Assembly (NCBI GenBank): GCA_017618195.1
Contig: JAFZUW010000010.1
Location: 34,690 to 98,689, forward strand
Reading direction: 5' to 3'
Source of the DNA: Lachnospiraceae bacterium
GTDB lineage: Bacteria; Bacillota; Clostridia; Lachnospirales; Lachnospiraceae
DNA length: 64,000 nucleotides
Below the pieces are notes generated by a model. It was given only the letters and a program-made list of their open reading frames with translations, ran no database searches and had not been told where the DNA came from. Below are positions 1 through 64,000 of this stretch, piece after piece (position 1 is the first letter of the stretch; each line of letters starts with the position of its first letter). Position numbers and translations under genes: made by a program.

Positions 1-606
1 GGAATGAGTAACGATGTCGCAGCCCCACTCGATCGGACGGCAGTTTACGGGAGTCGCAAACGTGTTGTCGATGATCAAAGGCATGCCGTGCTTGTGAGCA
101 AGCTTTGCGAAACGTTCAATATCATAAACCTGAACGGTCGGGTTCGTGATCGTCTCACCGAAGAAGCACTTGGTGTTGGGCTTGATGAGAGCCTCGATTT
201 CCTCGTCCGTCATGGACTGGTTGTAGAAAATGCACTCGATGCCCATCTTCTTCATCGTGGTTCCGAAGAGGTTGTAGGTACCGCCGTAAATGGTCTCACT
301 TGCAAGGAAGCTGTCGCCGCACTCGCAGATGTTGAATACTGCGAAGAAGTTGGCAGCCTGACCAGAAGAGGTAAGCATTCCGGCAAATCCGCCTTCCATA
401 GCGGTAAGCTTTGCGGCAGCGTAGTCGTTGGTCGGATTCTGCAGACGGGTATAGAAGTAACCGCTTGCTTCCAGATCAAACAGCTTGCCCATGGCATCGC
501 TGGTATCGTATTTGAATGTAGTACTCTGGTAAATCGGAACCTGTCTCGGTTCGCCCTGTCCGGGTTTCCATCCCTCGTGGATGGCCTTGGTTTCAATTCG
601 TGACAT
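1..606 (-). CDS. metY: O-acetylhomoserine aminocarboxypropyltransferase (sulfhydrylase), 5' part, runs off the left edge
   Basis: Reading leftward from the ATG at 606, 202 codons are open to the window edge, so the C-terminal half and the stop are missing. The protein starts MSRIETKAIHEGW and carries VPIYQSTTFKYDT, FYTRLQNPT and FGETITNPT, which are typical of the Cys/Met-metabolism PLP enzyme family. The long MetY-type spacing and the TRLQNPT block fit O-acetylhomoserine sulfhydrylase, which makes homocysteine or methionine from O-acetylhomoserine and sulfide in the cytoplasm. The PLP lysine lies beyond the edge and cannot be checked. The start is supported by a GGGAGGG site just upstream and by a sigma-A-like promoter at 640-668. 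A cystathionine synthase or lyase of the same fold is the main alternative. Confidence 0.88.
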   Translation of the reverse strand, partial: MSRIETKAIHEGWKPGQGEPRQVPIYQSTTFKYDTSDAMGKLFDLEASGYFYTRLQNPTNDYAAAKLTAMEGGFAGMLTSSGQAANFFAVFNICECGDSFLASETIYGGTYNLFGTTMKKMGIECIFYNQSMTDEEIEALIKPNTKCFFGETITNPTVQVYDIERFAKLAHKHGMPLIIDNTFATPVNCRPIEWGCDIVTHS

Positions 607-639
607 AGCACACCCTCCCAATAAAATTCGATTACAACT

Positions 640-668
640 AATCTATCACACACGCACCTGTTTTGCAA
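640..668 (-). promoter_or_regulatory. Sigma-A-type promoter of the O-acetylhomoserine sulfhydrylase gene
   Basis: On the minus strand TTGCAA (668-663) and TAGATT (645-640) are separated by 17 bases, 34 bases upstream of the ATG at 606. Both hexamers are near consensus. No SAM riboswitch or T-box is visible in the short leader, so any methionine control would have to act at the promoter. Confidence 0.55.
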
Positions 669-699
669 CCGAAAGATTCTTCGCCCGGTTATTGTTGAC

Positions 700-774
700 G
701 GCCGGGCCTGATGCCGAAGGACGCCCTCAAACCAAGCTGAATTGGTTTTCGGACGTCCTTCGACCGGCCCGGCC
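700..774. repeat. Long three-part interrupted palindrome
   Basis: Three nested inverted arms share one axis: GGCCGGGCC (700-708) with GGCCCGGCC (766-774), CGAAGGACG (715-723) with CGTCCTTCG (754-762), and AAACCAA (729-735) with TTGGTTT (742-748), around a GCTGAA loop. The interruptions are symmetric internal loops. Neither strand has a T-run after it, so it is not an ordinary terminator. It lies upstream of the metY promoter and beyond the flotillin terminator. A structured RNA, a miniature element or an mRNA-end stabiliser are all possible. Confidence 0.6.
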
Positions 775-858
775 TGTGAACCGACTAATCAGAGCAGATG
801 CTTTCCGGCAAGCCATGCTGACAAATCACTGAAAAGGAAATGGTTTTAGTTTTCGGAC

Positions 859-946
859 AAAAAAGGGTCCTCCGCGTGGCCGGAGGGGCGGTGCAAACCG
901 ATTTCAGCTCGGTTCTGCACTGCCCCTGCCGGTACAGGAGGACCCT
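859..946 (-). terminator. Long hairpin terminator of the flotillin gene
   Basis: AGGGTCCTCC (864-873) pairs with GGAGGACCCT (937-946). Inside, GGGGCGGTGCA plus AACCGA pairs with TCGGTT plus TGCACTGCCCC around a short loop. Read leftward, the stem is followed by six T residues (859-864), so it ends transcripts coming from the flotillin gene. The stem is unusually long for an intrinsic terminator. Confidence 0.75.
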
Positions 947-971
947 GTAGGGTTCCGATTATTCTAACGGA

Positions 972-2531
972 TTATTCCGTGATGGTCTCGGTTACGTCCT
1001 TAACGGTTTCCTTGTCGGTTACGATGGTCGCACCCTCAAGACCCGTTACGTTGATGTTGCGGTTAACCTTTGCATCATAGGACTCGGCGTTGATGATGTT
1101 GGCAAGATCAATGCCGGTAGCCTGCTTCATGCTTTCGAAAACCTTTGCCATAACAACGGGAACGTTTCCGGCAACCTGGTCGACACCGTTTGCGCCGCCT
1201 TCTCCGCCGCCGATGATCGTGATCTTATCAATCTGCTGGAGAGGAGCTGCAACCTGAGCTGCGATTTCGGGAAGAACCTTGATCATCATCTCGGCAACGG
1301 CTGCCTTGTTATACTTCGCATAAGCCTCGGCCTTCTTCTCCATTGCCTGAGCTTCCGCAAGACCTTTGGCTTCGATCGCCTTAGCCTCTGCCTCACCTAC
1401 GGCACGGATACCTTCAGCCTCCTGCTCTTTAGCGAAACGGTACGCTTCGGCCTGAGCCTTGCGGGCTTCTGCCTCACGCTGTGCTTCGAACTGTTTTGCT
1501 TCCGCATCACGCTGACGCTGATAAAGGATAGCGTCTGCTTTCTGCTGAGCGGCGTATTTGTCTGCTTCCGCCTGCTTCTTAACTTCTGCTTCAAGAGCAC
1601 GTTCCTTAACCTGAACGGCCTTCTCCTGCAGCTCGATTTCACGTTCCTGACGTGCGATGTTAGCATTTGCGGTCGTAATCTCAATCGTCTTACGCTGTTC
1701 CTCTTTCTGGATTTCGTAAGCCGCGTCGGCCATAGCCTTCTTGGTATCGGCATCCAGCTGGAGTTCGGACTTCTTGATGGCCAGTTCGTTCTGCTTCTTC
1801 GCGATTTCGGTCTGAGCAAGAACGGCCGCATCGTTACTTTCCTTATCGGCAGCAGCCTGAGCAACCTTGATGTCTCGCTCGGACTCGGCACGTGCGATTG
1901 CAGCGGCTTTCTTGATCTTTACGATGTTATCAATACCGAGGTTCTCAATTACTTCATTGCCGTCGACGAAGTTCTGTACGTTGAAGGAGATGATGTCAAG
2001 ACCCATTGCCGCAAGGTCGGGCTCGGCATTTTCCTTAACGAGGTTCGCGAATTTCTGACGGTCGGAAACCATCTCTTCGAGTTTCATACGGCCTACGATC
2101 TCACGGACGTTACCTTCCAGAACCTCACGGGAAACCGCAGCGACATAATCGGTGGGTTTGTTCAGGAAGTTCTCGGCAGCGAGACGAAGACGCTCGGGCT
2201 CGTTACTGATCTTTACGTTTACGGTTGCATCAACGTTGATGTTGATGTAGTCGGCGGTAGGAACCGCATTGCTTGTCTTTACATCGATCGGAATAAGGCG
2301 AAGATTCAGCTTATCCAGACGCTCAAAGAAAGGAACGCGGAAAGATGCACGGCCGATTACGACTTTGGATTTCCGTTTCCAACCGGAAATGATGAATGCC
2401 ATGTCCGGCGGAGCCTTAACGTAACCTGCGGCAAAGAGCAGGACGATTAAAACGGCTGCAATAATCCCCACGATGATCCAGGGGTTAATGTCATCCAATG
2501 CGGATGACTCCAAATAGGTTAGAAGACGCAT
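972..2531 (-). CDS. floT: Flotillin-like SPFH-domain membrane scaffold protein (FloT family)
   Basis: 519 residues, close to the length of Bacillus FloT. An N-terminal hydrophobic stretch (about 19-36, WIIVGIIAAVLIVLLFAAG) is followed by an SPFH domain (about 45-200). A long Ala/Glu/Lys-rich coiled coil with recurring AEA and EAQ units runs to about residue 400, and a Gly-rich C-terminal region ends the protein. Flotillins organise membrane microdomains and support assembly of signalling and secretion complexes. The start was set at 2531 because GGAGG stands at the right distance; a longer frame to 2597 has no such site. It is divergent from the phosphatase/kinase operon, which is itself a membrane signalling system. 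The family call is firm, while a link to the neighbouring kinase is inference. Confidence 0.9.
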   Translation of the reverse strand: MRLLTYLESSALDDINPWIIVGIIAAVLIVLLFAAGYVKAPPDMAFIISGWKRKSKVVIGRASFRVPFFERLDKLNLRLIPIDVKTSNAVPTADYININVDATVNVKISNEPERLRLAAENFLNKPTDYVAAVSREVLEGNVREIVGRMKLEEMVSDRQKFANLVKENAEPDLAAMGLDIISFNVQNFVDGNEVIENLGIDNIVKIKKAAAIARAESERDIKVAQAAADKESNDAAVLAQTEIAKKQNELAIKKSELQLDADTKKAMADAAYEIQKEEQRKTIEITTANANIARQEREIELQEKAVQVKERALEAEVKKQAEADKYAAQQKADAILYQRQRDAEAKQFEAQREAEARKAQAEAYRFAKEQEAEGIRAVGEAEAKAIEAKGLAEAQAMEKKAEAYAKYNKAAVAEMMIKVLPEIAAQVAAPLQQIDKITIIGGGEGGANGVDQVAGNVPVVMAKVFESMKQATGIDLANIINAESYDAKVNRNINVTGLEGATIVTDKETVKDVTETITE

Positions 2532-2627
2532 AAACAACCTCCGTTCTTGTGCGCGGCGGTGTGGCGCCGCTGCGATTATATGTTTTTGATATCCCACACG
2601 ACCGGGACCTGCCCGACTGTTGTATAT

Positions 2628-2656
2628 ATTATATTTTGACTGGGAGGAAAGAGCAA
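2628..2656 (-). promoter_or_regulatory. Candidate promoter of the flotillin gene
   Basis: Minus strand TTGCTC (2656-2651), 17 bases, then a perfect TATAAT (2633-2628), about 97 bases before the ATG at 2531. Between 2532 and 2831 no gene is visible: the stretch holds this promoter, a second AT-rich -10-like site at 2577-2582 and the promoter for the phosphatase gene on the other strand. Confidence 0.5.
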
Positions 2657-2743
2657 GTTAAATCTATGTTAAATGTGATTTACATACGGGGAAGAGAAAT
2701 TTACACCACCGCAAAAAATATGGGTTCATTTTCCACAAATAGG

Positions 2744-2772
2744 TTGCGCGCGTGCGCGGAAAATGCTATCAT
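2744..2772 (+). promoter_or_regulatory. Candidate promoter of the phosphatase/kinase operon
   Basis: TTGCGC (2744-2749), 17 bases, TATCAT (2767-2772). The ATG of the phosphatase gene follows 60 bases later behind an AGGAGGGG site. The GC-rich spacer (GCGCGCGTGCGCG) is itself partly palindromic. Confidence 0.45.
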
Positions 2773-2831
2773 AAATGATATATAGTAAACAATAGGGGGA
2801 GTCTATCCTTTTTTCGGCATAGGAGGGGATT

Positions 2832-3602
2832 ATGAAATACAGATTCGCAAGCCATACGGACGTCGGCCTACGAAAAAGCACCAATCAGGACAGCTTCTGC
2901 ATCCGGGAAGCGGAAACCGACAAAGGGACGGTTTTCTTTGCGCTTCTCTGCGACGGCATGGGCGGTCTTGCCAAGGGCGAAGTGGCCAGCGCAACGCTGA
3001 TCCGCGTATGGAGCGGGTGGTTTACAAAGGATCTGCCGCATATCCTCGCGGGGGATGACATTCTGGACGCAGTGCAAACCTCCTGGACGCATCTGATGGT
3101 CAGCGAGAACTACCGGATCGGGCAGTTCGGACTGCAGCACAATATCAATATGGGATCCACATTTACCGGCATCCTCGTATTGGAAGACGGCAGTTATCTG
3201 ATCGGTCATGTCGGGGACTCCCGCGCATACCGGATCACGGACGACAGCATCGAGCAGCTGACCAATGACCAGACGCTCGTTGCGAGAGAAGTGGAAGCCG
3301 GAAGGCTGACGCCCGAAGAGGCGGCGGTCGATCCGCGAAGAAGCATTCTTCTGCAGTGCATCGGTGCCTCGGCATCGGTTACCCCGGAGTTCTTCCGCGG
3401 GACGGTGAAAGAGGGAGAGAATTATCTGCTCTGCTGCGACGGGTTCCGGCATCTGATCACCAAAGAGGAATTCATCGAAAGCCTTTGCCCGTCGGCCAAC
3501 CCGACGGAAGAGGTCATGAAAGAGCATTTGAAAGAACTCGTGGAACTGAACAAACAGAGAAAAGAGACCGATAACATATCCGCGGTACTGATCGGAGTAT
3601 GA
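2832..3602 (+). CDS. PP2C-family serine/threonine protein phosphatase
   Basis: 256 residues, standard for bacterial PrpC/Stp phosphatases. The metal-binding motifs are in place: TNQD with Asp20, CDGMGG with Asp41, VGDSRAY near 127-132, CCDGF with Asp203 and the terminal DNISAVLIGV. The enzyme removes phosphate from Ser/Thr residues using Mn/Mg and normally opposes the kinase encoded beside it. The start is preceded by AGGAGGGG. The kinase start codon follows 11 bases after the stop, the usual PrpC-PrkC arrangement. It is not beside the ribosome-biogenesis genes that often flank prpC-prkC in Bacillota, so it probably serves this operon rather than being the housekeeping copy. Confidence 0.93.
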   Translation: MKYRFASHTDVGLRKSTNQDSFCIREAETDKGTVFFALLCDGMGGLAKGEVASATLIRVWSGWFTKDLPHILAGDDILDAVQTSWTHLMVSENYRIGQFGLQHNINMGSTFTGILVLEDGSYLIGHVGDSRAYRITDDSIEQLTNDQTLVAREVEAGRLTPEEAAVDPRRSILLQCIGASASVTPEFFRGTVKEGENYLLCCDGFRHLITKEEFIESLCPSANPTEEVMKEHLKELVELNKQRKETDNISAVLIGV

Positions 3603-3613
3603 GGTAAACGAAC

Positions 3614-5311
3614 GTGGCTGAAGTAGGACAGATTATTAACAACAAATACGAAATCCTGAAGCTCATCGGTAAGGGCGGTATGTCCAGAGTTTACCTTGCC
3701 ATGGATACGAATATCCATAAGCCGTGGGCGGTCAAGGAAATCGATAAGACGGTACGGGACCAGAATAACGAAGTGATCATTCAGAGTGCGATTGCGGAAG
3801 CCAACCTGATCAAAGAGCTGGACCATAACGCGATCGTCCGTATCGTGGACATTATCGATGAGCCTGACAAGATTTTCATCATAGAAGACTATATCGACGG
3901 CGAGACGCTCAATGCGATCGTGCTCCGGGAAGGCGCACAGCCGCAGGAAAAGGTGATCGAGTGGGCAATCCAGATCTGCTCCGCGCTCGAGTACCTGCAT
4001 ACGAGAAAGCCGCCGATCATTTACCGCGACATGAAGCCGGCCAACGTTATGCTGAAGCCGGAAGGCAATGTCAAGATCATCGACTTCGGTATCGCCCGTG
4101 AGTATAAGGAGCAGAATACCGAGGATACGAAGTGTCTCGGAACGAAGGGCTATGCGGCGCCCGAGCAGTTCGGCGGCAAAGGACAGACCGATGCCCGTAC
4201 CGACATATACTGCCTCGGCGTTACCATGTATTATCTCGTTACCGGCATGAACCCGAGCGAGCCGCCTTATGAGATTTATCCGATCCGTCACTGGAATCCG
4301 AAACTCTCGAGCGGTCTTGAGGCCATCATTTTGAAATGCACGCGGCCCAACCCGAGCGAACGTTTCCAGTCGTGCGCGGAGCTCAGCTATGCGCTTCAGC
4401 ATTATGAGGAATATACCGCGCAGTACCGCACCAAGCAGGTTATGAAGGTCGTTAAGTTCGGCGCGATGGTGATCGCCGGACTGTTCTTCATCGGTGTCGG
4501 ATGCTTCGGACTCGCACAGCGCGTGCGCCGGATGAACTCCGACTTTACGCTCAACATGGACCGTGCGGCTATGACAAGTGATGATGACGAGAAGCTCCGT
4601 TACTATGAGCGTGCAATCGCGATCAAGCCCGGCGATGTGGAGCCTTATCTCGGCATTGTCAATCTCGTTAAGAAAGACATGGATTTCAGTATTGAGGATG
4701 AAAGACTGCTGAAATCTTACGTAACGCCGAACCGCGAAGCGCTCCGCAAGGACGATAACTATGCGAAGCTTGCTTATGAGATCGGCAAGCTGTATTGGTA
4801 CTATTTCTCCTACGGAACCGAGAACGGGGACGACAATACGCTTTCGAGACGGCGTGTGGCCGTACAATGGTTCGCGGACGCGGTATTATACGGCGATCCC
4901 GACGATGACGGATACCGGATGGCGGAAGTTTACAATACGATCGGCCAGTTCACGACGACGATCGATATGATGATCCGTGAAGGCGACGACGGCGGCGAAT
5001 ATAAAAAATACTGGGTTTCCCTCCGCGAAATGCTGGATTCCATCAGCGCGGATGACAGTGAAGTAATAGAACTCGAAATCTATCAGCAGATCATTGATGC
5101 CGTAATCGGACGAAGCAAGGGCTTCCGGACGGACGGCGTAACCTATACGGAGATGAACAGTGTTCTCGGACGGGTTGAAGAAGGATTGAAAGACTGTTAC
5201 CCGATTTCCGGACAGAATATTGAATTGAAAGAAGAAATTCTTTCCAAGGTCGATGATGCATGGGCAGCCTTTGACCGCGACTTCGCCAAGGAAAGGAGGA
5301 GTGCGGAATGA
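3614..5311 (+). CDS. Membrane-anchored Hanks-type serine/threonine protein kinase
   Basis: 565 residues with a GTG start behind GAGG. Kinase domain about 1-270: Gly loop GKGGMSRVY (19-27), ATP lysine Lys41, catalytic YRDMKPANV with Asp139, DFG 157-159, and GYAAPEQF for the activation segment. The usual His of HRD is Tyr here, a variant seen in some bacterial kinases. One transmembrane helix (about 277-301) is followed by an extracellular part of about 265 residues. That part contains a TPR-like stretch (YYERAIAIKPG...PYLGIV) and no PASTA repeats, so the ligand is probably not muropeptide as in PrkC. The gene overlaps the next one by ATGA. Likely partners are the upstream phosphatase and the two membrane proteins downstream. 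Confidence 0.93.
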   Translation: MAEVGQIINNKYEILKLIGKGGMSRVYLAMDTNIHKPWAVKEIDKTVRDQNNEVIIQSAIAEANLIKELDHNAIVRIVDIIDEPDKIFIIEDYIDGETLNAIVLREGAQPQEKVIEWAIQICSALEYLHTRKPPIIYRDMKPANVMLKPEGNVKIIDFGIAREYKEQNTEDTKCLGTKGYAAPEQFGGKGQTDARTDIYCLGVTMYYLVTGMNPSEPPYEIYPIRHWNPKLSSGLEAIILKCTRPNPSERFQSCAELSYALQHYEEYTAQYRTKQVMKVVKFGAMVIAGLFFIGVGCFGLAQRVRRMNSDFTLNMDRAAMTSDDDEKLRYYERAIAIKPGDVEPYLGIVNLVKKDMDFSIEDERLLKSYVTPNREALRKDDNYAKLAYEIGKLYWYYFSYGTENGDDNTLSRRRVAVQWFADAVLYGDPDDDGYRMAEVYNTIGQFTTTIDMMIREGDDGGEYKKYWVSLREMLDSISADDSEVIELEIYQQIIDAVIGRSKGFRTDGVTYTEMNSVLGRVEEGLKDCYPISGQNIELKEEILSKVDDAWAAFDRDFAKERRSAE

Positions 5312-5835
5312 GTACGACAGCATGGCTTGTATTTGCTATCATCGGATTTTCGCTGGCCGCCGCATGCTTCGGCGTTGCCGTAGTCCTCTTTGTCCGGTAT
5401 AAGATTCCGGACGTGCTCGGCGACCTGACCGGCCGCAGGGCGGCGAAGGAAGTGGCGGAACTCCGCGGAGACCGTCAGGACTCAAAGAAGATGACGTCAA
5501 GCGGCGTCCATACGTCTGGGTTCCAGGCAATGGCCCTGGCGCATGAATCGAAGAGACTCGACGTTAAGTCGGAAGACCTTGAGGAGGGCAATTCCCCGAC
5601 CGAAGCGTTCGGCCCGGACAACCCGAATCTGAGCGGATATTCCGGCAAAGAAGCAACGACCGGCGTATTGCAGGAGCCGGTACAGATCGGAATTACGCAG
5701 GTTCTGAATGAAACCGGAGAAGCAATTGTTCCGGTGCAGCCCGCAACGGTTCCTCAGACGGAAGACCTGAAACGGGTGGCGAAATTTGAAATTGTAAGAA
5801 GTGTAACGGAAGTACACACGGACGAATACGTATAA
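5308..5835 (+). CDS. Single-helix membrane protein of unknown function, possible kinase substrate
   Basis: 175 residues. A membrane helix lies at about 5-28 (WLVFAIIGFSLAAACFGVAVVLFV). A cytoplasmic tail rich in Thr, Ser, Glu and Asp follows, with several TE/TG/TD patterns such as SPTEAF and TEVHTDEYV. No enzymatic motif was recognised. The ATG overlaps the kinase stop (ATGA), so translation is coupled and the three proteins are made together. The position between a Ser/Thr kinase and a surface protein, plus the disordered Thr-rich tail, make it a reasonable phosphorylation target or adaptor. That is inference from context only. Confidence 0.75.
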   Translation: MSTTAWLVFAIIGFSLAAACFGVAVVLFVRYKIPDVLGDLTGRRAAKEVAELRGDRQDSKKMTSSGVHTSGFQAMALAHESKRLDVKSEDLEEGNSPTEAFGPDNPNLSGYSGKEATTGVLQEPVQIGITQVLNETGEAIVPVQPATVPQTEDLKRVAKFEIVRSVTEVHTDEYV

Positions 5836-5846
5836 GGAGGTGCGAT

Positions 5847-8800
5847 ATGAAACATCGGATTGAAAAACCAATCACAAAGCTTGTTTCGGCTGTAATGACC
5901 GCCCTCCTTGTGTTTAATTTGATCCCGGTTGGTTCATTTCGTACCAGAGCGGAGGGTGACGAGCCTTTAGTCAGCGCGAATTATACTCTTGTGTATAATG
6001 ACGATGTGCAGGGAATCACTCCCATTTATATCGGTGGATCGTTTGAGCTGACCAATACCGCGGACGAGAGTGAAAAGCATTCCGGAGAAGTGGACGGAGG
6101 ACGCTTTGAGGTGACCGGTTTTACGGATGGGGCGACCTATTCCCTAAACCTTAAGCTGAACGATGCAACAGACTGGTTCTGCGATATCGCGGGGAACCGT
6201 TTCTTCAGAATGCCCGTCCTGCCCATGAACGTCGTTTTGAACAATACCCTTTCGGGAACGATTGTCTGCAGCCGGATCGGCGAGGCGCAGTACAGCGGTT
6301 CCGTTCGGGATACGGAGGGAAATCCGGTTGAAAACGCAAGCGTAATTGTTTCCTCTGTCGGATCGTATCTGCTCGTTATTCCTTATACGGGACAGACCGA
6401 TTCGCAGGGCAATTACACGATCAATCTTCCGGACCTGCCGGGACAAAGTATCGAAATGGAGATTTCGAAGGACGGTCATTATTCCGCTTCGATTTCGGCA
6501 ATTCCCGCGGAAGGCAGGAGTTTCGGGGAGAGCACGCTGAACAATATTAAACCCGACCGGACCAAACCGGTGATTTCGGTACCGCAGTCGGAAGACCGGT
6601 TCGACTATTATGATGCATCGGGACTCGGACGTGCCGGCGTAACGAAGGCTCGGATACAGTTTAAGGACGAAACTCCCGCTGACCCTTACGAGGAAGTAAG
6701 CGGGCTGAAAAAGATTTATATTATCGACGAAGCGCTCGGAACATTTGAGGACGTACGGCAGAAGGTTACCGATCCGATCACCCTGGACGGAGAAACCTCT
6801 TATACGTATGTTTTCGACGTCACGCCCGGCAAGGTTTACACGATTTATGCCGAAGATGCGCAGGGCAATCACTCCGAAGCGTACACCGTAACCTATCAGA
6901 ATGACGATCAGCCGCCCGTTTATTGGAACGCGGGCCTTTATACCGATCCGGAAACCAACGATCAGACGGGGATTACGGTAAAGACGGACGGATATCATTC
7001 GCCGCAGACGGTTTATCTCCGTTTCGAGACCAATGATACCGGAAGCAACGTGAATTCCGGTGTGGATCATGCCGAAGTATTCGTTAAGAGTAAAACTTCC
7101 GAAGGATACGATCGTTATGCAGTGGCTGAACCGAACGGCGCGAATGTCTGCTGCATAGAACTGACCGGCAGCACATTTAACGACTACCGGAAGCTCGGAG
7201 TTGTTATTTACGACAAGGCCGGAAACGGAACCGCCTTGATGTCGCTTACCGATATGAATCTGCAGAAGGACTGCCTGGCAATCGGAAGCATGAAGCCGGT
7301 CATCACGGAGGCTGTGGAAGGCACGAGCGTCAGCCCGATTGAGGGTGTACCCGGCAGCGTATTTAAGGATCCGCCGAAGTTCACATTTACCTTTACCGAC
7401 CCTGAGGAAATCGGATTCACGGATATTACCGTTAAGGTTAACGGTACCGTCTGGACTCCGGAAACCGATGAGGAGATTCTGCTCGCGGACATTCCGTATG
7501 CATCCGGAACGCAGATTGAGCTTTGCGATCCGAAGGACGAGGAAGGAAACAGTCTTCTTAAGGAAGGCAGCAACGACATTGTGGTAAGCTGCACGAGTCT
7601 GTCGGGTTCGGCATCGAAGTCCTATCAGTATATTCTTGACACGAAGGCTCCCGTGATCTCGAAGATTACGGTGGACCCGTATTCGGAAGGAACCGCGCTC
7701 GGTATAACAAACGGCATTGTTTATTCGACCGGAGCGGTTAAGGTTACGGTTGAAGCCGCAGACGGAACGACCTTTGCAGGTCTTTCGAGCGTAACGCTTC
7801 TGAATGACGGAACCGACTATAAAACGGAAGCGGTAACGGAAGGAAACAAAGCGGTATTCGTGATTCCGCTTGACTATTCGGAATCGGTAGATTATTCCCT
7901 CAATATTTCCGTGAAAGCAAAGGATGCTCTCGGAAATGAAACGTCAGAGACGATTCTGACCGCAGAGAATTCCAATACCGGGACCGGAACCATTTACATT
8001 TCTTCCCGCAAAACCGAGATCACGCTTTCCATTCCGGCTGGGACGGTAATCGGAGAGAAGACGTGGTATTCGGCACCGCCGGTTCTTTCGGTTTCGGCGA
8101 AGGACGAATTTGCCGGAATCTCCAAGATTTACGTGAGTGTTAACGGCCGGGAAGTGGAAGGATCGCCGTTTACATTTACCGACGTTCCCTTACCCACGGA
8201 GAAAACGCTGGAAACTGCGTTTGAAGCGGCCCTGGCGGAGGAATCCGGCTTATGTCACATCATCGTTACCGTGATGAACGGTGCCGGAGCGCTGACCAAT
8301 ACGCAGAAAGAGATTTATCTGGACTGCAGTGCGCCGGAGGTAGATGCATTCGGTCTTGATGCGTCGGAAGGTTATTCACTGAATCTTACCGAACACGGAA
8401 ATTATGCGAACGGACCGATTGAAGTGACCGTTTCGGCACAGGATGACCGTGTCGGGATTGAAAAGATTGTTCTTCTGGCTGACGGAACGGAAATCGCGGA
8501 GCAGGCTCCGGACGCAGACGGAACAGCCGTATTTACCGTATCTCCCGAACAGTTCTCATCGGATATCGTACGGCACAATGTCAGTGCATATGCGGTTGAC
8601 CGTCTCGGAAATGCAGGGGATTCGACGGCACTGATACCTTATGAGAATTCCGATGTACATTCCGAGGACATCGTATTTGACGTTACCGCACCTGATGTGA
8701 CGGGTGCGTTAGAGGAAGGTACTCCCGAAGGAAGAACGACCGGAGAAGGCGAGGCGCAGAAGGTTTGGTATTCCTCCGATGTTACATGGAATATCAGCAT

Positions 8801-11800
8801 TAGCGATTCGGAATCCGGTCTCAAATCATACACCGTGACGCTGAACGGAACCGAGCTGACGGCCGATGCGGACGGAAACGAACTCGTAACGGATTTTTCG
8901 GAATCCGAGCTGCAGTTTGTTTCGAAGTCATTCCGAATCTCGACCTCGCAGGCCGGCGGCAAATCGGATTGTTCTTACGAACTGATCGTTTCCGCAACGG
9001 ACAATGCGGGCAACGTCAGCGAAGTATTCCGACAGGTTGTATATATTGACGGTTCGGCCCCGATAATAACGGATTTCAACTTTGCAACGCTTGATTCGGA
9101 CGGAACCCTTTACATTTATCCTTATGATGCATATGCAAACGGACCGATTCTTGTTAAGGTTAAGGCAAGAGATAATGCGTCCGGCCCGAACTCCGGAGTA
9201 GAGAAGATTCTTCTCTACGTAAACGGAGAGCTTTTCGCAGAGCAGGCAGTAAACCCCGAAACCGGAGAGGCAGTATTCACGGTTCCCGCGGAGGAACTTC
9301 CGGAAGGGTATGCCCAGACGCTCCTTTTGAGCGCCAAGGCCGTGGATGCTTCGGGACTGACCGGGGACGAGAAGAAGCCGAAGGAAGCCGCCACGAACAT
9401 AGCAACGAATACCGTTACCATTGATACCGTTGCTCCGACCATGGACGTAAGCCTTCCCGAACAGGGACAGTTTGTTCTCGATGACCAGATCTGGTACAAG
9501 GATGATTTTGAATTCGTTATCACCGGGCAGGACGCACAGTCCGGAATCAATATGTTCGAACTGCGCATTAACGGCACCGAGATTACCGCCGACGCGGAAG
9601 GAACGCCGATTCCCGTAGGTTACGGCAGTGAAAGTGCTCCGGACAAGCAGCTTCCGGAATTCCGCTTTAAGTCGGAAGATTATGCAGACAACAACGATAC
9701 GATCGTGATTGACGCAAAGCTTCGCGACAGCGCGGGAAATGTCACAACCGTTAAGAAGACGATACGGATTGACCGCAAGGTTCCCGTAATCACCGGTTTC
9801 GCATTGAAGCCCGTTGCGGAGGCAGACAGTCTGAATTATCTCCGTTTCGGTTCGTTTGCCAACGGCAAAGTGGAAGTTACGGTTTACGTATCCGATGAAG
9901 CACCTTCGGCCGGAGCCGGCACCGTAATGCTTTATCTGCATACCGGTGACGTTGCATATCTGGCAGCGGAAGTGATTGACGGCAAAGCCGTATTCGTAGT
10001 TCCCGAGAGTGAGCTTGTTTCCGGCGCGGACGAAGAATACACATTTTCCGCAATCCCGATAGACGCAGTCATTAATTACGGAACGAGAAAATCACTTGAT
10101 TCACAGTTTATTCCCGAGATGGCGGTTCCTTTGCTTCGGGTTGAGAATATCGCGCCGACCGTATCGGTTGAGAAAGACGGAACTCCCGGAAAAACGGCCA
10201 ACGGAATGCAGTGGCATCTGTCGGACGTCGTTTGGAACGTTTCGATTGCGGATGCACAGTCCGGAATCGCATCGGTATCCGTTACGATGAACGGAACGAA
10301 GCTTCAGGAGGACGTTAACGGACAGACCGTTGGTTCCGCTTACGGAGAAGGCGATGAGGCGGTTCCTGCTTTGCAGTTTGCCTTCAGTTCCGCGCAGGCT
10401 GCCGTTACCGCCGGCAATTCGGTAACGATTGAAATCACGGCAACCGATAATGCGGGCAATGTCAGCACGCTTTATAAAGACACCATTTACAAAGATTCCA
10501 CGGCACCGGTGATCAAGGGCTTTAAGTTCCAGCAGCAGGGCGGAACGGAGAGCGGACTGATCGCGGCAGGTTCCACGCTGAGCGAGATGGGATATTTCTT
10601 CGCCCGTGATACCGTTGTGCGGATCAGCGCCGAGGATCCGGACCAGGGCTCCGGAATCAAGAGCATTACTTATTATCTGAAGAATGCCGACGGCACGGAG
10701 ACAGCGGCGCAGACCGCTGCGGCCGATGCGAACGGCGACGTCTTCATAACGATCAAGGCCCCGTTCAAGGGTCAGATCTTCGCGAAGGCCGCCGACGAAC
10801 TTTCCAATACGGGCGATTACGCAAGCGTAAAGGGAATCGTTGTGGAGAATCCGGAAAGCCACGGTGCGGAAACGCATATCACGTTCGGCAAGGGTCAGCC
10901 GACCGGCGCACAGACGAACGGTACGGAGCTTTATAACACGAACGTGGAACTGAATCTGCGGATCACGGACCGCTACTCCGGAATCAAGGCAGTTGAGTGG
11001 TCGGTAACGGCACCCGCCGATCAGGCCAGAAACCAGGCGGCAGCCCTTACGATCAATGAAAACGGTGCAATGAACGGAGACGCGGGCTGGACCGTACTTG
11101 CAAGCGACGGCAAGCTTGTTACGGATATGTCAAAGACCATCACCGTATCCAACGACAGCAATGATATTGTTGTACGCGTGCGGATGCGTGACGGAGCCGG
11201 AAACGTTTCCGAGAGACAGCTTACGTTCGGCATTGATAAGACGATCCCGACGGTTGAGATCGGTTTCGATAACAACAATACGGATGCGGATCACGGTTAC
11301 ATTTACAATCAGCCGAGAACGATGACAATCACGGTAACCGAGAGAAACTTCATTGCCGCCGATTTCATCTGCGGAATCCGTGCTTCGGACGGAACCGCTC
11401 CTGCAATTTCCAAATGGACGGAGGAACGGGATCCTAACGACCCGAACCGTGTCGTACATACCGCCACCGTATATTTCTCGGCGGACAGTACTTATAATGT
11501 AAACCTTTCTTATGCGGACAGGGCAGGCAACAGAGCCGGAATTCCGGCAGTACCGGTCTTTATCATTGACCGAACGAAGCCCGTTATCCGTGTTTCGTTC
11601 GACAATAATAAGGCAAGTAGCGAAAACTACTATAATCAGGCTCGTACCGCTACCGTAACGGTAACCGAGCGGAACTTCGACGTATCCCGCGTATCCCTTG
11701 AAGGAAATGCGAAGATGGGCAACTGGACGGCTAACGGAGATCAGCACAGCGTTACGCTTACGTTCGAAAAGGACGGCACGTACGACCTGAAGATTTCCGC

Positions 11801-12938
11801 TTCCGACCGCGCGGCAAATGAGGCGGATCCTTATACCGTAGACACCTTTATCATCGATACGGAAGCACCCCGTCTCTCCCTTGACGGCATCCAGACCGCG
11901 AACGGAGACGAAGTTGCTCCGATCATTACGTGTCTCGATGAGAGCTATGACCCGAAGGGACTGAGTATCTCCCTGAGAAGACGCAGAGCCGACAAGACTG
12001 TCGACATTCAGGCACCTACCGTAACGGATATCGAGGAAGACGGCCTGACCGGTCAGAAGTTTACATATAAGAATTTCGACCCGACGCAGGACAACGACGA
12101 TATTTATACGTTTGAGATCAAGGCGACCGATAAGGCAGGCAACACCAGCGAGACGATCATCAAGTCATTCTCCGTAAACCGTTTCGGATCCACATATGAT
12201 CTGACGGCCAACAAGGAGCTGAACGGCAAATACTCCGGTCTCGCGGAGGACATCGTGATTGTTGAGACCAATGTCGACGAAATTGATACGGATGCGGTTG
12301 AGATAACGATTCTGCGGAACAATGTTCCCCAGAAGCTCGTACGTGGCAAAGACTACTCTGTTGAAACTGTTGATAAGAGCGGTCAGAACTGGAAGGAATA
12401 CAAGTACGTTATCCGTAAGGATGTATTCGTTCAGGATGGTGAGTACAGCATCCAGATCGTATCCGTGGACAAAGCCGGTAATACGAACCAGAACACGAAC
12501 AGTAAGGACGGAATGGTCACATTCTGTATTGATAAGATTGCGCCCGAGATTATCGTGCTTACTCCTACGGCCAATACGAACTACGCGCAGCCTTCCCTTA
12601 CGGCAAGCGTGGAAATCCGTGACAACTACAAGCTCGACCGCGTAATGTTCATCGTGGACGGAGCAGTGATCGGAAACGGAGCATACGAGACGGACGGCCA
12701 CGGGCTGTACACGTTTGAGATTCCGCAGTCCGACAGCCGGCAGACGATTGAGATTATTGCAACCGACGCGGCAGGCAACGAGAGAAGGATTGAGATTAAG
12801 GACATTCTTGTATCTTCGAACCTGCTGATCCGGTTTATTCACAATCCGGGTGCGATTGTTGCGGCAATCCTGATCCTGCTTCTTCTGTTGGCAGTACTGA
12901 TCCTGTGGCTTCGCTACAGGCGCGGAAACAAGGCTTGA
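5847..12938 (+). CDS. Giant Ig-like-repeat surface protein with C-terminal membrane anchor
   Basis: 2363 residues. A signal peptide ends near TRAEG (about 36). A carboxypeptidase-regulatory-like beta domain sits at about 147-216 (EGNPVENASVIV...DSQGNYTI). Tandem beta-sandwich units follow; their conserved openings (APVI-F-...ANGPIEVTV...GIEKI-L) recur near residues 601, 829, 1071, 1312 and 1553, a period of about 240 residues. Each period has a partner unit (WYSSDVTWNISI...DSESGL...LNGTEL...DNAGNVS). Two units near 1801 and 1910 contain VTERNF. The C-terminus is one hydrophobic helix followed by RYRRGNKA, with no LPXTG sorting motif, so the protein stays in the membrane and spans the wall. 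No catalytic domain was seen. It is last in the kinase operon, 11 bases after the preceding stop. An adhesin or stalk role is likely but unproven. Confidence 0.88.
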   Translation: MKHRIEKPITKLVSAVMTALLVFNLIPVGSFRTRAEGDEPLVSANYTLVYNDDVQGITPIYIGGSFELTNTADESEKHSGEVDGGRFEVTGFTDGATYSLNLKLNDATDWFCDIAGNRFFRMPVLPMNVVLNNTLSGTIVCSRIGEAQYSGSVRDTEGNPVENASVIVSSVGSYLLVIPYTGQTDSQGNYTINLPDLPGQSIEMEISKDGHYSASISAIPAEGRSFGESTLNNIKPDRTKPVISVPQSEDRFDYYDASGLGRAGVTKARIQFKDETPADPYEEVSGLKKIYIIDEALGTFEDVRQKVTDPITLDGETSYTYVFDVTPGKVYTIYAEDAQGNHSEAYTVTYQNDDQPPVYWNAGLYTDPETNDQTGITVKTDGYHSPQTVYLRFETNDTGSNVNSGVDHAEVFVKSKTSEGYDRYAVAEPNGANVCCIELTGSTFNDYRKLGVVIYDKAGNGTALMSLTDMNLQKDCLAIGSMKPVITEAVEGTSVSPIEGVPGSVFKDPPKFTFTFTDPEEIGFTDITVKVNGTVWTPETDEEILLADIPYASGTQIELCDPKDEEGNSLLKEGSNDIVVSCTSLSGSASKSYQYILDTKAPVISKITVDPYSEGTALGITNGIVYSTGAVKVTVEAADGTTFAGLSSVTLLNDGTDYKTEAVTEGNKAVFVIPLDYSESVDYSLNISVKAKDALGNETSETILTAENSNTGTGTIYISSRKTEITLSIPAGTVIGEKTWYSAPPVLSVSAKDEFAGISKIYVSVNGREVEGSPFTFTDVPLPTEKTLETAFEAALAEESGLCHIIVTVMNGAGALTNTQKEIYLDCSAPEVDAFGLDASEGYSLNLTEHGNYANGPIEVTVSAQDDRVGIEKIVLLADGTEIAEQAPDADGTAVFTVSPEQFSSDIVRHNVSAYAVDRLGNAGDSTALIPYENSDVHSEDIVFDVTAPDVTGALEEGTPEGRTTGEGEAQKVWYSSDVTWNISISDSESGLKSYTVTLNGTELTADADGNELVTDFSESELQFVSKSFRISTSQAGGKSDCSYELIVSATDNAGNVSEVFRQVVYIDGSAPIITDFNFATLDSDGTLYIYPYDAYANGPILVKVKARDNASGPNSGVEKILLYVNGELFAEQAVNPETGEAVFTVPAEELPEGYAQTLLLSAKAVDASGLTGDEKKPKEAATNIATNTVTIDTVAPTMDVSLPEQGQFVLDDQIWYKDDFEFVITGQDAQSGINMFELRINGTEITADAEGTPIPVGYGSESAPDKQLPEFRFKSEDYADNNDTIVIDAKLRDSAGNVTTVKKTIRIDRKVPVITGFALKPVAEADSLNYLRFGSFANGKVEVTVYVSDEAPSAGAGTVMLYLHTGDVAYLAAEVIDGKAVFVVPESELVSGADEEYTFSAIPIDAVINYGTRKSLDSQFIPEMAVPLLRVENIAPTVSVEKDGTPGKTANGMQWHLSDVVWNVSIADAQSGIASVSVTMNGTKLQEDVNGQTVGSAYGEGDEAVPALQFAFSSAQAAVTAGNSVTIEITATDNAGNVSTLYKDTIYKDSTAPVIKGFKFQQQGGTESGLIAAGSTLSEMGYFFARDTVVRISAEDPDQGSGIKSITYYLKNADGTETAAQTAAADANGDVFITIKAPFKGQIFAKAADELSNTGDYASVKGIVVENPESHGAETHITFGKGQPTGAQTNGTELYNTNVELNLRITDRYSGIKAVEWSVTAPADQARNQAAALTINENGAMNGDAGWTVLASDGKLVTDMSKTITVSNDSNDIVVRVRMRDGAGNVSERQLTFGIDKTIPTVEIGFDNNNTDADHGYIYNQPRTMTITVTERNFIAADFICGIRASDGTAPAISKWTEERDPNDPNRVVHTATVYFSADSTYNVNLSYADRAGNRAGIPAVPVFIIDRTKPVIRVSFDNNKASSENYYNQARTATVTVTERNFDVSRVSLEGNAKMGNWTANGDQHSVTLTFEKDGTYDLKISASDRAANEADPYTVDTFIIDTEAPRLSLDGIQTANGDEVAPIITCLDESYDPKGLSISLRRRRADKTVDIQAPTVTDIEEDGLTGQKFTYKNFDPTQDNDDIYTFEIKATDKAGNTSETIIKSFSVNRFGSTYDLTANKELNGKYSGLAEDIVIVETNVDEIDTDAVEITILRNNVPQKLVRGKDYSVETVDKSGQNWKEYKYVIRKDVFVQDGEYSIQIVSVDKAGNTNQNTNSKDGMVTFCIDKIAPEIIVLTPTANTNYAQPSLTASVEIRDNYKLDRVMFIVDGAVIGNGAYETDGHGLYTFEIPQSDSRQTIEIIATDAAGNERRIEIKDILVSSNLLIRFIHNPGAIVAAILILLLLLAVLILWLRYRRGNKA

Positions 12939-12963
12939 CAGAAACCGAAAAGGGTAGTATAGT
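12935..12963 (+). promoter_or_regulatory. Strong promoter of the T-box/metG transcript
   Basis: TTGACA (12935-12940), 17 bases, TATAGT (12958-12963): a full -35 and a 5/6 -10 match. The TGA stop of the giant surface protein gene lies inside the -35 box, so the two units abut with no spacer. Confidence 0.8.
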
Positions 12964-12969
12964 GTACCC

Positions 12970-13232
12970 ATTCCATAAGTCAAAGACAGTGAAGAGAAGA
13001 GTACTTTCGGGAATCCGATACAGAGAATCCGTATTGGTGAGAGCGGAACGGCAATTCGCGGAAGGAACATGGTCTCGGAGTCGCAGGGGCGAGCGCATTG
13101 CGTTAGGTCCTGCCGGGAGCACCCGTTAACGTGTGAGGCTGTATCGAAGCAGCCGGTGAGGCACCGGAAGGTGTGAAGTAAAGTGGTACCACGAAGCTAT
13201 GGCTCTCGTCTTTATAAGGCGGGAGCCTTTTT
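12970..13232 (+). promoter_or_regulatory. T-box riboswitch (methionine tRNA) controlling metG
   Basis: The leader has the T-box hallmarks in order. The stem I distal motif is TTGGTGAGAG (about 13034-13043). A specifier region GGAACATGG follows, with ATG at 13069-13071. The T-box core AAAGTGGTACCACGAAGC (about 13180-13196) then overlaps the start of a terminator hairpin. Uncharged tRNA pairs with the specifier and the T-box bulge and favours the antiterminator, so MetRS is made when charged tRNA-Met is scarce. The ATG specifier agrees with the downstream methionyl-tRNA synthetase gene. Assignment of the specifier loop is by eye, without a folded model. Confidence 0.92.
13201..13232 (+). terminator. 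Regulated terminator of the metG T-box
   Basis: GGCTCTCGTC and GGCGGGAGCC form a stem around TTTATAA and are followed by a T-run. Its left arm follows directly on the T-box sequence, so it competes with the antiterminator. Confidence 0.85.
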
Positions 13233-13296
13233 GTATACATCCGTTTGCTTAAGCCGCGGATTGTATACCGGCTATGGATAATGAGGAGGAAGTTCA

Positions 13297-15321
13297 ATGG
13301 CAGACAAGAAACCCTATTACATCACAACGGCGATTGCTTACGCGTCGGGCGTTCCGCACATCGGAAACACCTATGAGATCGTACTCGCCGACAGCATTGC
13401 GCGGTTCAAGAGACAGCAGGGCTACGACGTGTTCTTCCAGACCGGAACCGATGAGCACGGTCAGAAGATCGAGCAGAAGGCTGCGGCCAAAGGAATCGAG
13501 CCCAAGGCATATGTGGATGATATTGCAGGCAAGATCAAAGACATCTGCGATCATCTGAATGTTACCTATGATAAGTTCATCCGTACAACCGATGACTATC
13601 ATGTTGCCCAGATGCAGAAGATTTTCCGCAAGCTTTATGAGCAGGGCGACATTTACAAGAGCTCTTATCACGGAATGTACTGTACGCCTTGTGAATCCTT
13701 CTGGACGGAATCGCAGTTAAAGGACGGCAAATGCCCCGACTGCGGCCGTGAGGTGCATCCCGCCAGCGAGGAGGCGTATTTTCTGCGTGCAAGCAAGTAT
13801 GCTCCGCGTCTGATCGAGCACATTAACAAGCATCCCGAGTTCATTCAGCCGGTATCCCGCAAGAACGAGATGATGAACAACTTCCTTCTGCCGGGCCTGC
13901 AGGACCTCTGCGTATCGAGAACCTCGGTAAAATGGGGCATTCCGGTTGATTTCGACGACAAGCACACCATCTTCGTATGGATGGATGCTCTTACCAACTA
14001 CATCACCGGTATCGGATACGATGCGGACGGCAGCAGCACGGAGCAGTACGCGAAGTTCTGGCCGGCCGACCTTCACCTGATCGGCAAGGACATTATCCGT
14101 TTCCATACGATTTACTGGCCGATCTGGCTGATGGCTCTCGGCGAGCCGCTTCCGAAGCAGGTGTTCGGACATCCCTGGCTTCTGCAGGGCGGCGACAAGA
14201 TGAGCAAATCGAAGGGCAATGTGATCTATGCGGACGACCTGATTTCTCTGTTCGGCATTGATGCCGTACGGTACTTTGTTCTGCACGAGATGCCGTTCGA
14301 CAACGACGGCGTAATCACATGGGAGCTGGTTGTGGAAAGAACCAATTCCGACCTTGCGAACACGCTCGGAAACCTTGTAAACCGTACCATTTCGATGACC
14401 AACAAGTATTTCGGCGGAGTTGTACGCTCTACCGGCGCTTCGGAAGAGGTTGATGAGGACCTCAAGGCAGTCGTTACCGGAACCCGCGACCGCGTAAGCG
14501 CAAAGATGGACGAGCTTCGCGTGGCCGACGCCATTTCCGAAATCTTCACGCTGTTTAAGCGCTGCAACAAATACATTGACGAGACGATGCCGTGGGCGCT
14601 CGCCAAGGACGAGGCGAAAAAGGACCGTCTTGCGGAAGTGCTTTACAACCTGACCGAATCCATTACGATCGGCGCAGGACTTCTCAGCAGCTTCCTTCCC
14701 GAGACCGCCGATAAGATCGTTGCCCAGCTGAATACAAAAATCCGTGCATTTGACGACCTCAACCGTTTCGGTCTGTATCCGAACGGCGCATCCGTAACCG
14801 ATAAGCCTGAAATTCTGTTTGCAAGAATCGATTTCGCGGAAGTTGCGCCGAAGATTGCGGAGATTCAGGCAAAGCAGAAGGCGGAATACGAGGCGGAGCA
14901 GGCGATGGAAGCAGGCGGCGATGCGTCGAAGACCGAAGAGGCTCCGGCGGATTCGAAGAATGACGAGAGTCGTTTCATCGACATTGATCCGAAGGAAGAG
15001 ATTTCCTATGAGGACTTTGCGAAACTTCAGTTCCGTGTCGGCTTGATCGTGAAGTGCGAAGAAGTTCCGAAGTCCAAGAAGCTGCTCTGCTCCCAGGTTA
15101 AGGTCGGAAGCAAAACGCTCCGGATCGTATCGGGGATCAAGAAGGATTACAGTCCCGAGCAGATGGTCGGAAAGCATGTAATGGTACTGACGAACCTGAA
15201 GCCGGCAACGCTTGCGGGAATTCAGTCCGAAGGCATGCTTCTGTGTGCAGAAGACGAGAATGGCGAACTTGCACTGATGACCCCCGAGAAGTTTATGCCG
15301 AGCGGAGCGGAAATCTGCTGA
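13297..15321 (+). CDS. metG: Methionyl-tRNA synthetase with C-terminal tRNA-binding domain
   Basis: 674 residues. It charges tRNA-Met with methionine in the cytoplasm. The class I signature appears as PHIGN near residue 20 and as KMSKS at 301-305. A four-cysteine zinc knuckle lies at Cys129, Cys132, Cys146 and Cys149 (CTPC...CPDC). After the anticodon-binding helical domain there is a charged linker (about 525-560) and then an EMAP/Trbp111-like OB fold from about 565 (FAKLQFRVGLIVKCEEVP...LRIVSGI), which helps dimerisation and tRNA binding. The start ATG follows an AGGAGG site. A methionine T-box precedes it and a hairpin terminator follows, so it is a single-gene unit. Identification is secure. 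Confidence 0.97.
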   Translation: MADKKPYYITTAIAYASGVPHIGNTYEIVLADSIARFKRQQGYDVFFQTGTDEHGQKIEQKAAAKGIEPKAYVDDIAGKIKDICDHLNVTYDKFIRTTDDYHVAQMQKIFRKLYEQGDIYKSSYHGMYCTPCESFWTESQLKDGKCPDCGREVHPASEEAYFLRASKYAPRLIEHINKHPEFIQPVSRKNEMMNNFLLPGLQDLCVSRTSVKWGIPVDFDDKHTIFVWMDALTNYITGIGYDADGSSTEQYAKFWPADLHLIGKDIIRFHTIYWPIWLMALGEPLPKQVFGHPWLLQGGDKMSKSKGNVIYADDLISLFGIDAVRYFVLHEMPFDNDGVITWELVVERTNSDLANTLGNLVNRTISMTNKYFGGVVRSTGASEEVDEDLKAVVTGTRDRVSAKMDELRVADAISEIFTLFKRCNKYIDETMPWALAKDEAKKDRLAEVLYNLTESITIGAGLLSSFLPETADKIVAQLNTKIRAFDDLNRFGLYPNGASVTDKPEILFARIDFAEVAPKIAEIQAKQKAEYEAEQAMEAGGDASKTEEAPADSKNDESRFIDIDPKEEISYEDFAKLQFRVGLIVKCEEVPKSKKLLCSQVKVGSKTLRIVSGIKKDYSPEQMVGKHVMVLTNLKPATLAGIQSEGMLLCAEDENGELALMTPEKFMPSGAEIC

Positions 15322-15383
15322 TAAGCAGTAACCGGACATTTTGCCGCAAAAGACCGGCGGCAATTCATAACAAAACACACGAA

Positions 15384-15429
15384 ACTCCGGAGAAGGACCA
15401 CGAAAACAGGGCCGCTCCGGAGTCTTTTT
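15384..15429 (+). terminator. Intrinsic terminator after metG
   Basis: ACTCCGGAG (15384-15392) pairs perfectly with CTCCGGAGT (15415-15423), followed by CTTTTT. Confidence 0.8.
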
Positions 15430-15482
15430 GCGGAAAATGTGATAAAAAAGACCGTTTTTGGCTATCAATTTGTCACTCTCCG

Positions 15483-15511
15483 TTGTATTTTCCGAGGTTT
15501 TGGTATATGAT
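15483..15511 (+). promoter_or_regulatory. Candidate promoter of the FtsX-like permease/ATPase operon
   Basis: TTGTAT (15483-15488), 17 bases, TATGAT (15506-15511), about 70 bases before the start codon at 15583 and just after the metG terminator. Confidence 0.5.
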
Positions 15512-15582
15512 AACTATGTATGTAATTTGTGAACGAACTTCTGCGGTTCAACCTATCCCGCGGAAGTATCCGGAGGTTTTGT

Positions 15583-17433
15583 ATGGGGAGATTTTTTAAG
15601 GAATTGAAGTATTCCCTCGGGTTGAAGAGACATCTGTTCTTCATTATCCTGATCGGTATTGCCGCCTGCGGTGCGGCATGGCTTTTCCAGGATACGCTCA
15701 GAAAAGAACTGAAGAAGTCTTTCCCGGGCACGTATGATCTGCAGAACGCGGCTTTGGAGGAATCAAAGTATCTGCTCCGCGGAGAAGTAAAACAGAAGAG
15801 CCCTCAGGTTACGGACGGCGATCTGAAGGCGGAGATCAAGTTCAATGCCGAGCTGCAGGGAGCATCCTGGGTTAAGAATTACGAAGAAATCTGCACGGAA
15901 TACATGCAGATCGCATCTTATCTCGGACCGGATTCCGCCGTTAAGGGATACGGTACCGACGAGTATTATGATAACAAGGATGTTGACAGCAACGGCGTGA
16001 AGTACACGACCGTTCAGACGATCTGGATGGACGCGAGCCTTGCCGAAAAGTTTAAGCTCGGCAGTGAGGCAAAGCAGATCTACAACATGCCGAACAATTA
16101 CCTTGAGAGAATCTATGTCGTTCTCGGAAGCGAATACAAGGGCGATTACAGCATCGGCACCATTTTGAAGGCGCAGAACAGCGTCGGCTCGATCCAGATG
16201 CAGGTAGTCGGATTCCTTCCTTCCAATGCCAAGGCTACGATCGGCGACAAGGAGATTGAACTGGACAGTTATATCCTTTGCCCGTTCATTTCCCTCCAGG
16301 ATGTTTATGAGATTAAGGAAGAGGTTCCGGCAGCGTATACCGACGGAATCTATATTCCGGTTTCGGCCGTTAACGGGGAATTCCTTTCGGGAGCATACCG
16401 GAACAATCCTCCGAACAAGAAGAACGACCCGAAGACCGGCGTGCAGTATGTGGAAGTAAGAAGTCTGTGGATTGAGCGTGCTGCCGTTACGGAGGAAGCG
16501 CCCGAATGGCTGAAGGCTCTTGCAGGCAGTACGGAAAAGGACAAAACGCTCGTCATGGTCGGCGCCAATTACGGGGCTGCCGGAACCATAGCCAACAGCG
16601 AGGTCAGTATGTATTCCGCTCAGGGCGTCAGCACGTTAAAGGTGCACGGCGTTCTTGATCCGGGTTCCACCTGGAACATTTACGGAATGGAGATCAATCT
16701 CGACGATTATATCGTATTCCTTCAGCCGGAAGAGAAGAAGGAAGAGACCAATTCGGCCGAGACCAATCCGGACGGCACTTTGGATCCCGGCACAACCTTG
16801 ATTGACGAGCCGGTCGGACCGAAGGAGAGAGAGTTTAAGGTTAAGGAAAGATCCATCCTGTTCCACTATCAGACGATGATGAACCGCGGTTACATTACCA
16901 CGATGCTGACGCGCAACGAGGCGCAGATCAGTCTTGCGGAAGTGCTTGACAGCGCCTGGAGAGATTTCCGAAGAGACAACCCGAAGAAGGATCCGCTGAC
17001 CACGTACCGGATTGACGGTTCAAGCAAGGACAACTCCATTCTTTATCGGGAAAATTCGATGAAGCTCACGGAGAAGGTTCTGAAGTTTACGAAGTACGGC
17101 TTCCCGATCTGCGCGCTTCTGTTCGCAGTATATCTGTTTTGGAAGTTCCGCAGCGGCAAGGAGTTTTATACGACGCTTTACCTGACCGGAACCAACCGTA
17201 CGGAAATGATGGTTATGTACCTGATTGAAGGTCTTTTGATGGCAGCAGCGGCATCCGCGTTCGCATTTGGCTTCTCCTTTGTGATCTGCAAGCTCTTAAA
17301 GCTTAAGATGAGTGCCGCGAAACCGGTAATACGCCGTATCTTCAAGCTTATCGGTTATCCGACGATTGCCATTATGATCTGGATTCTGATCCGTGACTTC
17401 GGACGGATGTTCCGTCGGACGCAGGAGGTGTGA
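15583..17433 (+). CDS. FtsX/MacB-like ABC transporter permease-type membrane protein
   Basis: 616 residues. One N-terminal membrane helix (about 20-38, LFFIILIGIAACGAAWLF) is followed by a large extracytoplasmic part of about 460 residues. A C-terminal block of three helices begins near 506 (GFPICALLFAVYLFWKF, LIEGLLMAAAASAFAFGFSFV, LIGYPTIAIMIWILI). One long outside domain between helix 1 and a terminal helix bundle is the MacB/FtsX permease plan. The ATG at 15583 is preceded by CGGAGG; a longer frame from 15529 lacks such a site. The ATPase gene starts two bases after the stop. The substrate is unknown; related systems move lipoproteins or peptides or act as mechanotransmitters at the envelope. 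Confidence 0.75.
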   Translation: MGRFFKELKYSLGLKRHLFFIILIGIAACGAAWLFQDTLRKELKKSFPGTYDLQNAALEESKYLLRGEVKQKSPQVTDGDLKAEIKFNAELQGASWVKNYEEICTEYMQIASYLGPDSAVKGYGTDEYYDNKDVDSNGVKYTTVQTIWMDASLAEKFKLGSEAKQIYNMPNNYLERIYVVLGSEYKGDYSIGTILKAQNSVGSIQMQVVGFLPSNAKATIGDKEIELDSYILCPFISLQDVYEIKEEVPAAYTDGIYIPVSAVNGEFLSGAYRNNPPNKKNDPKTGVQYVEVRSLWIERAAVTEEAPEWLKALAGSTEKDKTLVMVGANYGAAGTIANSEVSMYSAQGVSTLKVHGVLDPGSTWNIYGMEINLDDYIVFLQPEEKKEETNSAETNPDGTLDPGTTLIDEPVGPKEREFKVKERSILFHYQTMMNRGYITTMLTRNEAQISLAEVLDSAWRDFRRDNPKKDPLTTYRIDGSSKDNSILYRENSMKLTEKVLKFTKYGFPICALLFAVYLFWKFRSGKEFYTTLYLTGTNRTEMMVMYLIEGLLMAAAASAFAFGFSFVICKLLKLKMSAAKPVIRRIFKLIGYPTIAIMIWILIRDFGRMFRRTQEV

Positions 17434-17434
17434 T

Positions 17435-18382
17435 ATGGGATTAAAACTTGTTAATATCAGCAAATCCTACGGCCTCGGCATCGGAAAGCCCAGAAAGAAG
17501 ATTCTGGACAATGTAAATATGGAAATTCAGGACGGCGAGATGGTTGCGATCGTCGGCCGCAGAGGAAGCGGTAAGACCGCCCTGATGAATATTATGACGG
17601 GTCTCTCGAGACCGGATTCCGGACATTACCTGATCGACGGTAAGGTGATCGGACTCGGCAGAACCTTTAAGCTTGCAGCGTTCCGTGCAAAGAACTGCGG
17701 AATCATTACGAGAGATCCGCTGCTTGTACCGGATTTGACGCTGTTTGACAATATCACGATGCCGCTGAATCATCGGTTCATGTCGAAGAAGCGGAAGCTC
17801 AAGAGAGCGCGAGAAGTGCTTCGCGGTCTCGGGCTGAAAGGCAAGGGACGCTTCTATCCGACCGAATTTTCCGTGCTTGACCGCCAGAAGATCTGTGCGG
17901 GACGCGCCATGATCGGCGAGCCGAAGTACATTTTCGCGGATGAACCTACGGGATGTCTTTCCGCAGCGGACCGCGAGCGGTTTATGGACTTCCTTGAGGT
18001 CCTGAACAGTGCGGGATATACGATCATCGTATTTACCTATTCAAAGCGTGTTGCGGCACATTGCCAGAGAATGATTCCTGTTTCCGGCGAGTCTGTTGAA
18101 GAACGCGCCGAGAAGGAAGCGGACGATTTCGCGGAGCATGCAGCCGCGGAAACCGCAGAGGAATCTCCCGAGGAAGCCGAGATTCCGGCGGACGAGGAGA
18201 CTTCTCCGGAAGTACACGAAATCCTCGACGAGGATGTGCGTGAAACCGGCCGCGCGGGCAAATCAGACGACTACGATGACGAAGAGCGTTATGCCCGCGG
18301 TGAGGAAATGCCCGATCCGGAGGAGGATCCGGAAGAGCAGCCGAAGCCGGCACGGCGCCGTTCGACTCGCAGAAAACAGTAA
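17435..18382 (+). CDS. ABC transporter ATP-binding protein, LolD/MacB-like, with degenerate signature motif
   Basis: 315 residues: a nucleotide-binding domain of about 225 residues and a very acidic tail of about 90 residues (Glu/Asp/Pro-rich, ending RRRSTRRKQ). Walker A is GRRGSGKTAL and Walker B is YIFADEPTG. The ABC signature is not LSGGQ but VLDRQK just before ICAGRAM. The H-loop position reads FTYSKR with no histidine. Both changes would weaken ATP hydrolysis, so the protein may be a regulatory or slow ATPase. It is coupled to the permease (ATG two bases after its stop, GGAGG inside the permease end). The acidic tail is low-complexity and probably unfolded. Confidence 0.85.
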   Translation: MGLKLVNISKSYGLGIGKPRKKILDNVNMEIQDGEMVAIVGRRGSGKTALMNIMTGLSRPDSGHYLIDGKVIGLGRTFKLAAFRAKNCGIITRDPLLVPDLTLFDNITMPLNHRFMSKKRKLKRAREVLRGLGLKGKGRFYPTEFSVLDRQKICAGRAMIGEPKYIFADEPTGCLSAADRERFMDFLEVLNSAGYTIIVFTYSKRVAAHCQRMIPVSGESVEERAEKEADDFAEHAAAETAEESPEEAEIPADEETSPEVHEILDEDVRETGRAGKSDDYDDEERYARGEEMPDPEEDPEEQPKPARRRSTRRKQ

Positions 18383-18406
18383 TACTTGTTACCAAGAGGA
18401 AACAGA

Positions 18407-19930
18407 ATGCGTACAGCGAAGAACAATGAGTGGGGAAGAAGCGCAGGCGTGCTTCTTCCCGTCTTTTCTTTGCCCGGTCCTTACGGAATAGGAACCCTGG
18501 GCAAAGCAGCCTATCAGTTTGTGGATTTTCTTAAGGAAATGGGGCACCGGTACTGGCAGGTGCTTCCGGTCGGACCGACGAGTTACGGGGACAGCCCGTA
18601 CCAGTCGTATTCCGCATTTGCCGGAAATCCCTACTTTATCGACCTCGATACCTTAAAGGAAGAGGGACTCCTTACGCAGGAGGAGATTAACTCCGGTTAT
18701 TACGGTACCGAGCCGCGCTATGTGGATTACGGGGCACAGTTCGGAAGCCGTTACCGCGTGTTAAGAATGGCATTTGCCCGAAGCACATGTGCCGGAACCG
18801 ACGAGTTTAAGAAGTTTGAGAAGGAAGCGTCCTACTGGCTCGAGGACTACTGCCTGTTCATGGCGGTCAAAGAGCGGGAAGGCTACGCAAGCTGGCAGAA
18901 CTGGGAAGAGGACGGACTCCGCCTTCACAAAAAGAAGGCTGTTGACGAAGCAAAAGAGGAGCTGAAGGACGAGATCGCGTTCCAGAAGTTCCTGCAGTTT
19001 ACGTTTTTCAAGCAGTGGCACAAGCTTCGCGCATATGCGAACGAGCAGGGAGTGGAGATCATCGGAGATATTCCGCTTTATGTTTCGATGGACAGCGCCG
19101 ATACATGGGCGCACAGCGAGCTGTTCGATCTGGACGTGGACCATAACGCGGAGAACATTGCGGGAGTTCCGCCGGATGCGTTCTCCGAGGACGGTCAGCG
19201 CTGGGGCAATCCGTTATACCGCTGGGACGTAATGGAACAGAAGGATTTCAAGTGGTGGCGCGAGCGCATGAAGGCGACCGCGGCGCTTTATGACGTGATC
19301 CGGATCGACCATTTTATCGGAATCGTGAATTACTGGTCGATTCCCGTGAAATGTAAGACCGCGAAGGGCGGCAAATGGAAGAAAGGTCCCGGTGAGAAGC
19401 TGACAAAGGTGATCGATGAGTCCGTCAAGGGCGCGAAGATCATTGCGGAAGACCTCGGCGTACTGACGAAACCGGTAAAGGATCTGATCGAAAAATGCGG
19501 CTACCCGGGCATGAAGGTGCTTGAGTTCGGCGTTGCCGGAGACTCCTCAAACGGATATCTGATGCACAATTATCAGAATCCGAACTGTATCGCTTATGTC
19601 GGAACGCATGACAACGAGACGCTTGCCGGATTTCTTGCGGGCCGCGAAGAGTGGGAGATCAACTGGATGATGGGCTACTTCGGCATCCTGAAGAAGGAAG
19701 AGCTGCATGATCAGATGATCCGCAAGCTTTACGAGAGCATCGCGAACGTCGTAATCATTCAGATGCAGGATTTCCTCCATCTCGACAACTCCTGCCGGAT
19801 CAACCACCCCGCCACGATCGGGACGAACTGGCAGTGGCGTATGCTTCCCGGCGAAACGGATAAGGTCGACAAGGGCTATTACCGCTGGGTTTGCGAGATG
19901 TTCTCAAGGTTATCGGAAAAAGAAAAGTAG
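18407..19930 (+). CDS. malQ: 4-alpha-glucanotransferase (amylomaltase, GH77)
   Basis: 507 residues, the compact GH77 length. It transfers maltodextrin segments between alpha-1,4-glucans in the cytoplasm during maltose or glycogen use. The nucleophile lies in RIDHF (Asp301), the acid/base in AEDLG (Glu348) and the third carboxylate in THDNET (Asp402). The N-terminal GVLLPVFSLPGPYGIGTLG and QVLPVGPT blocks are also typical. The ATG at 18407 has an AGAGG site; a TTG-initiated extension from 18386 is less likely. It starts 24 bases after the ATPase gene with no terminator between, so it may share that transcript. No glycogen or maltose genes lie nearby. Its last 21 bases overlap the convergent gene at 19910. 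Confidence 0.96.
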   Translation: MRTAKNNEWGRSAGVLLPVFSLPGPYGIGTLGKAAYQFVDFLKEMGHRYWQVLPVGPTSYGDSPYQSYSAFAGNPYFIDLDTLKEEGLLTQEEINSGYYGTEPRYVDYGAQFGSRYRVLRMAFARSTCAGTDEFKKFEKEASYWLEDYCLFMAVKEREGYASWQNWEEDGLRLHKKKAVDEAKEELKDEIAFQKFLQFTFFKQWHKLRAYANEQGVEIIGDIPLYVSMDSADTWAHSELFDLDVDHNAENIAGVPPDAFSEDGQRWGNPLYRWDVMEQKDFKWWRERMKATAALYDVIRIDHFIGIVNYWSIPVKCKTAKGGKWKKGPGEKLTKVIDESVKGAKIIAEDLGVLTKPVKDLIEKCGYPGMKVLEFGVAGDSSNGYLMHNYQNPNCIAYVGTHDNETLAGFLAGREEWEINWMMGYFGILKKEELHDQMIRKLYESIANVVIIQMQDFLHLDNSCRINHPATIGTNWQWRMLPGETDKVDKGYYRWVCEMFSRLSEKEK

Positions 19931-20374
19931 ATAGACCAAAACGCCGAAAGCAATTCCGGCGAAGAAACCGAAGATGATCGTGATGAGCGAGATGGGATCG
20001 AACAGACGCCCGTTTCGCTCATTTAAAAAGACGTGACAGCGCCGCTTCGGGTTATAGAAATAGGAACGGAAGATTCCTTCCTCCGGAAAGATGCAGGGGT
20101 ATTCCGTTCCGTCAACGTCATAAAAGGCGACTTCGTACCAGCCCTTTTCATCGGCAAAACCGATCCGCGTAAAATGCGCCTCCCTGCGCCGCATGAAGAT
20201 GAGCCGGACCAGGCAGACCGAGAAGAACAGCACAAGAATCGCGGAAAGAAGCAGCAAAAGACCGGCGCCGCCGATCAATACGATGTCGATGCGCCCTAAA
20301 ATAAGACATGCCGTAATAACTACGATCAAAAGAAATATAACAGTGCTCACAGCGGCTCCTTTCCACAGTTCCAT
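19910..20374 (-). CDS. DUF3592-like membrane protein of unknown function
   Basis: 154 residues. Two adjacent helices near the N-terminus (about 7-27 and 30-56, rich in Leu/Ile/Val) are followed by a soluble stretch of about 65 residues with WYEVAFYDVDG and YFYNPKRRCHVF. A last helix lies at the C-terminus (ITIIFGFFAGIAFGVLVYLLFFF). This plan and the aromatic YxVxFYDxDG pattern resemble DUF3592 proteins, whose function is not known. The start at 20374 was chosen because the hydrophobic protein begins there and a promoter lies just upstream; the frame continues upstream to 20674 across unrelated sequence. The 3' end overlaps the end of malQ by 21 bases in convergent orientation. Confidence 0.7.
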   Translation of the reverse strand: MELWKGAAVSTVIFLLIVVITACLILGRIDIVLIGGAGLLLLLSAILVLFFSVCLVRLIFMRRREAHFTRIGFADEKGWYEVAFYDVDGTEYPCIFPEEGIFRSYFYNPKRRCHVFLNERNGRLFDPISLITIIFGFFAGIAFGVLVYLLFFFR

Positions 20375-20390
20375 GTCTGCTTCCGTATTC

Positions 20391-20420
20391 AGTATACCAT
20401 GCGGACGTGCCGGCTGACAA
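20391..20420 (-). promoter_or_regulatory. Candidate promoter of the DUF3592-like gene
   Basis: Minus strand TTGTCA (20420-20415), 18 bases, TATACT (20396-20391). The predicted start site is only about 10 bases before the ATG at 20374, so the leader would be very short. Confidence 0.45.
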
Positions 20421-20467
20421 GGGAACGCCGCGGAGCGCAGCCGTAAAGAAAGAGAGGGATTAAGACC

Positions 20468-21292
20468 GTGATCATAAGAACTCTGATCGAAGACACAAAC
20501 GGAACTTTGCCGGTAAAGGCGGAGCACGGGCTTTCGTTTCTTGCGGAAACGAAGACGCACCGGTACCTTCTCGATACCGGAGCGTCCGACAGGACATGGG
20601 ACAATGCCGACACGCTCGGGGAAAATGTAACGGATGTCGACGCAGTCGTTCTGAGCCATGGACATTATGACCATACCGGCGGCCTTATGGGGCTTGTAAG
20701 ACGCGGCTACCGCGGCCCGGTTTACATGCGAGACAATGCGGACCTGCCGTATTACAATCTTCGCGAGTACGAAAAGTACATCGGGATTGATCCGGAAATC
20801 CGGAAACTTCCGGGTCTCGTGCTGACGCCGCGGGAGGGCATTACGAAGACTGATGAAACGCTTTCACTGTTTTCAGGCGTGAGCGGGACCCGATTTGAGC
20901 CCGAAGGCAACCGGACGCTTTATGAAAAGAAAGACGGTCAGTTTATTAAAGACTCGTTTGAACACGAGCAGTATGCGGCTCTCACCGAAGACTCAAAATC
21001 GATACTGATCTCCGGCTGCGCGCACAAAGGGATCGTCAACATTCTCGAGCGTTACCGGGAATTGTACGGCTCCTATCCCGATGCTGTTGTGAGCGGCTTC
21101 CATATGATGAACGCGGACGGTTATGATGAAGCAGCGATTAAGCGGATCCGTGAGGTTGCCGAGGTACTCGCGGCGACGGGCGTGACCTTTTTCACGGGAC
21201 ACTGCACCGGAATTCCGGCGTATGAAGAGATGAAGCCGGTTCTTCGGGACAGGCTTGTCTATCTGCATGCGGGCGACCGTGTTGAGTTATAA
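20468..21292 (+). CDS. MBL-fold metallohydrolase
   Basis: 274 residues. The metallo-beta-lactamase signature LSHGHYDHTGG (about 59-69) gives the HxHxDH metal site. Further metal ligands probably come from SGCAHKG (about 179-185) and FFTGHCTG near the C-terminus. The overall pattern (LLDTGASDR early, GHCTG late) fits the family annotated as 7,8-dihydropterin-6-methyl-4-(beta-D-ribofuranosyl)aminobenzene 5'-phosphate synthase homologues, but the physiological substrate in Clostridia is not established. It begins with GTG behind AGAGAGGGA. It is divergent from the DUF3592-like gene and closed by its own terminator, so it looks monocistronic. Confidence 0.88.
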   Translation: MIIRTLIEDTNGTLPVKAEHGLSFLAETKTHRYLLDTGASDRTWDNADTLGENVTDVDAVVLSHGHYDHTGGLMGLVRRGYRGPVYMRDNADLPYYNLREYEKYIGIDPEIRKLPGLVLTPREGITKTDETLSLFSGVSGTRFEPEGNRTLYEKKDGQFIKDSFEHEQYAALTEDSKSILISGCAHKGIVNILERYRELYGSYPDAVVSGFHMMNADGYDEAAIKRIREVAEVLAATGVTFFTGHCTGIPAYEEMKPVLRDRLVYLHAGDRVEL

Positions 21293-21313
21293 AAAATTAC
21301 CGCAAAAGAATTC

Positions 21314-21343
21314 AGCGGAATCCCCACGGATTCCGCTTTTTTT
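21314..21343 (+). terminator. Intrinsic terminator after the MBL-fold gene
   Basis: AGCGGAATCC (21314-21323) pairs with GGATTCCGCT (21328-21337) and is followed by seven T residues. Confidence 0.85.
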
Positions 21344-21351
21344 GATATAAT
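21343..21351 (+). promoter_or_regulatory. Extended -10 promoter candidate for the sigma-factor operon
   Basis: TGATATAAT is a perfect extended -10 element. It begins in the T-run of the preceding terminator and lies about 110 bases upstream of the sigma gene. No good -35 box is visible. Confidence 0.4.
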
Positions 21352-21394
21352 GGAACGAAGAATAAAGGGTTTTAAGATAATTTGATATTTTTTC

Positions 21395-21428
21395 CGGAAA
21401 ATGCGGCGAAAAAACGGCACATTTTCCG
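21395..21428. repeat. Inverted repeat in the leader of the sigma-factor gene
   Basis: CGGAAAATG (21395-21403) pairs perfectly with CATTTTCCG (21420-21428), with a 16-base loop. There is no T-run afterwards. It could be an operator or an mRNA hairpin upstream of the AGGAGGG site at about 21449. Confidence 0.5.
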
Positions 21429-21462
21429 TCTAAAGGACAGAAGAGCAAAGGAGGGAACCTAA

Positions 21463-21999
21463 ATGGACAACGGTGCAAGTAGCTACCGCCGTTTCCTGGA
21501 CGGTGACGATGAGGGACTCCGCAGGATCATCGATTTGTATTATGACGGACTGGCGCTTTATCTGAACGCCTATCTGAATAATCTTACGGATGCCGAGGAC
21601 TGTGCCGAGGAAGCCATGATTGTTCTGGCGACCAAAAAACCGCGATTCGCGGGAAGGTCGTCTTTTAAGACATGGCTTTATACAATCGGACGTAATCTGG
21701 CAATTGACCGGATCCGGTGCAAACCGCCGGAAACGGAGCCTTTGTCGGAGGATCTCAGATGTTACGGATACGGTGAGGGGAACGCCGAAGCGATTCTTGT
21801 CGAGCGGGAAGAACGGGAACGGTTAACGAGCGCAATGAATGATCTGCGTCCGGAATACCGGAAGGTTCTGACGCTTAAGTTTTACGAAGGAATGGAACTC
21901 AGTGAGATAGCAGGAGTCATGGGAAAGTCTTCGGCCGGAATCTATCATCTTTTTGAGCGCGCCAAAAAGTCGCTTCGTATGAAGTTAGAGAATAGATAA
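21463..21999 (+). CDS. ECF-like sigma-70 family RNA polymerase sigma factor
   Basis: 178 residues. Region 2 (about 10-80) includes YLNNLTDAEDCAEEAMIVL and SSFKTWLYTIGRNLAIDRIR, the helix that melts and reads the -10 element. Region 4 (about 115-175) has LRPEYRKVLTLKFYEGMELSEIAGVMGKSSAGIYHLFERAK split around the usual helix-turn-helix. This two-domain plan fits an ECF sigma factor. The ATG follows a strong AGGAGGG. The next gene begins 44 bases downstream and encodes a protein with one membrane helix and an outside sensor-like domain, a likely anti-sigma partner. A second sigma factor of similar size is at 54281. Confidence 0.93.
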   Translation: MDNGASSYRRFLDGDDEGLRRIIDLYYDGLALYLNAYLNNLTDAEDCAEEAMIVLATKKPRFAGRSSFKTWLYTIGRNLAIDRIRCKPPETEPLSEDLRCYGYGEGNAEAILVEREERERLTSAMNDLRPEYRKVLTLKFYEGMELSEIAGVMGKSSAGIYHLFERAKKSLRMKLENR

Positions 22000-22043
22000 G
22001 GGAAGGAGGAAAGACCGATACCTTATAAAGTCGGAGGAAGAAT

Positions 22044-23552
22044 ATGAGAGATCATGACGAAGTGTTCCGGAGAGTGATGAAAGCAAAGGAACAGTACGAA
22101 CAACAGGAAAAGGAGAAAAAAATGTTTAAGCTTTCGAAGAGTGTGCCGGGTGGGGGCGCACGGTATAAGAAAGAAGGACGAAAGTCCTCTAAGCTGTTTG
22201 TGTGGGGAATGCGTGCCGCAGCCGCATTGCTGTGGGTTGTGCTGATCGGCGGAACCGCAGCCGCCGTATATTACGGAGTAAAGAATAAGAACGGAAAAGG
22301 CCCCCTTTCCGGCGGAAACCCGACGGAACAGGTGAGCAATACACCGGCCGGAAACGCCGCAGACACAACGCTTACGCTGTGGTGTACTGCCGCGGAGGGC
22401 TCATACGACAAGGTGGCGTTTGATCGGGCGATTGCCGAGATGCGGGTGAAATATCCGAATATTGAACTTCGGAAGGAAGCCTGTAATGAACCGGAATTAA
22501 TAATGAAGGTTAAAAATGCACTTCAGCAGGGAACGGCGCCCGACATCTTCTGGGTGGGGGACGACTATTCTCTTGACAATATGGCTGCGCTCGGACAGGT
22601 ATACTGTTTAGACGGCGCATATGCGGACTTTGCGGATGCTTTGTCCGGAGTGATGTGCGGACCCGTTACGTATAACGGACATCTGTACGGCGTTCCGTAT
22701 ACATTGAACACCGGAGTTCTTTATGTAAACAGGGAAGTGCTTCTTGCGGCCGGCATAGACGCGGTTCCTTCCACTTATGATGAACTGATCGCGTGCTGCG
22801 ATACATTATGCCAAAACGGTGTGGTTCCGTTCGGGTGTGCAACGGGACATTATTCGGAATGGTGCATGAGCGAGTTTCTCGAGCAGCTGATCATCAAGAA
22901 TGCCGGAACTTCGGCGCTTGAAGCAATCTATCGGAATGACGCATCCTGGCAGAACCCGGCTATTGCGGAAGCGATTGATGAATATGAGGAATATGTCAGG
23001 AAAGGATATCTTCCTTCTGCTGATGCCAATCTCGAAAACGAAGATGTAAAGGCAGGTTTTATGAGCGGCAATTATGCATTCTTTGTGGGCGGGAGCTGGT
23101 ACTGTAAGGATTTTGCGGAAAGCGGATGTGATATTGTTGCAGTTGAGTTTCCTGTGATGGACAGTACAAATGCAGGTGCCGGCCAGTTCCTCTGCGGATC
23201 GAACGGAATCCTTGCAGTGAACAACAGTTCTGCGAACAAGGAACTTGCAGCGCAGTACGCGATGGAACTGGCGCAGCTTGTTTCAAAGTATATTTATCTT
23301 GACGGTATGGGACTTCCGGCATGGAAGGTGAATTACGAAGTGAGCGGTGTAAATGCACTTTCCGTACAGGTTGTGGGAATGCTCCGGCAGGCTGACGGCC
23401 TTGTCCTTTTCAGCGATCACGTGATGGATACCGATACGCAAATAACATATATGAATCTGATCCGCAGGGCTTATAACCGCGAAATTAACGGCGCGGCATT
23501 TACCGCGGCCATGGATGCGTTTCGAGCGGAGCAGAATGAAAGCGAAGAATAA
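22044..23552 (+). CDS. Membrane protein with cytoplasmic tail, one helix and an extracellular solute-binding domain; candidate sensor anti-sigma factor
   Basis: 502 residues. The first 50 or so are charged and cytoplasmic (EVFRRVMKAKEQYEQQEKEKK). One membrane helix follows at about 55-78 (MRAAAALLWVVLIGGTAAAVYYG), then a Pro/Gly/Asn linker. From about residue 110 the protein is a cluster B/D extracellular solute-binding domain: TLTLWCTAAEG, ALQQGTAPDIFWVGDD, GHLYGVPYTLNTGVLYVNREVL, PSTYDELIACCDTL, FMSGNYAFFVGGSWY. There is no lipobox and no transporter gene nearby. The layout (sigma factor immediately upstream, cytoplasmic segment before the helix, binding domain outside) matches carbohydrate-sensing anti-sigma proteins in principle, but with a binding-protein fold as sensor. 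No recognised anti-sigma domain is visible in the short tail, so the role is inference. Start: ATG behind GGAGGAAGA. Confidence 0.82.
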   Translation: MRDHDEVFRRVMKAKEQYEQQEKEKKMFKLSKSVPGGGARYKKEGRKSSKLFVWGMRAAAALLWVVLIGGTAAAVYYGVKNKNGKGPLSGGNPTEQVSNTPAGNAADTTLTLWCTAAEGSYDKVAFDRAIAEMRVKYPNIELRKEACNEPELIMKVKNALQQGTAPDIFWVGDDYSLDNMAALGQVYCLDGAYADFADALSGVMCGPVTYNGHLYGVPYTLNTGVLYVNREVLLAAGIDAVPSTYDELIACCDTLCQNGVVPFGCATGHYSEWCMSEFLEQLIIKNAGTSALEAIYRNDASWQNPAIAEAIDEYEEYVRKGYLPSADANLENEDVKAGFMSGNYAFFVGGSWYCKDFAESGCDIVAVEFPVMDSTNAGAGQFLCGSNGILAVNNSSANKELAAQYAMELAQLVSKYIYLDGMGLPAWKVNYEVSGVNALSVQVVGMLRQADGLVLFSDHVMDTDTQITYMNLIRRAYNREINGAAFTAAMDAFRAEQNESEE

Positions 23553-23582
23553 GATTTTCCATCGAAAAAGCGAAATAGGTTA

Positions 23583-23610
23583 TTGACAATCGGCAGATAT
23601 GTGATAGAAT
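23583..23610 (+). promoter_or_regulatory. Promoter of the marR/exporter operon
   Basis: TTGACA (23583-23588), 16 bases, TAGAAT (23605-23610). The operators begin at the last bases of the -10 box. Confidence 0.7.
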
Positions 23611-23637
23611 TAACGCGTTAATTGTTAACGCGTTAAT
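23608..23637. promoter_or_regulatory. Tandem palindromic operators, probably for the adjacent MarR regulator
   Basis: TTAACGCGTTAA occurs twice (23610-23621 and 23625-23636), 15 bases apart, each copy perfectly palindromic. They overlap the start of transcription of the operon whose first gene is marR, which fits negative autoregulation by a MarR dimer. Confidence 0.75.
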
Positions 23638-23691
23638 TTTTTGCCGTGATTTCGGTAACGGCAGGAAAGAAAACCTCGGAAAGGAGCGGCT

Positions 23692-24135
23692 ATGGCAGAA
23701 AGACATTCGTCAACGGATATCGTTCAGACCTTCTGTGCAACCGACCGGGCGCACCGCGCGGCCGTGGAAAGCCAGCTGGCGACTCTCGGCATCCACCGGA
23801 GCCAGCATATGATGCTGATGTATCTCTATCATTGCGAGAACATCCCGTCACAGGCGGAAATGGCGAAGGCGTTCGGAATCAGTCCGGCTGCGGTTACGGG
23901 GACGATTCAGAAGTTAGAAAAAGCCGGTTTTATTGAGCGGACCATGAAGAACGGCCGCGAAAAGGAAATCGCGGTTTCCGAAACCGGGCGCGCGATCGTA
24001 GAGCGTACGAAGAAGATTTTCGGCGATCTGGACGATGCGATGTGCGCGGGAATATCCGACGAGGAGCTCGAATCCTTTATGGAAGTGCTTCTTCGGATGC
24101 AGGGCAACCTGCGAGCGCTGATCGCGTCGGAATAA
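23692..24135 (+). CDS. MarR-family transcriptional regulator
   Basis: 147 residues, typical MarR length. A winged helix is visible: HRSQHMMLMYLYHCENIPSQAEMAKAFGISPAAVTGTIQKLEKAGFIERT, then the wing (NGRE KEIAVSETG) and a C-terminal dimerisation helix. MarR proteins bind palindromic operators as dimers and let go when they bind a ligand or are oxidised. The promoter upstream overlaps two copies of a perfect 12-base palindrome, the likely binding sites. The two ABC exporter genes follow at short distance, so the exporter is probably induced by a compound that MarR senses. Start: ATG after GGAGCGG. Confidence 0.92.
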   Translation: MAERHSSTDIVQTFCATDRAHRAAVESQLATLGIHRSQHMMLMYLYHCENIPSQAEMAKAFGISPAAVTGTIQKLEKAGFIERTMKNGREKEIAVSETGRAIVERTKKIFGDLDDAMCAGISDEELESFMEVLLRMQGNLRALIASE

Positions 24136-24183
24136 AAAAGCAGTTTACCGGGATTGCCCCGGAAAGAAAGGAACACATTTTAT

Positions 24184-25959
24184 ATGAAATGGTCGAAGTA
24201 CATTAAGCCCTATGCGGCGTTCTTCATCCTCGGCCCGCTTTGCATGATCGTCGAAGTAATCGGTGAACTTGTAATGCCGAAGCTTCTCGCGGTCGTGATC
24301 AACGGCGCCAAGTATGAGACGCTTACTTACGGAACAAGTCTGGGCATCATGGGATTGATGATCTTAACGGCAATCATCATGATGGCAGGCGGTATCGGCG
24401 GAGCTTATTTCGCATCGAAAGCATCCGTCAGCTTCGCGGCAGATCTGCGCGCGGACGGTTACCGCCGTATCCAGCAGTATTCCTTTGCCAACATCGACAA
24501 ATTCTCCACCGGTTCTTTGGTGACGCGTCTTACGAACGACATCACGCAGGTGCAGAACATGATCAACATGGGACTCCGTATGGCGCTCCGCGCGCCCGGC
24601 ATGATGATCGGCGCGCTTATCATGGCGATCATTCTGAATCCGCCGCTGTCGGTCGTATTTGCCGTATCGATCCCGGTTATGCTGCTTGTGGTAGGCGGCA
24701 TCATCTTAACCGGTTTCCCGAGATTCGGCCGCGTTCAGAAGAAAGTGGACGCGCTGAACTCCAACGTGCAGGAAAATGTAACCAACGTCCGCGTTGTAAA
24801 GAGCTTCGTCCGCGAGGACTTTGAAACGGAGAAATTCCATGAATCGAATGCAAACCTGAAAGCGGCGGGTATTTCCGCGGCAAAGGTTATGATCTTCATG
24901 TCTCCGGTAATGACGCTTTTCATGAACGGAACCATCATCGCGGTCGTACTGCTCGGCGGACCGATGGTTCTCGATGAAGCCAACGATTTCATGATCGGCG
25001 ACCTGTCGGCATTCCTTACGTATGTTACGCAGATTCTATCCTCTCTTGTAATGGTAACGTTCATGCTGATGTTCAGCTCGCGTGCGCTTGCTTCCGCAAA
25101 GCGTATCCGCGAGGTTATGGAAGAGCCGCTCGATCTGACCGATACCGACGCGAAGTGCAAGGATCTTGAGGTACAGCGCGGCGACATTACCTTTAAGAAC
25201 GTATCGTTCCGTTACTATAAGAACAGTGAGGAGAAGGTCCTCAACAATATCAACCTCGAAATTCCCGCCGGTTCCACGGTCGGCATCATCGGTTCCACGG
25301 GCTGCGGCAAGACGACGCTTGTGTCGATGATCCCGAGACTGTACGACTGCGACGAGGGCGAAGTGCTTGTGGACGGCGTCAACGTCCGCGACTACTCGCT
25401 TTACAACCTCCGCGAAGGCGTTTCCATGGTTCTTCAGAAGAATACGCTCTTCTCCGGAACGGTAGCGGAGAACCTCCGCTGGGGTAATGAGAATGCCACC
25501 GACGAGGAGATCAAGCGCATGGCGGAGTACGCCCAGGCCGACAAATTTGTCTCCTCCTTCAAGGACGGCTACGACTCCCAGATCGAGCAGGGCGGCACGA
25601 ACGTATCCGGCGGCCAGAAGCAGCGTCTGTGTATCGCAAGAGCACTCCTGAAGAAGCCTAAGATCCTGATTCTGGACGATTCGACGAGCGCCGTTGATAC
25701 GGCGACCGAAGCACAGATCCGTAAGGCATTTTCCGATAAGGAAACGCCGATCATAGGAGAGGCGGATCCGTATACCGAGAATCTCCGCAAGGCGACCAAG
25801 CTGATCATTGCGCAGCGTATCAGCTCCGTGCAGGATGCCGATACGATCGTCGTTATGGATGACGGTGTGATCACCGGTATGGGAACCCATGACGAGCTGC
25901 TTGCAAACAACACCGAGTACCGTGAAATTTACGAGTCTCAGACGGGAAAGGGGGCGTGA
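24184..25959 (+). CDS. ABC exporter half-transporter with degenerate ATP site (subunit A)
   Basis: 591 residues: an exporter-type membrane domain with six helices (about 1-320) and a nucleotide-binding domain. Walker A is GSTGCGKTT and the signature is VSGGQKQR. Walker B ends LILDDST, with Asp where the catalytic Glu should be, and the switch His is Gln (IAQRISS). An insertion of about 15 residues (GEADPYTENLRK) lies between Walker B/D-loop and the H-loop. These changes mark the non-hydrolysing half of a heterodimeric multidrug exporter, as in BmrC/BmrD-type pairs. Start at 24184 rather than 24154 because the hydrophobic protein starts there and AAAGGA stands upstream. The partner starts five bases after the stop. 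Confidence 0.92.
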   Translation: MKWSKYIKPYAAFFILGPLCMIVEVIGELVMPKLLAVVINGAKYETLTYGTSLGIMGLMILTAIIMMAGGIGGAYFASKASVSFAADLRADGYRRIQQYSFANIDKFSTGSLVTRLTNDITQVQNMINMGLRMALRAPGMMIGALIMAIILNPPLSVVFAVSIPVMLLVVGGIILTGFPRFGRVQKKVDALNSNVQENVTNVRVVKSFVREDFETEKFHESNANLKAAGISAAKVMIFMSPVMTLFMNGTIIAVVLLGGPMVLDEANDFMIGDLSAFLTYVTQILSSLVMVTFMLMFSSRALASAKRIREVMEEPLDLTDTDAKCKDLEVQRGDITFKNVSFRYYKNSEEKVLNNINLEIPAGSTVGIIGSTGCGKTTLVSMIPRLYDCDEGEVLVDGVNVRDYSLYNLREGVSMVLQKNTLFSGTVAENLRWGNENATDEEIKRMAEYAQADKFVSSFKDGYDSQIEQGGTNVSGGQKQRLCIARALLKKPKILILDDSTSAVDTATEAQIRKAFSDKETPIIGEADPYTENLRKATKLIIAQRISSVQDADTIVVMDDGVITGMGTHDELLANNTEYREIYESQTGKGA

Positions 25960-25963
25960 GCAA

Positions 25964-27979
25964 ATGGCAAGATCTTTGGAAGAACTGCAGAAGCAGTATA
26001 ACAGCATAGCGAAGAAAAACGCGTTTAAACAGCGCCCGCAGGGCGGTCCGAGAGGCCGCGGAATGATGGGCGGCAAGCCGAAGAGCGCAAAGAAGACGAT
26101 CGGTCGTCTGCTTACTTACATGAGAGGCTTCCGGCTCCGTTTCGGACTCGTGCTCGCATGTATGCTTCTTACGACCGTAACAAGCCTCTTCGGAGGATAT
26201 CTCCTTGCTCCGATCATCAATAAGATCACGTCCGCGATCCCGCAGGCGAAGATTGAGCGGATGATCACGGTGCATGACGACGAGAACAGTGAGAAGGCTC
26301 CCGCGGAGCAGGAAGAAAAGGCGAAAGAGCCGTCCGTCTTTGAGAAACTGACGGACCGCTGGATCAGCGACCTTACGGAGCAGGTATTCCCGGGTGATGA
26401 CAGGGTTATGACTTATGTTCTGACCGCACTTATCCTGCTCGGATCCATCTACTGTATCGGCGTTATTACGACATATGTACAGGCACGATTGATGCTGTCC
26501 ATATCACAGGGAATGATCGAAAGGATACGAAACGAGCTGTTCGAGAAGCTTCAGAGGCTTCCCGTCCGGTATTTCGATTCGCACCAGACCGGTGAGATCA
26601 TGTCCCGCTTTACGAACGATATCGACAACATTGATGTCATGATCAACAACTCGCTGACGCAGCTGATCTCCGGAAGCGTCACGCTGATCGGAACATTTGT
26701 CTTTATGATCACGACGAGCTGGATCCTGACCATCATCACGGTTTTGTTCATCCCGCTGTTCCTGATCGGCGGATTCACGATCGGCAAGCTGAGCCGCAAA
26801 TACTACGCGGCGCAGCAGAGTGCTCTCGGCGCGGTAAACGGCTACATCGAAGAGACGGTTACCGGTCAGAAGATCGTCAAGGTCTTCAACCACGAGGAGT
26901 GCTGTGTGGAGGAGTTCTCCGCGCTGAACGACGATATGCGTGAGAAGCAGTTCAAGGCGCAGTTCTGGGGTGGCGTGACCGGACCGATCATGGGCAATAC
27001 CTCGCAGATTTCCTATGCGGTAACGGTCGGAGTCGGCGGCGTACTGATGATCCTCGGAAAGATTTCCGCCGGCGGACTCACCGTATTTGCCGGATACTCC
27101 CGCCAGTTCGCGATGCCGATCAACATGCTTTCCCAGCAGATGGCTACGATGTTCTCGGCACTTGCCGGAGCGGAGAGAGTATTCGAGGTTATGGACGAAG
27201 TGCCTGAGGCTCCGGACGCACCCGGTGCAAACCCGATGCCCGACATGAAGGGCCACGTCATCATGGAGCATGTGACGTTCGGATACAATCCGGACAAGAC
27301 CGTCCTCAAGGATATCAACCTCTACGCAAAGCCCGGACAGAAGATCGCATTTGTCGGCTCCACCGGTGCAGGAAAGACGACGATCACGAACCTTTTGAAC
27401 CGTTTCTACGACATCAACGAAGGTACGATCACGATCGACGGCGTAAACGTAAAAGATATCGAGAGGGACGTGCTTCGTAAGAATATCGCAATGGTACTTC
27501 AGGATACGCACCTGTTCTCCGGAACGGTTATGGAAAATATCCGCTACGGCCGTCTCGATGCAACCGACGAGGAAGTAATCGCGGCAGCGAAGACCGCAAG
27601 CGCGCACAGCTTTATCATGCGTCTTTCGGACGGCTACCAGACGAAGCTCGAAGGAGACGGAGCGAACCTTTCGCAAGGTCAGAGACAGCTTCTCAATATC
27701 GCCAGAGCGGCGCTTTCGAAGGCTCCGATCCTTGTTCTCGATGAGGCAACGAGTTCGGTCGATACCCGTACCGAGCGTCACATCGAGCACGGTATGGACC
27801 GCCTGATGAAGGACCGCACCACATTTGTTATCGCACACCGCCTGTCGACGGTTCGAAACGCCAACGCAATCATGGTTCTCGAACACGGCGAGATTATCGA
27901 GCGAGGCGATCACGACGATCTTCTCAAGCAGAAGGGCCGGTATTACGAATTGTATACGGGCGCAACCGAACTGGATTAA
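25964..27979 (+). CDS. ABC exporter half-transporter with canonical ATP site (subunit B)
   Basis: 671 residues. An N-terminal cytoplasmic segment of about 45 residues rich in Arg, Gly and Lys precedes six membrane helices. A polar insertion at about 100-130 between helices 1 and 2 (ENSEKAPAEQEEKAKEP) faces outside. The nucleotide domain is complete: Walker A GSTGAGKTT, signature LSQGQRQ, Walker B LVLDEATS and H-loop IAHRLST. It pairs with the degenerate subunit upstream to give one active and one inactive ATP site. The substrate is unknown; MarR control suggests a toxic compound, drug or peptide. The ATG at 25964 follows GGGAAAGGGGG. A hairpin follows the stop. Confidence 0.93.
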   Translation: MARSLEELQKQYNSIAKKNAFKQRPQGGPRGRGMMGGKPKSAKKTIGRLLTYMRGFRLRFGLVLACMLLTTVTSLFGGYLLAPIINKITSAIPQAKIERMITVHDDENSEKAPAEQEEKAKEPSVFEKLTDRWISDLTEQVFPGDDRVMTYVLTALILLGSIYCIGVITTYVQARLMLSISQGMIERIRNELFEKLQRLPVRYFDSHQTGEIMSRFTNDIDNIDVMINNSLTQLISGSVTLIGTFVFMITTSWILTIITVLFIPLFLIGGFTIGKLSRKYYAAQQSALGAVNGYIEETVTGQKIVKVFNHEECCVEEFSALNDDMREKQFKAQFWGGVTGPIMGNTSQISYAVTVGVGGVLMILGKISAGGLTVFAGYSRQFAMPINMLSQQMATMFSALAGAERVFEVMDEVPEAPDAPGANPMPDMKGHVIMEHVTFGYNPDKTVLKDINLYAKPGQKIAFVGSTGAGKTTITNLLNRFYDINEGTITIDGVNVKDIERDVLRKNIAMVLQDTHLFSGTVMENIRYGRLDATDEEVIAAAKTASAHSFIMRLSDGYQTKLEGDGANLSQGQRQLLNIARAALSKAPILVLDEATSSVDTRTERHIEHGMDRLMKDRTTFVIAHRLSTVRNANAIMVLEHGEIIERGDHDDLLKQKGRYYELYTGATELD

Positions 27980-27986
27980 ATTTCCA

Positions 27987-28018
27987 AAGAGCCGATGCTT
28001 TTCAAAGTATCGGCTCTT
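27987..28018 (+). terminator. Perfect-type hairpin after the exporter operon
   Basis: AAGAGCCGATGCTTT (27987-28001) pairs with AAAGTATCGGCTCTT (28004-28018), 15 pairs with one G-T and a two-base loop. No T-run follows on the plus strand, so it may act as a transcript-end hairpin or a weak terminator. A TACAAT box (28023-28028) lies directly after it and could belong to a promoter for the next gene. Confidence 0.5.
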
Positions 28019-28115
28019 ATGGTACAATGGGAAAAGGAGGCATTTGAGGCCGGTACACGGAGCAGGTATCGGGAGAACCGTATCGTTCTCGCCGTTACGG
28101 AAAATGGGGTAGTTT

Positions 28116-29087
28116 ATGTTCAGAAAAAGATTGTGCGTAATAAGTCTTGTACTGCTGCTTGTCCTGACGGGGTGCGGCAAGGGCGGAGAGGAAAAGGGCG
28201 ACACCAGGCTTGTGCTTGGGTTCAGCCAGATCGGAAGCGAAAGCGCGTGGCGGATCGGAAACACGAGAGACATTGAAGAGCAGGCCGCCGCGTACGGCAT
28301 CGGACTGATGCTTGAAAATGCAAATCAGAAGCAGGAGAACCAGATTGCGGCGATACGGCGCTTTATTGCCTATAAGGTGGACGCGATCGTATTTTCCCCG
28401 GTTGTAGAGGAAGGCTGGGACAACGTGCTCTTAGAGGCGAAGGACGCCGGAATTCCGGTAATCCTCGTGGACAGGGACATCAATACCGAGCAGGAGGGGC
28501 TTACCACGTGCCTGATCGGCGCCGACTTCTATAAGGAAGGCGTCATGGCAGCAGAGTACCTGATCCGCAAGGCGGACAGTCTCGGTTTAGAGCATGTCAA
28601 TATTGTCGAGATCACCGGCACGGAGCATTCGACACCCATGCGTCAGCGGCAGGCGGGCTTCATGGATACGATTGCCGGGGACCCGCGCATGAACGTTCTC
28701 GAAAGCATCGACGGAGACTTCTTAAAGAGCCGCGGCGCGGAATGCATGCGGTATTATCTTCAGAAATACGGCGATACGATCGATATCGTGTTCTCACATA
28801 ACGACGAGATGACGATCGGAGCGCTTCCCGAGATTGAAAAGGCCGGACTCGTGCCCGGAAGGGACATCATCATCATTTCAATTGACGGCGGCCAGGAGGC
28901 GATTGACGTTTTGAAGGAGGGCAAGATCAACTGCGTGGTGGAGTGCACTCCGAAACTCGGCAAGGAACTGATGGAAACCGCGATCAAACTGAAGAACGGG
29001 GAGAAGGTCGAACCGGTGATCCATCCCGTTGAGCAGGTATTCAGCGATGAGATAAACGTTTCCGCGATCGCCCCGAGAGGGTACTAG
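28116..29087 (+). CDS. YtfQ-like sugar-binding lipoprotein linked to a two-component system
   Basis: 323 residues. Lipoprotein signal with lipobox LTGC (Cys near 20). The mature protein is a type I periplasmic binding fold: GFSQIGSESAWR, QKQENQIAAIRRFI, VDAIVFSPVVEEGWD, VILVDRDI, FSHNDEMTIGALPEIEKAGL, SIDGGQEAID. These blocks are very similar to E. coli YtfQ (galactofuranose-binding). There is no permease directly after it; instead a LytS/YesM-type kinase starts 21 bases later. It therefore probably presents a sugar to the kinase sensor domain rather than, or as well as, feeding the importer further downstream. Galactofuranose or a related furanose is the likely ligand by family. Confidence 0.87.
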   Translation: MFRKRLCVISLVLLLVLTGCGKGGEEKGDTRLVLGFSQIGSESAWRIGNTRDIEEQAAAYGIGLMLENANQKQENQIAAIRRFIAYKVDAIVFSPVVEEGWDNVLLEAKDAGIPVILVDRDINTEQEGLTTCLIGADFYKEGVMAAEYLIRKADSLGLEHVNIVEITGTEHSTPMRQRQAGFMDTIAGDPRMNVLESIDGDFLKSRGAECMRYYLQKYGDTIDIVFSHNDEMTIGALPEIEKAGLVPGRDIIIISIDGGQEAIDVLKEGKINCVVECTPKLGKELMETAIKLKNGEKVEPVIHPVEQVFSDEINVSAIAPRGY

Positions 29088-29108
29088 TGCGGGAAAGGCA
29101 GGCGCGTA

Positions 29109-30575
29109 ATGGCCAGAAACAAAAAAGAAAGAAGCATACTCGGGCAGATTACCGATCTGAGCCACCGGCTTGTGTTCATGCTCATGATCCCGATTGTCAT
29201 CAGCTTGGTAATGATGCTTTTTTATGCCGGCAAATACCATAACTCGATCGACCGTATGGAAACCGTCGCCAATCTGAAAACCGTCGTAAACGAGGATATC
29301 CCCGGAAGCGGATGGAATATCGTAAGCGGCCGGGAGACCATTGATGAGAGCCGGATCTATTCGCAGATTAGGAAGGTTAACGATACGATTGAGTCGATCA
29401 CGGAGCAGACGGATGAGGAAAGCCGTCTTTCGCTGATCGTTGCAAGGCGTACCATGCAGACGCTTGAGAACTATGTGGACCGCATCCGTGACAACATTAA
29501 AAACGACGTTCCGGTTGTGGAGAACGAAGCCGTTCTGGAGGAAGTCCGCGGCGTGGCTTCTCTTGTCGACAGCATGTTTACGGAATATATCGAAAAGGAA
29601 ATCAACTCCGCGGAGCGCATGAGCTTAAGCCTGCGGCTCTGGGTGCTGCTTACCGCCGTTGCGGAGGTGCTGATCATCATCGTTGCATTGGTCGTAAGAA
29701 ACCGTTCGGTTAAAGCGACCGCGGCGTCGGTCCGTCTGCCGATCGAGAGACTGGAGGAGGCAGCCAGCCGGATCGCGGAAGGTTCGCTTGACGCGAAGAT
29801 CGAGGATACGAACGTAACCGAGTTGCGGAATCTGACGATTCAGGTAAATACGATGGCGGACAGGCTGAAGGAAATGATGAAAAAGAGCAGCCAGGACGCG
29901 AGAAACCTCCGGAAAGCGGAGCTTCGAACGCTTCAGGCGCAGATCAATCCGCATTTTCTGTATAATACGCTCGATGCGATCGTCTGGAAGGCGGAGGCGG
30001 GCGAGAAGGACGAAGTTATCCACCTTACGAGCGCGCTGAGCGACTTCTTCCGGATCAGTCTTTCTTCGGGCGCCGACTGGATCCCGATCAGCCAGGAGAA
30101 GAAGCATATAGAAGGTTATCTGAAGATCCAGCAGACCAGATACCGCGACATTATGGATTATGAGATCGACATTCCGGACGACATCGGCGAGTATTACATC
30201 TTAAAGCTCCTGCTGCAGCCGCTTGTCGAGAACGCGCTGTATCACGGGATCAAGATCAAGCGCGGCGGCGGAACGATCAAGGTTTCCGGCAGACTCGAGG
30301 ACGGGTACCTGGTATTCTGCGTTAAGGATACGGGGCTTGGGATGAGTCCCGAGCAGCTGCATGACCTGAAGGAACGGATGAAGAAGGGGCAGCCCACCGT
30401 AAGCGTGGGAGGCGGCGGATTCGGACTCGTTAACGTCAACATGCGGATACGGCTTTATTACAATCAGGCGGATGATTTAAAGATAGAGAGCGACGCGGAG
30501 GGCACTTCGGTAACCTTTAAGGTGCCGTGCAGAACCGGAGAGGAGATATATGAAAATGAAAGTGTTTCTGGTTGA
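29109..30575 (+). CDS. LytS/YesM-type sensor histidine kinase
   Basis: 488 residues. Helix 1 at about 18-40, extracellular sensor of about 135 residues, helix 2 at about 176-197, then a HAMP segment (LPIERLEEAASRIAEGSLDAKIED). The His_kinase motif LQAQINPHFLYNTLDAI carries phospho-accepting His282, and an HATPase domain has VKDTGLGMSPEQL and GGGGFGLVNVN. Kinases of this group pair with AraC-type response regulators to control sugar uptake. The upstream lipoprotein is the likely ligand presenter. Its stop codon lies past the start of the regulator gene (26 bases overlap), so the pair is translationally coupled. Confidence 0.94.
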   Translation: MARNKKERSILGQITDLSHRLVFMLMIPIVISLVMMLFYAGKYHNSIDRMETVANLKTVVNEDIPGSGWNIVSGRETIDESRIYSQIRKVNDTIESITEQTDEESRLSLIVARRTMQTLENYVDRIRDNIKNDVPVVENEAVLEEVRGVASLVDSMFTEYIEKEINSAERMSLSLRLWVLLTAVAEVLIIIVALVVRNRSVKATAASVRLPIERLEEAASRIAEGSLDAKIEDTNVTELRNLTIQVNTMADRLKEMMKKSSQDARNLRKAELRTLQAQINPHFLYNTLDAIVWKAEAGEKDEVIHLTSALSDFFRISLSSGADWIPISQEKKHIEGYLKIQQTRYRDIMDYEIDIPDDIGEYYILKLLLQPLVENALYHGIKIKRGGGTIKVSGRLEDGYLVFCVKDTGLGMSPEQLHDLKERMKKGQPTVSVGGGGFGLVNVNMRIRLYYNQADDLKIESDAEGTSVTFKVPCRTGEEIYENESVSG

Positions 30576-31803
30576 CGATGAGATCGTTGTCAGAGAAGGA
30601 ATCCGGGAGTCCTTTCCGTGGGAGGATACGCCGTATGTTCTGGTCGGCGAAGCTCCGGACGGAGAGATGGCGCTTCCGATGATAAGAGACACCAACCCCG
30701 ACATCGTGATCACCGACATCAAAATGCCTTTTATGGACGGTATTGAACTGTGCCGGATCATGCAGACGCAGATGCCCTGGATCGGCGTTATCGTCTTAAG
30801 CGGCTACGACGAGTTCGAGTACGCAAGACAGTGCATCCAGCTCGGCGTCCGCGAATACATGCTGAAACCGATCAACGCAGACGCACTGAAAGAGGCGCTT
30901 GACAAGGTAAGCGCTCAGCTGAAGGCGGAACGGAACACCTTCGAGCATGCGGCAAGCCTTCGTGCAAGAATGGAAAGCGGCGGAAAGCTCGTAAAGGAGA
31001 AGCTGATCGGGTCGCTTTTCTCAAATGAAGCCGCCGAAGAAGACGCCTCCAACGTATTGACGCAGCTTTCGTCTATGGGATGCTCCGTTCCGGCTCCGTA
31101 CTATACGGTCATCGACGCCGCATTTGCCCCCGTAAGCGAAGGGCAGGCTGCTGCGGACGCCCTTTCGGAGAGCGGGATCGCGCTTCCGTCCCCGGGACGC
31201 GTAGGAACCCGGTTTCTGATTCCCGGTGAGACGGCCGAGGATGTGGAGGAAAAGGCGTACGCATTTGCCACAACGCTTGCGAGAGAGCTGGAGCGGACCG
31301 GTTCTTCGGAAATCCGCATCGGAATCGGTGAGATTGTCGACAAGCCCGAGGAGATTTATCAAAGCTTTAAAACCGCGAGGCACATACGCCATCTGCTCGT
31401 GGAGCGAACGGACCGTGAGGCGATCATCTTAGGCTCCCGCGAGATGGGAGAGCCTGCGGACGAAAAGACGCCCGCCGTGATCAGCGAAGCAAAGCTTTAC
31501 ATGTCGTTACACTATACCAATCCGAACCTGATGCTTCAGGACGTCGCGAAGGCGGTCAGCATGAGCAGCAGCCGGTTCTCGACCGTGTTCTCCCAGCAGA
31601 ACGGGCAGACGTTTACGGAATATCTGATGTACCTGCGCCTGAATAAGGCAAAGGAACTGCTTCGTACGACCGGAGAGAGGAGCTCGCAGATCGCGAGGGA
31701 GGTCGGGTATAACGACGCACATTATTTCAGCTATATGTTTAAGAAAAATACCGGAATGACGCCCTCGGATTACCGGGCGCAATATCAAAATCAACCGGAA
31801 TAA
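30550..31803 (+). CDS. YesN-type response regulator with AraC DNA-binding domain
   Basis: 417 residues. Receiver domain 1-120 with the acidic pocket VDDE, phospho-acceptor Asp56 in ITDIKMPFMDG and conserved Lys in MLKPI. The middle region (about 125-310) is of the YesN type without a clear motif. C-terminal AraC/XylS domain (about 315-415): LMLQDVAKAVSMSSSRFSTVFSQQNGQTFTEYL and two helix-turn-helices ending VGYNDAHYFSYMFKKNTGMTPSDYR. When phosphorylated by the adjacent kinase it would activate sugar genes, most likely the importer starting at 31958. The gene overlaps the kinase gene and is followed by a strong terminator. Confidence 0.94.
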   Translation: MKMKVFLVDDEIVVREGIRESFPWEDTPYVLVGEAPDGEMALPMIRDTNPDIVITDIKMPFMDGIELCRIMQTQMPWIGVIVLSGYDEFEYARQCIQLGVREYMLKPINADALKEALDKVSAQLKAERNTFEHAASLRARMESGGKLVKEKLIGSLFSNEAAEEDASNVLTQLSSMGCSVPAPYYTVIDAAFAPVSEGQAAADALSESGIALPSPGRVGTRFLIPGETAEDVEEKAYAFATTLARELERTGSSEIRIGIGEIVDKPEEIYQSFKTARHIRHLLVERTDREAIILGSREMGEPADEKTPAVISEAKLYMSLHYTNPNLMLQDVAKAVSMSSSRFSTVFSQQNGQTFTEYLMYLRLNKAKELLRTTGERSSQIAREVGYNDAHYFSYMFKKNTGMTPSDYRAQYQNQPE

Positions 31804-31814
31804 AAAGATTCTTA

Positions 31815-31854
31815 CCGCGTTTGGAAAAACCGATCCAAACGCGGTTTTATTTTG
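31815..31854 (+). terminator. Intrinsic terminator after the two-component system
   Basis: CCGCGTTTGG (31815-31824) pairs with CCAAACGCGG (31835-31844), followed by TTTTATTTT. It separates the regulatory genes from the importer operon. Confidence 0.88.
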
Positions 31855-31876
31855 AACAAAGTCAAAATGAACCTTG

Positions 31877-31911
31877 ATTTACCGTCCCGCCGAAATACGC
31901 TATCCTTATCC
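31877..31911 (+). promoter_or_regulatory. Possible promoter region of the sugar importer operon
   Basis: TTTACC, 17 bases, TATCCT lie about 50 bases before the start codon, with an overlapping TTGATT. The match is poor, which would suit a promoter that needs an activator such as the AraC-type regulator upstream. Confidence 0.3.
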
Positions 31912-31957
31912 TCGGAAGGCCGATGACGGCCTTATACAAGAAGGAGGTTAGCAAAAA

Positions 31958-32917
31958 ATGCGAAAGTTAAAAGCTTTGTTATTGGTGGTTGCGCTTGTTG
32001 TCTGCTGTATGGCGACGGCTTGCGGAAAAAAGGACGGAGACGGAAAGATCAAGATCGGTGTTGTTAATAACCCGCCGTCGGAGTCCGGTTACCGTGAGGC
32101 AAATGTAAAGGACATGGAAGCTGTTTTCTCCGCGGAGAACGGATACGAGCTCAAGACCTTCTACAGCAAGGTTAATGACGAACAGCTTCAGGCTGCTAAG
32201 GGATTTATCACGGACGGTGTTGATTACCTCCTGATTTCCGCAGCTGAGACGACCGGTTGGGACGACGTTCTCAAGAAGGCAAAGGATGCAGGCGTTAAGG
32301 TTTACATCTTCGACCGTAAGATCGAAGTTGACCAAAGCCTTTATGAGGCAGCCGTTATTTCCGACATGGCAAAAGAAGGCGAGACCGCAGTAAACTGGCT
32401 GCTCGCTCAGAATCTTCCGGAGTACAAGGTTATCCATATCCAGGGCGCTATGGGTTCCGATGCTCAGGTAGGACGTACCGGTGCTCTTGATGCACAGTTT
32501 GCTTCCGGCAAGATGAAGAAGATTGTTCAGCAGACGGCCGGCTGGGACGAAGCAGAAGCTAAGAAGATTGTTGAGACCGTTATCAACAGCGGTGAGGATT
32601 TCAACGTTATCTACGCAGAGAACGACGGTATGGCAAGAGGCGCCGTAGCGGCACTTGACGAGGCCGGTATTACACACGGTGTGGACGGCAAGGTTGTTGT
32701 TATCGGTTTTGACTGCAATAAGTGGGCGCTTCGTGAGCTCCTTGCGGGAAAATGGAACTACGACGGACAGTGCAGCCCGTTCCAGGCAAAGATCATCAGC
32801 GATTTGATCAAGAGCGGTAAGGCTCCTTCCCAGAAGATCATCATCAATGAAGAAAAGGGCTTCGACGCGAAGACCATTACGGAAAATGACATCAACACCT
32901 ACGGTCTTGGTGACTAA
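31958..32917 (+). CDS. Sugar ABC transporter substrate-binding lipoprotein (YtfQ-like)
   Basis: 319 residues. Signal peptide with lipobox-like ATAC (Cys near 22), then a type I periplasmic binding protein: IGVVNNPPSESGYREANVKDM, VDYLLISAAETTGWDDVLKKAKDAGVKVYIFDRKI, IYAENDGMARGAVAALDEAGI, VIGFDCNKWALRELLAG. The GWDDVLKKAKDA and DRKI blocks place it with YtfQ-type furanose-binding proteins. It feeds the ATPase and two permeases that follow. A hairpin terminator between this gene and the ATPase gene should make the binding protein more abundant than the rest. AGGAGG lies just before the ATG. The two YtfQ-like proteins in this locus differ clearly in sequence and may bind different sugars. Confidence 0.92.
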   Translation: MRKLKALLLVVALVVCCMATACGKKDGDGKIKIGVVNNPPSESGYREANVKDMEAVFSAENGYELKTFYSKVNDEQLQAAKGFITDGVDYLLISAAETTGWDDVLKKAKDAGVKVYIFDRKIEVDQSLYEAAVISDMAKEGETAVNWLLAQNLPEYKVIHIQGAMGSDAQVGRTGALDAQFASGKMKKIVQQTAGWDEAEAKKIVETVINSGEDFNVIYAENDGMARGAVAALDEAGITHGVDGKVVVIGFDCNKWALRELLAGKWNYDGQCSPFQAKIISDLIKSGKAPSQKIIINEEKGFDAKTITENDINTYGLGD

Positions 32918-32936
32918 TCGATAATCCGGCGAAATC

Positions 32937-32978
32937 GCGCAGCTGGGCTGAGGCAATCAGCTTCGGCTGCGCTTTTTT
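32937..32978 (+). terminator. Intra-operon attenuating terminator between binding protein and ATPase
   Basis: GCGCAGC (32937-32943) pairs with GCTGCGC (32966-32972), with further pairing of GCTGA and TCAGC inside, then six T residues. Partial readthrough would set the ratio of binding protein to transporter. Confidence 0.8.
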
Positions 32979-33007
32979 CGGGAATCACATGGAAATGGAG
33001 GATTGGC

Positions 33008-34507
33008 ATGCAGGAAGAATGCTTACTGACGATGCGCGGCATCGAAAAACGATTTCCGGGCGTTCTTGCCTTAAACGGTGTGGACTTTTCCTTAAGAAAG
33101 GGAGAAATCCACGCGCTGATGGGAGAAAACGGCGCCGGCAAATCCACCCTGATCAAGGTGCTGACGGGCGTGTATCAGATGGACGGCGGAGAAATACGGC
33201 TGGATGGGGAAAGTATCGTGATCCGTTCGCCGGAAGATGCCCAGAATAAAGGAATCAGCACGGTGTATCAGGAGATTACCCTGTGCCCGAATCTTACCGT
33301 TTCCGAGAACATGTTCATCGGCAGAAAGAGCGGCTTTGTGATTCGGCACAAAGACCGTGAGAAACGCGCGGATGAGATTCTTGAAAGACTCGGAATTCCG
33401 GCAAGAAGCACGCAGCTTCTCGGGAACTGTTCCCTTGCCGTACAGCAGATGGTGGCCATTGCCCGCGCGGTGGACATGCAGTGTAAGGTTTTGATCCTCG
33501 ACGAACCGACCTCGTCCCTCGATGATAACGAAGTGCAGATGTTGTTTAAACTGATGAGGGATCTTCGTGCCCAGGGCGTCGGCATCATATTTGTCACCCA
33601 CTTCTTGGAGCAGGTTTACGAGGTCAGCGATCGGATCACGGTACTTCGGAACGGCGAACTTGTCGGCGAATACCTGACCGAGGAACTGCCGCAGGTACAG
33701 CTTGTTTCAAAGATGATCGGTAAAGAACTCGAAGAGCTCAGCAATCTGGGCGACGGCGACGAAGAAAAAATCATGGAACGGGAAGTGTTCTATGAGGCAA
33801 AGGGGCTTTCGAGCTCCGAGGCGATGCCGTTTGATTTCTCGATCCGGAAGGGCGAAGTCAACGGGTTCACGGGACTTCTCGGTTCGGGACGCAGTGAAAG
33901 CGTCCGCGCAATCTTCGGTGCCGACAAAGTAAACGGCGGCACGGTAACCGTTAAGGGAGAACCGGTTAAGATTACGCGCCCGGTCGATGCGATGCGTCAC
34001 GGCATCGGGTATCTCGCGGAAGACCGTAAACGTGACGGCATCATAGCGGATTTAAGCGTTCGCGAGAACATCATTCTTGCGCTTCAGGTCATGAACGGTT
34101 TGTTTAAGCCGATCAGCCGGAGCGAATCGGAAGCGTTCGCGGACGAGTACATAAAAGCATTAAACATCAAGACAGCAAGCAGGGAGACGCCGGTCGGTTC
34201 ACTTTCCGGCGGAAACCAGCAGAAGGTAATTCTTGCGAGATGGCTTCTGACGCATCCCGATTACCTGATTCTTGATGAGCCCACAAGAGGAATCGACGTG
34301 GGAACCAAACTCGAAATTCAGAAACTTGTCCGGAAACTTTCCGAAGAAGGAATGAGCGTTACCTTTATCTCCTCGGAGGTTGAGGAGATGCTTCGAACCT
34401 GCAGCCGCCTGATTGTCATGCGCGACCGGCACATTGTGGGCGAACTCACCGGCAAGGACCTGAATCAGACGCAGGTGATGAAGACCATTGCGGGAGGTGA
34501 AGCGTGA
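33008..34507 (+). CDS. Sugar ABC transporter ATPase with two nucleotide-binding domains (YtfR/RbsA/MglA type)
   Basis: 499 residues, the standard length for CUT2-class ATPases. Domain 1 has Walker A GENGAGKST (about 39-47), the variant signature NCSLAVQQM, and Walker B VLILDEPTSSLD. Domain 2 has a modified Walker A (GLLGSGRSES), signature LSGGNQQK and YLILDEPTRGID. In this family the first domain hydrolyses ATP and the second is partly degenerate, as seen. It powers import by the two permeases encoded next. The ATG follows a GGAGG site (GGAGGATTGGC). Its stop overlaps the first permease start. Confidence 0.95.
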   Translation: MQEECLLTMRGIEKRFPGVLALNGVDFSLRKGEIHALMGENGAGKSTLIKVLTGVYQMDGGEIRLDGESIVIRSPEDAQNKGISTVYQEITLCPNLTVSENMFIGRKSGFVIRHKDREKRADEILERLGIPARSTQLLGNCSLAVQQMVAIARAVDMQCKVLILDEPTSSLDDNEVQMLFKLMRDLRAQGVGIIFVTHFLEQVYEVSDRITVLRNGELVGEYLTEELPQVQLVSKMIGKELEELSNLGDGDEEKIMEREVFYEAKGLSSSEAMPFDFSIRKGEVNGFTGLLGSGRSESVRAIFGADKVNGGTVTVKGEPVKITRPVDAMRHGIGYLAEDRKRDGIIADLSVRENIILALQVMNGLFKPISRSESEAFADEYIKALNIKTASRETPVGSLSGGNQQKVILARWLLTHPDYLILDEPTRGIDVGTKLEIQKLVRKLSEEGMSVTFISSEVEEMLRTCSRLIVMRDRHIVGELTGKDLNQTQVMKTIAGGEA

Positions 34508-35586
34508 TGAAGATAACCGGTAAAAAACTTTTTCGGAACGGATTCGGCCAGCTGACCATTCCGCTGATCGCGATCGCGCTTCTAGCAGTATTCAATCTGA
34601 TCCGCGACCCGGGCTTCTTCAGCATCGGGATCGCGCATAACAGCGACGGAAACGCCGTATTGTCCGGCAACATCATCAGCATTATCAACGGCGCGAGCGA
34701 ATTGGCGATTCTCGCGATCGGCATGACGCTTGTAACGGCAGCCTGCGGCGGACAGGATATCAGCGTCGGTGCGGCAGCGGCCATCGCGGGCAGCGTGTTC
34801 GTAAAGGTTCTGAAATCGGCGTCCTCGATTAACGGGGGAACGGTTTTACTGGCATTCCTGCTTTCCTGCATCGTGGCAATGCTGTTCGGCGCGTTTAACG
34901 GCACTCTGGTGGCGGTGTTTAAGATCCAGCCGATGATCGCGACGCTGATCCTATATACATGCGGTCGTTCCATCGCATACTGGATCAACGGCGGAGCGAC
35001 GCCTACGATTTCGAATCCGATTCTTTCCGCAATCGGCGGATTCATTCCGGGCATTCCGTTACCGACACCCGTGATCATTGTTGTAGTGATGGCGATTCTG
35101 TTTAAGCTGCTGTTCCATTTTACTTCACTTGAGCTGTTCACGCAGTCCGTCGGAATCAACGGCGCGGCGGCCAGACTGAACGGAATCAATCCGATGTTCA
35201 TCAAGCTGTTGAGCTTCGTACTGCTCGGCGCGTGCGTATCGGCGGCAGGCTGTATCGGCGTGTCCCGTCTCGGACTGATCAATCATGAGACCCTGCTTCT
35301 CGACGTTGAGATGGATGCGATCCTTGCAGTCGCGATCGGCGGAAACAGCCTCGGCGGCGGCCGGTTCAAAATCATCGGCAGCATCCTCGGCGCGTATATC
35401 ATTCAGACGCTTACGATAACGCTTTACGCGATGAAGGTTTCCTCCACGGACGTAAAAGCTTATAAAGCCATCGTCATCGTGCTTCTTGTTGTCATCGGTT
35501 CTCCGGTTGTAAAGCAGCGCTTTACGAAATTCGTGAGGCGTCTTTCGGAAAATCGGAAGAAAGTATCGGCGAAAGGAGCGGAATAA
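34507..35586 (+). CDS. Sugar ABC transporter permease 1 (YtfT-like)
   Basis: 359 residues with about eight to ten hydrophobic helices of the BPD_transp_2 (RbsC-like) family. Typical blocks are LAILAIGMTLVTAACGGQDISVGAAAAIAGSVF, MLFGAFNGTLVAVFKIQPMIATLIL and ILAVAIGGNSLGGGRFKIIGSILGAYIIQTL. With YjfF-like permease 2 it forms the heterodimeric membrane channel, as in the YtfRT-YjfF galactofuranose importer. ATG at 34507 overlaps the ATPase TGA by one base; a GTG one codon earlier is possible. GGGAGGTG inside the ATPase end is the ribosome site. Confidence 0.94.
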   Translation: MKITGKKLFRNGFGQLTIPLIAIALLAVFNLIRDPGFFSIGIAHNSDGNAVLSGNIISIINGASELAILAIGMTLVTAACGGQDISVGAAAAIAGSVFVKVLKSASSINGGTVLLAFLLSCIVAMLFGAFNGTLVAVFKIQPMIATLILYTCGRSIAYWINGGATPTISNPILSAIGGFIPGIPLPTPVIIVVVMAILFKLLFHFTSLELFTQSVGINGAAARLNGINPMFIKLLSFVLLGACVSAAGCIGVSRLGLINHETLLLDVEMDAILAVAIGGNSLGGGRFKIIGSILGAYIIQTLTITLYAMKVSSTDVKAYKAIVIVLLVVIGSPVVKQRFTKFVRRLSENRKKVSAKGAE

Positions 35587-36620
35587 TGATGAAGAAACTT
35601 TTTAAGAGAAAAGAACCGCTTACCGATACCCAGCTTCTGATGACCATTACCATCGGAATCTTCTGTATCATGTACCTTCTTGCGATGATCCTTCTCGGCG
35701 GCGGATTCCTCCGTCCCCAGCAGATCTTCGATATGTTAAATGATAACGCAAGTCTGATCATCGTATCGTGCGGCCTGACCATCGTCATGATCGGCGGCGG
35801 TATCGATATCAGTGTCGGCGCCGTTACTTCGCTTGTCGTGATGAGCTGTGCCATTTACCTGAATAAGGGTGGGAATATATTCCTTTCGATTCTGCTCGCG
35901 GTGGGAATCGGTCTTGCATTCGGTCTGGTTCAGGGCTTTTTGATCAGTTATCTCGAGATTCAGCCGTTCATCGTAACGCTTGCGGGAATGTTCTTCGCAA
36001 GAGGCATGACGACGATTCTTTCCGTTGATCCGCAGAAGGTTACCCATAAGGGCTTCCTTCAGCTTCATAATAACAAGGAAATAAAGATCCGCTGGCTCGG
36101 ACACCGCGTTCCGAACGGAAACGTGATTCCCGCGGAAATGGAAATCGGTGTCATTATCGCACTGTCAATCGTGATTCTCGTATTTCTGCTTTTGAAGTAC
36201 GGCCGTCTCGGACGGAACTTTTACGCAATGGGCGGAAACCAGCAGAGCGCGCTGATGCTCGGTATCAACGTGAAGAAAACCCGTTTTCTCAGTTATGTAA
36301 TCTGCGGACTGCTGAGCGGAATTTCCGGATATGTGTTCCTGATGCATACGGCGGCGGGCAATGCCACGAACGCAGCCGGCATGGAGATGAACGCGATTGC
36401 GTCCTCCATTATCGGCGGCACTCTTCTTACCGGCGGTGTCGGTAACGTGATCGGCACATTTTTCGGCACCTTAAGTCTTACCACCATCAAAAAGATCGTT
36501 GTATCGAGCGGACTGAACGATCCCTGGTGGCAGAGCATCACGACCGGCGGCATGCTTTGTTTCTTTATCCTGCTGCAGAGCGTGGTACTCGGAAGACGTT
36601 CCAAAAAGAAAGAAACCTAA
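35586..36620 (+). CDS. Sugar ABC transporter permease 2 (YjfF-like)
   Basis: 344 residues, about eight helices, again BPD_transp_2 family: LIIVSCGLTIVMIGGGIDISVGAVTSLVVM, LIISYLEIQPFIVTLAGMFFARGM and the terminal ASSIIGGTLLTGGVGNVIGTFFG. Two different permeases in one operon, with a single double-domain ATPase, are diagnostic of the YtfQRT-YjfF subtype rather than ribose or galactose systems, which use one permease gene. The start overlaps the previous stop (TAATG), and AAAGGAG lies upstream. The operon ends at the bidirectional terminator at 36662. Confidence 0.94.
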   Translation: MMKKLFKRKEPLTDTQLLMTITIGIFCIMYLLAMILLGGGFLRPQQIFDMLNDNASLIIVSCGLTIVMIGGGIDISVGAVTSLVVMSCAIYLNKGGNIFLSILLAVGIGLAFGLVQGFLISYLEIQPFIVTLAGMFFARGMTTILSVDPQKVTHKGFLQLHNNKEIKIRWLGHRVPNGNVIPAEMEIGVIIALSIVILVFLLLKYGRLGRNFYAMGGNQQSALMLGINVKKTRFLSYVICGLLSGISGYVFLMHTAAGNATNAAGMEMNAIASSIIGGTLLTGGVGNVIGTFFGTLSLTTIKKIVVSSGLNDPWWQSITTGGMLCFFILLQSVVLGRRSKKKET

Positions 36621-36661
36621 CCCATTCATGATTTCCATAAACGCCGCCCAAGCGGCACAAA

Positions 36662-36700
36662 AACACCCTCCCTGCCCAAAGCAAGGAGGGTGTTGTATTT
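36662..36700. terminator. Bidirectional terminator between convergent operons
   Basis: AACACCCTCC (36662-36671) pairs with GGAGGGTGTT (36685-36694). T-rich sequence follows on both strands (TGTATTTT rightward, TTTTTGTG leftward). It closes the sugar importer on the plus strand and the transglutaminase operon on the minus strand. Confidence 0.85.
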
Positions 36701-36720
36701 TCCGCAGATGCGGGGATGGT

Positions 36721-38937
36721 TTAGCGGATGAGCCGGTTTCCGAGCGCGCACAGGCGGTACTTCTTCGGGTGGCGCTTGCGGAATTCCTTAATCAGCGCTT
36801 TGTTGCCGGCCTTCATGCTTTCCTCGATCTTTGCGATGTCGGAAGGACTTCCGTAAAGGAATTCTTCGTAGGAAGGGATCCAGGCGACGGTCTTATCCGG
36901 AAGCGACGTGATGATGCGGTTCCGATAATCCGTAAGCGTTTCCTCTTTCCTCATCGGCAGGCCGAGATACGAGAGGATGCGTCGGTTGCGTCTGTTCCAT
37001 ACGGGAATCCTTTCCGCATCGGAGAGCCGCGAGAACCTTCTTAACGTGATCGCGCGATCCGAAAGAAGGACGATTACGGTAAATACGAAGAGGAATCCGA
37101 TCGCGATCAGCACGAGGATGAGGATTTTCAGTACGGGAACCGGAGCGTTCTTCTCTTCTTCGGGAGGAGTGAACGGCGACGGCGTCGGTTTCGGGTCATC
37201 GCTGTCCCAGATGCGGTCGTTCCGCTCGCCGCTCGTTGCCCAATAAGCGTCGTTATTGAAGCCGGGCGTTATGTCGAACGGGATCCAGCCGATGTTTTCA
37301 AAGTAAATCTCGCACCAGGCGTGCGCCATGTTGCCGTCGACCGCCGCGGCGGGATTGCCGTTTAACGGTATGCTGAAGCCGTGCACATAGCGTGCAGGCA
37401 GGCCTTCCGACCACGCGAACAGAACCATCGCCGTAGCGAAATGCGTGCAGTAGCCTCTGCGGGAAGCAAGAAAATGATCCAAAAACGTCGAAGCATCCTT
37501 TACGGACGAAGGGAACCGCCCCGGGGAAGTCGAATAATCAAACGAATTGAGCGCTTTGCCGATCATTAACATCCGGTCAAACGGAGTTTCCGCGCCCTCC
37601 GTAGCCTGAGTGACGAAATCCTTCGCGCCGTTTGAAAGTGTAACCGGCTTTACATAGAGCGTCTTAAGGCTTTCCCGGTAGGCAAGGAAGTTCTTGTAAT
37701 CCGCCGCATACGCCGACACGTCGGAACGCTGCGTAACGGTCTTCCAGTCATCCGCGGTGATCGGTTCCGCATGATTTACGAGTTCGGAAAATGCGGAATG
37801 CAGCAGGTTTACCCGGTACCCGCTTACCACATACTGATTGTTGAGGCCTTTCTTCTTCGCGTAAAGAAGATTGCGGCCCTGCTCATCAGCCCCGAGCGCG
37901 GCAAGCGATGTGCCGCGGATGATCACCTTGTCCGGAACGAACAGGTGCCTCGAGGAGAATTTGCGGTAGGTGACACGGACTTCGACGGACTGCATGTAAT
38001 CGGAGAAGGAACCGGCCTTTTCAAGAGCGCAGCGGGTCTCGATCGCGTCAAATTCAAGCTCGCGTGTATTGTCCCTGATCGTAGCGGACCATTCCAAATC
38101 GTCGAAGGTGTCGCATGCCTCGCCGGCAAGCCGGAGCGAAGGCGCGTTGCCCATGATCGACTCCACCTGAAGAAGCACCTTCGAGCTGTCATTTACCCGT
38201 CCGCCGCCTACCTTGGAGCCTTCCGAGAAGCCGGGAAGGTAGGAACTGAAGTCGTCTTTCTTGCCTCCGGACCACTGCGAGAACGAGATGCTTAGATCAT
38301 TGATGCGGTTCCACAGCGTCTTTACGATATTCCAGTCATAAGGCTTCCGGCTGACCGGGAACATCAGGCAGAACAGGAGCCATAAGAAGACGAAAGGAGC
38401 GACAAATGTAAGGTGCAGCGCGTGGTCCGTGCGCCCTTCCTTACGCCAGAGCGTCTGCGTCTCATCGGCAATAAGAAGTATGAGAACGGAAAGAAACAGC
38501 ATGACGCAAAGCTTCGGAACCCGGAAGTCAAGCACCAGAAGCGCGACAAGCGTCGCAATCACGCCGATCGCCGCCAGATAGCGGAACAGCCGCAGATGCT
38601 TGCAGAGAAGCCCCGCAAGGAAGAAGCCGGCGCAGATTGCGGGAATGAGCCAAATATAGAGATGGCCGTCATAATAGTTCTTCTCATCAGTGATCAGTCC
38701 GTATGCGGCGGGAAGCACGAGAAATACGGTTATGAGCCCTGCTGCCAGAAGCCGGTCCTTGCCCTTCAGATAGACGAGGAAAGCACACGCGATGCAGTAT
38801 AACACCGCGTAGGCGCACGGGAAGAAGCCCGCCTTTTCAAGTCCGACGTCTTCGTAGCACAGAAGAAGCGTCGCAATGGAAAGCGGGATTGCGAAAACGC
38901 ATTCATAGAGGTACCGTCCGTATCGTTCCGTCATCAC
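36721..38937 (-). CDS. TgpA-like transglutaminase-domain membrane protein
   Basis: 738 residues. The N-terminal third contains about six or seven membrane helices. A large outside domain follows, then a transglutaminase core around 470-570 (FLASRRGYCTHFATAMVLFAW with the catalytic Cys, PARYVHGF, AHAWCEIYFENIGWIPFDITPGF with His and Asp). A Pro-rich linker (KPTPSPFTPPEEE), one more helix and a cytoplasmic C-terminal domain end the protein. Proteins of this plan sit with MoxR and DUF58 partners in many bacteria; the biochemical role is not settled and may be an envelope protease or cross-linker. The start overlaps the stop of the DUF58 gene by ATGA, so it is the last gene of a three-gene operon. 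Confidence 0.93.
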   Translation of the reverse strand: MMTERYGRYLYECVFAIPLSIATLLLCYEDVGLEKAGFFPCAYAVLYCIACAFLVYLKGKDRLLAAGLITVFLVLPAAYGLITDEKNYYDGHLYIWLIPAICAGFFLAGLLCKHLRLFRYLAAIGVIATLVALLVLDFRVPKLCVMLFLSVLILLIADETQTLWRKEGRTDHALHLTFVAPFVFLWLLFCLMFPVSRKPYDWNIVKTLWNRINDLSISFSQWSGGKKDDFSSYLPGFSEGSKVGGGRVNDSSKVLLQVESIMGNAPSLRLAGEACDTFDDLEWSATIRDNTRELEFDAIETRCALEKAGSFSDYMQSVEVRVTYRKFSSRHLFVPDKVIIRGTSLAALGADEQGRNLLYAKKKGLNNQYVVSGYRVNLLHSAFSELVNHAEPITADDWKTVTQRSDVSAYAADYKNFLAYRESLKTLYVKPVTLSNGAKDFVTQATEGAETPFDRMLMIGKALNSFDYSTSPGRFPSSVKDASTFLDHFLASRRGYCTHFATAMVLFAWSEGLPARYVHGFSIPLNGNPAAAVDGNMAHAWCEIYFENIGWIPFDITPGFNNDAYWATSGERNDRIWDSDDPKPTPSPFTPPEEEKNAPVPVLKILILVLIAIGFLFVFTVIVLLSDRAITLRRFSRLSDAERIPVWNRRNRRILSYLGLPMRKEETLTDYRNRIITSLPDKTVAWIPSYEEFLYGSPSDIAKIEESMKAGNKALIKEFRKRHPKKYRLCALGNRLIR

Positions 38938-40097
38938 AGCACCTCCTCAAGCTTTACATCCGGCGAGACGGGAATGATCTCCGTCCGCGGAAGGGAGAGG
39001 CCGTCCGGAAGGGAACTGCCGGCATCCGTAACCAGATATACGACAACCGAAACGCCGTTGCCGTTTAACAGGCGTACAAAATCCTCCGCTTCGGGGGACC
39101 AGCGCGCAAGGATCAGAAACGCGGCGCGCGCGGAAAGAACGCTCTCAACTCCGCCGAGCGCCTGAAACAGAAGGCTGTCCTTTTCGCTTTGAAAGAACGC
39201 GACGCGGGCAATCCGCTCATAATATGACGCAAACGAAGCGCTGTCGGTTATCGAGCTGTCGACAAGCGAATCGGCGCGATGATAAGCGCGAACCGGGATA
39301 CCCTGCACCAAAAAGAACCGGGACAGGGCGAGTGCAAGCTCAAGCATGCGGTTTTCCGTCGGAAGGTAGTCGGCGGGCTTGTCGCTGTAGCGGCACGTGC
39401 TCAAGAGAATACTGATGTTCTGCTGCTCCTCGCCGGTTTCAAGGCGGGTCATAAGCTGCTGCGAGCGCGCGGTCGCCTTCCAGTGGATGCGGCGCGGGTC
39501 ATCGCCCGGCACGTAATCCCGGACGTTCAGGTCCGGCACGGAATGTCCCGAAGGATATTCGCGCGACAGGATGCGGGACAGGCGGATGCTTCGAAGCTCG
39601 TTCACTTCGACCGTCTGCGGGTTGATCGTAACCTCGAGCGGCTCGGGGTTTTTATACTGCATGCGGAACAGGCGCAGGAAATCGACGATCTCGACCGACT
39701 TGATCCCGACCATGTAGGTGCCGCGGTAACGGCATATGAGCATCGTATCCTTCGTGATCTCGTCGCCCGGAAGGAGCTCGCATTCCTCGCCGTCCTTCAG
39801 ATCGAGCACGGTCGAAAAATCCGAATAGAAGTACACGCGGACCGAGGCAAATGCGAACCGGTCCTCGTTCTGCAGCGTAAAATAGTAAGGAATCGCGCGG
39901 TTACTGATGAAGGTTTTGCCTTCGAACCGCTGATAGATGGAAAAGCGCAGCCGAACAGCGGCCAGATAACCGTAGGACAGCAGCGGGATCATGGTGACCA
40001 TGATAAAAAAGCCGTAGGTTATCGAGCCTCCGTAAAAGGATATTCCGACCAGCGAAAGTATCCATAAAAGGGCTAGAATGATTCGGTTACGTTTCAA
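38934..40097 (-). CDS. DUF58 domain protein (MoxR-associated)
   Basis: 387 residues from a TTG start. Two hydrophobic helices at the N-terminus (ILALLWILSLVGISFYGG and YGFFIMVTMIPLLSYGYLA), a beta-rich middle part, then the DUF58 signature around VPDLNVRDYVPGDDPRRIHWKATARSQQLMTR and a VWA-like C-terminal region. The family is thought to act with MoxR AAA ATPases as an assembly or maturation system. TTG at 40097 is chosen because AGGT stands at good distance and the frame above it crosses a large hairpin (40128-40183); an ATG at 40157 inside that hairpin is the alternative. Confidence 0.9.
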   Translation of the reverse strand: MKRNRIILALLWILSLVGISFYGGSITYGFFIMVTMIPLLSYGYLAAVRLRFSIYQRFEGKTFISNRAIPYYFTLQNEDRFAFASVRVYFYSDFSTVLDLKDGEECELLPGDEITKDTMLICRYRGTYMVGIKSVEIVDFLRLFRMQYKNPEPLEVTINPQTVEVNELRSIRLSRILSREYPSGHSVPDLNVRDYVPGDDPRRIHWKATARSQQLMTRLETGEEQQNISILLSTCRYSDKPADYLPTENRMLELALALSRFFLVQGIPVRAYHRADSLVDSSITDSASFASYYERIARVAFFQSEKDSLLFQALGGVESVLSARAAFLILARWSPEAEDFVRLLNGNGVSVVVYLVTDAGSSLPDGLSLPRTEIIPVSPDVKLEEVL

Positions 40098-40127
40098 GTG
40101 ACTACCTGCTTTCAAAAGAAATAGGGG

Positions 40128-40183
40128 TGTTCCGCGGGGATCAAAGCCGCGGATCATTCCGGGGGATCACCGCGGGCGGAACA
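40128..40183. repeat. GC-rich interrupted palindrome between moxR and the DUF58 gene
   Basis: TGTTCCGC (40128-40135) pairs with GCGGAACA (40176-40183), with inner CCGCGG and GATC arms that also mirror each other. It sits in the 126-base gap inside an otherwise tightly packed operon. It may be a processing or stability hairpin that sets different expression of moxR and the downstream genes. Confidence 0.5.
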
Positions 40184-40223
40184 TTCTTCCGTCGCCCCGG
40201 TGCGGCGGACCCGGAACAAAGGA

Positions 40224-41144
40224 TCACTCCTTCGGAATCTTAGCCTGGCGGATCAGCGTCGCAAGGATCGAGTCGGTGCTCTCGCCGCCGATGCGGGCTT
40301 CCGCGGTCAGCAGAATCCTGTGGTGCAGAACCGGTACGGCAACGTCGCGGACGTCGTCGGGCTTCACGAAATCCCTTCCGGCAAGGAACGCCTTGGCCTG
40401 CGAAGCGCGTACAAGCGCGAGAAGGGCACGCGGGCTTGCGCCGAGCATCAGTTTCGAATCCTGCCTCGTAAGGTCGATAATCTCCTGGATGTATCCGAGA
40501 ACGCCTTCACTCAGGTGAACTTCGGTAACTTCTTTGCGCATCTTTATAATATCCTCGGCGGTGCATACGCTTTCGAGGGAATCCGCCTCAGTGCCGGCAA
40601 GGAAATTCCGCGCCATCAGCAGTTCCTGCTCCTTCGCGGGATAACCGACCGAAAGACGCATCATGAAACGGTCCAGCTGCGCTTCCGGCAGCGGATACGT
40701 TCCGACAAATTCAATCGGGTTCTGCGTCGCGATCACCATGAACGGATCCGGAAGCTCGTAGCGCTTGCCGTCTACCGTTACCTGTCCTTCCGCCATTGCC
40801 TCGAGAAGGCTCGACTGCGTCTTCGGCGAGGTACGGTTGATCTCGTCGGCGAGCAGGATCTGGTGCATTACGACACCTTCGTGATAGTCAAATGCAGATG
40901 TCTTCATATTGAATACGGTCATTCCGACCACATCGGACGGAAGCGTGTCGGGCGTGAACTGGATGCGTCCGAAGCTGCAGTCGATGCTTTTCGCAAGCGT
41001 TCTTGCAAGGGTTGTCTTGCCGACGCCGGGTACGTCCTCCAAAAGAACGTGGCCGCCGCCCAAAAGGCAGCAGAGGACAAGATCAACGACTTCCTCCTTG
41101 CCCACAAAAACTCTATTTATCTGTTTTTTTAATTTCTGAATCAT
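40224..41144 (-). CDS. MoxR-family AAA ATPase
   Basis: 306 residues, the usual size. Walker A EDVPGVGKTTLAR near 38-50, Walker B ILLADEINRT, sensor 1 ATQNPIEFVGTYPLPEAQLDRF, and a lid domain ending HHRILLTAEARIGG. MoxR ATPases are chaperone-like and work with the DUF58/VWA proteins encoded beside them to build or activate envelope complexes. Start at 41144: GGAGG stands 5 bases before it, whereas the frame open to 41264 crosses the promoter. First gene of the moxR-DUF58-transglutaminase operon. Confidence 0.95.
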   Translation of the reverse strand: MIQKLKKQINRVFVGKEEVVDLVLCCLLGGGHVLLEDVPGVGKTTLARTLAKSIDCSFGRIQFTPDTLPSDVVGMTVFNMKTSAFDYHEGVVMHQILLADEINRTSPKTQSSLLEAMAEGQVTVDGKRYELPDPFMVIATQNPIEFVGTYPLPEAQLDRFMMRLSVGYPAKEQELLMARNFLAGTEADSLESVCTAEDIIKMRKEVTEVHLSEGVLGYIQEIIDLTRQDSKLMLGASPRALLALVRASQAKAFLAGRDFVKPDDVRDVAVPVLHHRILLTAEARIGGESTDSILATLIRQAKIPKE

Positions 41145-41172
41145 AGTATCCTCCGAAACCGCATGATAACCT

Positions 41173-41181
41173 ATTATACCA
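41173..41181 (-). promoter_or_regulatory. Extended -10 promoter of the moxR operon
   Basis: Minus strand TGGTATAAT (41181-41173), a perfect extended -10, about 30 bases before the ATG at 41144. No clear -35 box is seen. Confidence 0.55.
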
Positions 41182-41255
41182 TATTCGCGGGCAAAGGGAA
41201 CAGGTGAATTGTCTGATTTTTCGGACGATTTATCGGAATGTCGGTTTTTTGACAT

Positions 41256-41293
41256 GGTGCACAAAAATCCGGAACGGCTTTGTGCACCTTTTT
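41256..41293 (+). terminator. Terminator-like inverted repeat in the divergent moxR/tad region
   Basis: GGTGCACAAA (41256-41265) pairs perfectly with TTTGTGCACC (41279-41288), followed by five T residues. It lies between two divergent operons, where no plus-strand gene needs termination. GTGCA recurs as CTAGTGCATAA at 41324-41334. An operator or attenuator are alternatives. The rest of 41145-41460 contains the two promoters and no gene that I can support. Confidence 0.55.
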
Positions 41294-41398
41294 CGCGTGC
41301 TTTCGGGAGTGTTGTGCAAATCGTCTAGTGCATAAAAACGGAAAATCCGACGGAACGCTTCGAGGGTGACGAAAATGATTTTCGGAGGCATTTTTCCG

Positions 41399-41428
41399 TT
41401 GACTTTTCCCGACGGGGAGTCGTATTAT
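41399..41428 (+). promoter_or_regulatory. Promoter of the Tad pilus operon
   Basis: TTGACT (41399-41404), 18 bases, TATTAT (41423-41428), 33 bases before the first ATG at 41461, which has an AAGGAG site. Confidence 0.6.
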
Positions 41429-41460
41429 TGCGCCACCAAAGGGAAGGAGCGTGAACCGCG

Positions 41461-42348
41461 ATGAAAAAACTGATTTTGATTTGTCAGAATATTTCTTATT
41501 TAAAACAATTGACGGATGTCCTTCCGAAATATCTTTCAAGAGAATGGACGGTTTCCGGATTTGAGAGGAAAGAAGAGTCCCCGGAAGTAAAAGGGACTGC
41601 GGCAGTTGTGCTTGCAGAGGTACCTGCAGAGGAACGAGTCGTATTTGCCCGAAGATGGGAAGGCAGCACGCTATTGTGGCTCACAAACATGAAGACGGGA
41701 GCGGAGAACGAAGTGTTCATGTACGGCACGGTTTCTTCAATTGCCGAAAAGGTTTGCGAGGCATGTGACGGTTCCGGAAAGAGATCCCTCCGTGAACCGG
41801 ACGGGCAGGAACTCCGGGTACACGGATATGCGGCTTCGGAAGGCGGATGCGGATGTACGACCGAGGCATACCGGAAAGCGGTTTTGATGGCGGCATCCGG
41901 GAAAACGGCATTTCTTTGCATGGACCGGACGCCGGGCATTGCGGAGCTGCCGGACCAAGACGGAGGAGTCAGCGAACTGGTGTATCTTCTGCAGGAATAC
42001 GGAAAGTCCTGGACGGAACATATGAAATACTGCGCGAAATCAACGGGCGCACTGACCGTATTTGCCGGAGTACGGCGTACGGACGACACGGCGCTTTTTC
42101 GGGAATCGGAGTCGGAGGCTTTTCTGGCCGGACTCCGCGAGAAGGAATACCGGAATCTGATCATCGATTTCGGAACCGGCGGAACCGAAGATCTGATGAC
42201 GAGATGTGACGTTATCTGGTCCTGTGGGGGCAGGAACAAGGAGAAGTTAAAGGCACTGGAAAGGCAGGCGGAAAGCGGGGGCTTCCGCGACCGCCTGCGT
42301 CCGGTGAAGGAAAGTTCGGAGGAGAAAACCGATGGCATTGCCACGTGA
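41461..42348 (+). CDS. TadZ/CpaE-like protein with eroded ATPase motif
   Basis: 295 residues. The first 110 resemble an atypical receiver domain (KLILICQNISYLKQLTDVLPKYL). The rest resembles a MinD/ParA-type fold: the P-loop position reads SEGGCGCTTEAYRKA, where the catalytic Lys of GGxGKT is replaced by Cys, and later blocks (NLIIDFGTGG, DVIWSCGG) match the switch regions. TadZ proteins position the pilus secretion machine at the pole or membrane. Loss of the P-loop Lys predicts no ATP hydrolysis, as is known for some TadZ proteins. It is first in the tad operon and overlaps tadA by 17 bases. The family call rests on position and faint similarity. Confidence 0.68.
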   Translation: MKKLILICQNISYLKQLTDVLPKYLSREWTVSGFERKEESPEVKGTAAVVLAEVPAEERVVFARRWEGSTLLWLTNMKTGAENEVFMYGTVSSIAEKVCEACDGSGKRSLREPDGQELRVHGYAASEGGCGCTTEAYRKAVLMAASGKTAFLCMDRTPGIAELPDQDGGVSELVYLLQEYGKSWTEHMKYCAKSTGALTVFAGVRRTDDTALFRESESEAFLAGLREKEYRNLIIDFGTGGTEDLMTRCDVIWSCGGRNKEKLKALERQAESGGFRDRLRPVKESSEEKTDGIAT

Positions 42349-43576
42349 GGAACGAAGAAACCGGTTTCGAACGCTGGTGCTTCGGCAGGTTGACGGTTCG
42401 AAGGAGATGGACGATGAAGATCTCCGTCTGCTGATCGAGAATGTCATTCGTGAAACCTGTACGAAAGAAGAGGCGCTCAGCGTCCGGGAGCGGCGCGAGA
42501 CGAAGAAGGACGTATTCGATTCCCTCCGCAGATTGGACGTTTTGCAGGATTATATGGAAGACGCGTCGATCACCGAGATTATGGTGAACGGACCGGACGG
42601 AATCTTCTATGAAAAAGACGGCTGCCTATTCCAAAGCGGACGGCGGTTTTATGACCGGAAACGGCTTGAGGATGTCATCCAGAAGATAGCGGCCGGAGTG
42701 AACAGGGTGATCAACGAAGCCAACCCCATCGTTGATGCCAGGCTGGAGGACGGATCCAGGGTGAATGCCGTCCTTCCGCCGGTATCGCTTTCGGGGCCGG
42801 CGCTTACGATCCGGAAATTCCCGAAAGACCGTATTACGATGGAACGGCTGATCGCTATGGAATCCATCACGCCAGAGGCGGCAGAGTATCTGAAGGTGCT
42901 GGTGCGTTCCGGATATAACATTTTCGTAAGCGGCGGCACGGGCGTCGGAAAGACGACATTTTTAAATGTTCTGTCGGACTTTATCCCGCCGAACGAGCGG
43001 ATCATCACGATCGAAGACTCTGCCGAGCTGCAGATTTCCAACATCCCGAATCTCGTACGGATGGAGATGCGGAATGCGAACATGGAAGGAAATCATGCGG
43101 TCACGATACGGGATTTGATTAAAACGTCTTTAAGAATGAGGCCGAGCAGGATTATCGTCGGCGAGGTCAGGGATGCAGCTTCAATAGACATGCTGCAATC
43201 GCTTAATACGGGACATAACGGCATGAGCACGGGGCATGCGAATTCGCCTGCCGACATGCTTTCGAGACTGGAAACGATGGTTCTCCTCGGGGAGGATATC
43301 CCGCTTCTCGCGATCCGCAAACAGATTGCATCCGCAATCGATATCATTATTCAGCTTTCCCGTCTCAGGGATAAGACGCGAAGAGTGACGGAGATTGTGG
43401 AAGTAACCGCATGTGTTAACGGAGAGATTGAACTGAATCCGCTGTTTCGCTTCCGCGAAGAAGGGGAAGACGAAAACGGCCGGATCATAGGCAGACTCGG
43501 ATATCTCGGGAGAAAACTTCAGAAACGCGGCAAGCTGCTTGCCGCCGGGGAGGGAGAATGCTTGCCGATTATCTGA
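42332..43576 (+). CDS. tadA: Tad pilus assembly ATPase (TadA/CpaF family)
   Basis: 414 residues. N-terminal domain with the CpaF block DYMEDASITEIMVNGPDGIFYEKDG and VNRVINEANPIVDARLEDGSRVNAVLPP, then the secretion ATPase core: Walker A GGTGVGKTT (Lys207), ERIITIEDSAELQI (Asp box), Walker B-like RPSRIIVGEVRD and the His box TGHNGMSTGHANSP. It powers assembly and probably retraction of Tad pili on the cytoplasmic face. It overlaps the genes on both sides, which indicates translational coupling in the tad operon. Confidence 0.95.
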   Translation: MALPREERRNRFRTLVLRQVDGSKEMDDEDLRLLIENVIRETCTKEEALSVRERRETKKDVFDSLRRLDVLQDYMEDASITEIMVNGPDGIFYEKDGCLFQSGRRFYDRKRLEDVIQKIAAGVNRVINEANPIVDARLEDGSRVNAVLPPVSLSGPALTIRKFPKDRITMERLIAMESITPEAAEYLKVLVRSGYNIFVSGGTGVGKTTFLNVLSDFIPPNERIITIEDSAELQISNIPNLVRMEMRNANMEGNHAVTIRDLIKTSLRMRPSRIIVGEVRDAASIDMLQSLNTGHNGMSTGHANSPADMLSRLETMVLLGEDIPLLAIRKQIASAIDIIIQLSRLRDKTRRVTEIVEVTACVNGEIELNPLFRFREEGEDENGRIIGRLGYLGRKLQKRGKLLAAGEGECLPII

Positions 43577-44271
43577 AAATGATATTGAAAAACCTGATAT
43601 TTGTTATTGTTTCCGGGATTCTGTTCTTTCGAACGCCTTGGTGCATTCTGTGGCTCGGTCCTTATCTTCTGTACCGCCTTCACCAAGACCGGAAAACAGT
43701 TGAGATCCGCCGCAGGCAGCTGCTTGCATCCCAGTTCCGGGACGGGCTGCAGTGTATGCTTTCTTCCCTGGAAGCAGGCTATAGCATCGAAAACAGCGTC
43801 AACAATGCCGTAGAGGATCTCAGGGTGATGTTCGACGAGAATGCGCCGATAGCGGCGTCATTCCGGAGGATGAGCCACAGGCTCAAAAACGGCGAAGACG
43901 CGGAGACGGTGATCCGCGAATTCGGAGATCGGAGCGGGGTGGAAGACATACGGAGTTTCTCCGTTGTCTTCGCCATCGCCAACCGCTCGGGCGGAGATCT
44001 TGTATATGTGATCCGCTCGGTGAATGACACGCTGTACCGCAAGCAGGAGGTTATGCGAGAGATTCAGACGGTTCTGCTTGCGAAACAGCTTGAAGTCACG
44101 ATCATGCGGTGGATGCCGTTTGCCATCCTGGCATATTTCGGCCTCTTTGCGCCGGCTTTTTTGGAGCCCTTATACGAGGGAATAATCGGCAGAATCATCA
44201 TGCTGATTGTCTATATATGCTATCTGATCTGCTGTCGGTACGCAGAGAAGATTGCCGACATTTCTATTTGA
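43558..44271 (+). CDS. tadB: Tad pilus platform protein TadB-like (type II secretion F domain)
   Basis: 237 residues. Helices at about 10-30 near the N-terminus and two at the C-terminus (WMPFAILAYFGLFAPAFLEPLYEGIIGRIIMLIVYICYLI). Between them is the T2SSF cytoplasmic bundle with LQCMLSSLEAGYSIENSVNNAV and LIYVIRSVNDTL-type blocks. It is the inner platform on which TadA works. The start lies in the end of tadA behind GGGGAGGG. The protein is shorter than many TadB proteins but complete. Confidence 0.9.
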   Translation: MLADYLKMILKNLIFVIVSGILFFRTPWCILWLGPYLLYRLHQDRKTVEIRRRQLLASQFRDGLQCMLSSLEAGYSIENSVNNAVEDLRVMFDENAPIAASFRRMSHRLKNGEDAETVIREFGDRSGVEDIRSFSVVFAIANRSGGDLVYVIRSVNDTLYRKQEVMREIQTVLLAKQLEVTIMRWMPFAILAYFGLFAPAFLEPLYEGIIGRIIMLIVYICYLICCRYAEKIADISI

Positions 44272-44293
44272 CGGAAGGGGGTGGAGAGGTTTT

Positions 44294-45745
44294 ATGGCAG
44301 TTATCCTGACAGCAGCCGTACTGACGGTTCTCGGAGCAGTCTTTGCGGCAGCCGGATATTGCATCCTTTTCCGAAAAGGAAATCCGGACGGAATCCTGCT
44401 TAAGGAAGCCGGAAAGGGGATTCTCGCCGGCGGCTACCTGTTCTGCCTGTGGAAGCGAAGGTTTCTTCGTAAAGTCCGGCTTCAGAAGAGGGACGAGCAA
44501 TTCTACCGTTCCATGTATGTGAACGAGAGTCCCGAACTGAAACGGCTTTGCAGGGAATGCAGACAGGGTTTGACGGTATTCGGAATTCTCAGCGGATTCG
44601 GCGCCTTGATGATGCTTCTCGGAGTACGGGGAGTGTTCTCGGACGTACGCGTGGAAGGGTTTCAGAGACCCGGAAGCGGAACCGAGGTATATCATCTGAA
44701 GGCGGTCTATCAAGAGGAAGAATACGAAATGGACATCTCTATCCGGGAGCGCACGCTTCGCGAAAGCGAGGTTCTGGCGGCATGGGATGAAGCGAAGGAA
44801 ACGCTGCCATCGGAAATTCTCGGATCCAATCCGAATGCCGATGAGGTAAGTTCGCGTCTGAATCTGCCGAAGAAGCTTCCCGGGACAAATGTGGATCTCG
44901 TTTGGATGTCTTCGGATTACCGGACCGTTGATCACGACGGACGGGTTTATCCGTCCAATGTTCCGGCGGAAGGAACGGTCGTTACCGTAACGGCACGGTT
45001 AAAATACGGCGCGATAACGGAGTTTTTTGACATTCCGGTCCGCGTGGTACGGGGAAACGGTGGAATGGATATCGGTGAAATGCTGCAGGAAGAACTGGAA
45101 AAAAGCGATGCGGACCAGAGTTACGAAACAACCTTGGAGTTGCCGACCGACATGGGGGAATCCCCGATAATATTTTACAAAAAGAAGAGCAGAACGCCAT
45201 GGCTTTTCGCGAGTCTCCTGATTTTGTTTTTGTGCGGACTGACAGCCAAGTGGGTGTCCGAAGAGAAACAGATGCGGAAGGAGCGGGAGGATCAGTTACT
45301 GCGAGACTATCCTGACCTGGTCAGCAAAATTACTCTGTTAATGCAGGCGGGTCTTACGCTGAGATCCGCCTGGGACAGAATTACGGAAGATTATATTACA
45401 TCCCGGAAGAGTGAAACGACACGGTATGTTTACGAAGAAATGAGGAATACAAGAAACCGGCTGAATGCCGGGATTCCGGAGGAGACCGCCTATGAGGAGT
45501 TCGGGCGGAACTGCGGAAACATCCGGTATTTACGGTTGTCGTCGGTTCTGGTGCAGAACCTCAAAAAAGGAACCGGCGGGCTGATCCCGCTGTTAAGAAA
45601 AGAAGCGGCCGAAGCATTTGCCGACCGCAGGGAGCGGGTAAAGCAAAGCGGCGAGGAAGCGGGGACCAAACTGCTGGTCCCGATGGCAGGCATTCTTGTT
45701 CTGATCCTCGCAATCATTATGATACCGGCATTTATGAGTTTTTAG
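44294..45745 (+). CDS. tadC: Tad pilus platform protein TadC-like with an added N-terminal extracytoplasmic region
   Basis: 483 residues. The last 180 or so form a T2SSF domain (DLVSKITLLMQAGLTLRSAWDRI, NIRYLRLSSVLVQNLKKG) and a final helix (GILVLILAIIMIPAFMSF). Before it comes a region with helices near 5-25, about 105-125 and about 310-326, and a beta-rich domain of about 180 residues between the last two (YHLKAVYQEEEYEMDISI...VVTVTARLKYGAI). This domain is larger than in ordinary TadC and probably faces outside. The ATG at 44294 follows GGAGAGG. Part of the tad operon, 22 bases after tadB. Confidence 0.85.
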   Translation: MAVILTAAVLTVLGAVFAAAGYCILFRKGNPDGILLKEAGKGILAGGYLFCLWKRRFLRKVRLQKRDEQFYRSMYVNESPELKRLCRECRQGLTVFGILSGFGALMMLLGVRGVFSDVRVEGFQRPGSGTEVYHLKAVYQEEEYEMDISIRERTLRESEVLAAWDEAKETLPSEILGSNPNADEVSSRLNLPKKLPGTNVDLVWMSSDYRTVDHDGRVYPSNVPAEGTVVTVTARLKYGAITEFFDIPVRVVRGNGGMDIGEMLQEELEKSDADQSYETTLELPTDMGESPIIFYKKKSRTPWLFASLLILFLCGLTAKWVSEEKQMRKEREDQLLRDYPDLVSKITLLMQAGLTLRSAWDRITEDYITSRKSETTRYVYEEMRNTRNRLNAGIPEETAYEEFGRNCGNIRYLRLSSVLVQNLKKGTGGLIPLLRKEAAEAFADRRERVKQSGEEAGTKLLVPMAGILVLILAIIMIPAFMSF

Positions 45746-45763
45746 CCGGAGAAAGGAAAGACC

Positions 45764-45961
45764 ATGAAAAAAAGACTTCAAAAGATAAAGGACACTTTTC
45801 GCGGATTTGCGGAAGATCAAAGCGGAATCGGGGTTGTCGAGATCATTCTGATCCTCGTGATCGTCATCGGACTCGTTTTGATCTTTAAAAACGAAATCAC
45901 ATCAATCATTAACAGCGCCTTTGACTCCATCAAATCGGATTCCGGCGCGATATTACGATGA
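45764..45961 (+). CDS. flp: Flp-type major pilin (Flp1-like)
   Basis: 65 residues. A charged start (MKKRLQKIKDTFRGFAEDQSG) is followed by IGVVEIILILVIVIGLVLIF: a class III/IV pilin-type junction with Gly before the hydrophobic helix and Glu at position 5 or so of the mature protein. The short tail ends SDSGAILR. The prepilin peptidase at 49284 would cleave after the Gly. This is the probable main subunit of the Tad pilus. Only one such small pilin gene is present. GGAGAAAGGAAAG stands before the ATG. Confidence 0.9.
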   Translation: MKKRLQKIKDTFRGFAEDQSGIGVVEIILILVIVIGLVLIFKNEITSIINSAFDSIKSDSGAILR

Positions 45962-48204
45962 AAAGGCGGTTGAACGGCGCGGTCACGGTGCTGTTTTCCT
46001 TTGTCCTTGTCCTGCTGTTGTCTCTCGTACTGGTAAGTGTCGAATCGGCGAGGCAGCAGGCGGCCGTGGCTGTTCTTCAGACGGAAGTCTCGTTGTCGAT
46101 GGATTCGTTAGCGGGACAGTATTATACGCCGTTATTTGACCGCTACGGCATTTACGGGCTGTTCGGGGAAGATGTGAGCCGGTCGCTGTCTACGTATCTG
46201 CGCGGAAGCGTCAACCCGGTTTCGGATCTGCCTGAGGATTGTTCAGGCGACGGATCATCCGGATACAGCTTTGCATTTGCCGAACCGGAAGTGAAGATTG
46301 AGAAGAAACTGAGCTTAATCGATTTGGACGGCGATTTGATGCGGAAGCAGATGATCGCAGCGGGTGCGGTAAGCGGAGCAGAGGAACTGGTCGAAGAACT
46401 GTTAGAGGCGCTCAATCTGTTAAAGGAACAGGAGAAGGGGCTTGAACTGTTAGAGGAGAAGGCGCGGTCCGAAGAAAAGCTTACGGCAATGGAACTGCTT
46501 CTTTTACGGTATATAACTGTGCTGGACGGAATCCCGACCAATTACGGAGGAATCGTATGCGATAAGGACGGAAAAGTTCATCCAGAGCGTTTTTTTGCCA
46601 AGACGCTGACCGGCTTTGAACCGACCAGGGAAGCGGTGGCGGTGGACTCGTTTGCCATGTATCTGTACCTGCAGCCGCAGTACAATAATCTGCTCGACCT
46701 GATTGACAATCTGCGGGCGGACAGGGAAGACTTTGAAACCGGTGTATATGGCGTCGAAGCGGACGAGTGGGAGTTTCGGGAACTCGGCGTGATACGTTCC
46801 ATGTTTGACCGGACGATTGCCAAGAATGACGAAGCAATCACCGTTTTGAGTCAAATGATCATGCTGCAGGAGGAACTGAAACCGCTTCTTAAGGATTATG
46901 AGGAGAAGCTTGAAAATGCCGAAGGAGTGCTTTCGGAAGAATGGATAACCGCGCTCGGGGAAAGCATCGATACGATGCGCAAATACATCGGACAATCCGG
47001 GGATTTCTATGATTTCCGCGCGATGCGTCTGCGCCTTGAAAAGAACCGCGATATACTCCGTCAGGTAAAAGCCTCTTTGGAAGAATATGCAAAAAGTACT
47101 CCGGACAGCTGGAGGGAGATTCTCGCACGGGCGGAAACAGAAGCAAAACAGCTTTCGTTCGAAGGACTGAGCATCCGCTATACCGGGATGCGAAGAACCG
47201 TCTCCGTCAAGGAGAGTGTCTGGAATGCGTTTCGAAACATTCTGCTGCAGGGAATCACGTCGGGGATTCTCGAATCCGATGAAATGTCCGTAAAGAAGAT
47301 AAGCGGATGGCAGCTGCCGTCGCAAACAATCGGGTCGGATGCATTTGATCTTTTTGACCTCTCATTTTCCGAAGATATCGGAGGAATCGGAGAGAATAAC
47401 TTCTGGAGGATCATACGGGAATTCAAACTTTCCGACGTCTCGGAGCTTTTACGGCGCGGGGCGGAGGCGCTGACGGAGAAATTCCTGGTTGCAGGGTACG
47501 CGAAGGCGTATTTTCCGGATTACAGTACGGATCTTTCGGAAGAAAAAGGGAACGCGCTTGATTATCAGATGGAGTATCTCCTGTTCGGAAAGAAAAGCGA
47601 TCCGGACAATCTTAGGAGAGCGGCCGCATGCATACTCGGAGTACGGCTGCTGCTGAACCTGGTCCATACGTTTACGAATCCGATGAAGAAATCAAGGGCA
47701 ATGACGACTGCAATAGAGATATTCGGGGACAAACTCCCGTTTCTGGTCAGAACATGCCAATATGTGATCCTGTTCGCATGGGCGCTTCAGAACGCCAAGC
47801 TGGAGGCTGCGGAAATACTGAAAGGGAAGAAGGTACCGTTTTTAGTGACAACGATGTCGTTTCAGGTCACTTATGAGGAGATTCTTTCCATGGACAAAAA
47901 AACGCGGTTTGAGCGCGCGGAGCAGTATGAAGATGCTGCCGGGATCGCGCCTTCATACGGAACATATCTGACTCTGTTTCTCCTGCTTACGAAGGAACAA
48001 AGCATCGTAATGCGTTCCATGGATCTGATGCAGGAGAACATCCGATTGTCGGACAATCCGGATTTTCGGATTGCCGACTGTCTGTGCGGCGCTGCCGTAT
48101 CGGTTCGCGCCCGTCTTCCGGGCAAATACACGGATATTCCGACGATAGGTTTCGGAGGCTATAACGGTTGTACCGTAGAAGCATTCGGAACATTCTTATA
48201 CTAG
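45958..48204 (+). CDS. DUF5702-like/TadG-like large envelope protein of the Tad locus
   Basis: 748 residues. Starts MKRRLNGAVTVLFSFVLVLLLSLVLVSVESARQQ, one membrane helix with a pseudopilin-like polar start, then an outside part of about 710 residues rich in helices and Glu/Leu repeats (EELVEELLEALNLLKEQEKGLELLEEKA). A second hydrophobic patch near 600 (ACILGVRLLLNLVHTF) is only moderately hydrophobic. Proteins of this kind are found in Clostridia Tad loci and are grouped as DUF5702; the function may be like TadG, an anchor or tip protein. It overlaps the pilin gene by 4 bases (ATGA), suggesting coupled synthesis. Confidence 0.8.
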   Translation: MKRRLNGAVTVLFSFVLVLLLSLVLVSVESARQQAAVAVLQTEVSLSMDSLAGQYYTPLFDRYGIYGLFGEDVSRSLSTYLRGSVNPVSDLPEDCSGDGSSGYSFAFAEPEVKIEKKLSLIDLDGDLMRKQMIAAGAVSGAEELVEELLEALNLLKEQEKGLELLEEKARSEEKLTAMELLLLRYITVLDGIPTNYGGIVCDKDGKVHPERFFAKTLTGFEPTREAVAVDSFAMYLYLQPQYNNLLDLIDNLRADREDFETGVYGVEADEWEFRELGVIRSMFDRTIAKNDEAITVLSQMIMLQEELKPLLKDYEEKLENAEGVLSEEWITALGESIDTMRKYIGQSGDFYDFRAMRLRLEKNRDILRQVKASLEEYAKSTPDSWREILARAETEAKQLSFEGLSIRYTGMRRTVSVKESVWNAFRNILLQGITSGILESDEMSVKKISGWQLPSQTIGSDAFDLFDLSFSEDIGGIGENNFWRIIREFKLSDVSELLRRGAEALTEKFLVAGYAKAYFPDYSTDLSEEKGNALDYQMEYLLFGKKSDPDNLRRAAACILGVRLLLNLVHTFTNPMKKSRAMTTAIEIFGDKLPFLVRTCQYVILFAWALQNAKLEAAEILKGKKVPFLVTTMSFQVTYEEILSMDKKTRFERAEQYEDAAGIAPSYGTYLTLFLLLTKEQSIVMRSMDLMQENIRLSDNPDFRIADCLCGAAVSVRARLPGKYTDIPTIGFGGYNGCTVEAFGTFLY

Positions 48205-48366
48205 ACTCCTGATTGTATCATCCTGCAAGACTGTCCCGGCCGCAAAGGTTTCGGGCCGGGGCGGAATTTGCAGGACATGCTGCCGGCTGCGACGGCCGTT
48301 TCGGTCTTGGTTTTTCTTCACTCTCTCCGGGACAAGACGGGAACGGTTATCGGAGGTGACAGCGAT

Positions 48367-49287
48367 ATGAAGGAACGGGAACACAACAGCCTTAACAGAG
48401 AGTCCGGTATACGATGGGAATACGCCGGTTCGGCCGAGAGCGTCGTTATTCCGAGGCGAAAAGGGTCGCTGACCGTGGAGGCGGCGCTTGTTGTCCCGAT
48501 CTCTTTTCTGGCAGTTATCCTGTTTTTCAACCTGTTTTTGTTTCTGCAGGTACAGGTCCGTGTGGAGAAAGAACTGACGGAGATTACCAGAGAGCTGATG
48601 CCGGTCGGAACGATCCTTTCAAAAGTGACGGAGACCGGAAGCGGTTCCCCGGAAGAAAAGAACGGTACGGAGCGACTGCTTCGTAAGCTCGGTACGGAAG
48701 GATATCTCACGCTCCGCATCTCGGAGCGGCTGGAAAAGGAAAAATGGCTCCGGCTGATTCAAAACGGGACGGACGGATTTTCCTTTATCGGTTCGTCAAT
48801 CTATGAGAACGGAATGGATATCCGGATTTTTGTCAGTTATGCGTTCCAGCCGGACAGCGGGGTATTTCACTGGGGCGGAATTCCCGTGAAGCAGCAGGTT
48901 GTTGCGAGGGGATTCGGCGGCGCAGGGCGTACTCCGGCCCCGCAGAGACCGGAGGAAGAGCAGGATGATGAAAATGTGGTTTATGTTGCGGACAACGCTA
49001 CGGTGTTTCACCGGAAGGCGGACTGTACATACCTGAAGATTACGGTGCGAACCGTTTCCGCGGAACAGCTTCCGAAGGAGCGGAATTCTTCCGGAGGCAA
49101 ATACTACGCCTGCGAATACTGCGGGGATAGCACGGCGATCATATATTACATTGCCGAATACGGAGACCGTTACCACACGACCGTTTCCTGCAGGTCGCTT
49201 CGAAGAAGCGTATCGGAAATATCGGAAGAGGAAGCGCTGGAACGGGGACTTCGTGCCTGCAGCAAATGCGGAGGAGCGGCGGAATGA
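48367..49287 (+). CDS. TadE-like pseudopilin fused to two cysteine-rich (Ada-like zinc) repeats
   Basis: 306 residues. A leader of about 35 residues ends RRKGSLTVEAALVVPISFLAVILFFNLFLF, the TadE-type pseudopilin signature. A middle region of about 140 residues ends in a Pro-rich linker (RTPAPQRPEEEQDDE). The last 100 residues hold two similar units: FHRKADCTYLKITVRTV...YACEYCG and YHTTVSCRSLRRSVSEI...RACSKCG. Each has His, a lone Cys and a CxxC, like the small Ada-type metal-binding repeat. A pseudopilin with such metal-site repeats outside the cell is unusual. ATG at 48367 is preceded by GGAGGTGA; the longer frame from 48268 has no such site. Overlaps the next gene by ATGA. Confidence 0.82.
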   Translation: MKEREHNSLNRESGIRWEYAGSAESVVIPRRKGSLTVEAALVVPISFLAVILFFNLFLFLQVQVRVEKELTEITRELMPVGTILSKVTETGSGSPEEKNGTERLLRKLGTEGYLTLRISERLEKEKWLRLIQNGTDGFSFIGSSIYENGMDIRIFVSYAFQPDSGVFHWGGIPVKQQVVARGFGGAGRTPAPQRPEEEQDDENVVYVADNATVFHRKADCTYLKITVRTVSAEQLPKERNSSGGKYYACEYCGDSTAIIYYIAEYGDRYHTTVSCRSLRRSVSEISEEEALERGLRACSKCGGAAE

Positions 49288-49718
49288 GGCTTGGAGTAAT
49301 GTTTTGGTATATTACCGGAATGACAATTTGGGGAAGCGTTTCGGATATCCGAAAAAAGACCGTTTCGCTTCTGTTCCTGCTGCTTACAGGTGCAGGGGTT
49401 ATTCCTATTGCCGTATGGGAGCGGAATATTCCTTTTGCGGCCCGGCTGTGTGGGATTGCGCTCGGAGGAGTATTCTTCCTGATCGGGTTTCTCACGAAGG
49501 AAGCAGTCGGAAAAGGAGACGCGGCGATGATCGGAATATGCGGGGCGGCGTTGGGATTGTCCGCAACCGTAATGGTTTTATGTATCGGACTGGTTTTCGC
49601 ATCAATTGTTTCGCTGCTGCTTTTATGCCTTGGGAAGGCGGGGAGAAAGAGCAGGATTCCGTTCTTTCCGTTCCTTGCAATGGGGGAACTGACGACGGCG
49701 CTTTTCGTCCTGTTATGA
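49284..49718 (+). CDS. A24-family prepilin peptidase (TadV/CpaA-like)
   Basis: 144 residues with about five to six helices and no N-methyltransferase domain, as in CpaA. The two catalytic aspartates are Asp21 in VSDIRKK and Asp79 in the GKGD motif. It cleaves the leader of the Flp pilin and of the TadE-like proteins at the inner face of the membrane. The start overlaps the preceding stop by ATGA behind GGAGGAG, so it is coupled to the pseudopilin gene. Confidence 0.93.
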   Translation: MRLGVMFWYITGMTIWGSVSDIRKKTVSLLFLLLTGAGVIPIAVWERNIPFAARLCGIALGGVFFLIGFLTKEAVGKGDAAMIGICGAALGLSATVMVLCIGLVFASIVSLLLLCLGKAGRKSRIPFFPFLAMGELTTALFVLL

Positions 49719-49734
49719 AAGGGAGGATTGGAAA

Positions 49735-50427
49735 ATGCTTATAAAAAGGTTTACGGAAGTGACGCCCCGCTGCGGTGAAAGAATCCGCAGCGGGACCGAA
49801 AGAGCGTACAGTCGAACCGCGGAAACACATTGCGGAATCGGAAGATCAAACGGCTTAAACGCATCTTATACGGTGGAGGCGACGTTTATCATTCCGATCG
49901 TTACGGTTATCATCGTGCTGTTGATTTCCGAGACGCTTTTTTACCGCGATATTCTTACGGCCGAGAGGGCGGCGATGAATGCGGCCGAAAACGGACTCCG
50001 CTATGCGGCGGCCGATGCGGCATTCGGAAAAGCGGACTGGGATTATTCGCATATGTCGTCTGCCGGAGTATCCGGTATGCTGCTGCATCGGATCAGGGCG
50101 AAAGACCGGCAGAAGATCGAAGAATATGCGACGGAGAAACTTAAGGAGAATCTGTGGTTTGCCGTTCCGGGACCGGTTACGGCGGAATCCGACGGTGACA
50201 ACATTACGGTTTCGGTCACAATTACTGCCAGAGACGGCATTTTGGCTGTGTTCCGGCCGCTGAACAAAGGTCTGTTTGCGCGGACGGTCTCGGTTACCGC
50301 ATCCGGTCATGACGCTCCGGGCGCAAACCGAATACTTGTCGCCGCATGGGAAACCGGAGACCGGACAAAAGGCGTTTCCGAGGTCCTAGATAAGATTCAG
50401 ACGATTATTGAAAAAGTGCTTGGGTAG
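49735..50427 (+). CDS. TadE/TadF-like pseudopilin
   Basis: 230 residues. The leader of about 42 residues ends with a pilin-like junction: LNASYTVEATFIIPIVTVIIVLLISETLFY, polar then hydrophobic with Glu shortly after the cut site. A soluble domain follows with TAERAAMNAAENGLRYAA and mixed beta structure (ESDGDNITVSVTITARDGI). It is a second minor pseudopilin of the tad operon, without the Cys repeats of the protein at 48367. Start behind GGGAGG. Confidence 0.85.
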   Translation: MLIKRFTEVTPRCGERIRSGTERAYSRTAETHCGIGRSNGLNASYTVEATFIIPIVTVIIVLLISETLFYRDILTAERAAMNAAENGLRYAAADAAFGKADWDYSHMSSAGVSGMLLHRIRAKDRQKIEEYATEKLKENLWFAVPGPVTAESDGDNITVSVTITARDGILAVFRPLNKGLFARTVSVTASGHDAPGANRILVAAWETGDRTKGVSEVLDKIQTIIEKVLG

Positions 50428-50445
50428 CTACGGAAAGGAGAGGAT

Positions 50446-51138
50446 ATGAAGCCGGAAGCCAGAGAAATCAATTCCATGGAGGAACGTTATCTGGTGATTG
50501 AGAACGTTCCCGAGGAAGAAAGCTTTGAAGAAGAAATCATGCTCTATAACGCGATTCCGGGCCTTCTTAAGATGGAGACGGGCTGGATGTCCGGAGCCAA
50601 ATACCATCGCTACCGGATTTCCGGGCTGAAAAGTCTCGGAAGGTATCTTGCCGGGAAGAAGATATCCGGTGCGCAGTTTGAAACGATGATCTTAGGGGTA
50701 TTTGCCGAAATCCGAGAGGCGAAGGAATATCTGCTTCGGGAGGACGGATTCTGGATTTCGCCCGAAAGCATTTACATGAACGAACAGACAAAGGAAATCT
50801 ATCTTTGTTATTATCCGGAGTTTCATTGCCCGCTGATCGAGCAGATGAGAAATCTCTCCACGCATCTCCTTTCGGTTTTGGACCCGAACGATGAGAAAGC
50901 GGTTTACAGCGGCTATGCGTTCTATGTACTTTGTCACGGCGATTCCTGCTCTTTTCAGGCAATTTCGGGGATTCTCGAAGAACGCCCCGCTTTGCCGGAA
51001 ATCAGCGCTTATCTGGAAAACGATGAGGAAGAGGAACTCCCGACACCGAGACGAAAACGAAGAGGCGGGATTCTGGTCGGCGGGAGTCTTCTGTTTCTCG
51101 CCTGGATCGGGGCGCTTCTTTTCTTGGTCCTGCGTTGA
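50446..51138 (+). CDS. DUF6382-like protein with C-terminal membrane helix, FHA domain absent
   Basis: 230 residues. The first 180 residues match the DUF6382 pattern (YLVIENVP, GLLKMETGWMSGAKYHRYRISGLKSL, ISPESIYMNEQTKEIYLCYYPE). In many Clostridia this domain is followed by an FHA phosphopeptide-binding domain; here a short acidic then basic linker (EEEELPTPRRKRRGG) leads to one helix (ILVGGSLLFLAWIGALLFLVL) and the end. It is the last gene of the tad operon and probably peripheral to assembly. A later start at MEERY (50473) is possible, but AAGGAGAGG precedes 50446. Confidence 0.75.
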   Translation: MKPEAREINSMEERYLVIENVPEEESFEEEIMLYNAIPGLLKMETGWMSGAKYHRYRISGLKSLGRYLAGKKISGAQFETMILGVFAEIREAKEYLLREDGFWISPESIYMNEQTKEIYLCYYPEFHCPLIEQMRNLSTHLLSVLDPNDEKAVYSGYAFYVLCHGDSCSFQAISGILEERPALPEISAYLENDEEEELPTPRRKRRGGILVGGSLLFLAWIGALLFLVLR

Positions 51139-51163
51139 ATCTTGTATGGTTTTATGGTACAAT
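51135..51163 (+). promoter_or_regulatory. Promoter of the rhomboid gene
   Basis: TTGAAT (51135-51140), 17 bases, TACAAT (51158-51163). The -35 box overlaps the stop codon of the previous gene. Confidence 0.6.
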
Positions 51164-51215
51164 CTAAAATACGGCGGTTTACAGCCGTATGAAGTATCAT
51201 TGCAAGAGGCATCAG

Positions 51216-52388
51216 ATGGGCGAAACGGTTCAAAAGGAGACAATTGCTGCAAGGCTCGCCAGGTATTTTACCGGGCGCGGTTTTCTGCGCGTGGATACGC
51301 ATTCGGACAGCATGGACATCTATTATACTCCGTCCGGAGTCAGTGTAAACCTGATCTGGATGGTGATGCAGGATGCCGTTTCGGAGATGACCGCGGAGCA
51401 GTACCGGAAGCGTCTGGATACCATTGTCAAGACGTTCTCCGCCGGGCCTTATACGAACGTTCATACGCTGACGCTGTTCTTTACCAACCAGCCGGAAAAG
51501 GCCAAGGAACTCGGTGCGGATACGCCGTTTTGGACCGTGGACGAGTTTTACGGCCGCTTGATCATATATGAGAATCAGATGGAGGATTTCCTCGGGATCC
51601 GAAGCGTTATCGAACAGAATCTCCATTTCGGCGCGGATGTCCGTAACGGTGACGGAATGCAGAAGGCCGGCGTCCTTGCCGAATCCCAAAGACATGTATC
51701 GCAGGGATCCGTGAAGCCGTTCAAAGCTTCGGGAAAGGGCAGGGTTTCGCCCGTAGGAGATCTCCGCAGAAGCATCCGGAACAAAGTGTCCCGGACGCCG
51801 TATATCACGATTGCGCTTGTGGCGGTCAACGTGCTGGTTTTCTTATTCCAGTCGATTTTTGAAGACTTACAGATCAACGGCGCCAACTCCTGGATGGCGA
51901 TTGAAAGCGATAAGGAGTATTACCGTCTCTTTACCTGTATGTTCCTGCACAGCGGTATTGACCATCTGGTCAACAACATGCTGAGCCTTTATGTATTCGG
52001 CGCAATCCTTGAGAAGAACATCGGACACTGGAAGTACGCGTTTTCTTATGTTCTGTCCGGTCTTTGCGCAAGCATTGCGTCCTGCATGTATTATAAAATG
52101 ATGGCGCAGCCGACCATCTCGGTCGGAGCCTCCGGAGCGATTTTCGGAATCATGGGCGTCTTTGTCATGTGGCTTTTAATGACGCCTTCGGAACGGGCGC
52201 AGGTTTCTCCGGCCCGGTTCATGCTGTTCCTGCTCCTGACCCTGTACCAGCTAGGCGTCTTTAAGGGGATCACGCCTTTTGAAAGCAACATCGACTATGC
52301 GGCGCATGTCGGCGGATTTGTATTCGGAACGATATTCGGCCTCCTGCTGATGCAGTTCCGGAAAGTCCGCAAACGGCGCAGAATATAG
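51216..52388 (+). CDS. Rhomboid-family intramembrane serine protease
   Basis: 390 residues. The first 170 form a soluble cytoplasmic domain with no recognised motif. The rhomboid domain has at least six helices: ITIALVAVNVLVFLFQSIF, SGIDHLVNNMLSLYVFGAILE (HxxxN), ISVGASGAIFGIMGVFVMWLL with the catalytic Ser306 in GASG, and DYAAHVGGFVFGTIFGLLL with catalytic His364. It cuts helices of membrane proteins. The start at 51216 is favoured by AAGAGGC; an in-frame ATG at 51189 lies too near the predicted transcription start. The soluble front domain of about 170 residues is larger than in minimal rhomboids. Confidence 0.93.
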   Translation: MGETVQKETIAARLARYFTGRGFLRVDTHSDSMDIYYTPSGVSVNLIWMVMQDAVSEMTAEQYRKRLDTIVKTFSAGPYTNVHTLTLFFTNQPEKAKELGADTPFWTVDEFYGRLIIYENQMEDFLGIRSVIEQNLHFGADVRNGDGMQKAGVLAESQRHVSQGSVKPFKASGKGRVSPVGDLRRSIRNKVSRTPYITIALVAVNVLVFLFQSIFEDLQINGANSWMAIESDKEYYRLFTCMFLHSGIDHLVNNMLSLYVFGAILEKNIGHWKYAFSYVLSGLCASIASCMYYKMMAQPTISVGASGAIFGIMGVFVMWLLMTPSERAQVSPARFMLFLLLTLYQLGVFKGITPFESNIDYAAHVGGFVFGTIFGLLLMQFRKVRKRRRI

Positions 52389-52405
52389 AAGGGGCGGGTG
52401 CAGAC

Positions 52406-52675
52406 ATGTTTCGTATGTGGTGTAAGATCTGGAAGGATGCCCGTCTCGTAAAGCATATGACCGTTTCCGACAGCTCTGAGCTCAACCGGACCAAGAAGAT
52501 CTTTGAGGCGATCGACAGGCTGTGCGTCGAGTGGGATCTGGCGCGGCCGATCTGGCTTGACGCGAACGTCCGCGAGTTTAAGAAGCATTCGAAAACGCGG
52601 TTCGGGCAGGATTGTTTCGCCGAGACAATCGATTTTGACTATTTGGAGATTCAGGTTATCGAAGAGGATTATTAG
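52406..52675 (+). CDS. Small conserved-type protein of unknown function (89 aa)
   Basis: 89 residues, soluble, with no recognised domain. It contains WCKIWKDARLVKHMTVSD, KIFEAIDRLCVEWDLARPIWLDANVREFKKH and ends in an acidic ETIDFDYLEIQVIEEDY. The length and the WLDANVREFKK...RFGQDCF block suggest a folded alpha/beta protein rather than a random frame. Start ATG after GGGGCGGG, 17 bases after the rhomboid gene, and the next gene follows after 17 bases, so it is probably co-transcribed. Confidence 0.78.
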   Translation: MFRMWCKIWKDARLVKHMTVSDSSELNRTKKIFEAIDRLCVEWDLARPIWLDANVREFKKHSKTRFGQDCFAETIDFDYLEIQVIEEDY

Positions 52676-52692
52676 CCGTATAAGGAGTATTT

Positions 52693-52974
52693 ATGTTACG
52701 AAGAATAGATCTGATGGCGCTCGCATTTTACCGGAAGGAGCCTTTCACGGGAAGCCTTGACGGAATGCGGTACCGGATTTCGTTAAAGAAGAGCGGGGAC
52801 CCGGAGACGGAGTCTTTGGAGGTTGTGCTCTATCCGGACGAGTTTTGCTACGAGAAGACCGACGAAGCAGTGAAGCAGTGTTATGAGTTCCCCTTCTCGG
52901 ATGAGGGACTGGAGCAGATTACCGCTTTTCTGAACGAACAGGCGGACAAGCAGAAAGACCTTTGGAATCTGTAA
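52693..52974 (+). CDS. Small protein of unknown function (93 aa)
   Basis: 93 residues, soluble. It contains ALAFYRKEPFTGSLDGMRYRISLKK, EVVLYPDEFCYEKTDE and ends FLNEQADKQKDLWNL. Small proteins of this appearance are common in Clostridia genomes; I do not know a tested function. It sits between the 89-residue protein and the CapA-like gene. ATG follows AAGGAG. Confidence 0.78.
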   Translation: MLRRIDLMALAFYRKEPFTGSLDGMRYRISLKKSGDPETESLEVVLYPDEFCYEKTDEAVKQCYEFPFSDEGLEQITAFLNEQADKQKDLWNL

Positions 52975-53020
52975 GAAGAAATCCGGCACATGTTATGCGG
53001 CCGGACCCCGGGAGAAGAAC

Positions 53021-54262
53021 ATGAGTACCAAGCGTAAACGCAGAAGAAGGCAATCAAACGGCTTGACGATCATAGCGGTAATCTGCTGTATCATAGCCGT
53101 TTTTTGCGTTGTATCGATTATAAAGAATAACCGGAAGCCTGCCGAGGGACCGACCCCGACGCAGGAGGCGAGGGTTGAGAAGACGCCGACCGGAGAGATC
53201 ACGGCAGACCCGACCGGTGAGCCGACCGAAACTCCGACCGATGTTCCGCCGGCGCCCGACCTTACTTACGATATCCGGATCTGCTTCTGCGGAGACATTA
53301 ACTTCCAGGAAGGCGGAATCCCGATGACCAAGCTCGCTTCCGTCGGAGGCGACCTTACGAAGTGCATCTCGCCGGAACTTTTGAACCAATTGAAAACCGC
53401 CGATATCGCGGTCGCGAACAACGAGTTCACTTACACGAAACGCGGCACGCCGCTCTCCGGCAAAGCATGGACGTTCCGTGCCGATCCGGCCAGCGTCTCG
53501 CTTCTCGGGGAGATGGGCATCGATGTGGCGATCCTTGCCAACAATCACGCGTACGATTACGGCGAAGTATCCCTGACCGATACGATGGAAACGCTTAAAA
53601 ACGCAGGAATATCCTATGTCGGAGCGGGCTATAACCTGGAGGAAGCCAAGGCGCCGCTTTATATCACGATAAAGGGAAAGACGATCGCATTTGTCGCCGC
53701 AAGCCGTGCGGAGAAGAACATCAAGACCCCGATGGCGACCGAGACGAAGCCGGGCATCCTGCGCTGTTATAAAAAGGGCGAGGCGTCCAATATCGACGAG
53801 GAGGCAATCTTCGTCGAAGCGATCCGCGAAGCAAGAAAGAACGCGGATTTCGTAATTGCGATCGTGCATTGGGGCGCGGATTACCAGGAGAAGCTCGAGC
53901 AGGTGCAGATCGATACCGCCAAGCTTTACCTGGACGCGGGTGCCGATGCGATCATCGGCGGCCATTCGCACAAGCCCGATCCGATCGATTTTTACAACGG
54001 GAAGCCGATCGTGTACGGCTACAGCAATTTCTGGTTTAACGATAAGGATCTCGGTTCCATGCTGATCGATCTCCGCCTTCACGGCGACGACGCGACCGGC
54101 GAGAGGAAGGTGGATCTTTACTATACCCCTGCAAGACAGAAGAACGTTATCACCACGATTTCTCTCGGCGCTGACCGCGAGAAAGAGGTTGCGAACATGC
54201 TGAAGATTTCCGGCAATAAGATTCAGATTGCCGCGGACGGGCTTGTTACGCCGGTGAATTAA
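53021..54262 (+). CDS. CapA-family (PGA_cap) metallophosphatase-like surface protein
   Basis: 413 residues. A basic start (STKRKRRRRQ) and one helix (LTIIAVICCIIAVFCVVSII, about 14-33) are followed by a Pro/Thr linker rich in TPT and EPTETP, then the CapA domain. Its motifs are IRICFCGDINF (metal Asp), VANNEFTY, DVAILANNHAYDYG (Asn-His pair), IVHWGADY and IIGGHSHKPDP, which together form a calcineurin-like metal site. The family is named for poly-gamma-glutamate capsule genes, but no capBC genes are nearby, so the actual substrate is open. ATG is preceded by GGGAGAAG. The sigma factor gene begins 18 bases after the stop. Confidence 0.92.
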   Translation: MSTKRKRRRRQSNGLTIIAVICCIIAVFCVVSIIKNNRKPAEGPTPTQEARVEKTPTGEITADPTGEPTETPTDVPPAPDLTYDIRICFCGDINFQEGGIPMTKLASVGGDLTKCISPELLNQLKTADIAVANNEFTYTKRGTPLSGKAWTFRADPASVSLLGEMGIDVAILANNHAYDYGEVSLTDTMETLKNAGISYVGAGYNLEEAKAPLYITIKGKTIAFVAASRAEKNIKTPMATETKPGILRCYKKGEASNIDEEAIFVEAIREARKNADFVIAIVHWGADYQEKLEQVQIDTAKLYLDAGADAIIGGHSHKPDPIDFYNGKPIVYGYSNFWFNDKDLGSMLIDLRLHGDDATGERKVDLYYTPARQKNVITTISLGADREKEVANMLKISGNKIQIAADGLVTPVN

Positions 54263-54280
54263 CAGACACGGGAGAAGGTC

Positions 54281-54841
54281 ATGCGCACCGATTCGGAATT
54301 ATACAATTCGTTTCTTTCCGGCGAAAACGCGGCTTATGATGAGCTGATGATCCGCCACGGGGATGCGCTGACCGCTTTTCTGAACGGCTACGTTCACAAT
54401 CCGGAGGATGCGGAGGACCTCATGATCGAAGCATTTGCCCGCATCATGATCAAAAAGCCGCAGATCGGTGAGGACAAATTCAAAGCATACCTTTACAAAA
54501 CGGGCCGGAATCTCGTGACGAGGTTCCATTTCCGGCGGACAAGGCTTGAGGTGTTCAGTATCGAGGAACTGGAAGCGGAGCCTGCCGACGGCTCCGGACC
54601 CGCGGAACTGTTTTCGGATAAGAACCGTAAGGAAACGCTTCACCGCTGTATGGACCGGCTTGACCCGCAGGTGCGCGAAGCACTGTGGCTCGTCTATTTT
54701 GAGAATATGAGCTATGCGGAAGCGGCCGAAGTGATGCGGATCAACACCAAGCGGGTGGATCATCTGCTGCAGAGAGGCAAACAGAATCTGCGTACGGAGC
54801 TGGAGAAGGAGGGAATCACGGAATTATGGGATATTTTGTAG
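54281..54841 (+). CDS. ECF-like sigma-70 family RNA polymerase sigma factor (second)
   Basis: 186 residues. Region 2 includes FLNGYVHNPEDAEDLMIEAFARIM and KFKAYLYKTGRNLVTRFHFRRTRLEV. Region 4 includes LDPQVREALWLVYFENMSYAEAAEVMRINTKRVDHLLQRGKQNL. Architecture and length are ECF-like and close to the factor at 21463. No standard anti-sigma gene follows; instead there are a 39-residue membrane peptide, a polytopic protein, and a PrsW-like protease, all overlapping end to start. That order suggests release by regulated intramembrane proteolysis. Start ATG after GGGAGAAGG. Confidence 0.92.
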   Translation: MRTDSELYNSFLSGENAAYDELMIRHGDALTAFLNGYVHNPEDAEDLMIEAFARIMIKKPQIGEDKFKAYLYKTGRNLVTRFHFRRTRLEVFSIEELEAEPADGSGPAELFSDKNRKETLHRCMDRLDPQVREALWLVYFENMSYAEAAEVMRINTKRVDHLLQRGKQNLRTELEKEGITELWDIL

Positions 54842-54945
54842 TCGGATTGATTGCATTTCTTCTCGGGATTTCCGCCGCGGTGTTCGGATACAGCGTGAAA
54901 CGTCTGCATAAAGATTCGCATGAAGACACGGAGGAAACCCGGTGA
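54826..54945 (+). CDS. 39-residue single-helix membrane peptide overlapping the sigma gene
   Basis: An ATG at 54826, inside the last codons of the sigma factor gene, opens a 39-codon frame to TGA at 54943-54945. The peptide has one helix (YFVVGLIAFLLGISAAVFGY) and a charged tail (KRLHKDSHEDTEETR). AAGGAGGG lies about 14 bases upstream. Its stop overlaps the GTG of the following gene (GTGA), so the frame closes a gapless chain of coupled genes. Hydrophobicity, charge pattern and exact overlaps support a real gene. It might bind the sigma factor or the protease; this is inference. Confidence 0.6.
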   Translation: MGYFVVGLIAFLLGISAAVFGYSVKRLHKDSHEDTEETR

Positions 54946-55574
54946 TAGAAATTATTGATTATGGGCTGCAGATGGCGCTGATCACGTTCTGCATCAATGC
55001 TTCCGTTCTGTATATGATGCGTATGGGGAACAGACAGAAGGCCTGGATTCTGCTGATCCTGACCGGTACGGATTATCTTCTCGGGGATCTGTACTGGACG
55101 CTGTTTCTGATTTTCTACGGGGAAACTGCTCCGTTCTCGTATATCCCTTATCTGAGTTGGTATACCTGTTACATATTCCTGTTTCTGCTTGTTGCGGAAG
55201 TCCGTTCGGAGCGGAGAGAGCGGAAGTTTCGTCCGCTTCTCCTGATCGTGCCCGCATTTACCGGCGGAATGTGCATTTTCTTCCTTCAGTGGGGAGACGT
55301 GATCGGCAACACTTTCACAGTCGTTCTGAGGACGCTGCCGATGTGGCAGGCGCTGGACGGACTATTGGCAATACGGGACGGGCAGGAGAAGAAGGAGAAA
55401 AGGTTCTTCTTTCTTGCGGTTATGGCGTTTTGCCTCGCGGAATACGGAACGGACACGGCATCCTGCTTCTGGATGGGCGATACGATACGAAATCCGTACT
55501 TCTGGATTGACATGGTTTTGGCGGCAACGTTCGTTGTGTTCCCGAGGGCGCTTCGAAAGGCGGTGGAGCAATGA
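54942..55574 (+). CDS. Polytopic membrane protein of unknown function
   Basis: 210 residues with about six hydrophobic helices (for example MALITFCINASVLYMM, WILLILTGTDYLLGDLYWTLFLIFYG, FLFLLVAEV, PLLLIVPAFTGGMCIFF, FFLAVMAFCLAEYG, FWIDMVLAATFVVFP). No family was recognised. Translation starts at GTG overlapping the micropeptide stop and ends overlapping the PrsW-like gene (ATGA), so it is fixed in this cluster. It could be the sensor or a partner of the protease. Confidence 0.75.
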   Translation: MIEIIDYGLQMALITFCINASVLYMMRMGNRQKAWILLILTGTDYLLGDLYWTLFLIFYGETAPFSYIPYLSWYTCYIFLFLLVAEVRSERRERKFRPLLLIVPAFTGGMCIFFLQWGDVIGNTFTVVLRTLPMWQALDGLLAIRDGQEKKEKRFFFLAVMAFCLAEYGTDTASCFWMGDTIRNPYFWIDMVLAATFVVFPRALRKAVEQ

Positions 55575-56221
55575 CGGTAATCGAAAACGTATTTATCTGT
55601 ATTACGGCGCCGCTGCTGTTCTCCCTTTTGTGTATGAAGCGGAGAGAACGCCGTATGATGGTCTTTCTGCTGAGCGGAATGTCCATGTGCCTGCTGTCCT
55701 CTTATATCAGCTCCTACCTCGCAATGGTGCAGGGCGCGGACGTGGTGCACGCCTCGATGGAGATCTCGCCGCTTGTCGAAGAAATCATGAAGTTCCTGCC
55801 CATGATCTTCTTTTTGATGGTGTTTGAACCGAAGAAGGAAGACATTCCGGTAAATGTGATGATGATCGCGGTGGGATTTGCCACCTTCGAAAACATCTGC
55901 TATTTAATGCGGAACGGAAGCGGTCATCTTGTAAATCTTGCGATCCGCGGTTTCGCCACAGGAGCCATGCACGTAATGTGCGGATATATGGTGGCGATGG
56001 GACTTGTGCATCTGTGGGACCGGGACTGGATAAGGGTTGCCGGAACGCTGTCGCTTATGGCGGTAGCGATTTCCTATCACGGCATTTATAACATTCTGGT
56101 CACCCAGACCGGACCGGCGGCGGTGATCGGATACTGTCTGCCGCTCGCAACGGCGGGAATCGCCTGGGCAGCGCGCAAACGGTTTAACCGGAAGTACCCG
56201 CGAAGGACAGCCGCTTTTTGA
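55571..56221 (+). CDS. PrsW-like intramembrane protease
   Basis: 216 residues, about seven helices. The PrsW/CPBP-type motifs are present: EISPLVEEIMKF with Glu70-Glu71 and Lys74, GFATFENICYLM with Glu107, and ATGAMHVMCGYMVAMG with His134, followed by SYHGIYNIL. In Bacillus subtilis PrsW makes the first cut in the anti-sigma factor RsiW. Here a sigma factor lies two genes upstream in the same coupled cluster, so control of sigma activity by proteolysis is a good hypothesis. Start overlaps the previous stop by ATGA. Confidence 0.87.
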   Translation: MTVIENVFICITAPLLFSLLCMKRRERRMMVFLLSGMSMCLLSSYISSYLAMVQGADVVHASMEISPLVEEIMKFLPMIFFLMVFEPKKEDIPVNVMMIAVGFATFENICYLMRNGSGHLVNLAIRGFATGAMHVMCGYMVAMGLVHLWDRDWIRVAGTLSLMAVAISYHGIYNILVTQTGPAAVIGYCLPLATAGIAWAARKRFNRKYPRRTAAF

Positions 56222-56424
56222 TTGTCTGAACCTCTGACTCGGCACAAAGACATCTAAAAACACAGCTCCGACAGGGACGGCGGGGGAAATAAGTTCTAAA
56301 AATTTAAATCTTTGAATATTAACCGGGGAGATTTTCATTTTCCGGTATCTTAATAAGTGTAGGGGGGAGGAATCCCAAGTGTTCATTCGAAATCGGTGCG
56401 GGTTAAGCACGGAAGGAGGAACCT
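56222..56424. other. Intergenic region before the two-helix membrane protein gene
   Basis: 203 bases without a supported gene. It is AT-rich around 56297-56360 and holds an inverted repeat ACCGG/CCGGT spanning about 56322-56346. No promoter close to consensus was found, so the gene at 56425 could be read from the upstream operon or from its own weak or alternative-sigma promoter. Confidence 0.4.
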
Positions 56425-56757
56425 TTGAGAAACACGGCTGAGAGAATAAAAAGACTTCATGAAAGGGCAAGACAGCTCCGCCTCAGGAAGGACCGGCGCA
56501 TCGCGGCAGTCAGCGGTGCTGTGTGCCTTATGCTGTTTGCGGGACTGCTTTATATAATCCGGCAATCTTTCGGAACCATCACGGATACGGCCGGAAACTA
56601 CTATACCGGTTCATCCCTGTTAAGCAGCGAAGCGGGCGGGTACGTCCTGATCGCGGTGATCGCCTTCATGCTCGGGGCAGCGGCGGTTGTTCTCCTTCGG
56701 AAATATGCCGGGCCGAAAGACCGAGACACTCAGCGGGACCGGGAGGAACAGGACTGA
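56425..56757 (+). CDS. Two-helix membrane protein of unknown function (110 aa)
   Basis: 110 residues from a TTG start behind a perfect GGAGG. A strongly basic cytoplasmic start (RIKRLHERARQLRLRKDRR) leads to helix 1 (about 27-46, AAVSGAVCLMLFAGLLYIIR). A loop of about 25 residues faces outside, helix 2 (YVLIAVIAFMLGAAAVVLLR) follows and the tail is charged (DRDTQRDREEQD). No family was recognised. Being just after a sigma/PrsW cluster, it might be a protease substrate or an anti-sigma protein, but there is no direct evidence. A bidirectional terminator follows. Confidence 0.68.
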   Translation: MRNTAERIKRLHERARQLRLRKDRRIAAVSGAVCLMLFAGLLYIIRQSFGTITDTAGNYYTGSSLLSSEAGGYVLIAVIAFMLGAAAVVLLRKYAGPKDRDTQRDREEQD

Positions 56758-56850
56758 AGGGTATCCGGCAGGGCCGGGAATAACAGGGCTGACGGAGTAC
56801 CCGTCGTACCTTCGGCACAGAATTCCCGAAACGGCAGCACGAAAACAATA

Positions 56851-56915
56851 AAAAACTCCCGTCTGATCGGAGGTCCGGAACCCCGGATTGCAATCCGAAA
56901 CAGACGGGATTTTTG
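56851..56915. terminator. Bidirectional terminator between convergent operons
   Basis: TCCCGTCTG (56857-56865) pairs with CAGACGGGA (56901-56909). T-runs follow on both strands. An inner pair, CGGATTG with CAATCCG, adds a second short stem. Confidence 0.82.
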
Positions 56916-56935
56916 TTTGTAAGGAAATTGAGCGT

Positions 56936-58705
56936 CTACTCCCACTGGCTCATATAGAGCTTGTAGTAGGCGCCTTTTTTTGCCATCAGTTCATCGTGCG
57001 TGCCCTGCTCGGCGATGTTTCCGCCGCCGATAACGAGGATGCGGTCCGCATTCTGGATCGTGGAAAGACGGTGTGCAATCACGAAGCAGGTCTTACCGTT
57101 CATGAGGGTTCGCATCGCGGACTGGATCTGCCGCTCGGTGCGGGTGTCGACGTTGGAGGTCGCCTCGTCAAGAATCAGCATGTTGGCGTCATAGAGCATG
57201 GCGCGCGCAATGGTAAGAAGCTGCTTCTGGCCTTTGGAGATGTTTCCGCCGTCTTCGGTGATGACCGTTTCGTATCCGTTCGGAAGGCACATGATGTATT
57301 TATGGATGTGCGCTGCCTTGGCTGCGGCAATGACTTCCTCGCGGGTCGCATCGCTGCGTCCGTAGGCGATGTTGTCGTAAATGGTGCCGTGGAACACCCA
57401 CGTATCCTGCAGAACCATCGCGTAAGCTTTCCGGAGCGAGGCCATCGTGTATTCGCGCTGCTCCCTTCCGTCGACGTGGATCTCGCCGCTTACGGGATCA
57501 TAGAAACGCATGAGAAGGTTGATGATCGTCGTCTTACCGGCGCCTGTCGGCCCGACAATGGCAATCAGCCGGCCGGCCTCGGCATCCAGATTGATGCCTT
57601 CGAGGATCGGCTTTTCGGGCACATACGAAAAATGTACGTCCTTAAGCTCTACATGACCTTCCGCCGAAACAAGCTCTACGGCATCCGGAACGTCGGCCGT
57701 TTCCTCCGGCTCGTTCAGCAGACGGAACACGCGCTCCGCTGCGGCAAGCGCGGAAAGGATCTCGTTCGAGATATTGGCAACTTCGTTGATCGGGCCCGAG
57801 AACTTCCGGGAGTAAAGGATGAATGAAGCAATCTGGCCGAGGTTCAGAACGCCGCGCATGTAAAACAGCGAACCTACGGTTGCGGAAAGCGCAAGCGAAA
57901 TGTTGGTGAAGAACCCGACGGTCGGGCCGATCTTGGCAGCCTCGTAATCCGCACGGTAGTATGCGTCGCAGGCGTTATCGTTATGGACGTCAAATTCGAC
58001 CGTGGACTGCGCTTCGTGCGCATATGCCTGAATGGTCTTCTGCCCGGAGAACATTTCCTCGGCAAATCCGTTCATCGCCCCGTACATTGCGGAACGGGCA
58101 GACATCAGCGGACGGGTCTTCCGCATCATGTGTCTCGTGTACAGAATGTACAGCGGGATCATGACGACGATTACCACGACAAGCGGCGCGGACACGCGGA
58201 GCATCATGACAAATGCGCCCGTTACGGTGATGATCGAGGAAAGAATCTGCGTGATATCGGTTGAAAGCGAGTTGCTGATCACGTCGATATCATACGAAAC
58301 GCGGCTGATGATGTCGCCGGTCTGGTGTGTGTCGAAATAACCGACGGGCAGGCGCATCAGCTTGTTCATGACGTCGGAACGGAGTTTCTTCCCGACGGAA
58401 CGACCGATATTCATCATCAGGAAGGACAGCAGATACGTGATGACGGACGAACAGATGTAAAGGATCAGCATGAGCGTTGCGTACCGGTACACGAGGCGGA
58501 ACGCGACGTTTCCTTTGCCGCCCTCCATCGCGGAGATGGCGAGTCCGGCGAGTTCCGGACCGATCAGCGACATTCCGTTCGCGGCTACGGACAGCAATAC
58601 GCCGCCGAAGATTCCGAGCCGGTAGCGGCCCAGATAGGAAAGAAGGCGAAGAAGCGTGCCCTTGGTATCCTTCGGTTTATCGGTTTTACTGCTAAGCGGA
58701 GGCAT
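56936..58705 (-). CDS. ABC exporter half-transporter with canonical ATP site (second pair, subunit B)
   Basis: 589 residues: an N-terminal stretch of about 15 polar residues, six membrane helices, then a nucleotide domain with Walker A GPTGAGKTT, signature-like ISKGQKQ, Walker B LILDEATSNVD and H-loop IAHRLST. ISKGQ is a small change from LSGGQ. It forms a heterodimer with the upstream gene, whose ATP site is degenerate. ATG at 58705 has GGAGG eight bases before it and lies within the end of the partner gene (14-base overlap). The substrate is unknown. The pair resembles the MarR-controlled exporter at 24184-27979. Confidence 0.93.
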   Translation of the reverse strand: MPPLSSKTDKPKDTKGTLLRLLSYLGRYRLGIFGGVLLSVAANGMSLIGPELAGLAISAMEGGKGNVAFRLVYRYATLMLILYICSSVITYLLSFLMMNIGRSVGKKLRSDVMNKLMRLPVGYFDTHQTGDIISRVSYDIDVISNSLSTDITQILSSIITVTGAFVMMLRVSAPLVVVIVVMIPLYILYTRHMMRKTRPLMSARSAMYGAMNGFAEEMFSGQKTIQAYAHEAQSTVEFDVHNDNACDAYYRADYEAAKIGPTVGFFTNISLALSATVGSLFYMRGVLNLGQIASFILYSRKFSGPINEVANISNEILSALAAAERVFRLLNEPEETADVPDAVELVSAEGHVELKDVHFSYVPEKPILEGINLDAEAGRLIAIVGPTGAGKTTIINLLMRFYDPVSGEIHVDGREQREYTMASLRKAYAMVLQDTWVFHGTIYDNIAYGRSDATREEVIAAAKAAHIHKYIMCLPNGYETVITEDGGNISKGQKQLLTIARAMLYDANMLILDEATSNVDTRTERQIQSAMRTLMNGKTCFVIAHRLSTIQNADRILVIGGGNIAEQGTHDELMAKKGAYYKLYMSQWE

Positions 58706-60443
58706 TGTCGGCACCTCCCATCTGGGAATGATAAATATCCCGGTAGATTTCGCAGGACTCCATCAGTTCTTCATGAGTCCCGTAGCCGACCGCCTCGCCG
58801 GCTTCCATGACGAGGATCCTGGTCATACCGCGCACCGAACTGATGCGCTGCGCAACGGTAATGCTTGTCGCATCGGAATGGTGTTCGCGGATTGCCTTAC
58901 GAAGTGCGGCGTCGGTCTTATAATCGAGCGCGCTCGAGGCGTCGTCGAGAAGCAGGATTTCCGGATTGCCGGCAAGCGCCCGCGCGATCACGACACGCTG
59001 TTTCTCACCGCCGCTTAAGTTCGCTCCGGCTTTGGTTGCACGGTAATCAAGCCCTTCTTCGTGGCTGTCGATATACGAAAGAATGTTGGCATCCGCAAGC
59101 GCGGCGCGGATGTCTTCGTCGGAAAGCGGGCGTCCGAACGCCACATTTTCCCGGATCGTGTCGGCAAATACGGTGTCGTTCTGGAATACGACGCCCATCT
59201 TGCGGCGCAGGTCGTCGGTCTCGTAGGCGCGCACGTCGATGCCGTCCACAAGGATGCGGCCCTCCGTTACGTCATAAAAGCGCATCAGGAGATTGATCAG
59301 TGTCGTCTTGCCGCAGCCCGTCGACCCGATGATGCCGAGCGACTCACCGCGGTTGATGTCAAAGGAAATGTGGGAAACGGCGTTCTCGCGGTCGCTCGAT
59401 TCCACGGTTTCCTGCAGGTGCGGATAGGAAAAGCTGACGTCTTCGAACCGGATGAACGGTACGGAAGCGTCACGCTCGCAGGAGATGATCTCGGGACGGA
59501 TGTCGCCGAGACTTAAAACCTGACCGATACGGTTGGCGGATGCGCCGGCCTTCGTATACATGATGAAGATACGGTTCAGACCGAGCACGGCGCCGAGAAT
59601 GATGTTGAAATAAACAAGGAACGTAATGATTACGCCGGACTTGATCTCGCCGGTGTTGACGCGGTACGCGCCGAACAGGATGACGAGGACGAGACCGATG
59701 TTCAGAAACAGGTTCATTAACGGGTTCGGCAGAGCCATGGTCGCACCGGCACGGAAATCCGAGCGCGCGAGCGCCTCGTTCGCTTCGTCGTAGCGGGCCG
59801 TCTCATGCTCTTCGCGGGAGAGCGCCTTAACGACGCGGATGCCGGTGATATTTTCCCGGAGGATGCGCGTTACGCGGTCCACGTTGTTCTGCACGTGATT
59901 GTAAAGCGGAATGCCGTGGCGGGACACGAACAGGACGACGCACGCCATGAGCGGAACCATGCACAGAAGAACGAGGGAAAGCTTCGCGTCCAGAACGGCC
60001 GCAAGAATGATGCCTCCGATCAGAAGGATCGGGGCGCGGATGCCCATACGCTGAATCATGCCGATGAAGTTCTGCACGTTATAGCTGTCGGCAGTCATAC
60101 GCGAGATCAGCGACGGAAGCGTTACGCCGTCGAACTGGGACCCGGTCAGATTGGTCGTTACGGCAAATAAGTCGTGCCGCAGGTCTCTCGTGCACTGCTT
60201 GGCTACGGCCGACGCGCGCTGGTTCGCCTTGACGTTTGAGAACCGCACGAGAAGGGCGCACAAAACCATCGCTCCGCCGAACAGAAGCACAAGCTTCACG
60301 TCCTTTGTCGGAGCAATGTCATCGACCATATACTTGAGCAGAAAAGGGATAAAAAGTTCGCCCATGGAGGCAAAGAATTTGATGGTGACACTCCAGGCAA
60401 CCTGCCACCGGTAGCGGCGCAGGTAATACAGAATCCACTTCAT
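58692..60443 (-). CDS. ABC exporter half-transporter with degenerate ATP site (second pair, subunit A)
   Basis: 583 residues, six helices and a nucleotide domain. Walker A is GSTGCGKTT, the signature LSGGEKQR is intact, but Walker B ends LLLDDASSALD (Asp for the catalytic Glu) and the H-loop is VAQRISS (Gln for His). This gives the inactive site of a heterodimeric exporter. First gene of a two-gene minus-strand operon. No MarR-type gene is adjacent, unlike the other exporter pair. The ATG is preceded by AAAGAGG. Confidence 0.93.
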   Translation of the reverse strand: MKWILYYLRRYRWQVAWSVTIKFFASMGELFIPFLLKYMVDDIAPTKDVKLVLLFGGAMVLCALLVRFSNVKANQRASAVAKQCTRDLRHDLFAVTTNLTGSQFDGVTLPSLISRMTADSYNVQNFIGMIQRMGIRAPILLIGGIILAAVLDAKLSLVLLCMVPLMACVVLFVSRHGIPLYNHVQNNVDRVTRILRENITGIRVVKALSREEHETARYDEANEALARSDFRAGATMALPNPLMNLFLNIGLVLVILFGAYRVNTGEIKSGVIITFLVYFNIILGAVLGLNRIFIMYTKAGASANRIGQVLSLGDIRPEIISCERDASVPFIRFEDVSFSYPHLQETVESSDRENAVSHISFDINRGESLGIIGSTGCGKTTLINLLMRFYDVTEGRILVDGIDVRAYETDDLRRKMGVVFQNDTVFADTIRENVAFGRPLSDEDIRAALADANILSYIDSHEEGLDYRATKAGANLSGGEKQRVVIARALAGNPEILLLDDASSALDYKTDAALRKAIREHHSDATSITVAQRISSVRGMTRILVMEAGEAVGYGTHEELMESCEIYRDIYHSQMGGADNASA

Positions 60444-60517
60444 AAAAACCTCTTTATGTTCCGCCGAAAAAAGGCGCGAACGGCCGGAAAGACCGTATTC
60501 GACGGATTTTCTTTCAT

Positions 60518-60523
60518 ATTATA
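60518..60523 (-). promoter_or_regulatory. -10 element candidate of the second exporter operon
   Basis: A perfect TATAAT on the minus strand about 75 bases before the ATG at 60443; the -35 region (TGGTAT, 18 bases upstream) is weak. Confidence 0.35.
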
Positions 60524-60587
60524 CGAATCATCGCATATAGAATACCATTTTTTCGTGAAAAACTTCAACAGTTTTCTGCCTCTTTTA

Positions 60588-60616
60588 TTGACGAAAGCAA
60601 AAACCCGTGTTATATT
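60588..60616 (+). promoter_or_regulatory. Promoter of the 60651-63073 operon
   Basis: TTGACG (60588-60593), 17 bases, TATATT (60611-60616), about 35 bases before the first start codon. It is divergent from the exporter promoter. Confidence 0.7.
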
Positions 60617-60650
60617 TTCCTCATAAGAATAAAATGAAAGAACTGTAGGT

Positions 60651-61349
60651 ATGTCTTATCCCAGAAGAAAAATGGACATGGATCTCCTGATTTTGGAGAG
60701 AGCGTCCTGTGAGAGAATGACAGCAGTCCAGAAGAAGAAAGACCCGAGTTGGGATTTCGACCGGTTTGAAGCGCTCCATTACGGGTCGCTTGACGAGCCG
60801 ATCGAAGGTGCGTACGATTCGTATACGGTCCTCTCAGACGCGTCGGAGGAACTTGACCGGCTTGATGCGGAAAGACCGTTTCTGCTTCCGCTTGAGCGGG
60901 GAACGCACTATGTCTGGGAGCTGTTTCAGGAACTGCCCCGTGTAGGAAGCAGTAAATCCACAAGGCAGTTTTGGAACCGCCTTTCGAGGGCGATGTCGGA
61001 TATCCCCCTCCCGATGGAGGAGGACGAATTCATCGACGCGTTCACAAAAGCGTCTCTGCCGTTATTGAAAGATGCAACCGATCTCGGAGACCGATTTTAT
61101 CTGTCTCAGCTGGATTACGGCGGATGGAGCGGCGGCATCGTGTCCAAGGATTTCCTGGTGGACGGCCTGCAGATGTTGGTAAAAAAGCTTAACGGACCTC
61201 TTTGCGACCGGTCCGGAGAGCCCAAGAAGAAGCGTAAAGACGTATTGGAAGACGATCCTGCGGAAGAAGAGTCGACGTCGGAAGAGGCCGCCCCCGGGCA
61301 GACCGAACCGAAGGAACCGGAACAATCCGATAATCTCGCGGGAGAATAA
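60651..61349 (+). CDS. Protein of unknown function with acidic C-terminal tail
   Basis: 232 residues, no signal peptide and no membrane helix. The first 185 residues are mixed alpha/beta with WDFDRFEALHYGSLDEP, ELDRLDAERPFLLPLERGTHYVWELFQELPR and YLSQLDYGGWSGG; the last 45 are acidic and Pro/Glu-rich (DDPAEEESTSEEAAPGQTEPKEPEQ). I do not recognise the family. A strong promoter lies directly upstream, though the ribosome site before 60651 is weak; ATG at 60672 is an alternative start. It is 23 bases before the coiled-coil membrane protein gene and probably co-transcribed with it. Confidence 0.72.
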   Translation: MSYPRRKMDMDLLILERASCERMTAVQKKKDPSWDFDRFEALHYGSLDEPIEGAYDSYTVLSDASEELDRLDAERPFLLPLERGTHYVWELFQELPRVGSSKSTRQFWNRLSRAMSDIPLPMEEDEFIDAFTKASLPLLKDATDLGDRFYLSQLDYGGWSGGIVSKDFLVDGLQMLVKKLNGPLCDRSGEPKKKRKDVLEDDPAEEESTSEEAAPGQTEPKEPEQSDNLAGE

Positions 61350-61372
61350 AAACAAGGAGGATATGAAGGGGT

Positions 61373-63073
61373 ATGTATCCGAACAAAAAGACCGAACAAA
61401 CATGTAAACTTGTATTTCTTGGGGGCATCCTGCTCGTGCTCCTCAGCGCCGTGTCCCTGTACGGAGCGAATGCGGCAAAGAAAATGCAGTACGGTGTTCC
61501 GTTTCTCAGGCTGATAGGATATCTTGCACTTGGATTCGGAGCAGTCATGTTTATCGTGATCGGCCGCTACGGTATCCGCGAGCAGCTGCAGAAGTATCTG
61601 ATGATGGCGCTTCTCGCATACGGCGGTTTCTTTGTATGCCAGACGATCGCATGTATCTCCCTGTTCATGAAAGTGAACGATATGTTGAGCGTTCTTTCCA
61701 TGGGCGCCAATATTTTATTCGGCATCCTCGGAGCGTTTTACTGTCTGTTCCTTGCATTTGACATTAAGAAGAAGTATTTCAATATGCGTTACGATCAGAT
61801 CGTCCTTGCGGCTCTTGCAGCATTCGGCGTGATCGCAGGCGCTTTGTGGGCGCTTTATGAAGCAAAAGACATGACCGCGACCTGCAATATCGTGGTTTGG
61901 GAAAAGTTCGCCGGAGCCGGCGCACGCGTTGTCATTTTCGCACTTCCCGCAGCAATCCTTTGGTTCTGCGACCGTCTGACCGAGCCCTTCTCCGATAACG
62001 AAGTTGCCCAGGTCCGCGTAGCAGAGAGACAGGCGATCAAACTCGCCGAGGCTCAGAGAGCAACGGAACGTTACAACAAGGAAACCGCTGCCAAGGCTGC
62101 AGAGCGCAGAAGAAAAGAAGAAGAGCAGGCCGAGAAGGAAGCTGCTGCAAAACGCCGTCTCGAAGAAGAGAAGCAGGCTCGTATCGAAGCAGAGAAGAGA
62201 GCTGCCGAATTAGAGGTTCAGAAGGCAAAGGAGAAAGCGGAAGCCGAGGCAAGAGAGGCCGAGGAACAGGCCAAGAGAGCTGCCGAGGAGGAAATCCGCA
62301 GACAGGAAGAAATCAAGCGTCAGCTGGAAGAAGCACAGAGAGCTGCCGAAGAGGCGCAGCGTAAGGCTGAGGAAGAGGCCAGAAGAGCTGCGGAGGCTGC
62401 CGAAGAGGCACGCCGCAAGGCTGAAGAAGAAGTTCGTAAGGCTCAGGAAGCTCAGGAAGAGGCACGCCGCAGAGCAGAACAGCTCCGTCAGGATGCCCTT
62501 CGTAAAGCGGAATCCGCTAAGGCGGATCAGGAAGAAGCCCGCCGTAAGGCAGAGGCACTTCGTGAAAGCGCACTTCGTAAGGCAGAGGCCGCTAAGGCAG
62601 AGGCTGCCAAGAAGGAAGAGGAAATCCGCAGAAAGCAGGCCGCAGAAGCTGCTGCCAAGGCTGAGCAGGTTCGTATAGACGAAGAAGAAAAGGCAAAGAA
62701 CGAAGAGCTTGAGCGCCGTAAGGCAGAGCTCGAAGCACGCCGCAGAGAGAAGGAAGCACAGCGCAGACTCGAAGCCGAGCAGCGCAGACTCGAAGAAGAA
62801 GCACTTGCAATGATGACTCCGGAAGAGCGGAGAATCTACGAAGAAGAGAAGGCCCTCATGGAGCAGGAAGAAGCGCTTCGTAAGGCCGACGAAGAAGCAA
62901 GAGCCGAGGCTCTCCGAGAAGTGGAAGCTTACCGCAGAGCGGAGGAAGAGCTTCGTCAGTCCGCTGAGGAAGAGACCAAGAAGAAACTGGAGACCCTCCA
63001 GATGGCACTTTCCGCAGGACTTATCACGAAGGAAGAATTCGAAGCCAGAAAGGCTAAGATCCTCGGACTGTAA
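61373..63073 (+). CDS. Membrane protein with long Ala/Glu/Lys coiled coil and C-terminal SHOCT-like motif
   Basis: 566 residues. Four to five helices in the first 205 residues (LVFLGGILLVLLSAVSLYG, LIGYLALGFGAVMFIVIG, MMALLAYGGFFVCQTIACI, ILFGILGAFYCLFLAF, VIFALPAAILWFC) are followed by about 320 residues of near-continuous charged coiled coil built from EEARRKAEE-type repeats, facing the cytoplasm. The end, LQMALSAGLITKEEFEARKAKILGL, matches the SHOCT motif, a short oligomerisation or targeting segment. The repeat region is biased in base composition and could recombine. A structural or scaffold role at the membrane is likely; the coiled coil is reminiscent of the flotillin at 972. ATG follows AAGGAGG. 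Confidence 0.8.
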   Translation: MYPNKKTEQTCKLVFLGGILLVLLSAVSLYGANAAKKMQYGVPFLRLIGYLALGFGAVMFIVIGRYGIREQLQKYLMMALLAYGGFFVCQTIACISLFMKVNDMLSVLSMGANILFGILGAFYCLFLAFDIKKKYFNMRYDQIVLAALAAFGVIAGALWALYEAKDMTATCNIVVWEKFAGAGARVVIFALPAAILWFCDRLTEPFSDNEVAQVRVAERQAIKLAEAQRATERYNKETAAKAAERRRKEEEQAEKEAAAKRRLEEEKQARIEAEKRAAELEVQKAKEKAEAEAREAEEQAKRAAEEEIRRQEEIKRQLEEAQRAAEEAQRKAEEEARRAAEAAEEARRKAEEEVRKAQEAQEEARRRAEQLRQDALRKAESAKADQEEARRKAEALRESALRKAEAAKAEAAKKEEEIRRKQAAEAAAKAEQVRIDEEEKAKNEELERRKAELEARRREKEAQRRLEAEQRRLEEEALAMMTPEERRIYEEEKALMEQEEALRKADEEARAEALREVEAYRRAEEELRQSAEEETKKKLETLQMALSAGLITKEEFEARKAKILGL

Positions 63074-63091
63074 ACCACATAATGATGTTGA

Positions 63092-63124
63092 GGCCCCGTC
63101 GCAGAAATGCGTCGGGGCTTTTCT
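63092..63124 (+). terminator. Intrinsic terminator after the coiled-coil protein gene
   Basis: GGCCCCG and CGGGGCT form the outer stem with GC and GC inside, around AGAAAT, followed by TTTTCTT. It lies just before the left end of the IS element. Confidence 0.75.
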
Positions 63125-63188
63125 TGTATGACGATACAAAAAAACCACCTGCTATGCAGGTGTGTTCCCAATGAGCTTTAGCTTCAAG

Positions 63189-63254
63189 AAAAAAACCTCC
63201 TGAGGTATAATGGTGCTGGTTCGCCAGCCGCACTATTATAACCGAAGGAGGTTT
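63189..63254 (+). promoter_or_regulatory. Leader hairpin of the transposase gene that hides its ribosome site
   Basis: AAACCTCC (about 63192-63199) pairs with GGAGGTTT (about 63247-63254), and GGTATAATGGTGCTGG pairs with CCAGCCGCACTATTATAACC inside, with a TTCG loop. The right arm contains the GGAGG ribosome site of the transposase. This is the known IS200 way to keep transposase levels low. TATAAT (63206-63211) inside the left arm is a likely -10 box. Confidence 0.78.
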
Positions 63255-63261
63255 ACCCAGA

Positions 63262-63732
63262 ATGGATATGAATAGTTTAGCACATACAACGTGGGAATGT
63301 AAGTACCATATTGTATTTGCGCCAAAGTTTCGCCGGAAAGTGATATATAAGCAGATCCGCGCGGATGTTGGAAAGATACTGAGTGATTTGTGCAAAAGAA
63401 AGGGCGTTGAGATCATCGAGGCAGAGGCCTGTCCAGATCATGTGCACATGTTTGTGAGAATACCGCCCAAATACAGCGTGTCGGAAATAATGGGATATCT
63501 GAAGGGAAAAAGTTCGCTGATGATATTTGAACGGCATGCAAACTTGAAGTATAGGTATGGAAATCGCCACTTTTGGTGCCGCGGATATTATGTGGACACC
63601 GTGGGAAAGAACGCTGCAAAGATAGCAGAATATGTACGGAATCAACTGAAGGAAGATGAGGAGTATGATCAGATGTCGTTGAAAGAGTACATAGACCCGT
63701 TCACGGGTGAGCCGGTAGTAAAAGGCACATAA
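63262..63732 (+). CDS. tnpA: IS200/IS605-family HUH transposase TnpA
   Basis: 156 residues, the usual length. The HUH motif is His60-Val-His62 in CPDHVHMF, and the catalytic Tyr is Tyr124 in IAEYVRNQ. Other family blocks: TTWECKYHIVFAPKFRRK at the start, MGYLKGKSS and FWCRGYYVDTVGKN. It cuts and joins single-stranded DNA at the hairpin ends of the element. There is no tnpB gene, so this is the IS200 type. The frame is intact, so the copy may be active. Confidence 0.95.
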   Translation: MDMNSLAHTTWECKYHIVFAPKFRRKVIYKQIRADVGKILSDLCKRKGVEIIEAEACPDHVHMFVRIPPKYSVSEIMGYLKGKSSLMIFERHANLKYRYGNRHFWCRGYYVDTVGKNAAKIAEYVRNQLKEDEEYDQMSLKEYIDPFTGEPVVKGT

Positions 63733-63877
63733 AAAGGCTCTTTAGAGCCGGCCCGTGACCGCAGTGCGGTTGGCGATTCTTCAGAGCCTCTTTAGAGGCA
63801 AGCAGGGAACAGCGGCTTATAGCCGCAGAGCAAACCACCAGCTAAGCTGGTGGTAATGATTGGTATAAGGACCAAAT
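63733..63877. repeat. Hairpin-rich right end of the IS element
   Basis: After the stop codon come consecutive small inverted repeats: GGCTCT-TTA-GAGCC, CCGCA-G-TGCGG, GCCTC-TTTA-GAGGC, GCGGCT-TAT-AGCCGC, and the right-end stem CCACCAGC-TAA-GCTGGTGG. No coding frame is visible. Only the last stem is the expected transposase recognition hairpin. Confidence 0.65.
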
Positions 63878-64000
63878 AAACCACCTGCTATGCAGGTGTG
63901 TCCCCAATGAGCTTCAGCTTCAAGTAAAAAACCTCCTGAGGTATAATGGTGCTGGTTCGCCAACCGCACAATTATAACCGAAGGAGGTTTGCCCAGAATG
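63878..64000 (+). mobile_element. Second IS200/IS605-family copy, cut by the window edge
   Basis: The first 120 or so bases repeat the left end, leader hairpin and ribosome site of the copy at 63139 with a few substitutions, and the window ends exactly on the transposase ATG (63998-64000). The two copies are in direct orientation with the spacing of one element, so they look like a head-to-tail tandem. Confidence 0.85.

Follow-up and report, generated by a model that had tools for sequence, protein, structure and literature searches.

A putative transmembrane anti-sigma factor with a solute-binding protein as its candidate sensor, encoded beside an ECF sigma factor in the Lachnospiraceae

Several bacterial anti-sigma factors sit in the membrane and carry a sensor on the outer side. 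In Clostridium thermocellum, RsgI has a cytoplasmic N-terminal part that binds the sigma factor, one membrane helix and a variable outer carbohydrate sensor; it is described with a periplasmic autocleavage domain, with CBM, GH, PA14, protease-like and other folds as sensors, and with helices that mostly end in a C-terminal XAA motif resembling ClpXP substrates, and its partner SigI forms a separate sigma group (V) (PMC12203970). RsiV (ECF30), with which RsiP may be compared, is also a membrane anti-sigma factor with an outer sensor; it has the domain DUF4179, which is apparently restricted to certain anti-sigma families such as its own (PMC6066255), and binds lysozyme and not a small ligand. 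RsiV and RsiP are described as cleaved by signal peptidase, with RsiV then degraded by site-2 protease (PMC6066255, PMC8844934). Solute-binding proteins (SBPs), for their part, are reported as stimulators of chemoreceptors, of sensor and Ser/Thr kinases and of cyclic-di-GMP enzymes, and sensor domains of the SBP fold are known inside kinases and regulators (PMC9602780). We found no report in the open-licence literature of an SBP or serpin built into an anti-sigma factor, which is weak evidence of absence.

The window, as we call the whole 64,000-nucleotide stretch of Lachnospiraceae DNA analysed here, holds a locus for which a preliminary description had proposed such an arrangement. The pair of genes that it reported was confirmed as open reading frames of 178 and 502 codons separated by a 44-nt spacer, and so was the anatomy that it gave for the second product, a full SBP domain behind a charged tail and a single membrane helix. 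The features of the locus are as follows.

21405 to 21432, forward strand: putative ECF-type autoregulated promoter (GGCGAA, 16-nt spacer, CGTCTA)
21450 to 21455, forward strand: Shine-Dalgarno-like GGAGGG of the sigma gene, as read by eye and conserved in the upstream alignment
21463 to 21999, forward strand: ECF sigma factor, 178 aa (Sigma70_r2, Sigma70_r4_2, TIGR02937)
22033 to 22039, forward strand: Shine-Dalgarno-like GGAGGAA of the putative anti-sigma gene, as read by eye
22044 to 23552, forward strand: putative transmembrane anti-sigma factor with SBP sensor, 502 aa
22044 to 22118, forward strand: residues 1-25, conserved tail, predicted helix and candidate sigma-binding segment
22119 to 22202, forward strand: residues 26-53, variable basic cytoplasmic stretch (46% identity)
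22203 to 22277, forward strand: residues 54-78, membrane helix (hydropathy peak), with A73 and A74 near its outer end
22278 to 22361, forward strand: residues 79-106, low-complexity extracellular linker (37% identity)
22362 to 23549, forward strand: residues 107-502, SBP domain (CUT1/XBP1-like) and candidate sensor (SBP_bac_8, SBP_bac_1, 4g68)

The first protein matched Sigma70_r2 (E 8e-13) and Sigma70_r4_2 (E 2e-11) in Pfam, both above cut-offs, and scored 85.8 bits against a cut-off of 42.9 with the NCBIfam model TIGR02937; with regions 2 and 4 only and a score above the family cut-off, it is an ECF (group IV) sigma factor. The top solved match of its family profile, A5, was SigW (5wuq, E 9e-30). 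At E <=0.1, Pfam matches in the 502-aa protein were confined to SBP_bac_8 (residues 139-405, E 6e-25) and SBP_bac_1 (E 1e-17). Its nearest solved structure was 4g68 (E 1.3e-38, residues 95-488), and the match rose to E 1.2e-62 with a profile of its orthologues; this structure is XBP1, an SBP of Caldanaerobius polysaccharolyticus, with xylotriose (PMC10384115). On sequence grounds we assign residues 107-502 to the SBP domain, for which the nearest structure and the transport relatives make a sugar ligand plausible. By sequence the outer domain belongs to the CUT1 transport-SBP family, and the protein has neither the lipobox nor, in the window or the flanks read at the other fused loci, the adjoining CUT1-type permeases typical of that family: the translation contains no Cys before residue 107, and therefore no lipobox, as had been noted before.

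A simple hydropathy scan placed a single helix from about residue 58, and G69, A73 and A74 form nearly invariant columns of the membrane helix in ten aligned tail proteins. An AlphaFold2 model built for the 502-aa protein with eight sequences was weak (mean pLDDT 60, pTM 0.49); it has a helix at residues 2-32, a second of very low confidence at 51-77, and alternating strands and helices past residue 107, with mean pLDDT values in the tail helix of 64 (residues 1-10), 76 (11-20) and 46 (21-30).

No feature of the RsgI, DUF4179 or zinc class I anti-sigma families was found in the window protein. Class I zinc anti-sigma domains have an HxxxCxxC signature in the cytoplasmic part, and we rejected such a domain as residues 1-53 contain no Cys. 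Membership of the DUF4179/RsiV family was rejected for want of a Pfam match, and membership of the RsgI family on the same ground and for the ECF rather than SigI type of the partner: the RsgI N-terminal domain was absent (Pfam, E <=0.1), the partner passes the ECF superfamily model, and no SigI model stood among the 25 listed of the 105 families that matched it. Between the helix and the SBP domain, where the linker is only about 28 residues long, there was no Pfam match. Class II anti-sigma domains are CnrY-like, with two short helices in a short tail that wraps around sigma2 and sigma4. Domains under 50 aa have been treated as possible class II (PMC7406223); the tail of the window protein has 53 aa.

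We consider it probable that the pair consists of an ECF sigma factor and a membrane-anchored anti-sigma factor with an SBP as sensor, in which the outer part is interchangeable and proteolysis is triggered by ligand. The proposed chain from sigma factor through tail anti-sigma to SBP sensor is supported by linkage, by conservation and by a natural swap of the outer domain. Weighing against it are the low scores of the genus tails with a wider-family tail profile, the share of tail conservation that lies in the DNA, the detection of the tail in 11 of the genus's 22 genomes, the chance-level matches of the relaxed promoter pattern and the weak structure model. If the reading is true, the sensor would have a pocket and a readout that are both clear, and the way in which an outside ligand sets off anti-sigma proteolysis would be directly testable.

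Linkage is seen throughout the fused form. Among 61 relatives searched, we found seven further full-length fused homologues, 45-62% identical and all from one genus, and an orthologous sigma gene lies directly upstream in all eight, the window included. The pair is not a chance association, since it recurs in 8/8 forms, so the earlier question of whether the fused form always stands beside this sigma subgroup is answered in the affirmative for the eight forms found; the opposite pattern that had been named as telling against the proposal, homologues mostly without a sigma gene and beside ABC permeases, was found for free SBPs only. With the tail profile, we detected the tail in 11 of the 22 genomes of the genus, several of them incomplete: eight with the fused form, two with another outer domain and one with a shorter relative (G009). 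In 150 genomes of the family, the same profile matched the own genome and, weakly (E 9e-4), one other. When 396 family genomes were searched with the full profile, full-length matches were confined to the sample's two genomes of this genus (23 genomes had a match at E <=1e-70, and with at most three candidates scored per genome a miss is possible). A plasmid search with the sigma factor returned 78 records, every one below 60% identity; viral contigs, scanned with the alignment of tails, yielded no relative, and a further contig scan gave one distant SBP at 25% identity.

Six large open reading frames of the genus (L061-L065) also contain SBP domains, and the 7-13 kb read around them showed no link to this sigma type or to CUT1-type permeases. 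As read from their sequences, three of these (one in L062, two in L064) have an N-terminal zinc-ribbon-like segment and a membrane helix, and the other three are lipoprotein-like with extensions.

The 502-aa protein could alternatively be a membrane-tethered binding protein for uptake, with the sigma factor an incidental neighbour. Its SBP family is a transport family whose free relatives adjoin permeases: among the best ten SBP matches outside the genus, nine stand beside CUT1-type permeases, eight of these nine with a lipobox pattern, and the tenth (L196) is a longer open reading frame near a contig end, without a permease. The free paralogue in the own genome is likewise followed by two BPD_transp_1 permeases, with an FGGY-type carbohydrate kinase gene upstream. 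None of those ten outside matches is beside this sigma type in the stretch read, whereas the fused form has the sigma gene in 8/8, and its tail is conserved even where the outer domain is exchanged. Relatives of the paralogue's two permeases were absent from the 181 window open reading frames of at least 80 aa, and CUT1-type permeases were absent from the flanks of the other fused loci, read as a rule for 0.6-1.5 kb per side (for L100, 3.4 kb on one side). Together these observations leave the uptake reading most improbable. The earlier statement that no transporter is near holds for CUT1-type permeases but not for transporters in general: two ABC_membrane/ABC_tran genes start at 24154 and 25889, from 602 nt downstream, and a CUT2-type importer (Peripla_BP_4, ABC_tran and two BPD_transp_2) lies at 31958-36620, 8.4 kb downstream.

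In two genomes of the genus (G008 and G018), the orthologous sigma factor (71-72% identical) is followed by the same tail with a different outer domain, at the same place between a metallo-beta-lactamase-fold gene and MarR/ABC genes and with the helix in the same position as in the SBP forms. The tail was kept, then, while the outer domain was replaced. The replacement comprises about 330 residues in G018; for the swapped form L035, the outer domain matched no Pfam family at E <=0.01 and nothing credible in the PDB, and the SBP profile scored swapped outer domains at E 0.3 or worse, the level of unrelated open reading frames. In the sigma tree, which included seven SBP-type sigma factors, those of the two swapped forms branch as the sister group to these seven. 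The G008 copy of the swapped protein is split across two frames, and G018 has an additional sigma-like gene and neighbour ahead of the MarR gene. These natural swaps on one tail suggest that chimeric sensors could be built in laboratory strains. They also bear on the suggestion in the preliminary description of a new sensor class: the pairing of the fused form with this sigma gene in all eight cases and not with permeases, and the lack of an RsgI match, speak for it, but the SBP is one outer part, apparently captured once in the genus, on an anti-sigma-like chassis whose outer domain differs between relatives, and is no class alone.

We next consider the wider sigma family, in which the profile A5 had 73 matches at E <=1e-32 in 51 of 396 family genomes, among the candidates scored (at most eight per genome); order-wide, this sigma factor was found in 5 of 294 genomes at E <=1e-45. 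The next gene was tallied at 63 of the 73 loci, two of the ten left out having been read for other reasons, by a rule of hydropathy and helix position that demanded no tail motif. A tail/membrane protein gene came next in 50 of the 63, as a single-pass tail protein in 37 and a short two-pass tail protein in 13; the others were multi-pass proteins without a tail (6), tails with more than one predicted helix (2), other genes (2) and loci without an open reading frame of 90 aa within 200 nt (3). At least one of the 37 single-pass proteins (L111) has an unlike tail. The tail gene overlaps the sigma gene in 42 of the 50, and the window clade is unusual in the family in its gap of about 44 nt.

The outer parts in this family are diverse. 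A serpin is fused to the tail protein in three loci (L068, L069 and L133, by Pfam) and encoded right after the tail gene in four more (L070 by Pfam; L117, L120 and L121 by similarity to L070), and the outer part is a beta-propeller in L125 (E 8e-138) and DUF4179 in L107 (E 1.4e-18). In L067, and in L066, which is the own genome's second paralogue, lipoproteins that look SBP-like to the eye are encoded beside the tail gene; they had no Pfam or PDB match and matched the window-family profile weakly (probability 49, E 1.7e-4). A series from separate to fused SBPs is not claimed, these lipoproteins being only weakly SBP-like. A tail profile of the wider family, built without the nine genus proteins, scored their tails at 6.6-12.7 bits (E 0.009-0.77 among 1648 open reading frames), as chance open reading frames also score; the window tail reached 11.7 bits (E 0.019), matching from its first residue. 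Homology of the window tail to the family tails rests on position, sigma kinship and the intermediates L067 and L109 more than on score. Against the PDB, the tail profile found only designed affimer/cystatin chains, at E 0.019 or worse.

The own genome encodes, by our search, one site-2-protease-type protein (Peptidase_M50) and two PrsW proteins, PrsW being the protease that makes the site-1 cut in RsiW. Both PrsW genes adjoin sigma genes of this family. The SBP locus has no such neighbour, but one of the two PrsW loci falls in the window.

54281 to 54841: sigma factor of the PrsW locus
55571 to 56221: PrsW (PF13367, E 3e-15)
56425 to 56757: tail-like protein with two helices

These loci also bear on the sign of the effect, because the tail protein could act on the sigma factor as a partner in the membrane, by activation, recruitment or stabilisation, and not as an inhibitor. 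Though the computed evidence is neutral between the signs, the gene order, the overlap, the loci containing PrsW and the relative with DUF4179 look like known anti-sigma operons (PMC6066255), and we regard an activating partner as very unlikely.

Conservation is uneven along the anti-sigma candidate. Mean pairwise identity among the eight fused forms was 93% in tail residues 1-25, 46% in residues 26-53, 63% in the helix, 37% in the linker and 48% in the SBP domain, with 87% in the sigma factor. Tail conservation lies partly at the nucleotide level, as synonymous variation there is low: 7 of 20 invariant codons vary synonymously, none of them within the first eight codons. It is low also at the 3' end of the sigma gene (4 of 22 invariant codons in 151-175), whereas the SBP part has 56 of 65. 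Synonymous differences from the window tail do occur in the two swapped forms.

A quick tree of 31 SBP domains placed the eight sensor domains in one clade (SH-aLRT 99), joined by a branch of support 97 to free SBPs from two of the genus's species; some free rows are on long branches, and the quick method carries its own warning. Because the sensor SBPs are one clade nested among the genus's free SBPs, the tree suggests that an importer's SBP was captured once within the genus. Our broader proposal is that, in a whole family of ECF operons within this bacterial family, a single short tail that binds sigma serves with its membrane helix as a socket for exchangeable outer receptors (SBPs, serpins and beta-propellers among them), and that the genus's importer SBP, captured once, now feeds an anti-sigma factor; we offer this tentatively, as a possibility just short of evenly balanced. 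If true, the serpin versions would make attack by extracellular proteases a direct transcription signal.

A further possibility is that the protein is an anti-sigma factor whose SBP has lost the binding of a small ligand and functions as a docking surface for proteins, a rapidly changing surface epitope or a spacer, the signal coming from elsewhere, for example from another protein or from the access of a protease. In seven species that have both, mean identity over 21 pairs is lower for the sensor SBP (46%) than for the free SBP (66%), some free copies being possibly paralogues, although in the pair G001-G021 the sensor SBP is the more conserved of the two (70 against 59). For the pair G001-G013, dS was 1.39 in the sensor SBP against 0.35 in the sigma factor and 0.38 in the free SBP, an excess that fits an exchange of outer domains between lineages or a strong acceleration. 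Serpins, which are protein binders, occupy the same position in relatives, and the genus's six SBP domains on large proteins have no sigma gene or CUT1-type permease in the 7-13 kb read. On the other side, W113, W273, W352 and W427 and many other SBP positions are invariant in all eight fused forms, and the match to 4g68, solved with xylotriose, covers almost the whole domain. We judge a non-binding SBP unlikely.

Upstream of the sigma gene, GGCGAA is followed after exactly 16 nt by a -10 element in all nine aligned regions; this element is CGTCTA in the seven SBP forms and CGACAA in the two swapped forms, and the letters of the spacer differ among the nine while its length is fixed. L067 has GCGAA-N16-CGAC upstream of its sigma gene, which brings the count to 10/10 clade loci with enough sequence (L010 begins too near a contig end to be included). 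A looser motif occurred in 14 of 70 family upstream regions against 1.5 expected from shuffles, and ten of these 14 are clade loci, so most of the wider family lacks such a motif. Within the genome, the strict, long form of the motif had one occurrence, its own site, and a relaxed pattern was at chance level (12 matches against 16 in a reversed control), so no regulon was found. The conserved promoter suggests that the sigma operon is likely autoregulated.

Under the sensor anti-sigma reading, the N-terminal helix of about 25 residues would tether the sigma factor to the cytoplasmic face of the membrane, and the single helix would span it, with the linker bearing the SBP domain outside, an anatomy taken from the protein sequence. 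The most likely ligand is an oligosaccharide. Once the outer domain has closed on it, the protein would probably be cleaved first on the outside and next inside the membrane, there by the site-2 protease of the genome, as the analogy with RsiV and RsgI suggests; the sigma factor would thereby be freed. As the motif suggests, the freed sigma factor may then use the conserved promoter to transcribe, at the least, its own operon.

Compared with the known systems, the window protein resembles RsgI in plan, with a cytoplasmic N-terminal part, one helix and an outer sensor; unlike RsgI, its sensor is an SBP, its tail has no RsgI match in Pfam, and its partner is an ECF sigma factor. It shares with RsiV the plan of a membrane anti-sigma factor with an outer sensor and lacks DUF4179. 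With SigW-RsiW-PrsW of Bacillus subtilis the system shares a sigma factor whose family profile has SigW as its top solved match, and PrsW genes beside paralogous sigma genes, but the SBP locus has no PrsW and the window protein no match to an RsiW-type domain. In XylFII-LytS and CuaD-CuaSR an SBP likewise senses sugars, but as a separate protein acting on a histidine kinase, and the docked pocket of CuaD has been compared with the XBP1 structure 4G68, which is also the nearest one to the window SBP (PMC10384115). XBP1 and the other oligosaccharide-binding lipoproteins of the CUT1 type have a homologous SBP domain; in the window protein, this domain comes without lipobox or permease partner and with a tail and a membrane helix added.

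The stretch from the 3' end of the sigma gene through the start of the tail (window about 21913-22118 and its orthologues) had unusually high synonymous-site conservation, which may be a sign of RNA-level coupling or of recombination. Where relatives carry the same tail and sigma with an outer domain other than a solute-binding protein (SBP), the swapped gene is broken across two frames in G008 (L034:3811-5182), and its G018 counterpart (L035) is a single open frame. The G018 locus also holds a further sigma-like gene and partner gene (L035:6468-8023), between the swapped anti-sigma gene and a MarR gene.

At wider-family loci of the same sigma type, the putative anti-sigma factor has its tail and helix joined to a serpin (three loci), or a serpin is encoded as a separate next gene (four loci); at one further locus a tail and helix of this kind bear a beta-propeller:

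L068:3327-4784, fused serpin
L069:4329-6656, fused serpin
L133:2855-5005, fused serpin
L070:4906-6219, serpin as next gene
L117:2185-3462, serpin as next gene
L120:2288-3700, serpin as next gene
L121:2079-3314, serpin as next gene
L125:1468-3360, beta-propeller domain (PF09826, E 8e-138)

A serpin carried by a putative anti-sigma factor is an unexpected combination, for which protease sensing could be a role. Proteolysis in this sigma family has a ready-made model in another of its operons:

window 54281-56757, ECF sigma, membrane protein, PrsW protease (PF13367) and tail-like two-helix protein

On large proteins from the genus of the window, SBP domains were also detected together with a membrane helix and, at the N terminus, a zinc-ribbon-like segment; two of these proteins stand in tandem at L064, and neither a window-type sigma nor a CUT1-type permease was found within the stretch read:

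L062:2613-4940, SBP protein
L064:2888-6676, SBP protein
L064:6707-10423, SBP protein

The window itself encodes an SBP-kinase sensing system (Pfam assignments) that is distinct from the sigma/SBP locus:

window 28116-36620, Peripla_BP_4 lipoprotein, YesM-like kinase and YesN-like regulator, then CUT2-type importer
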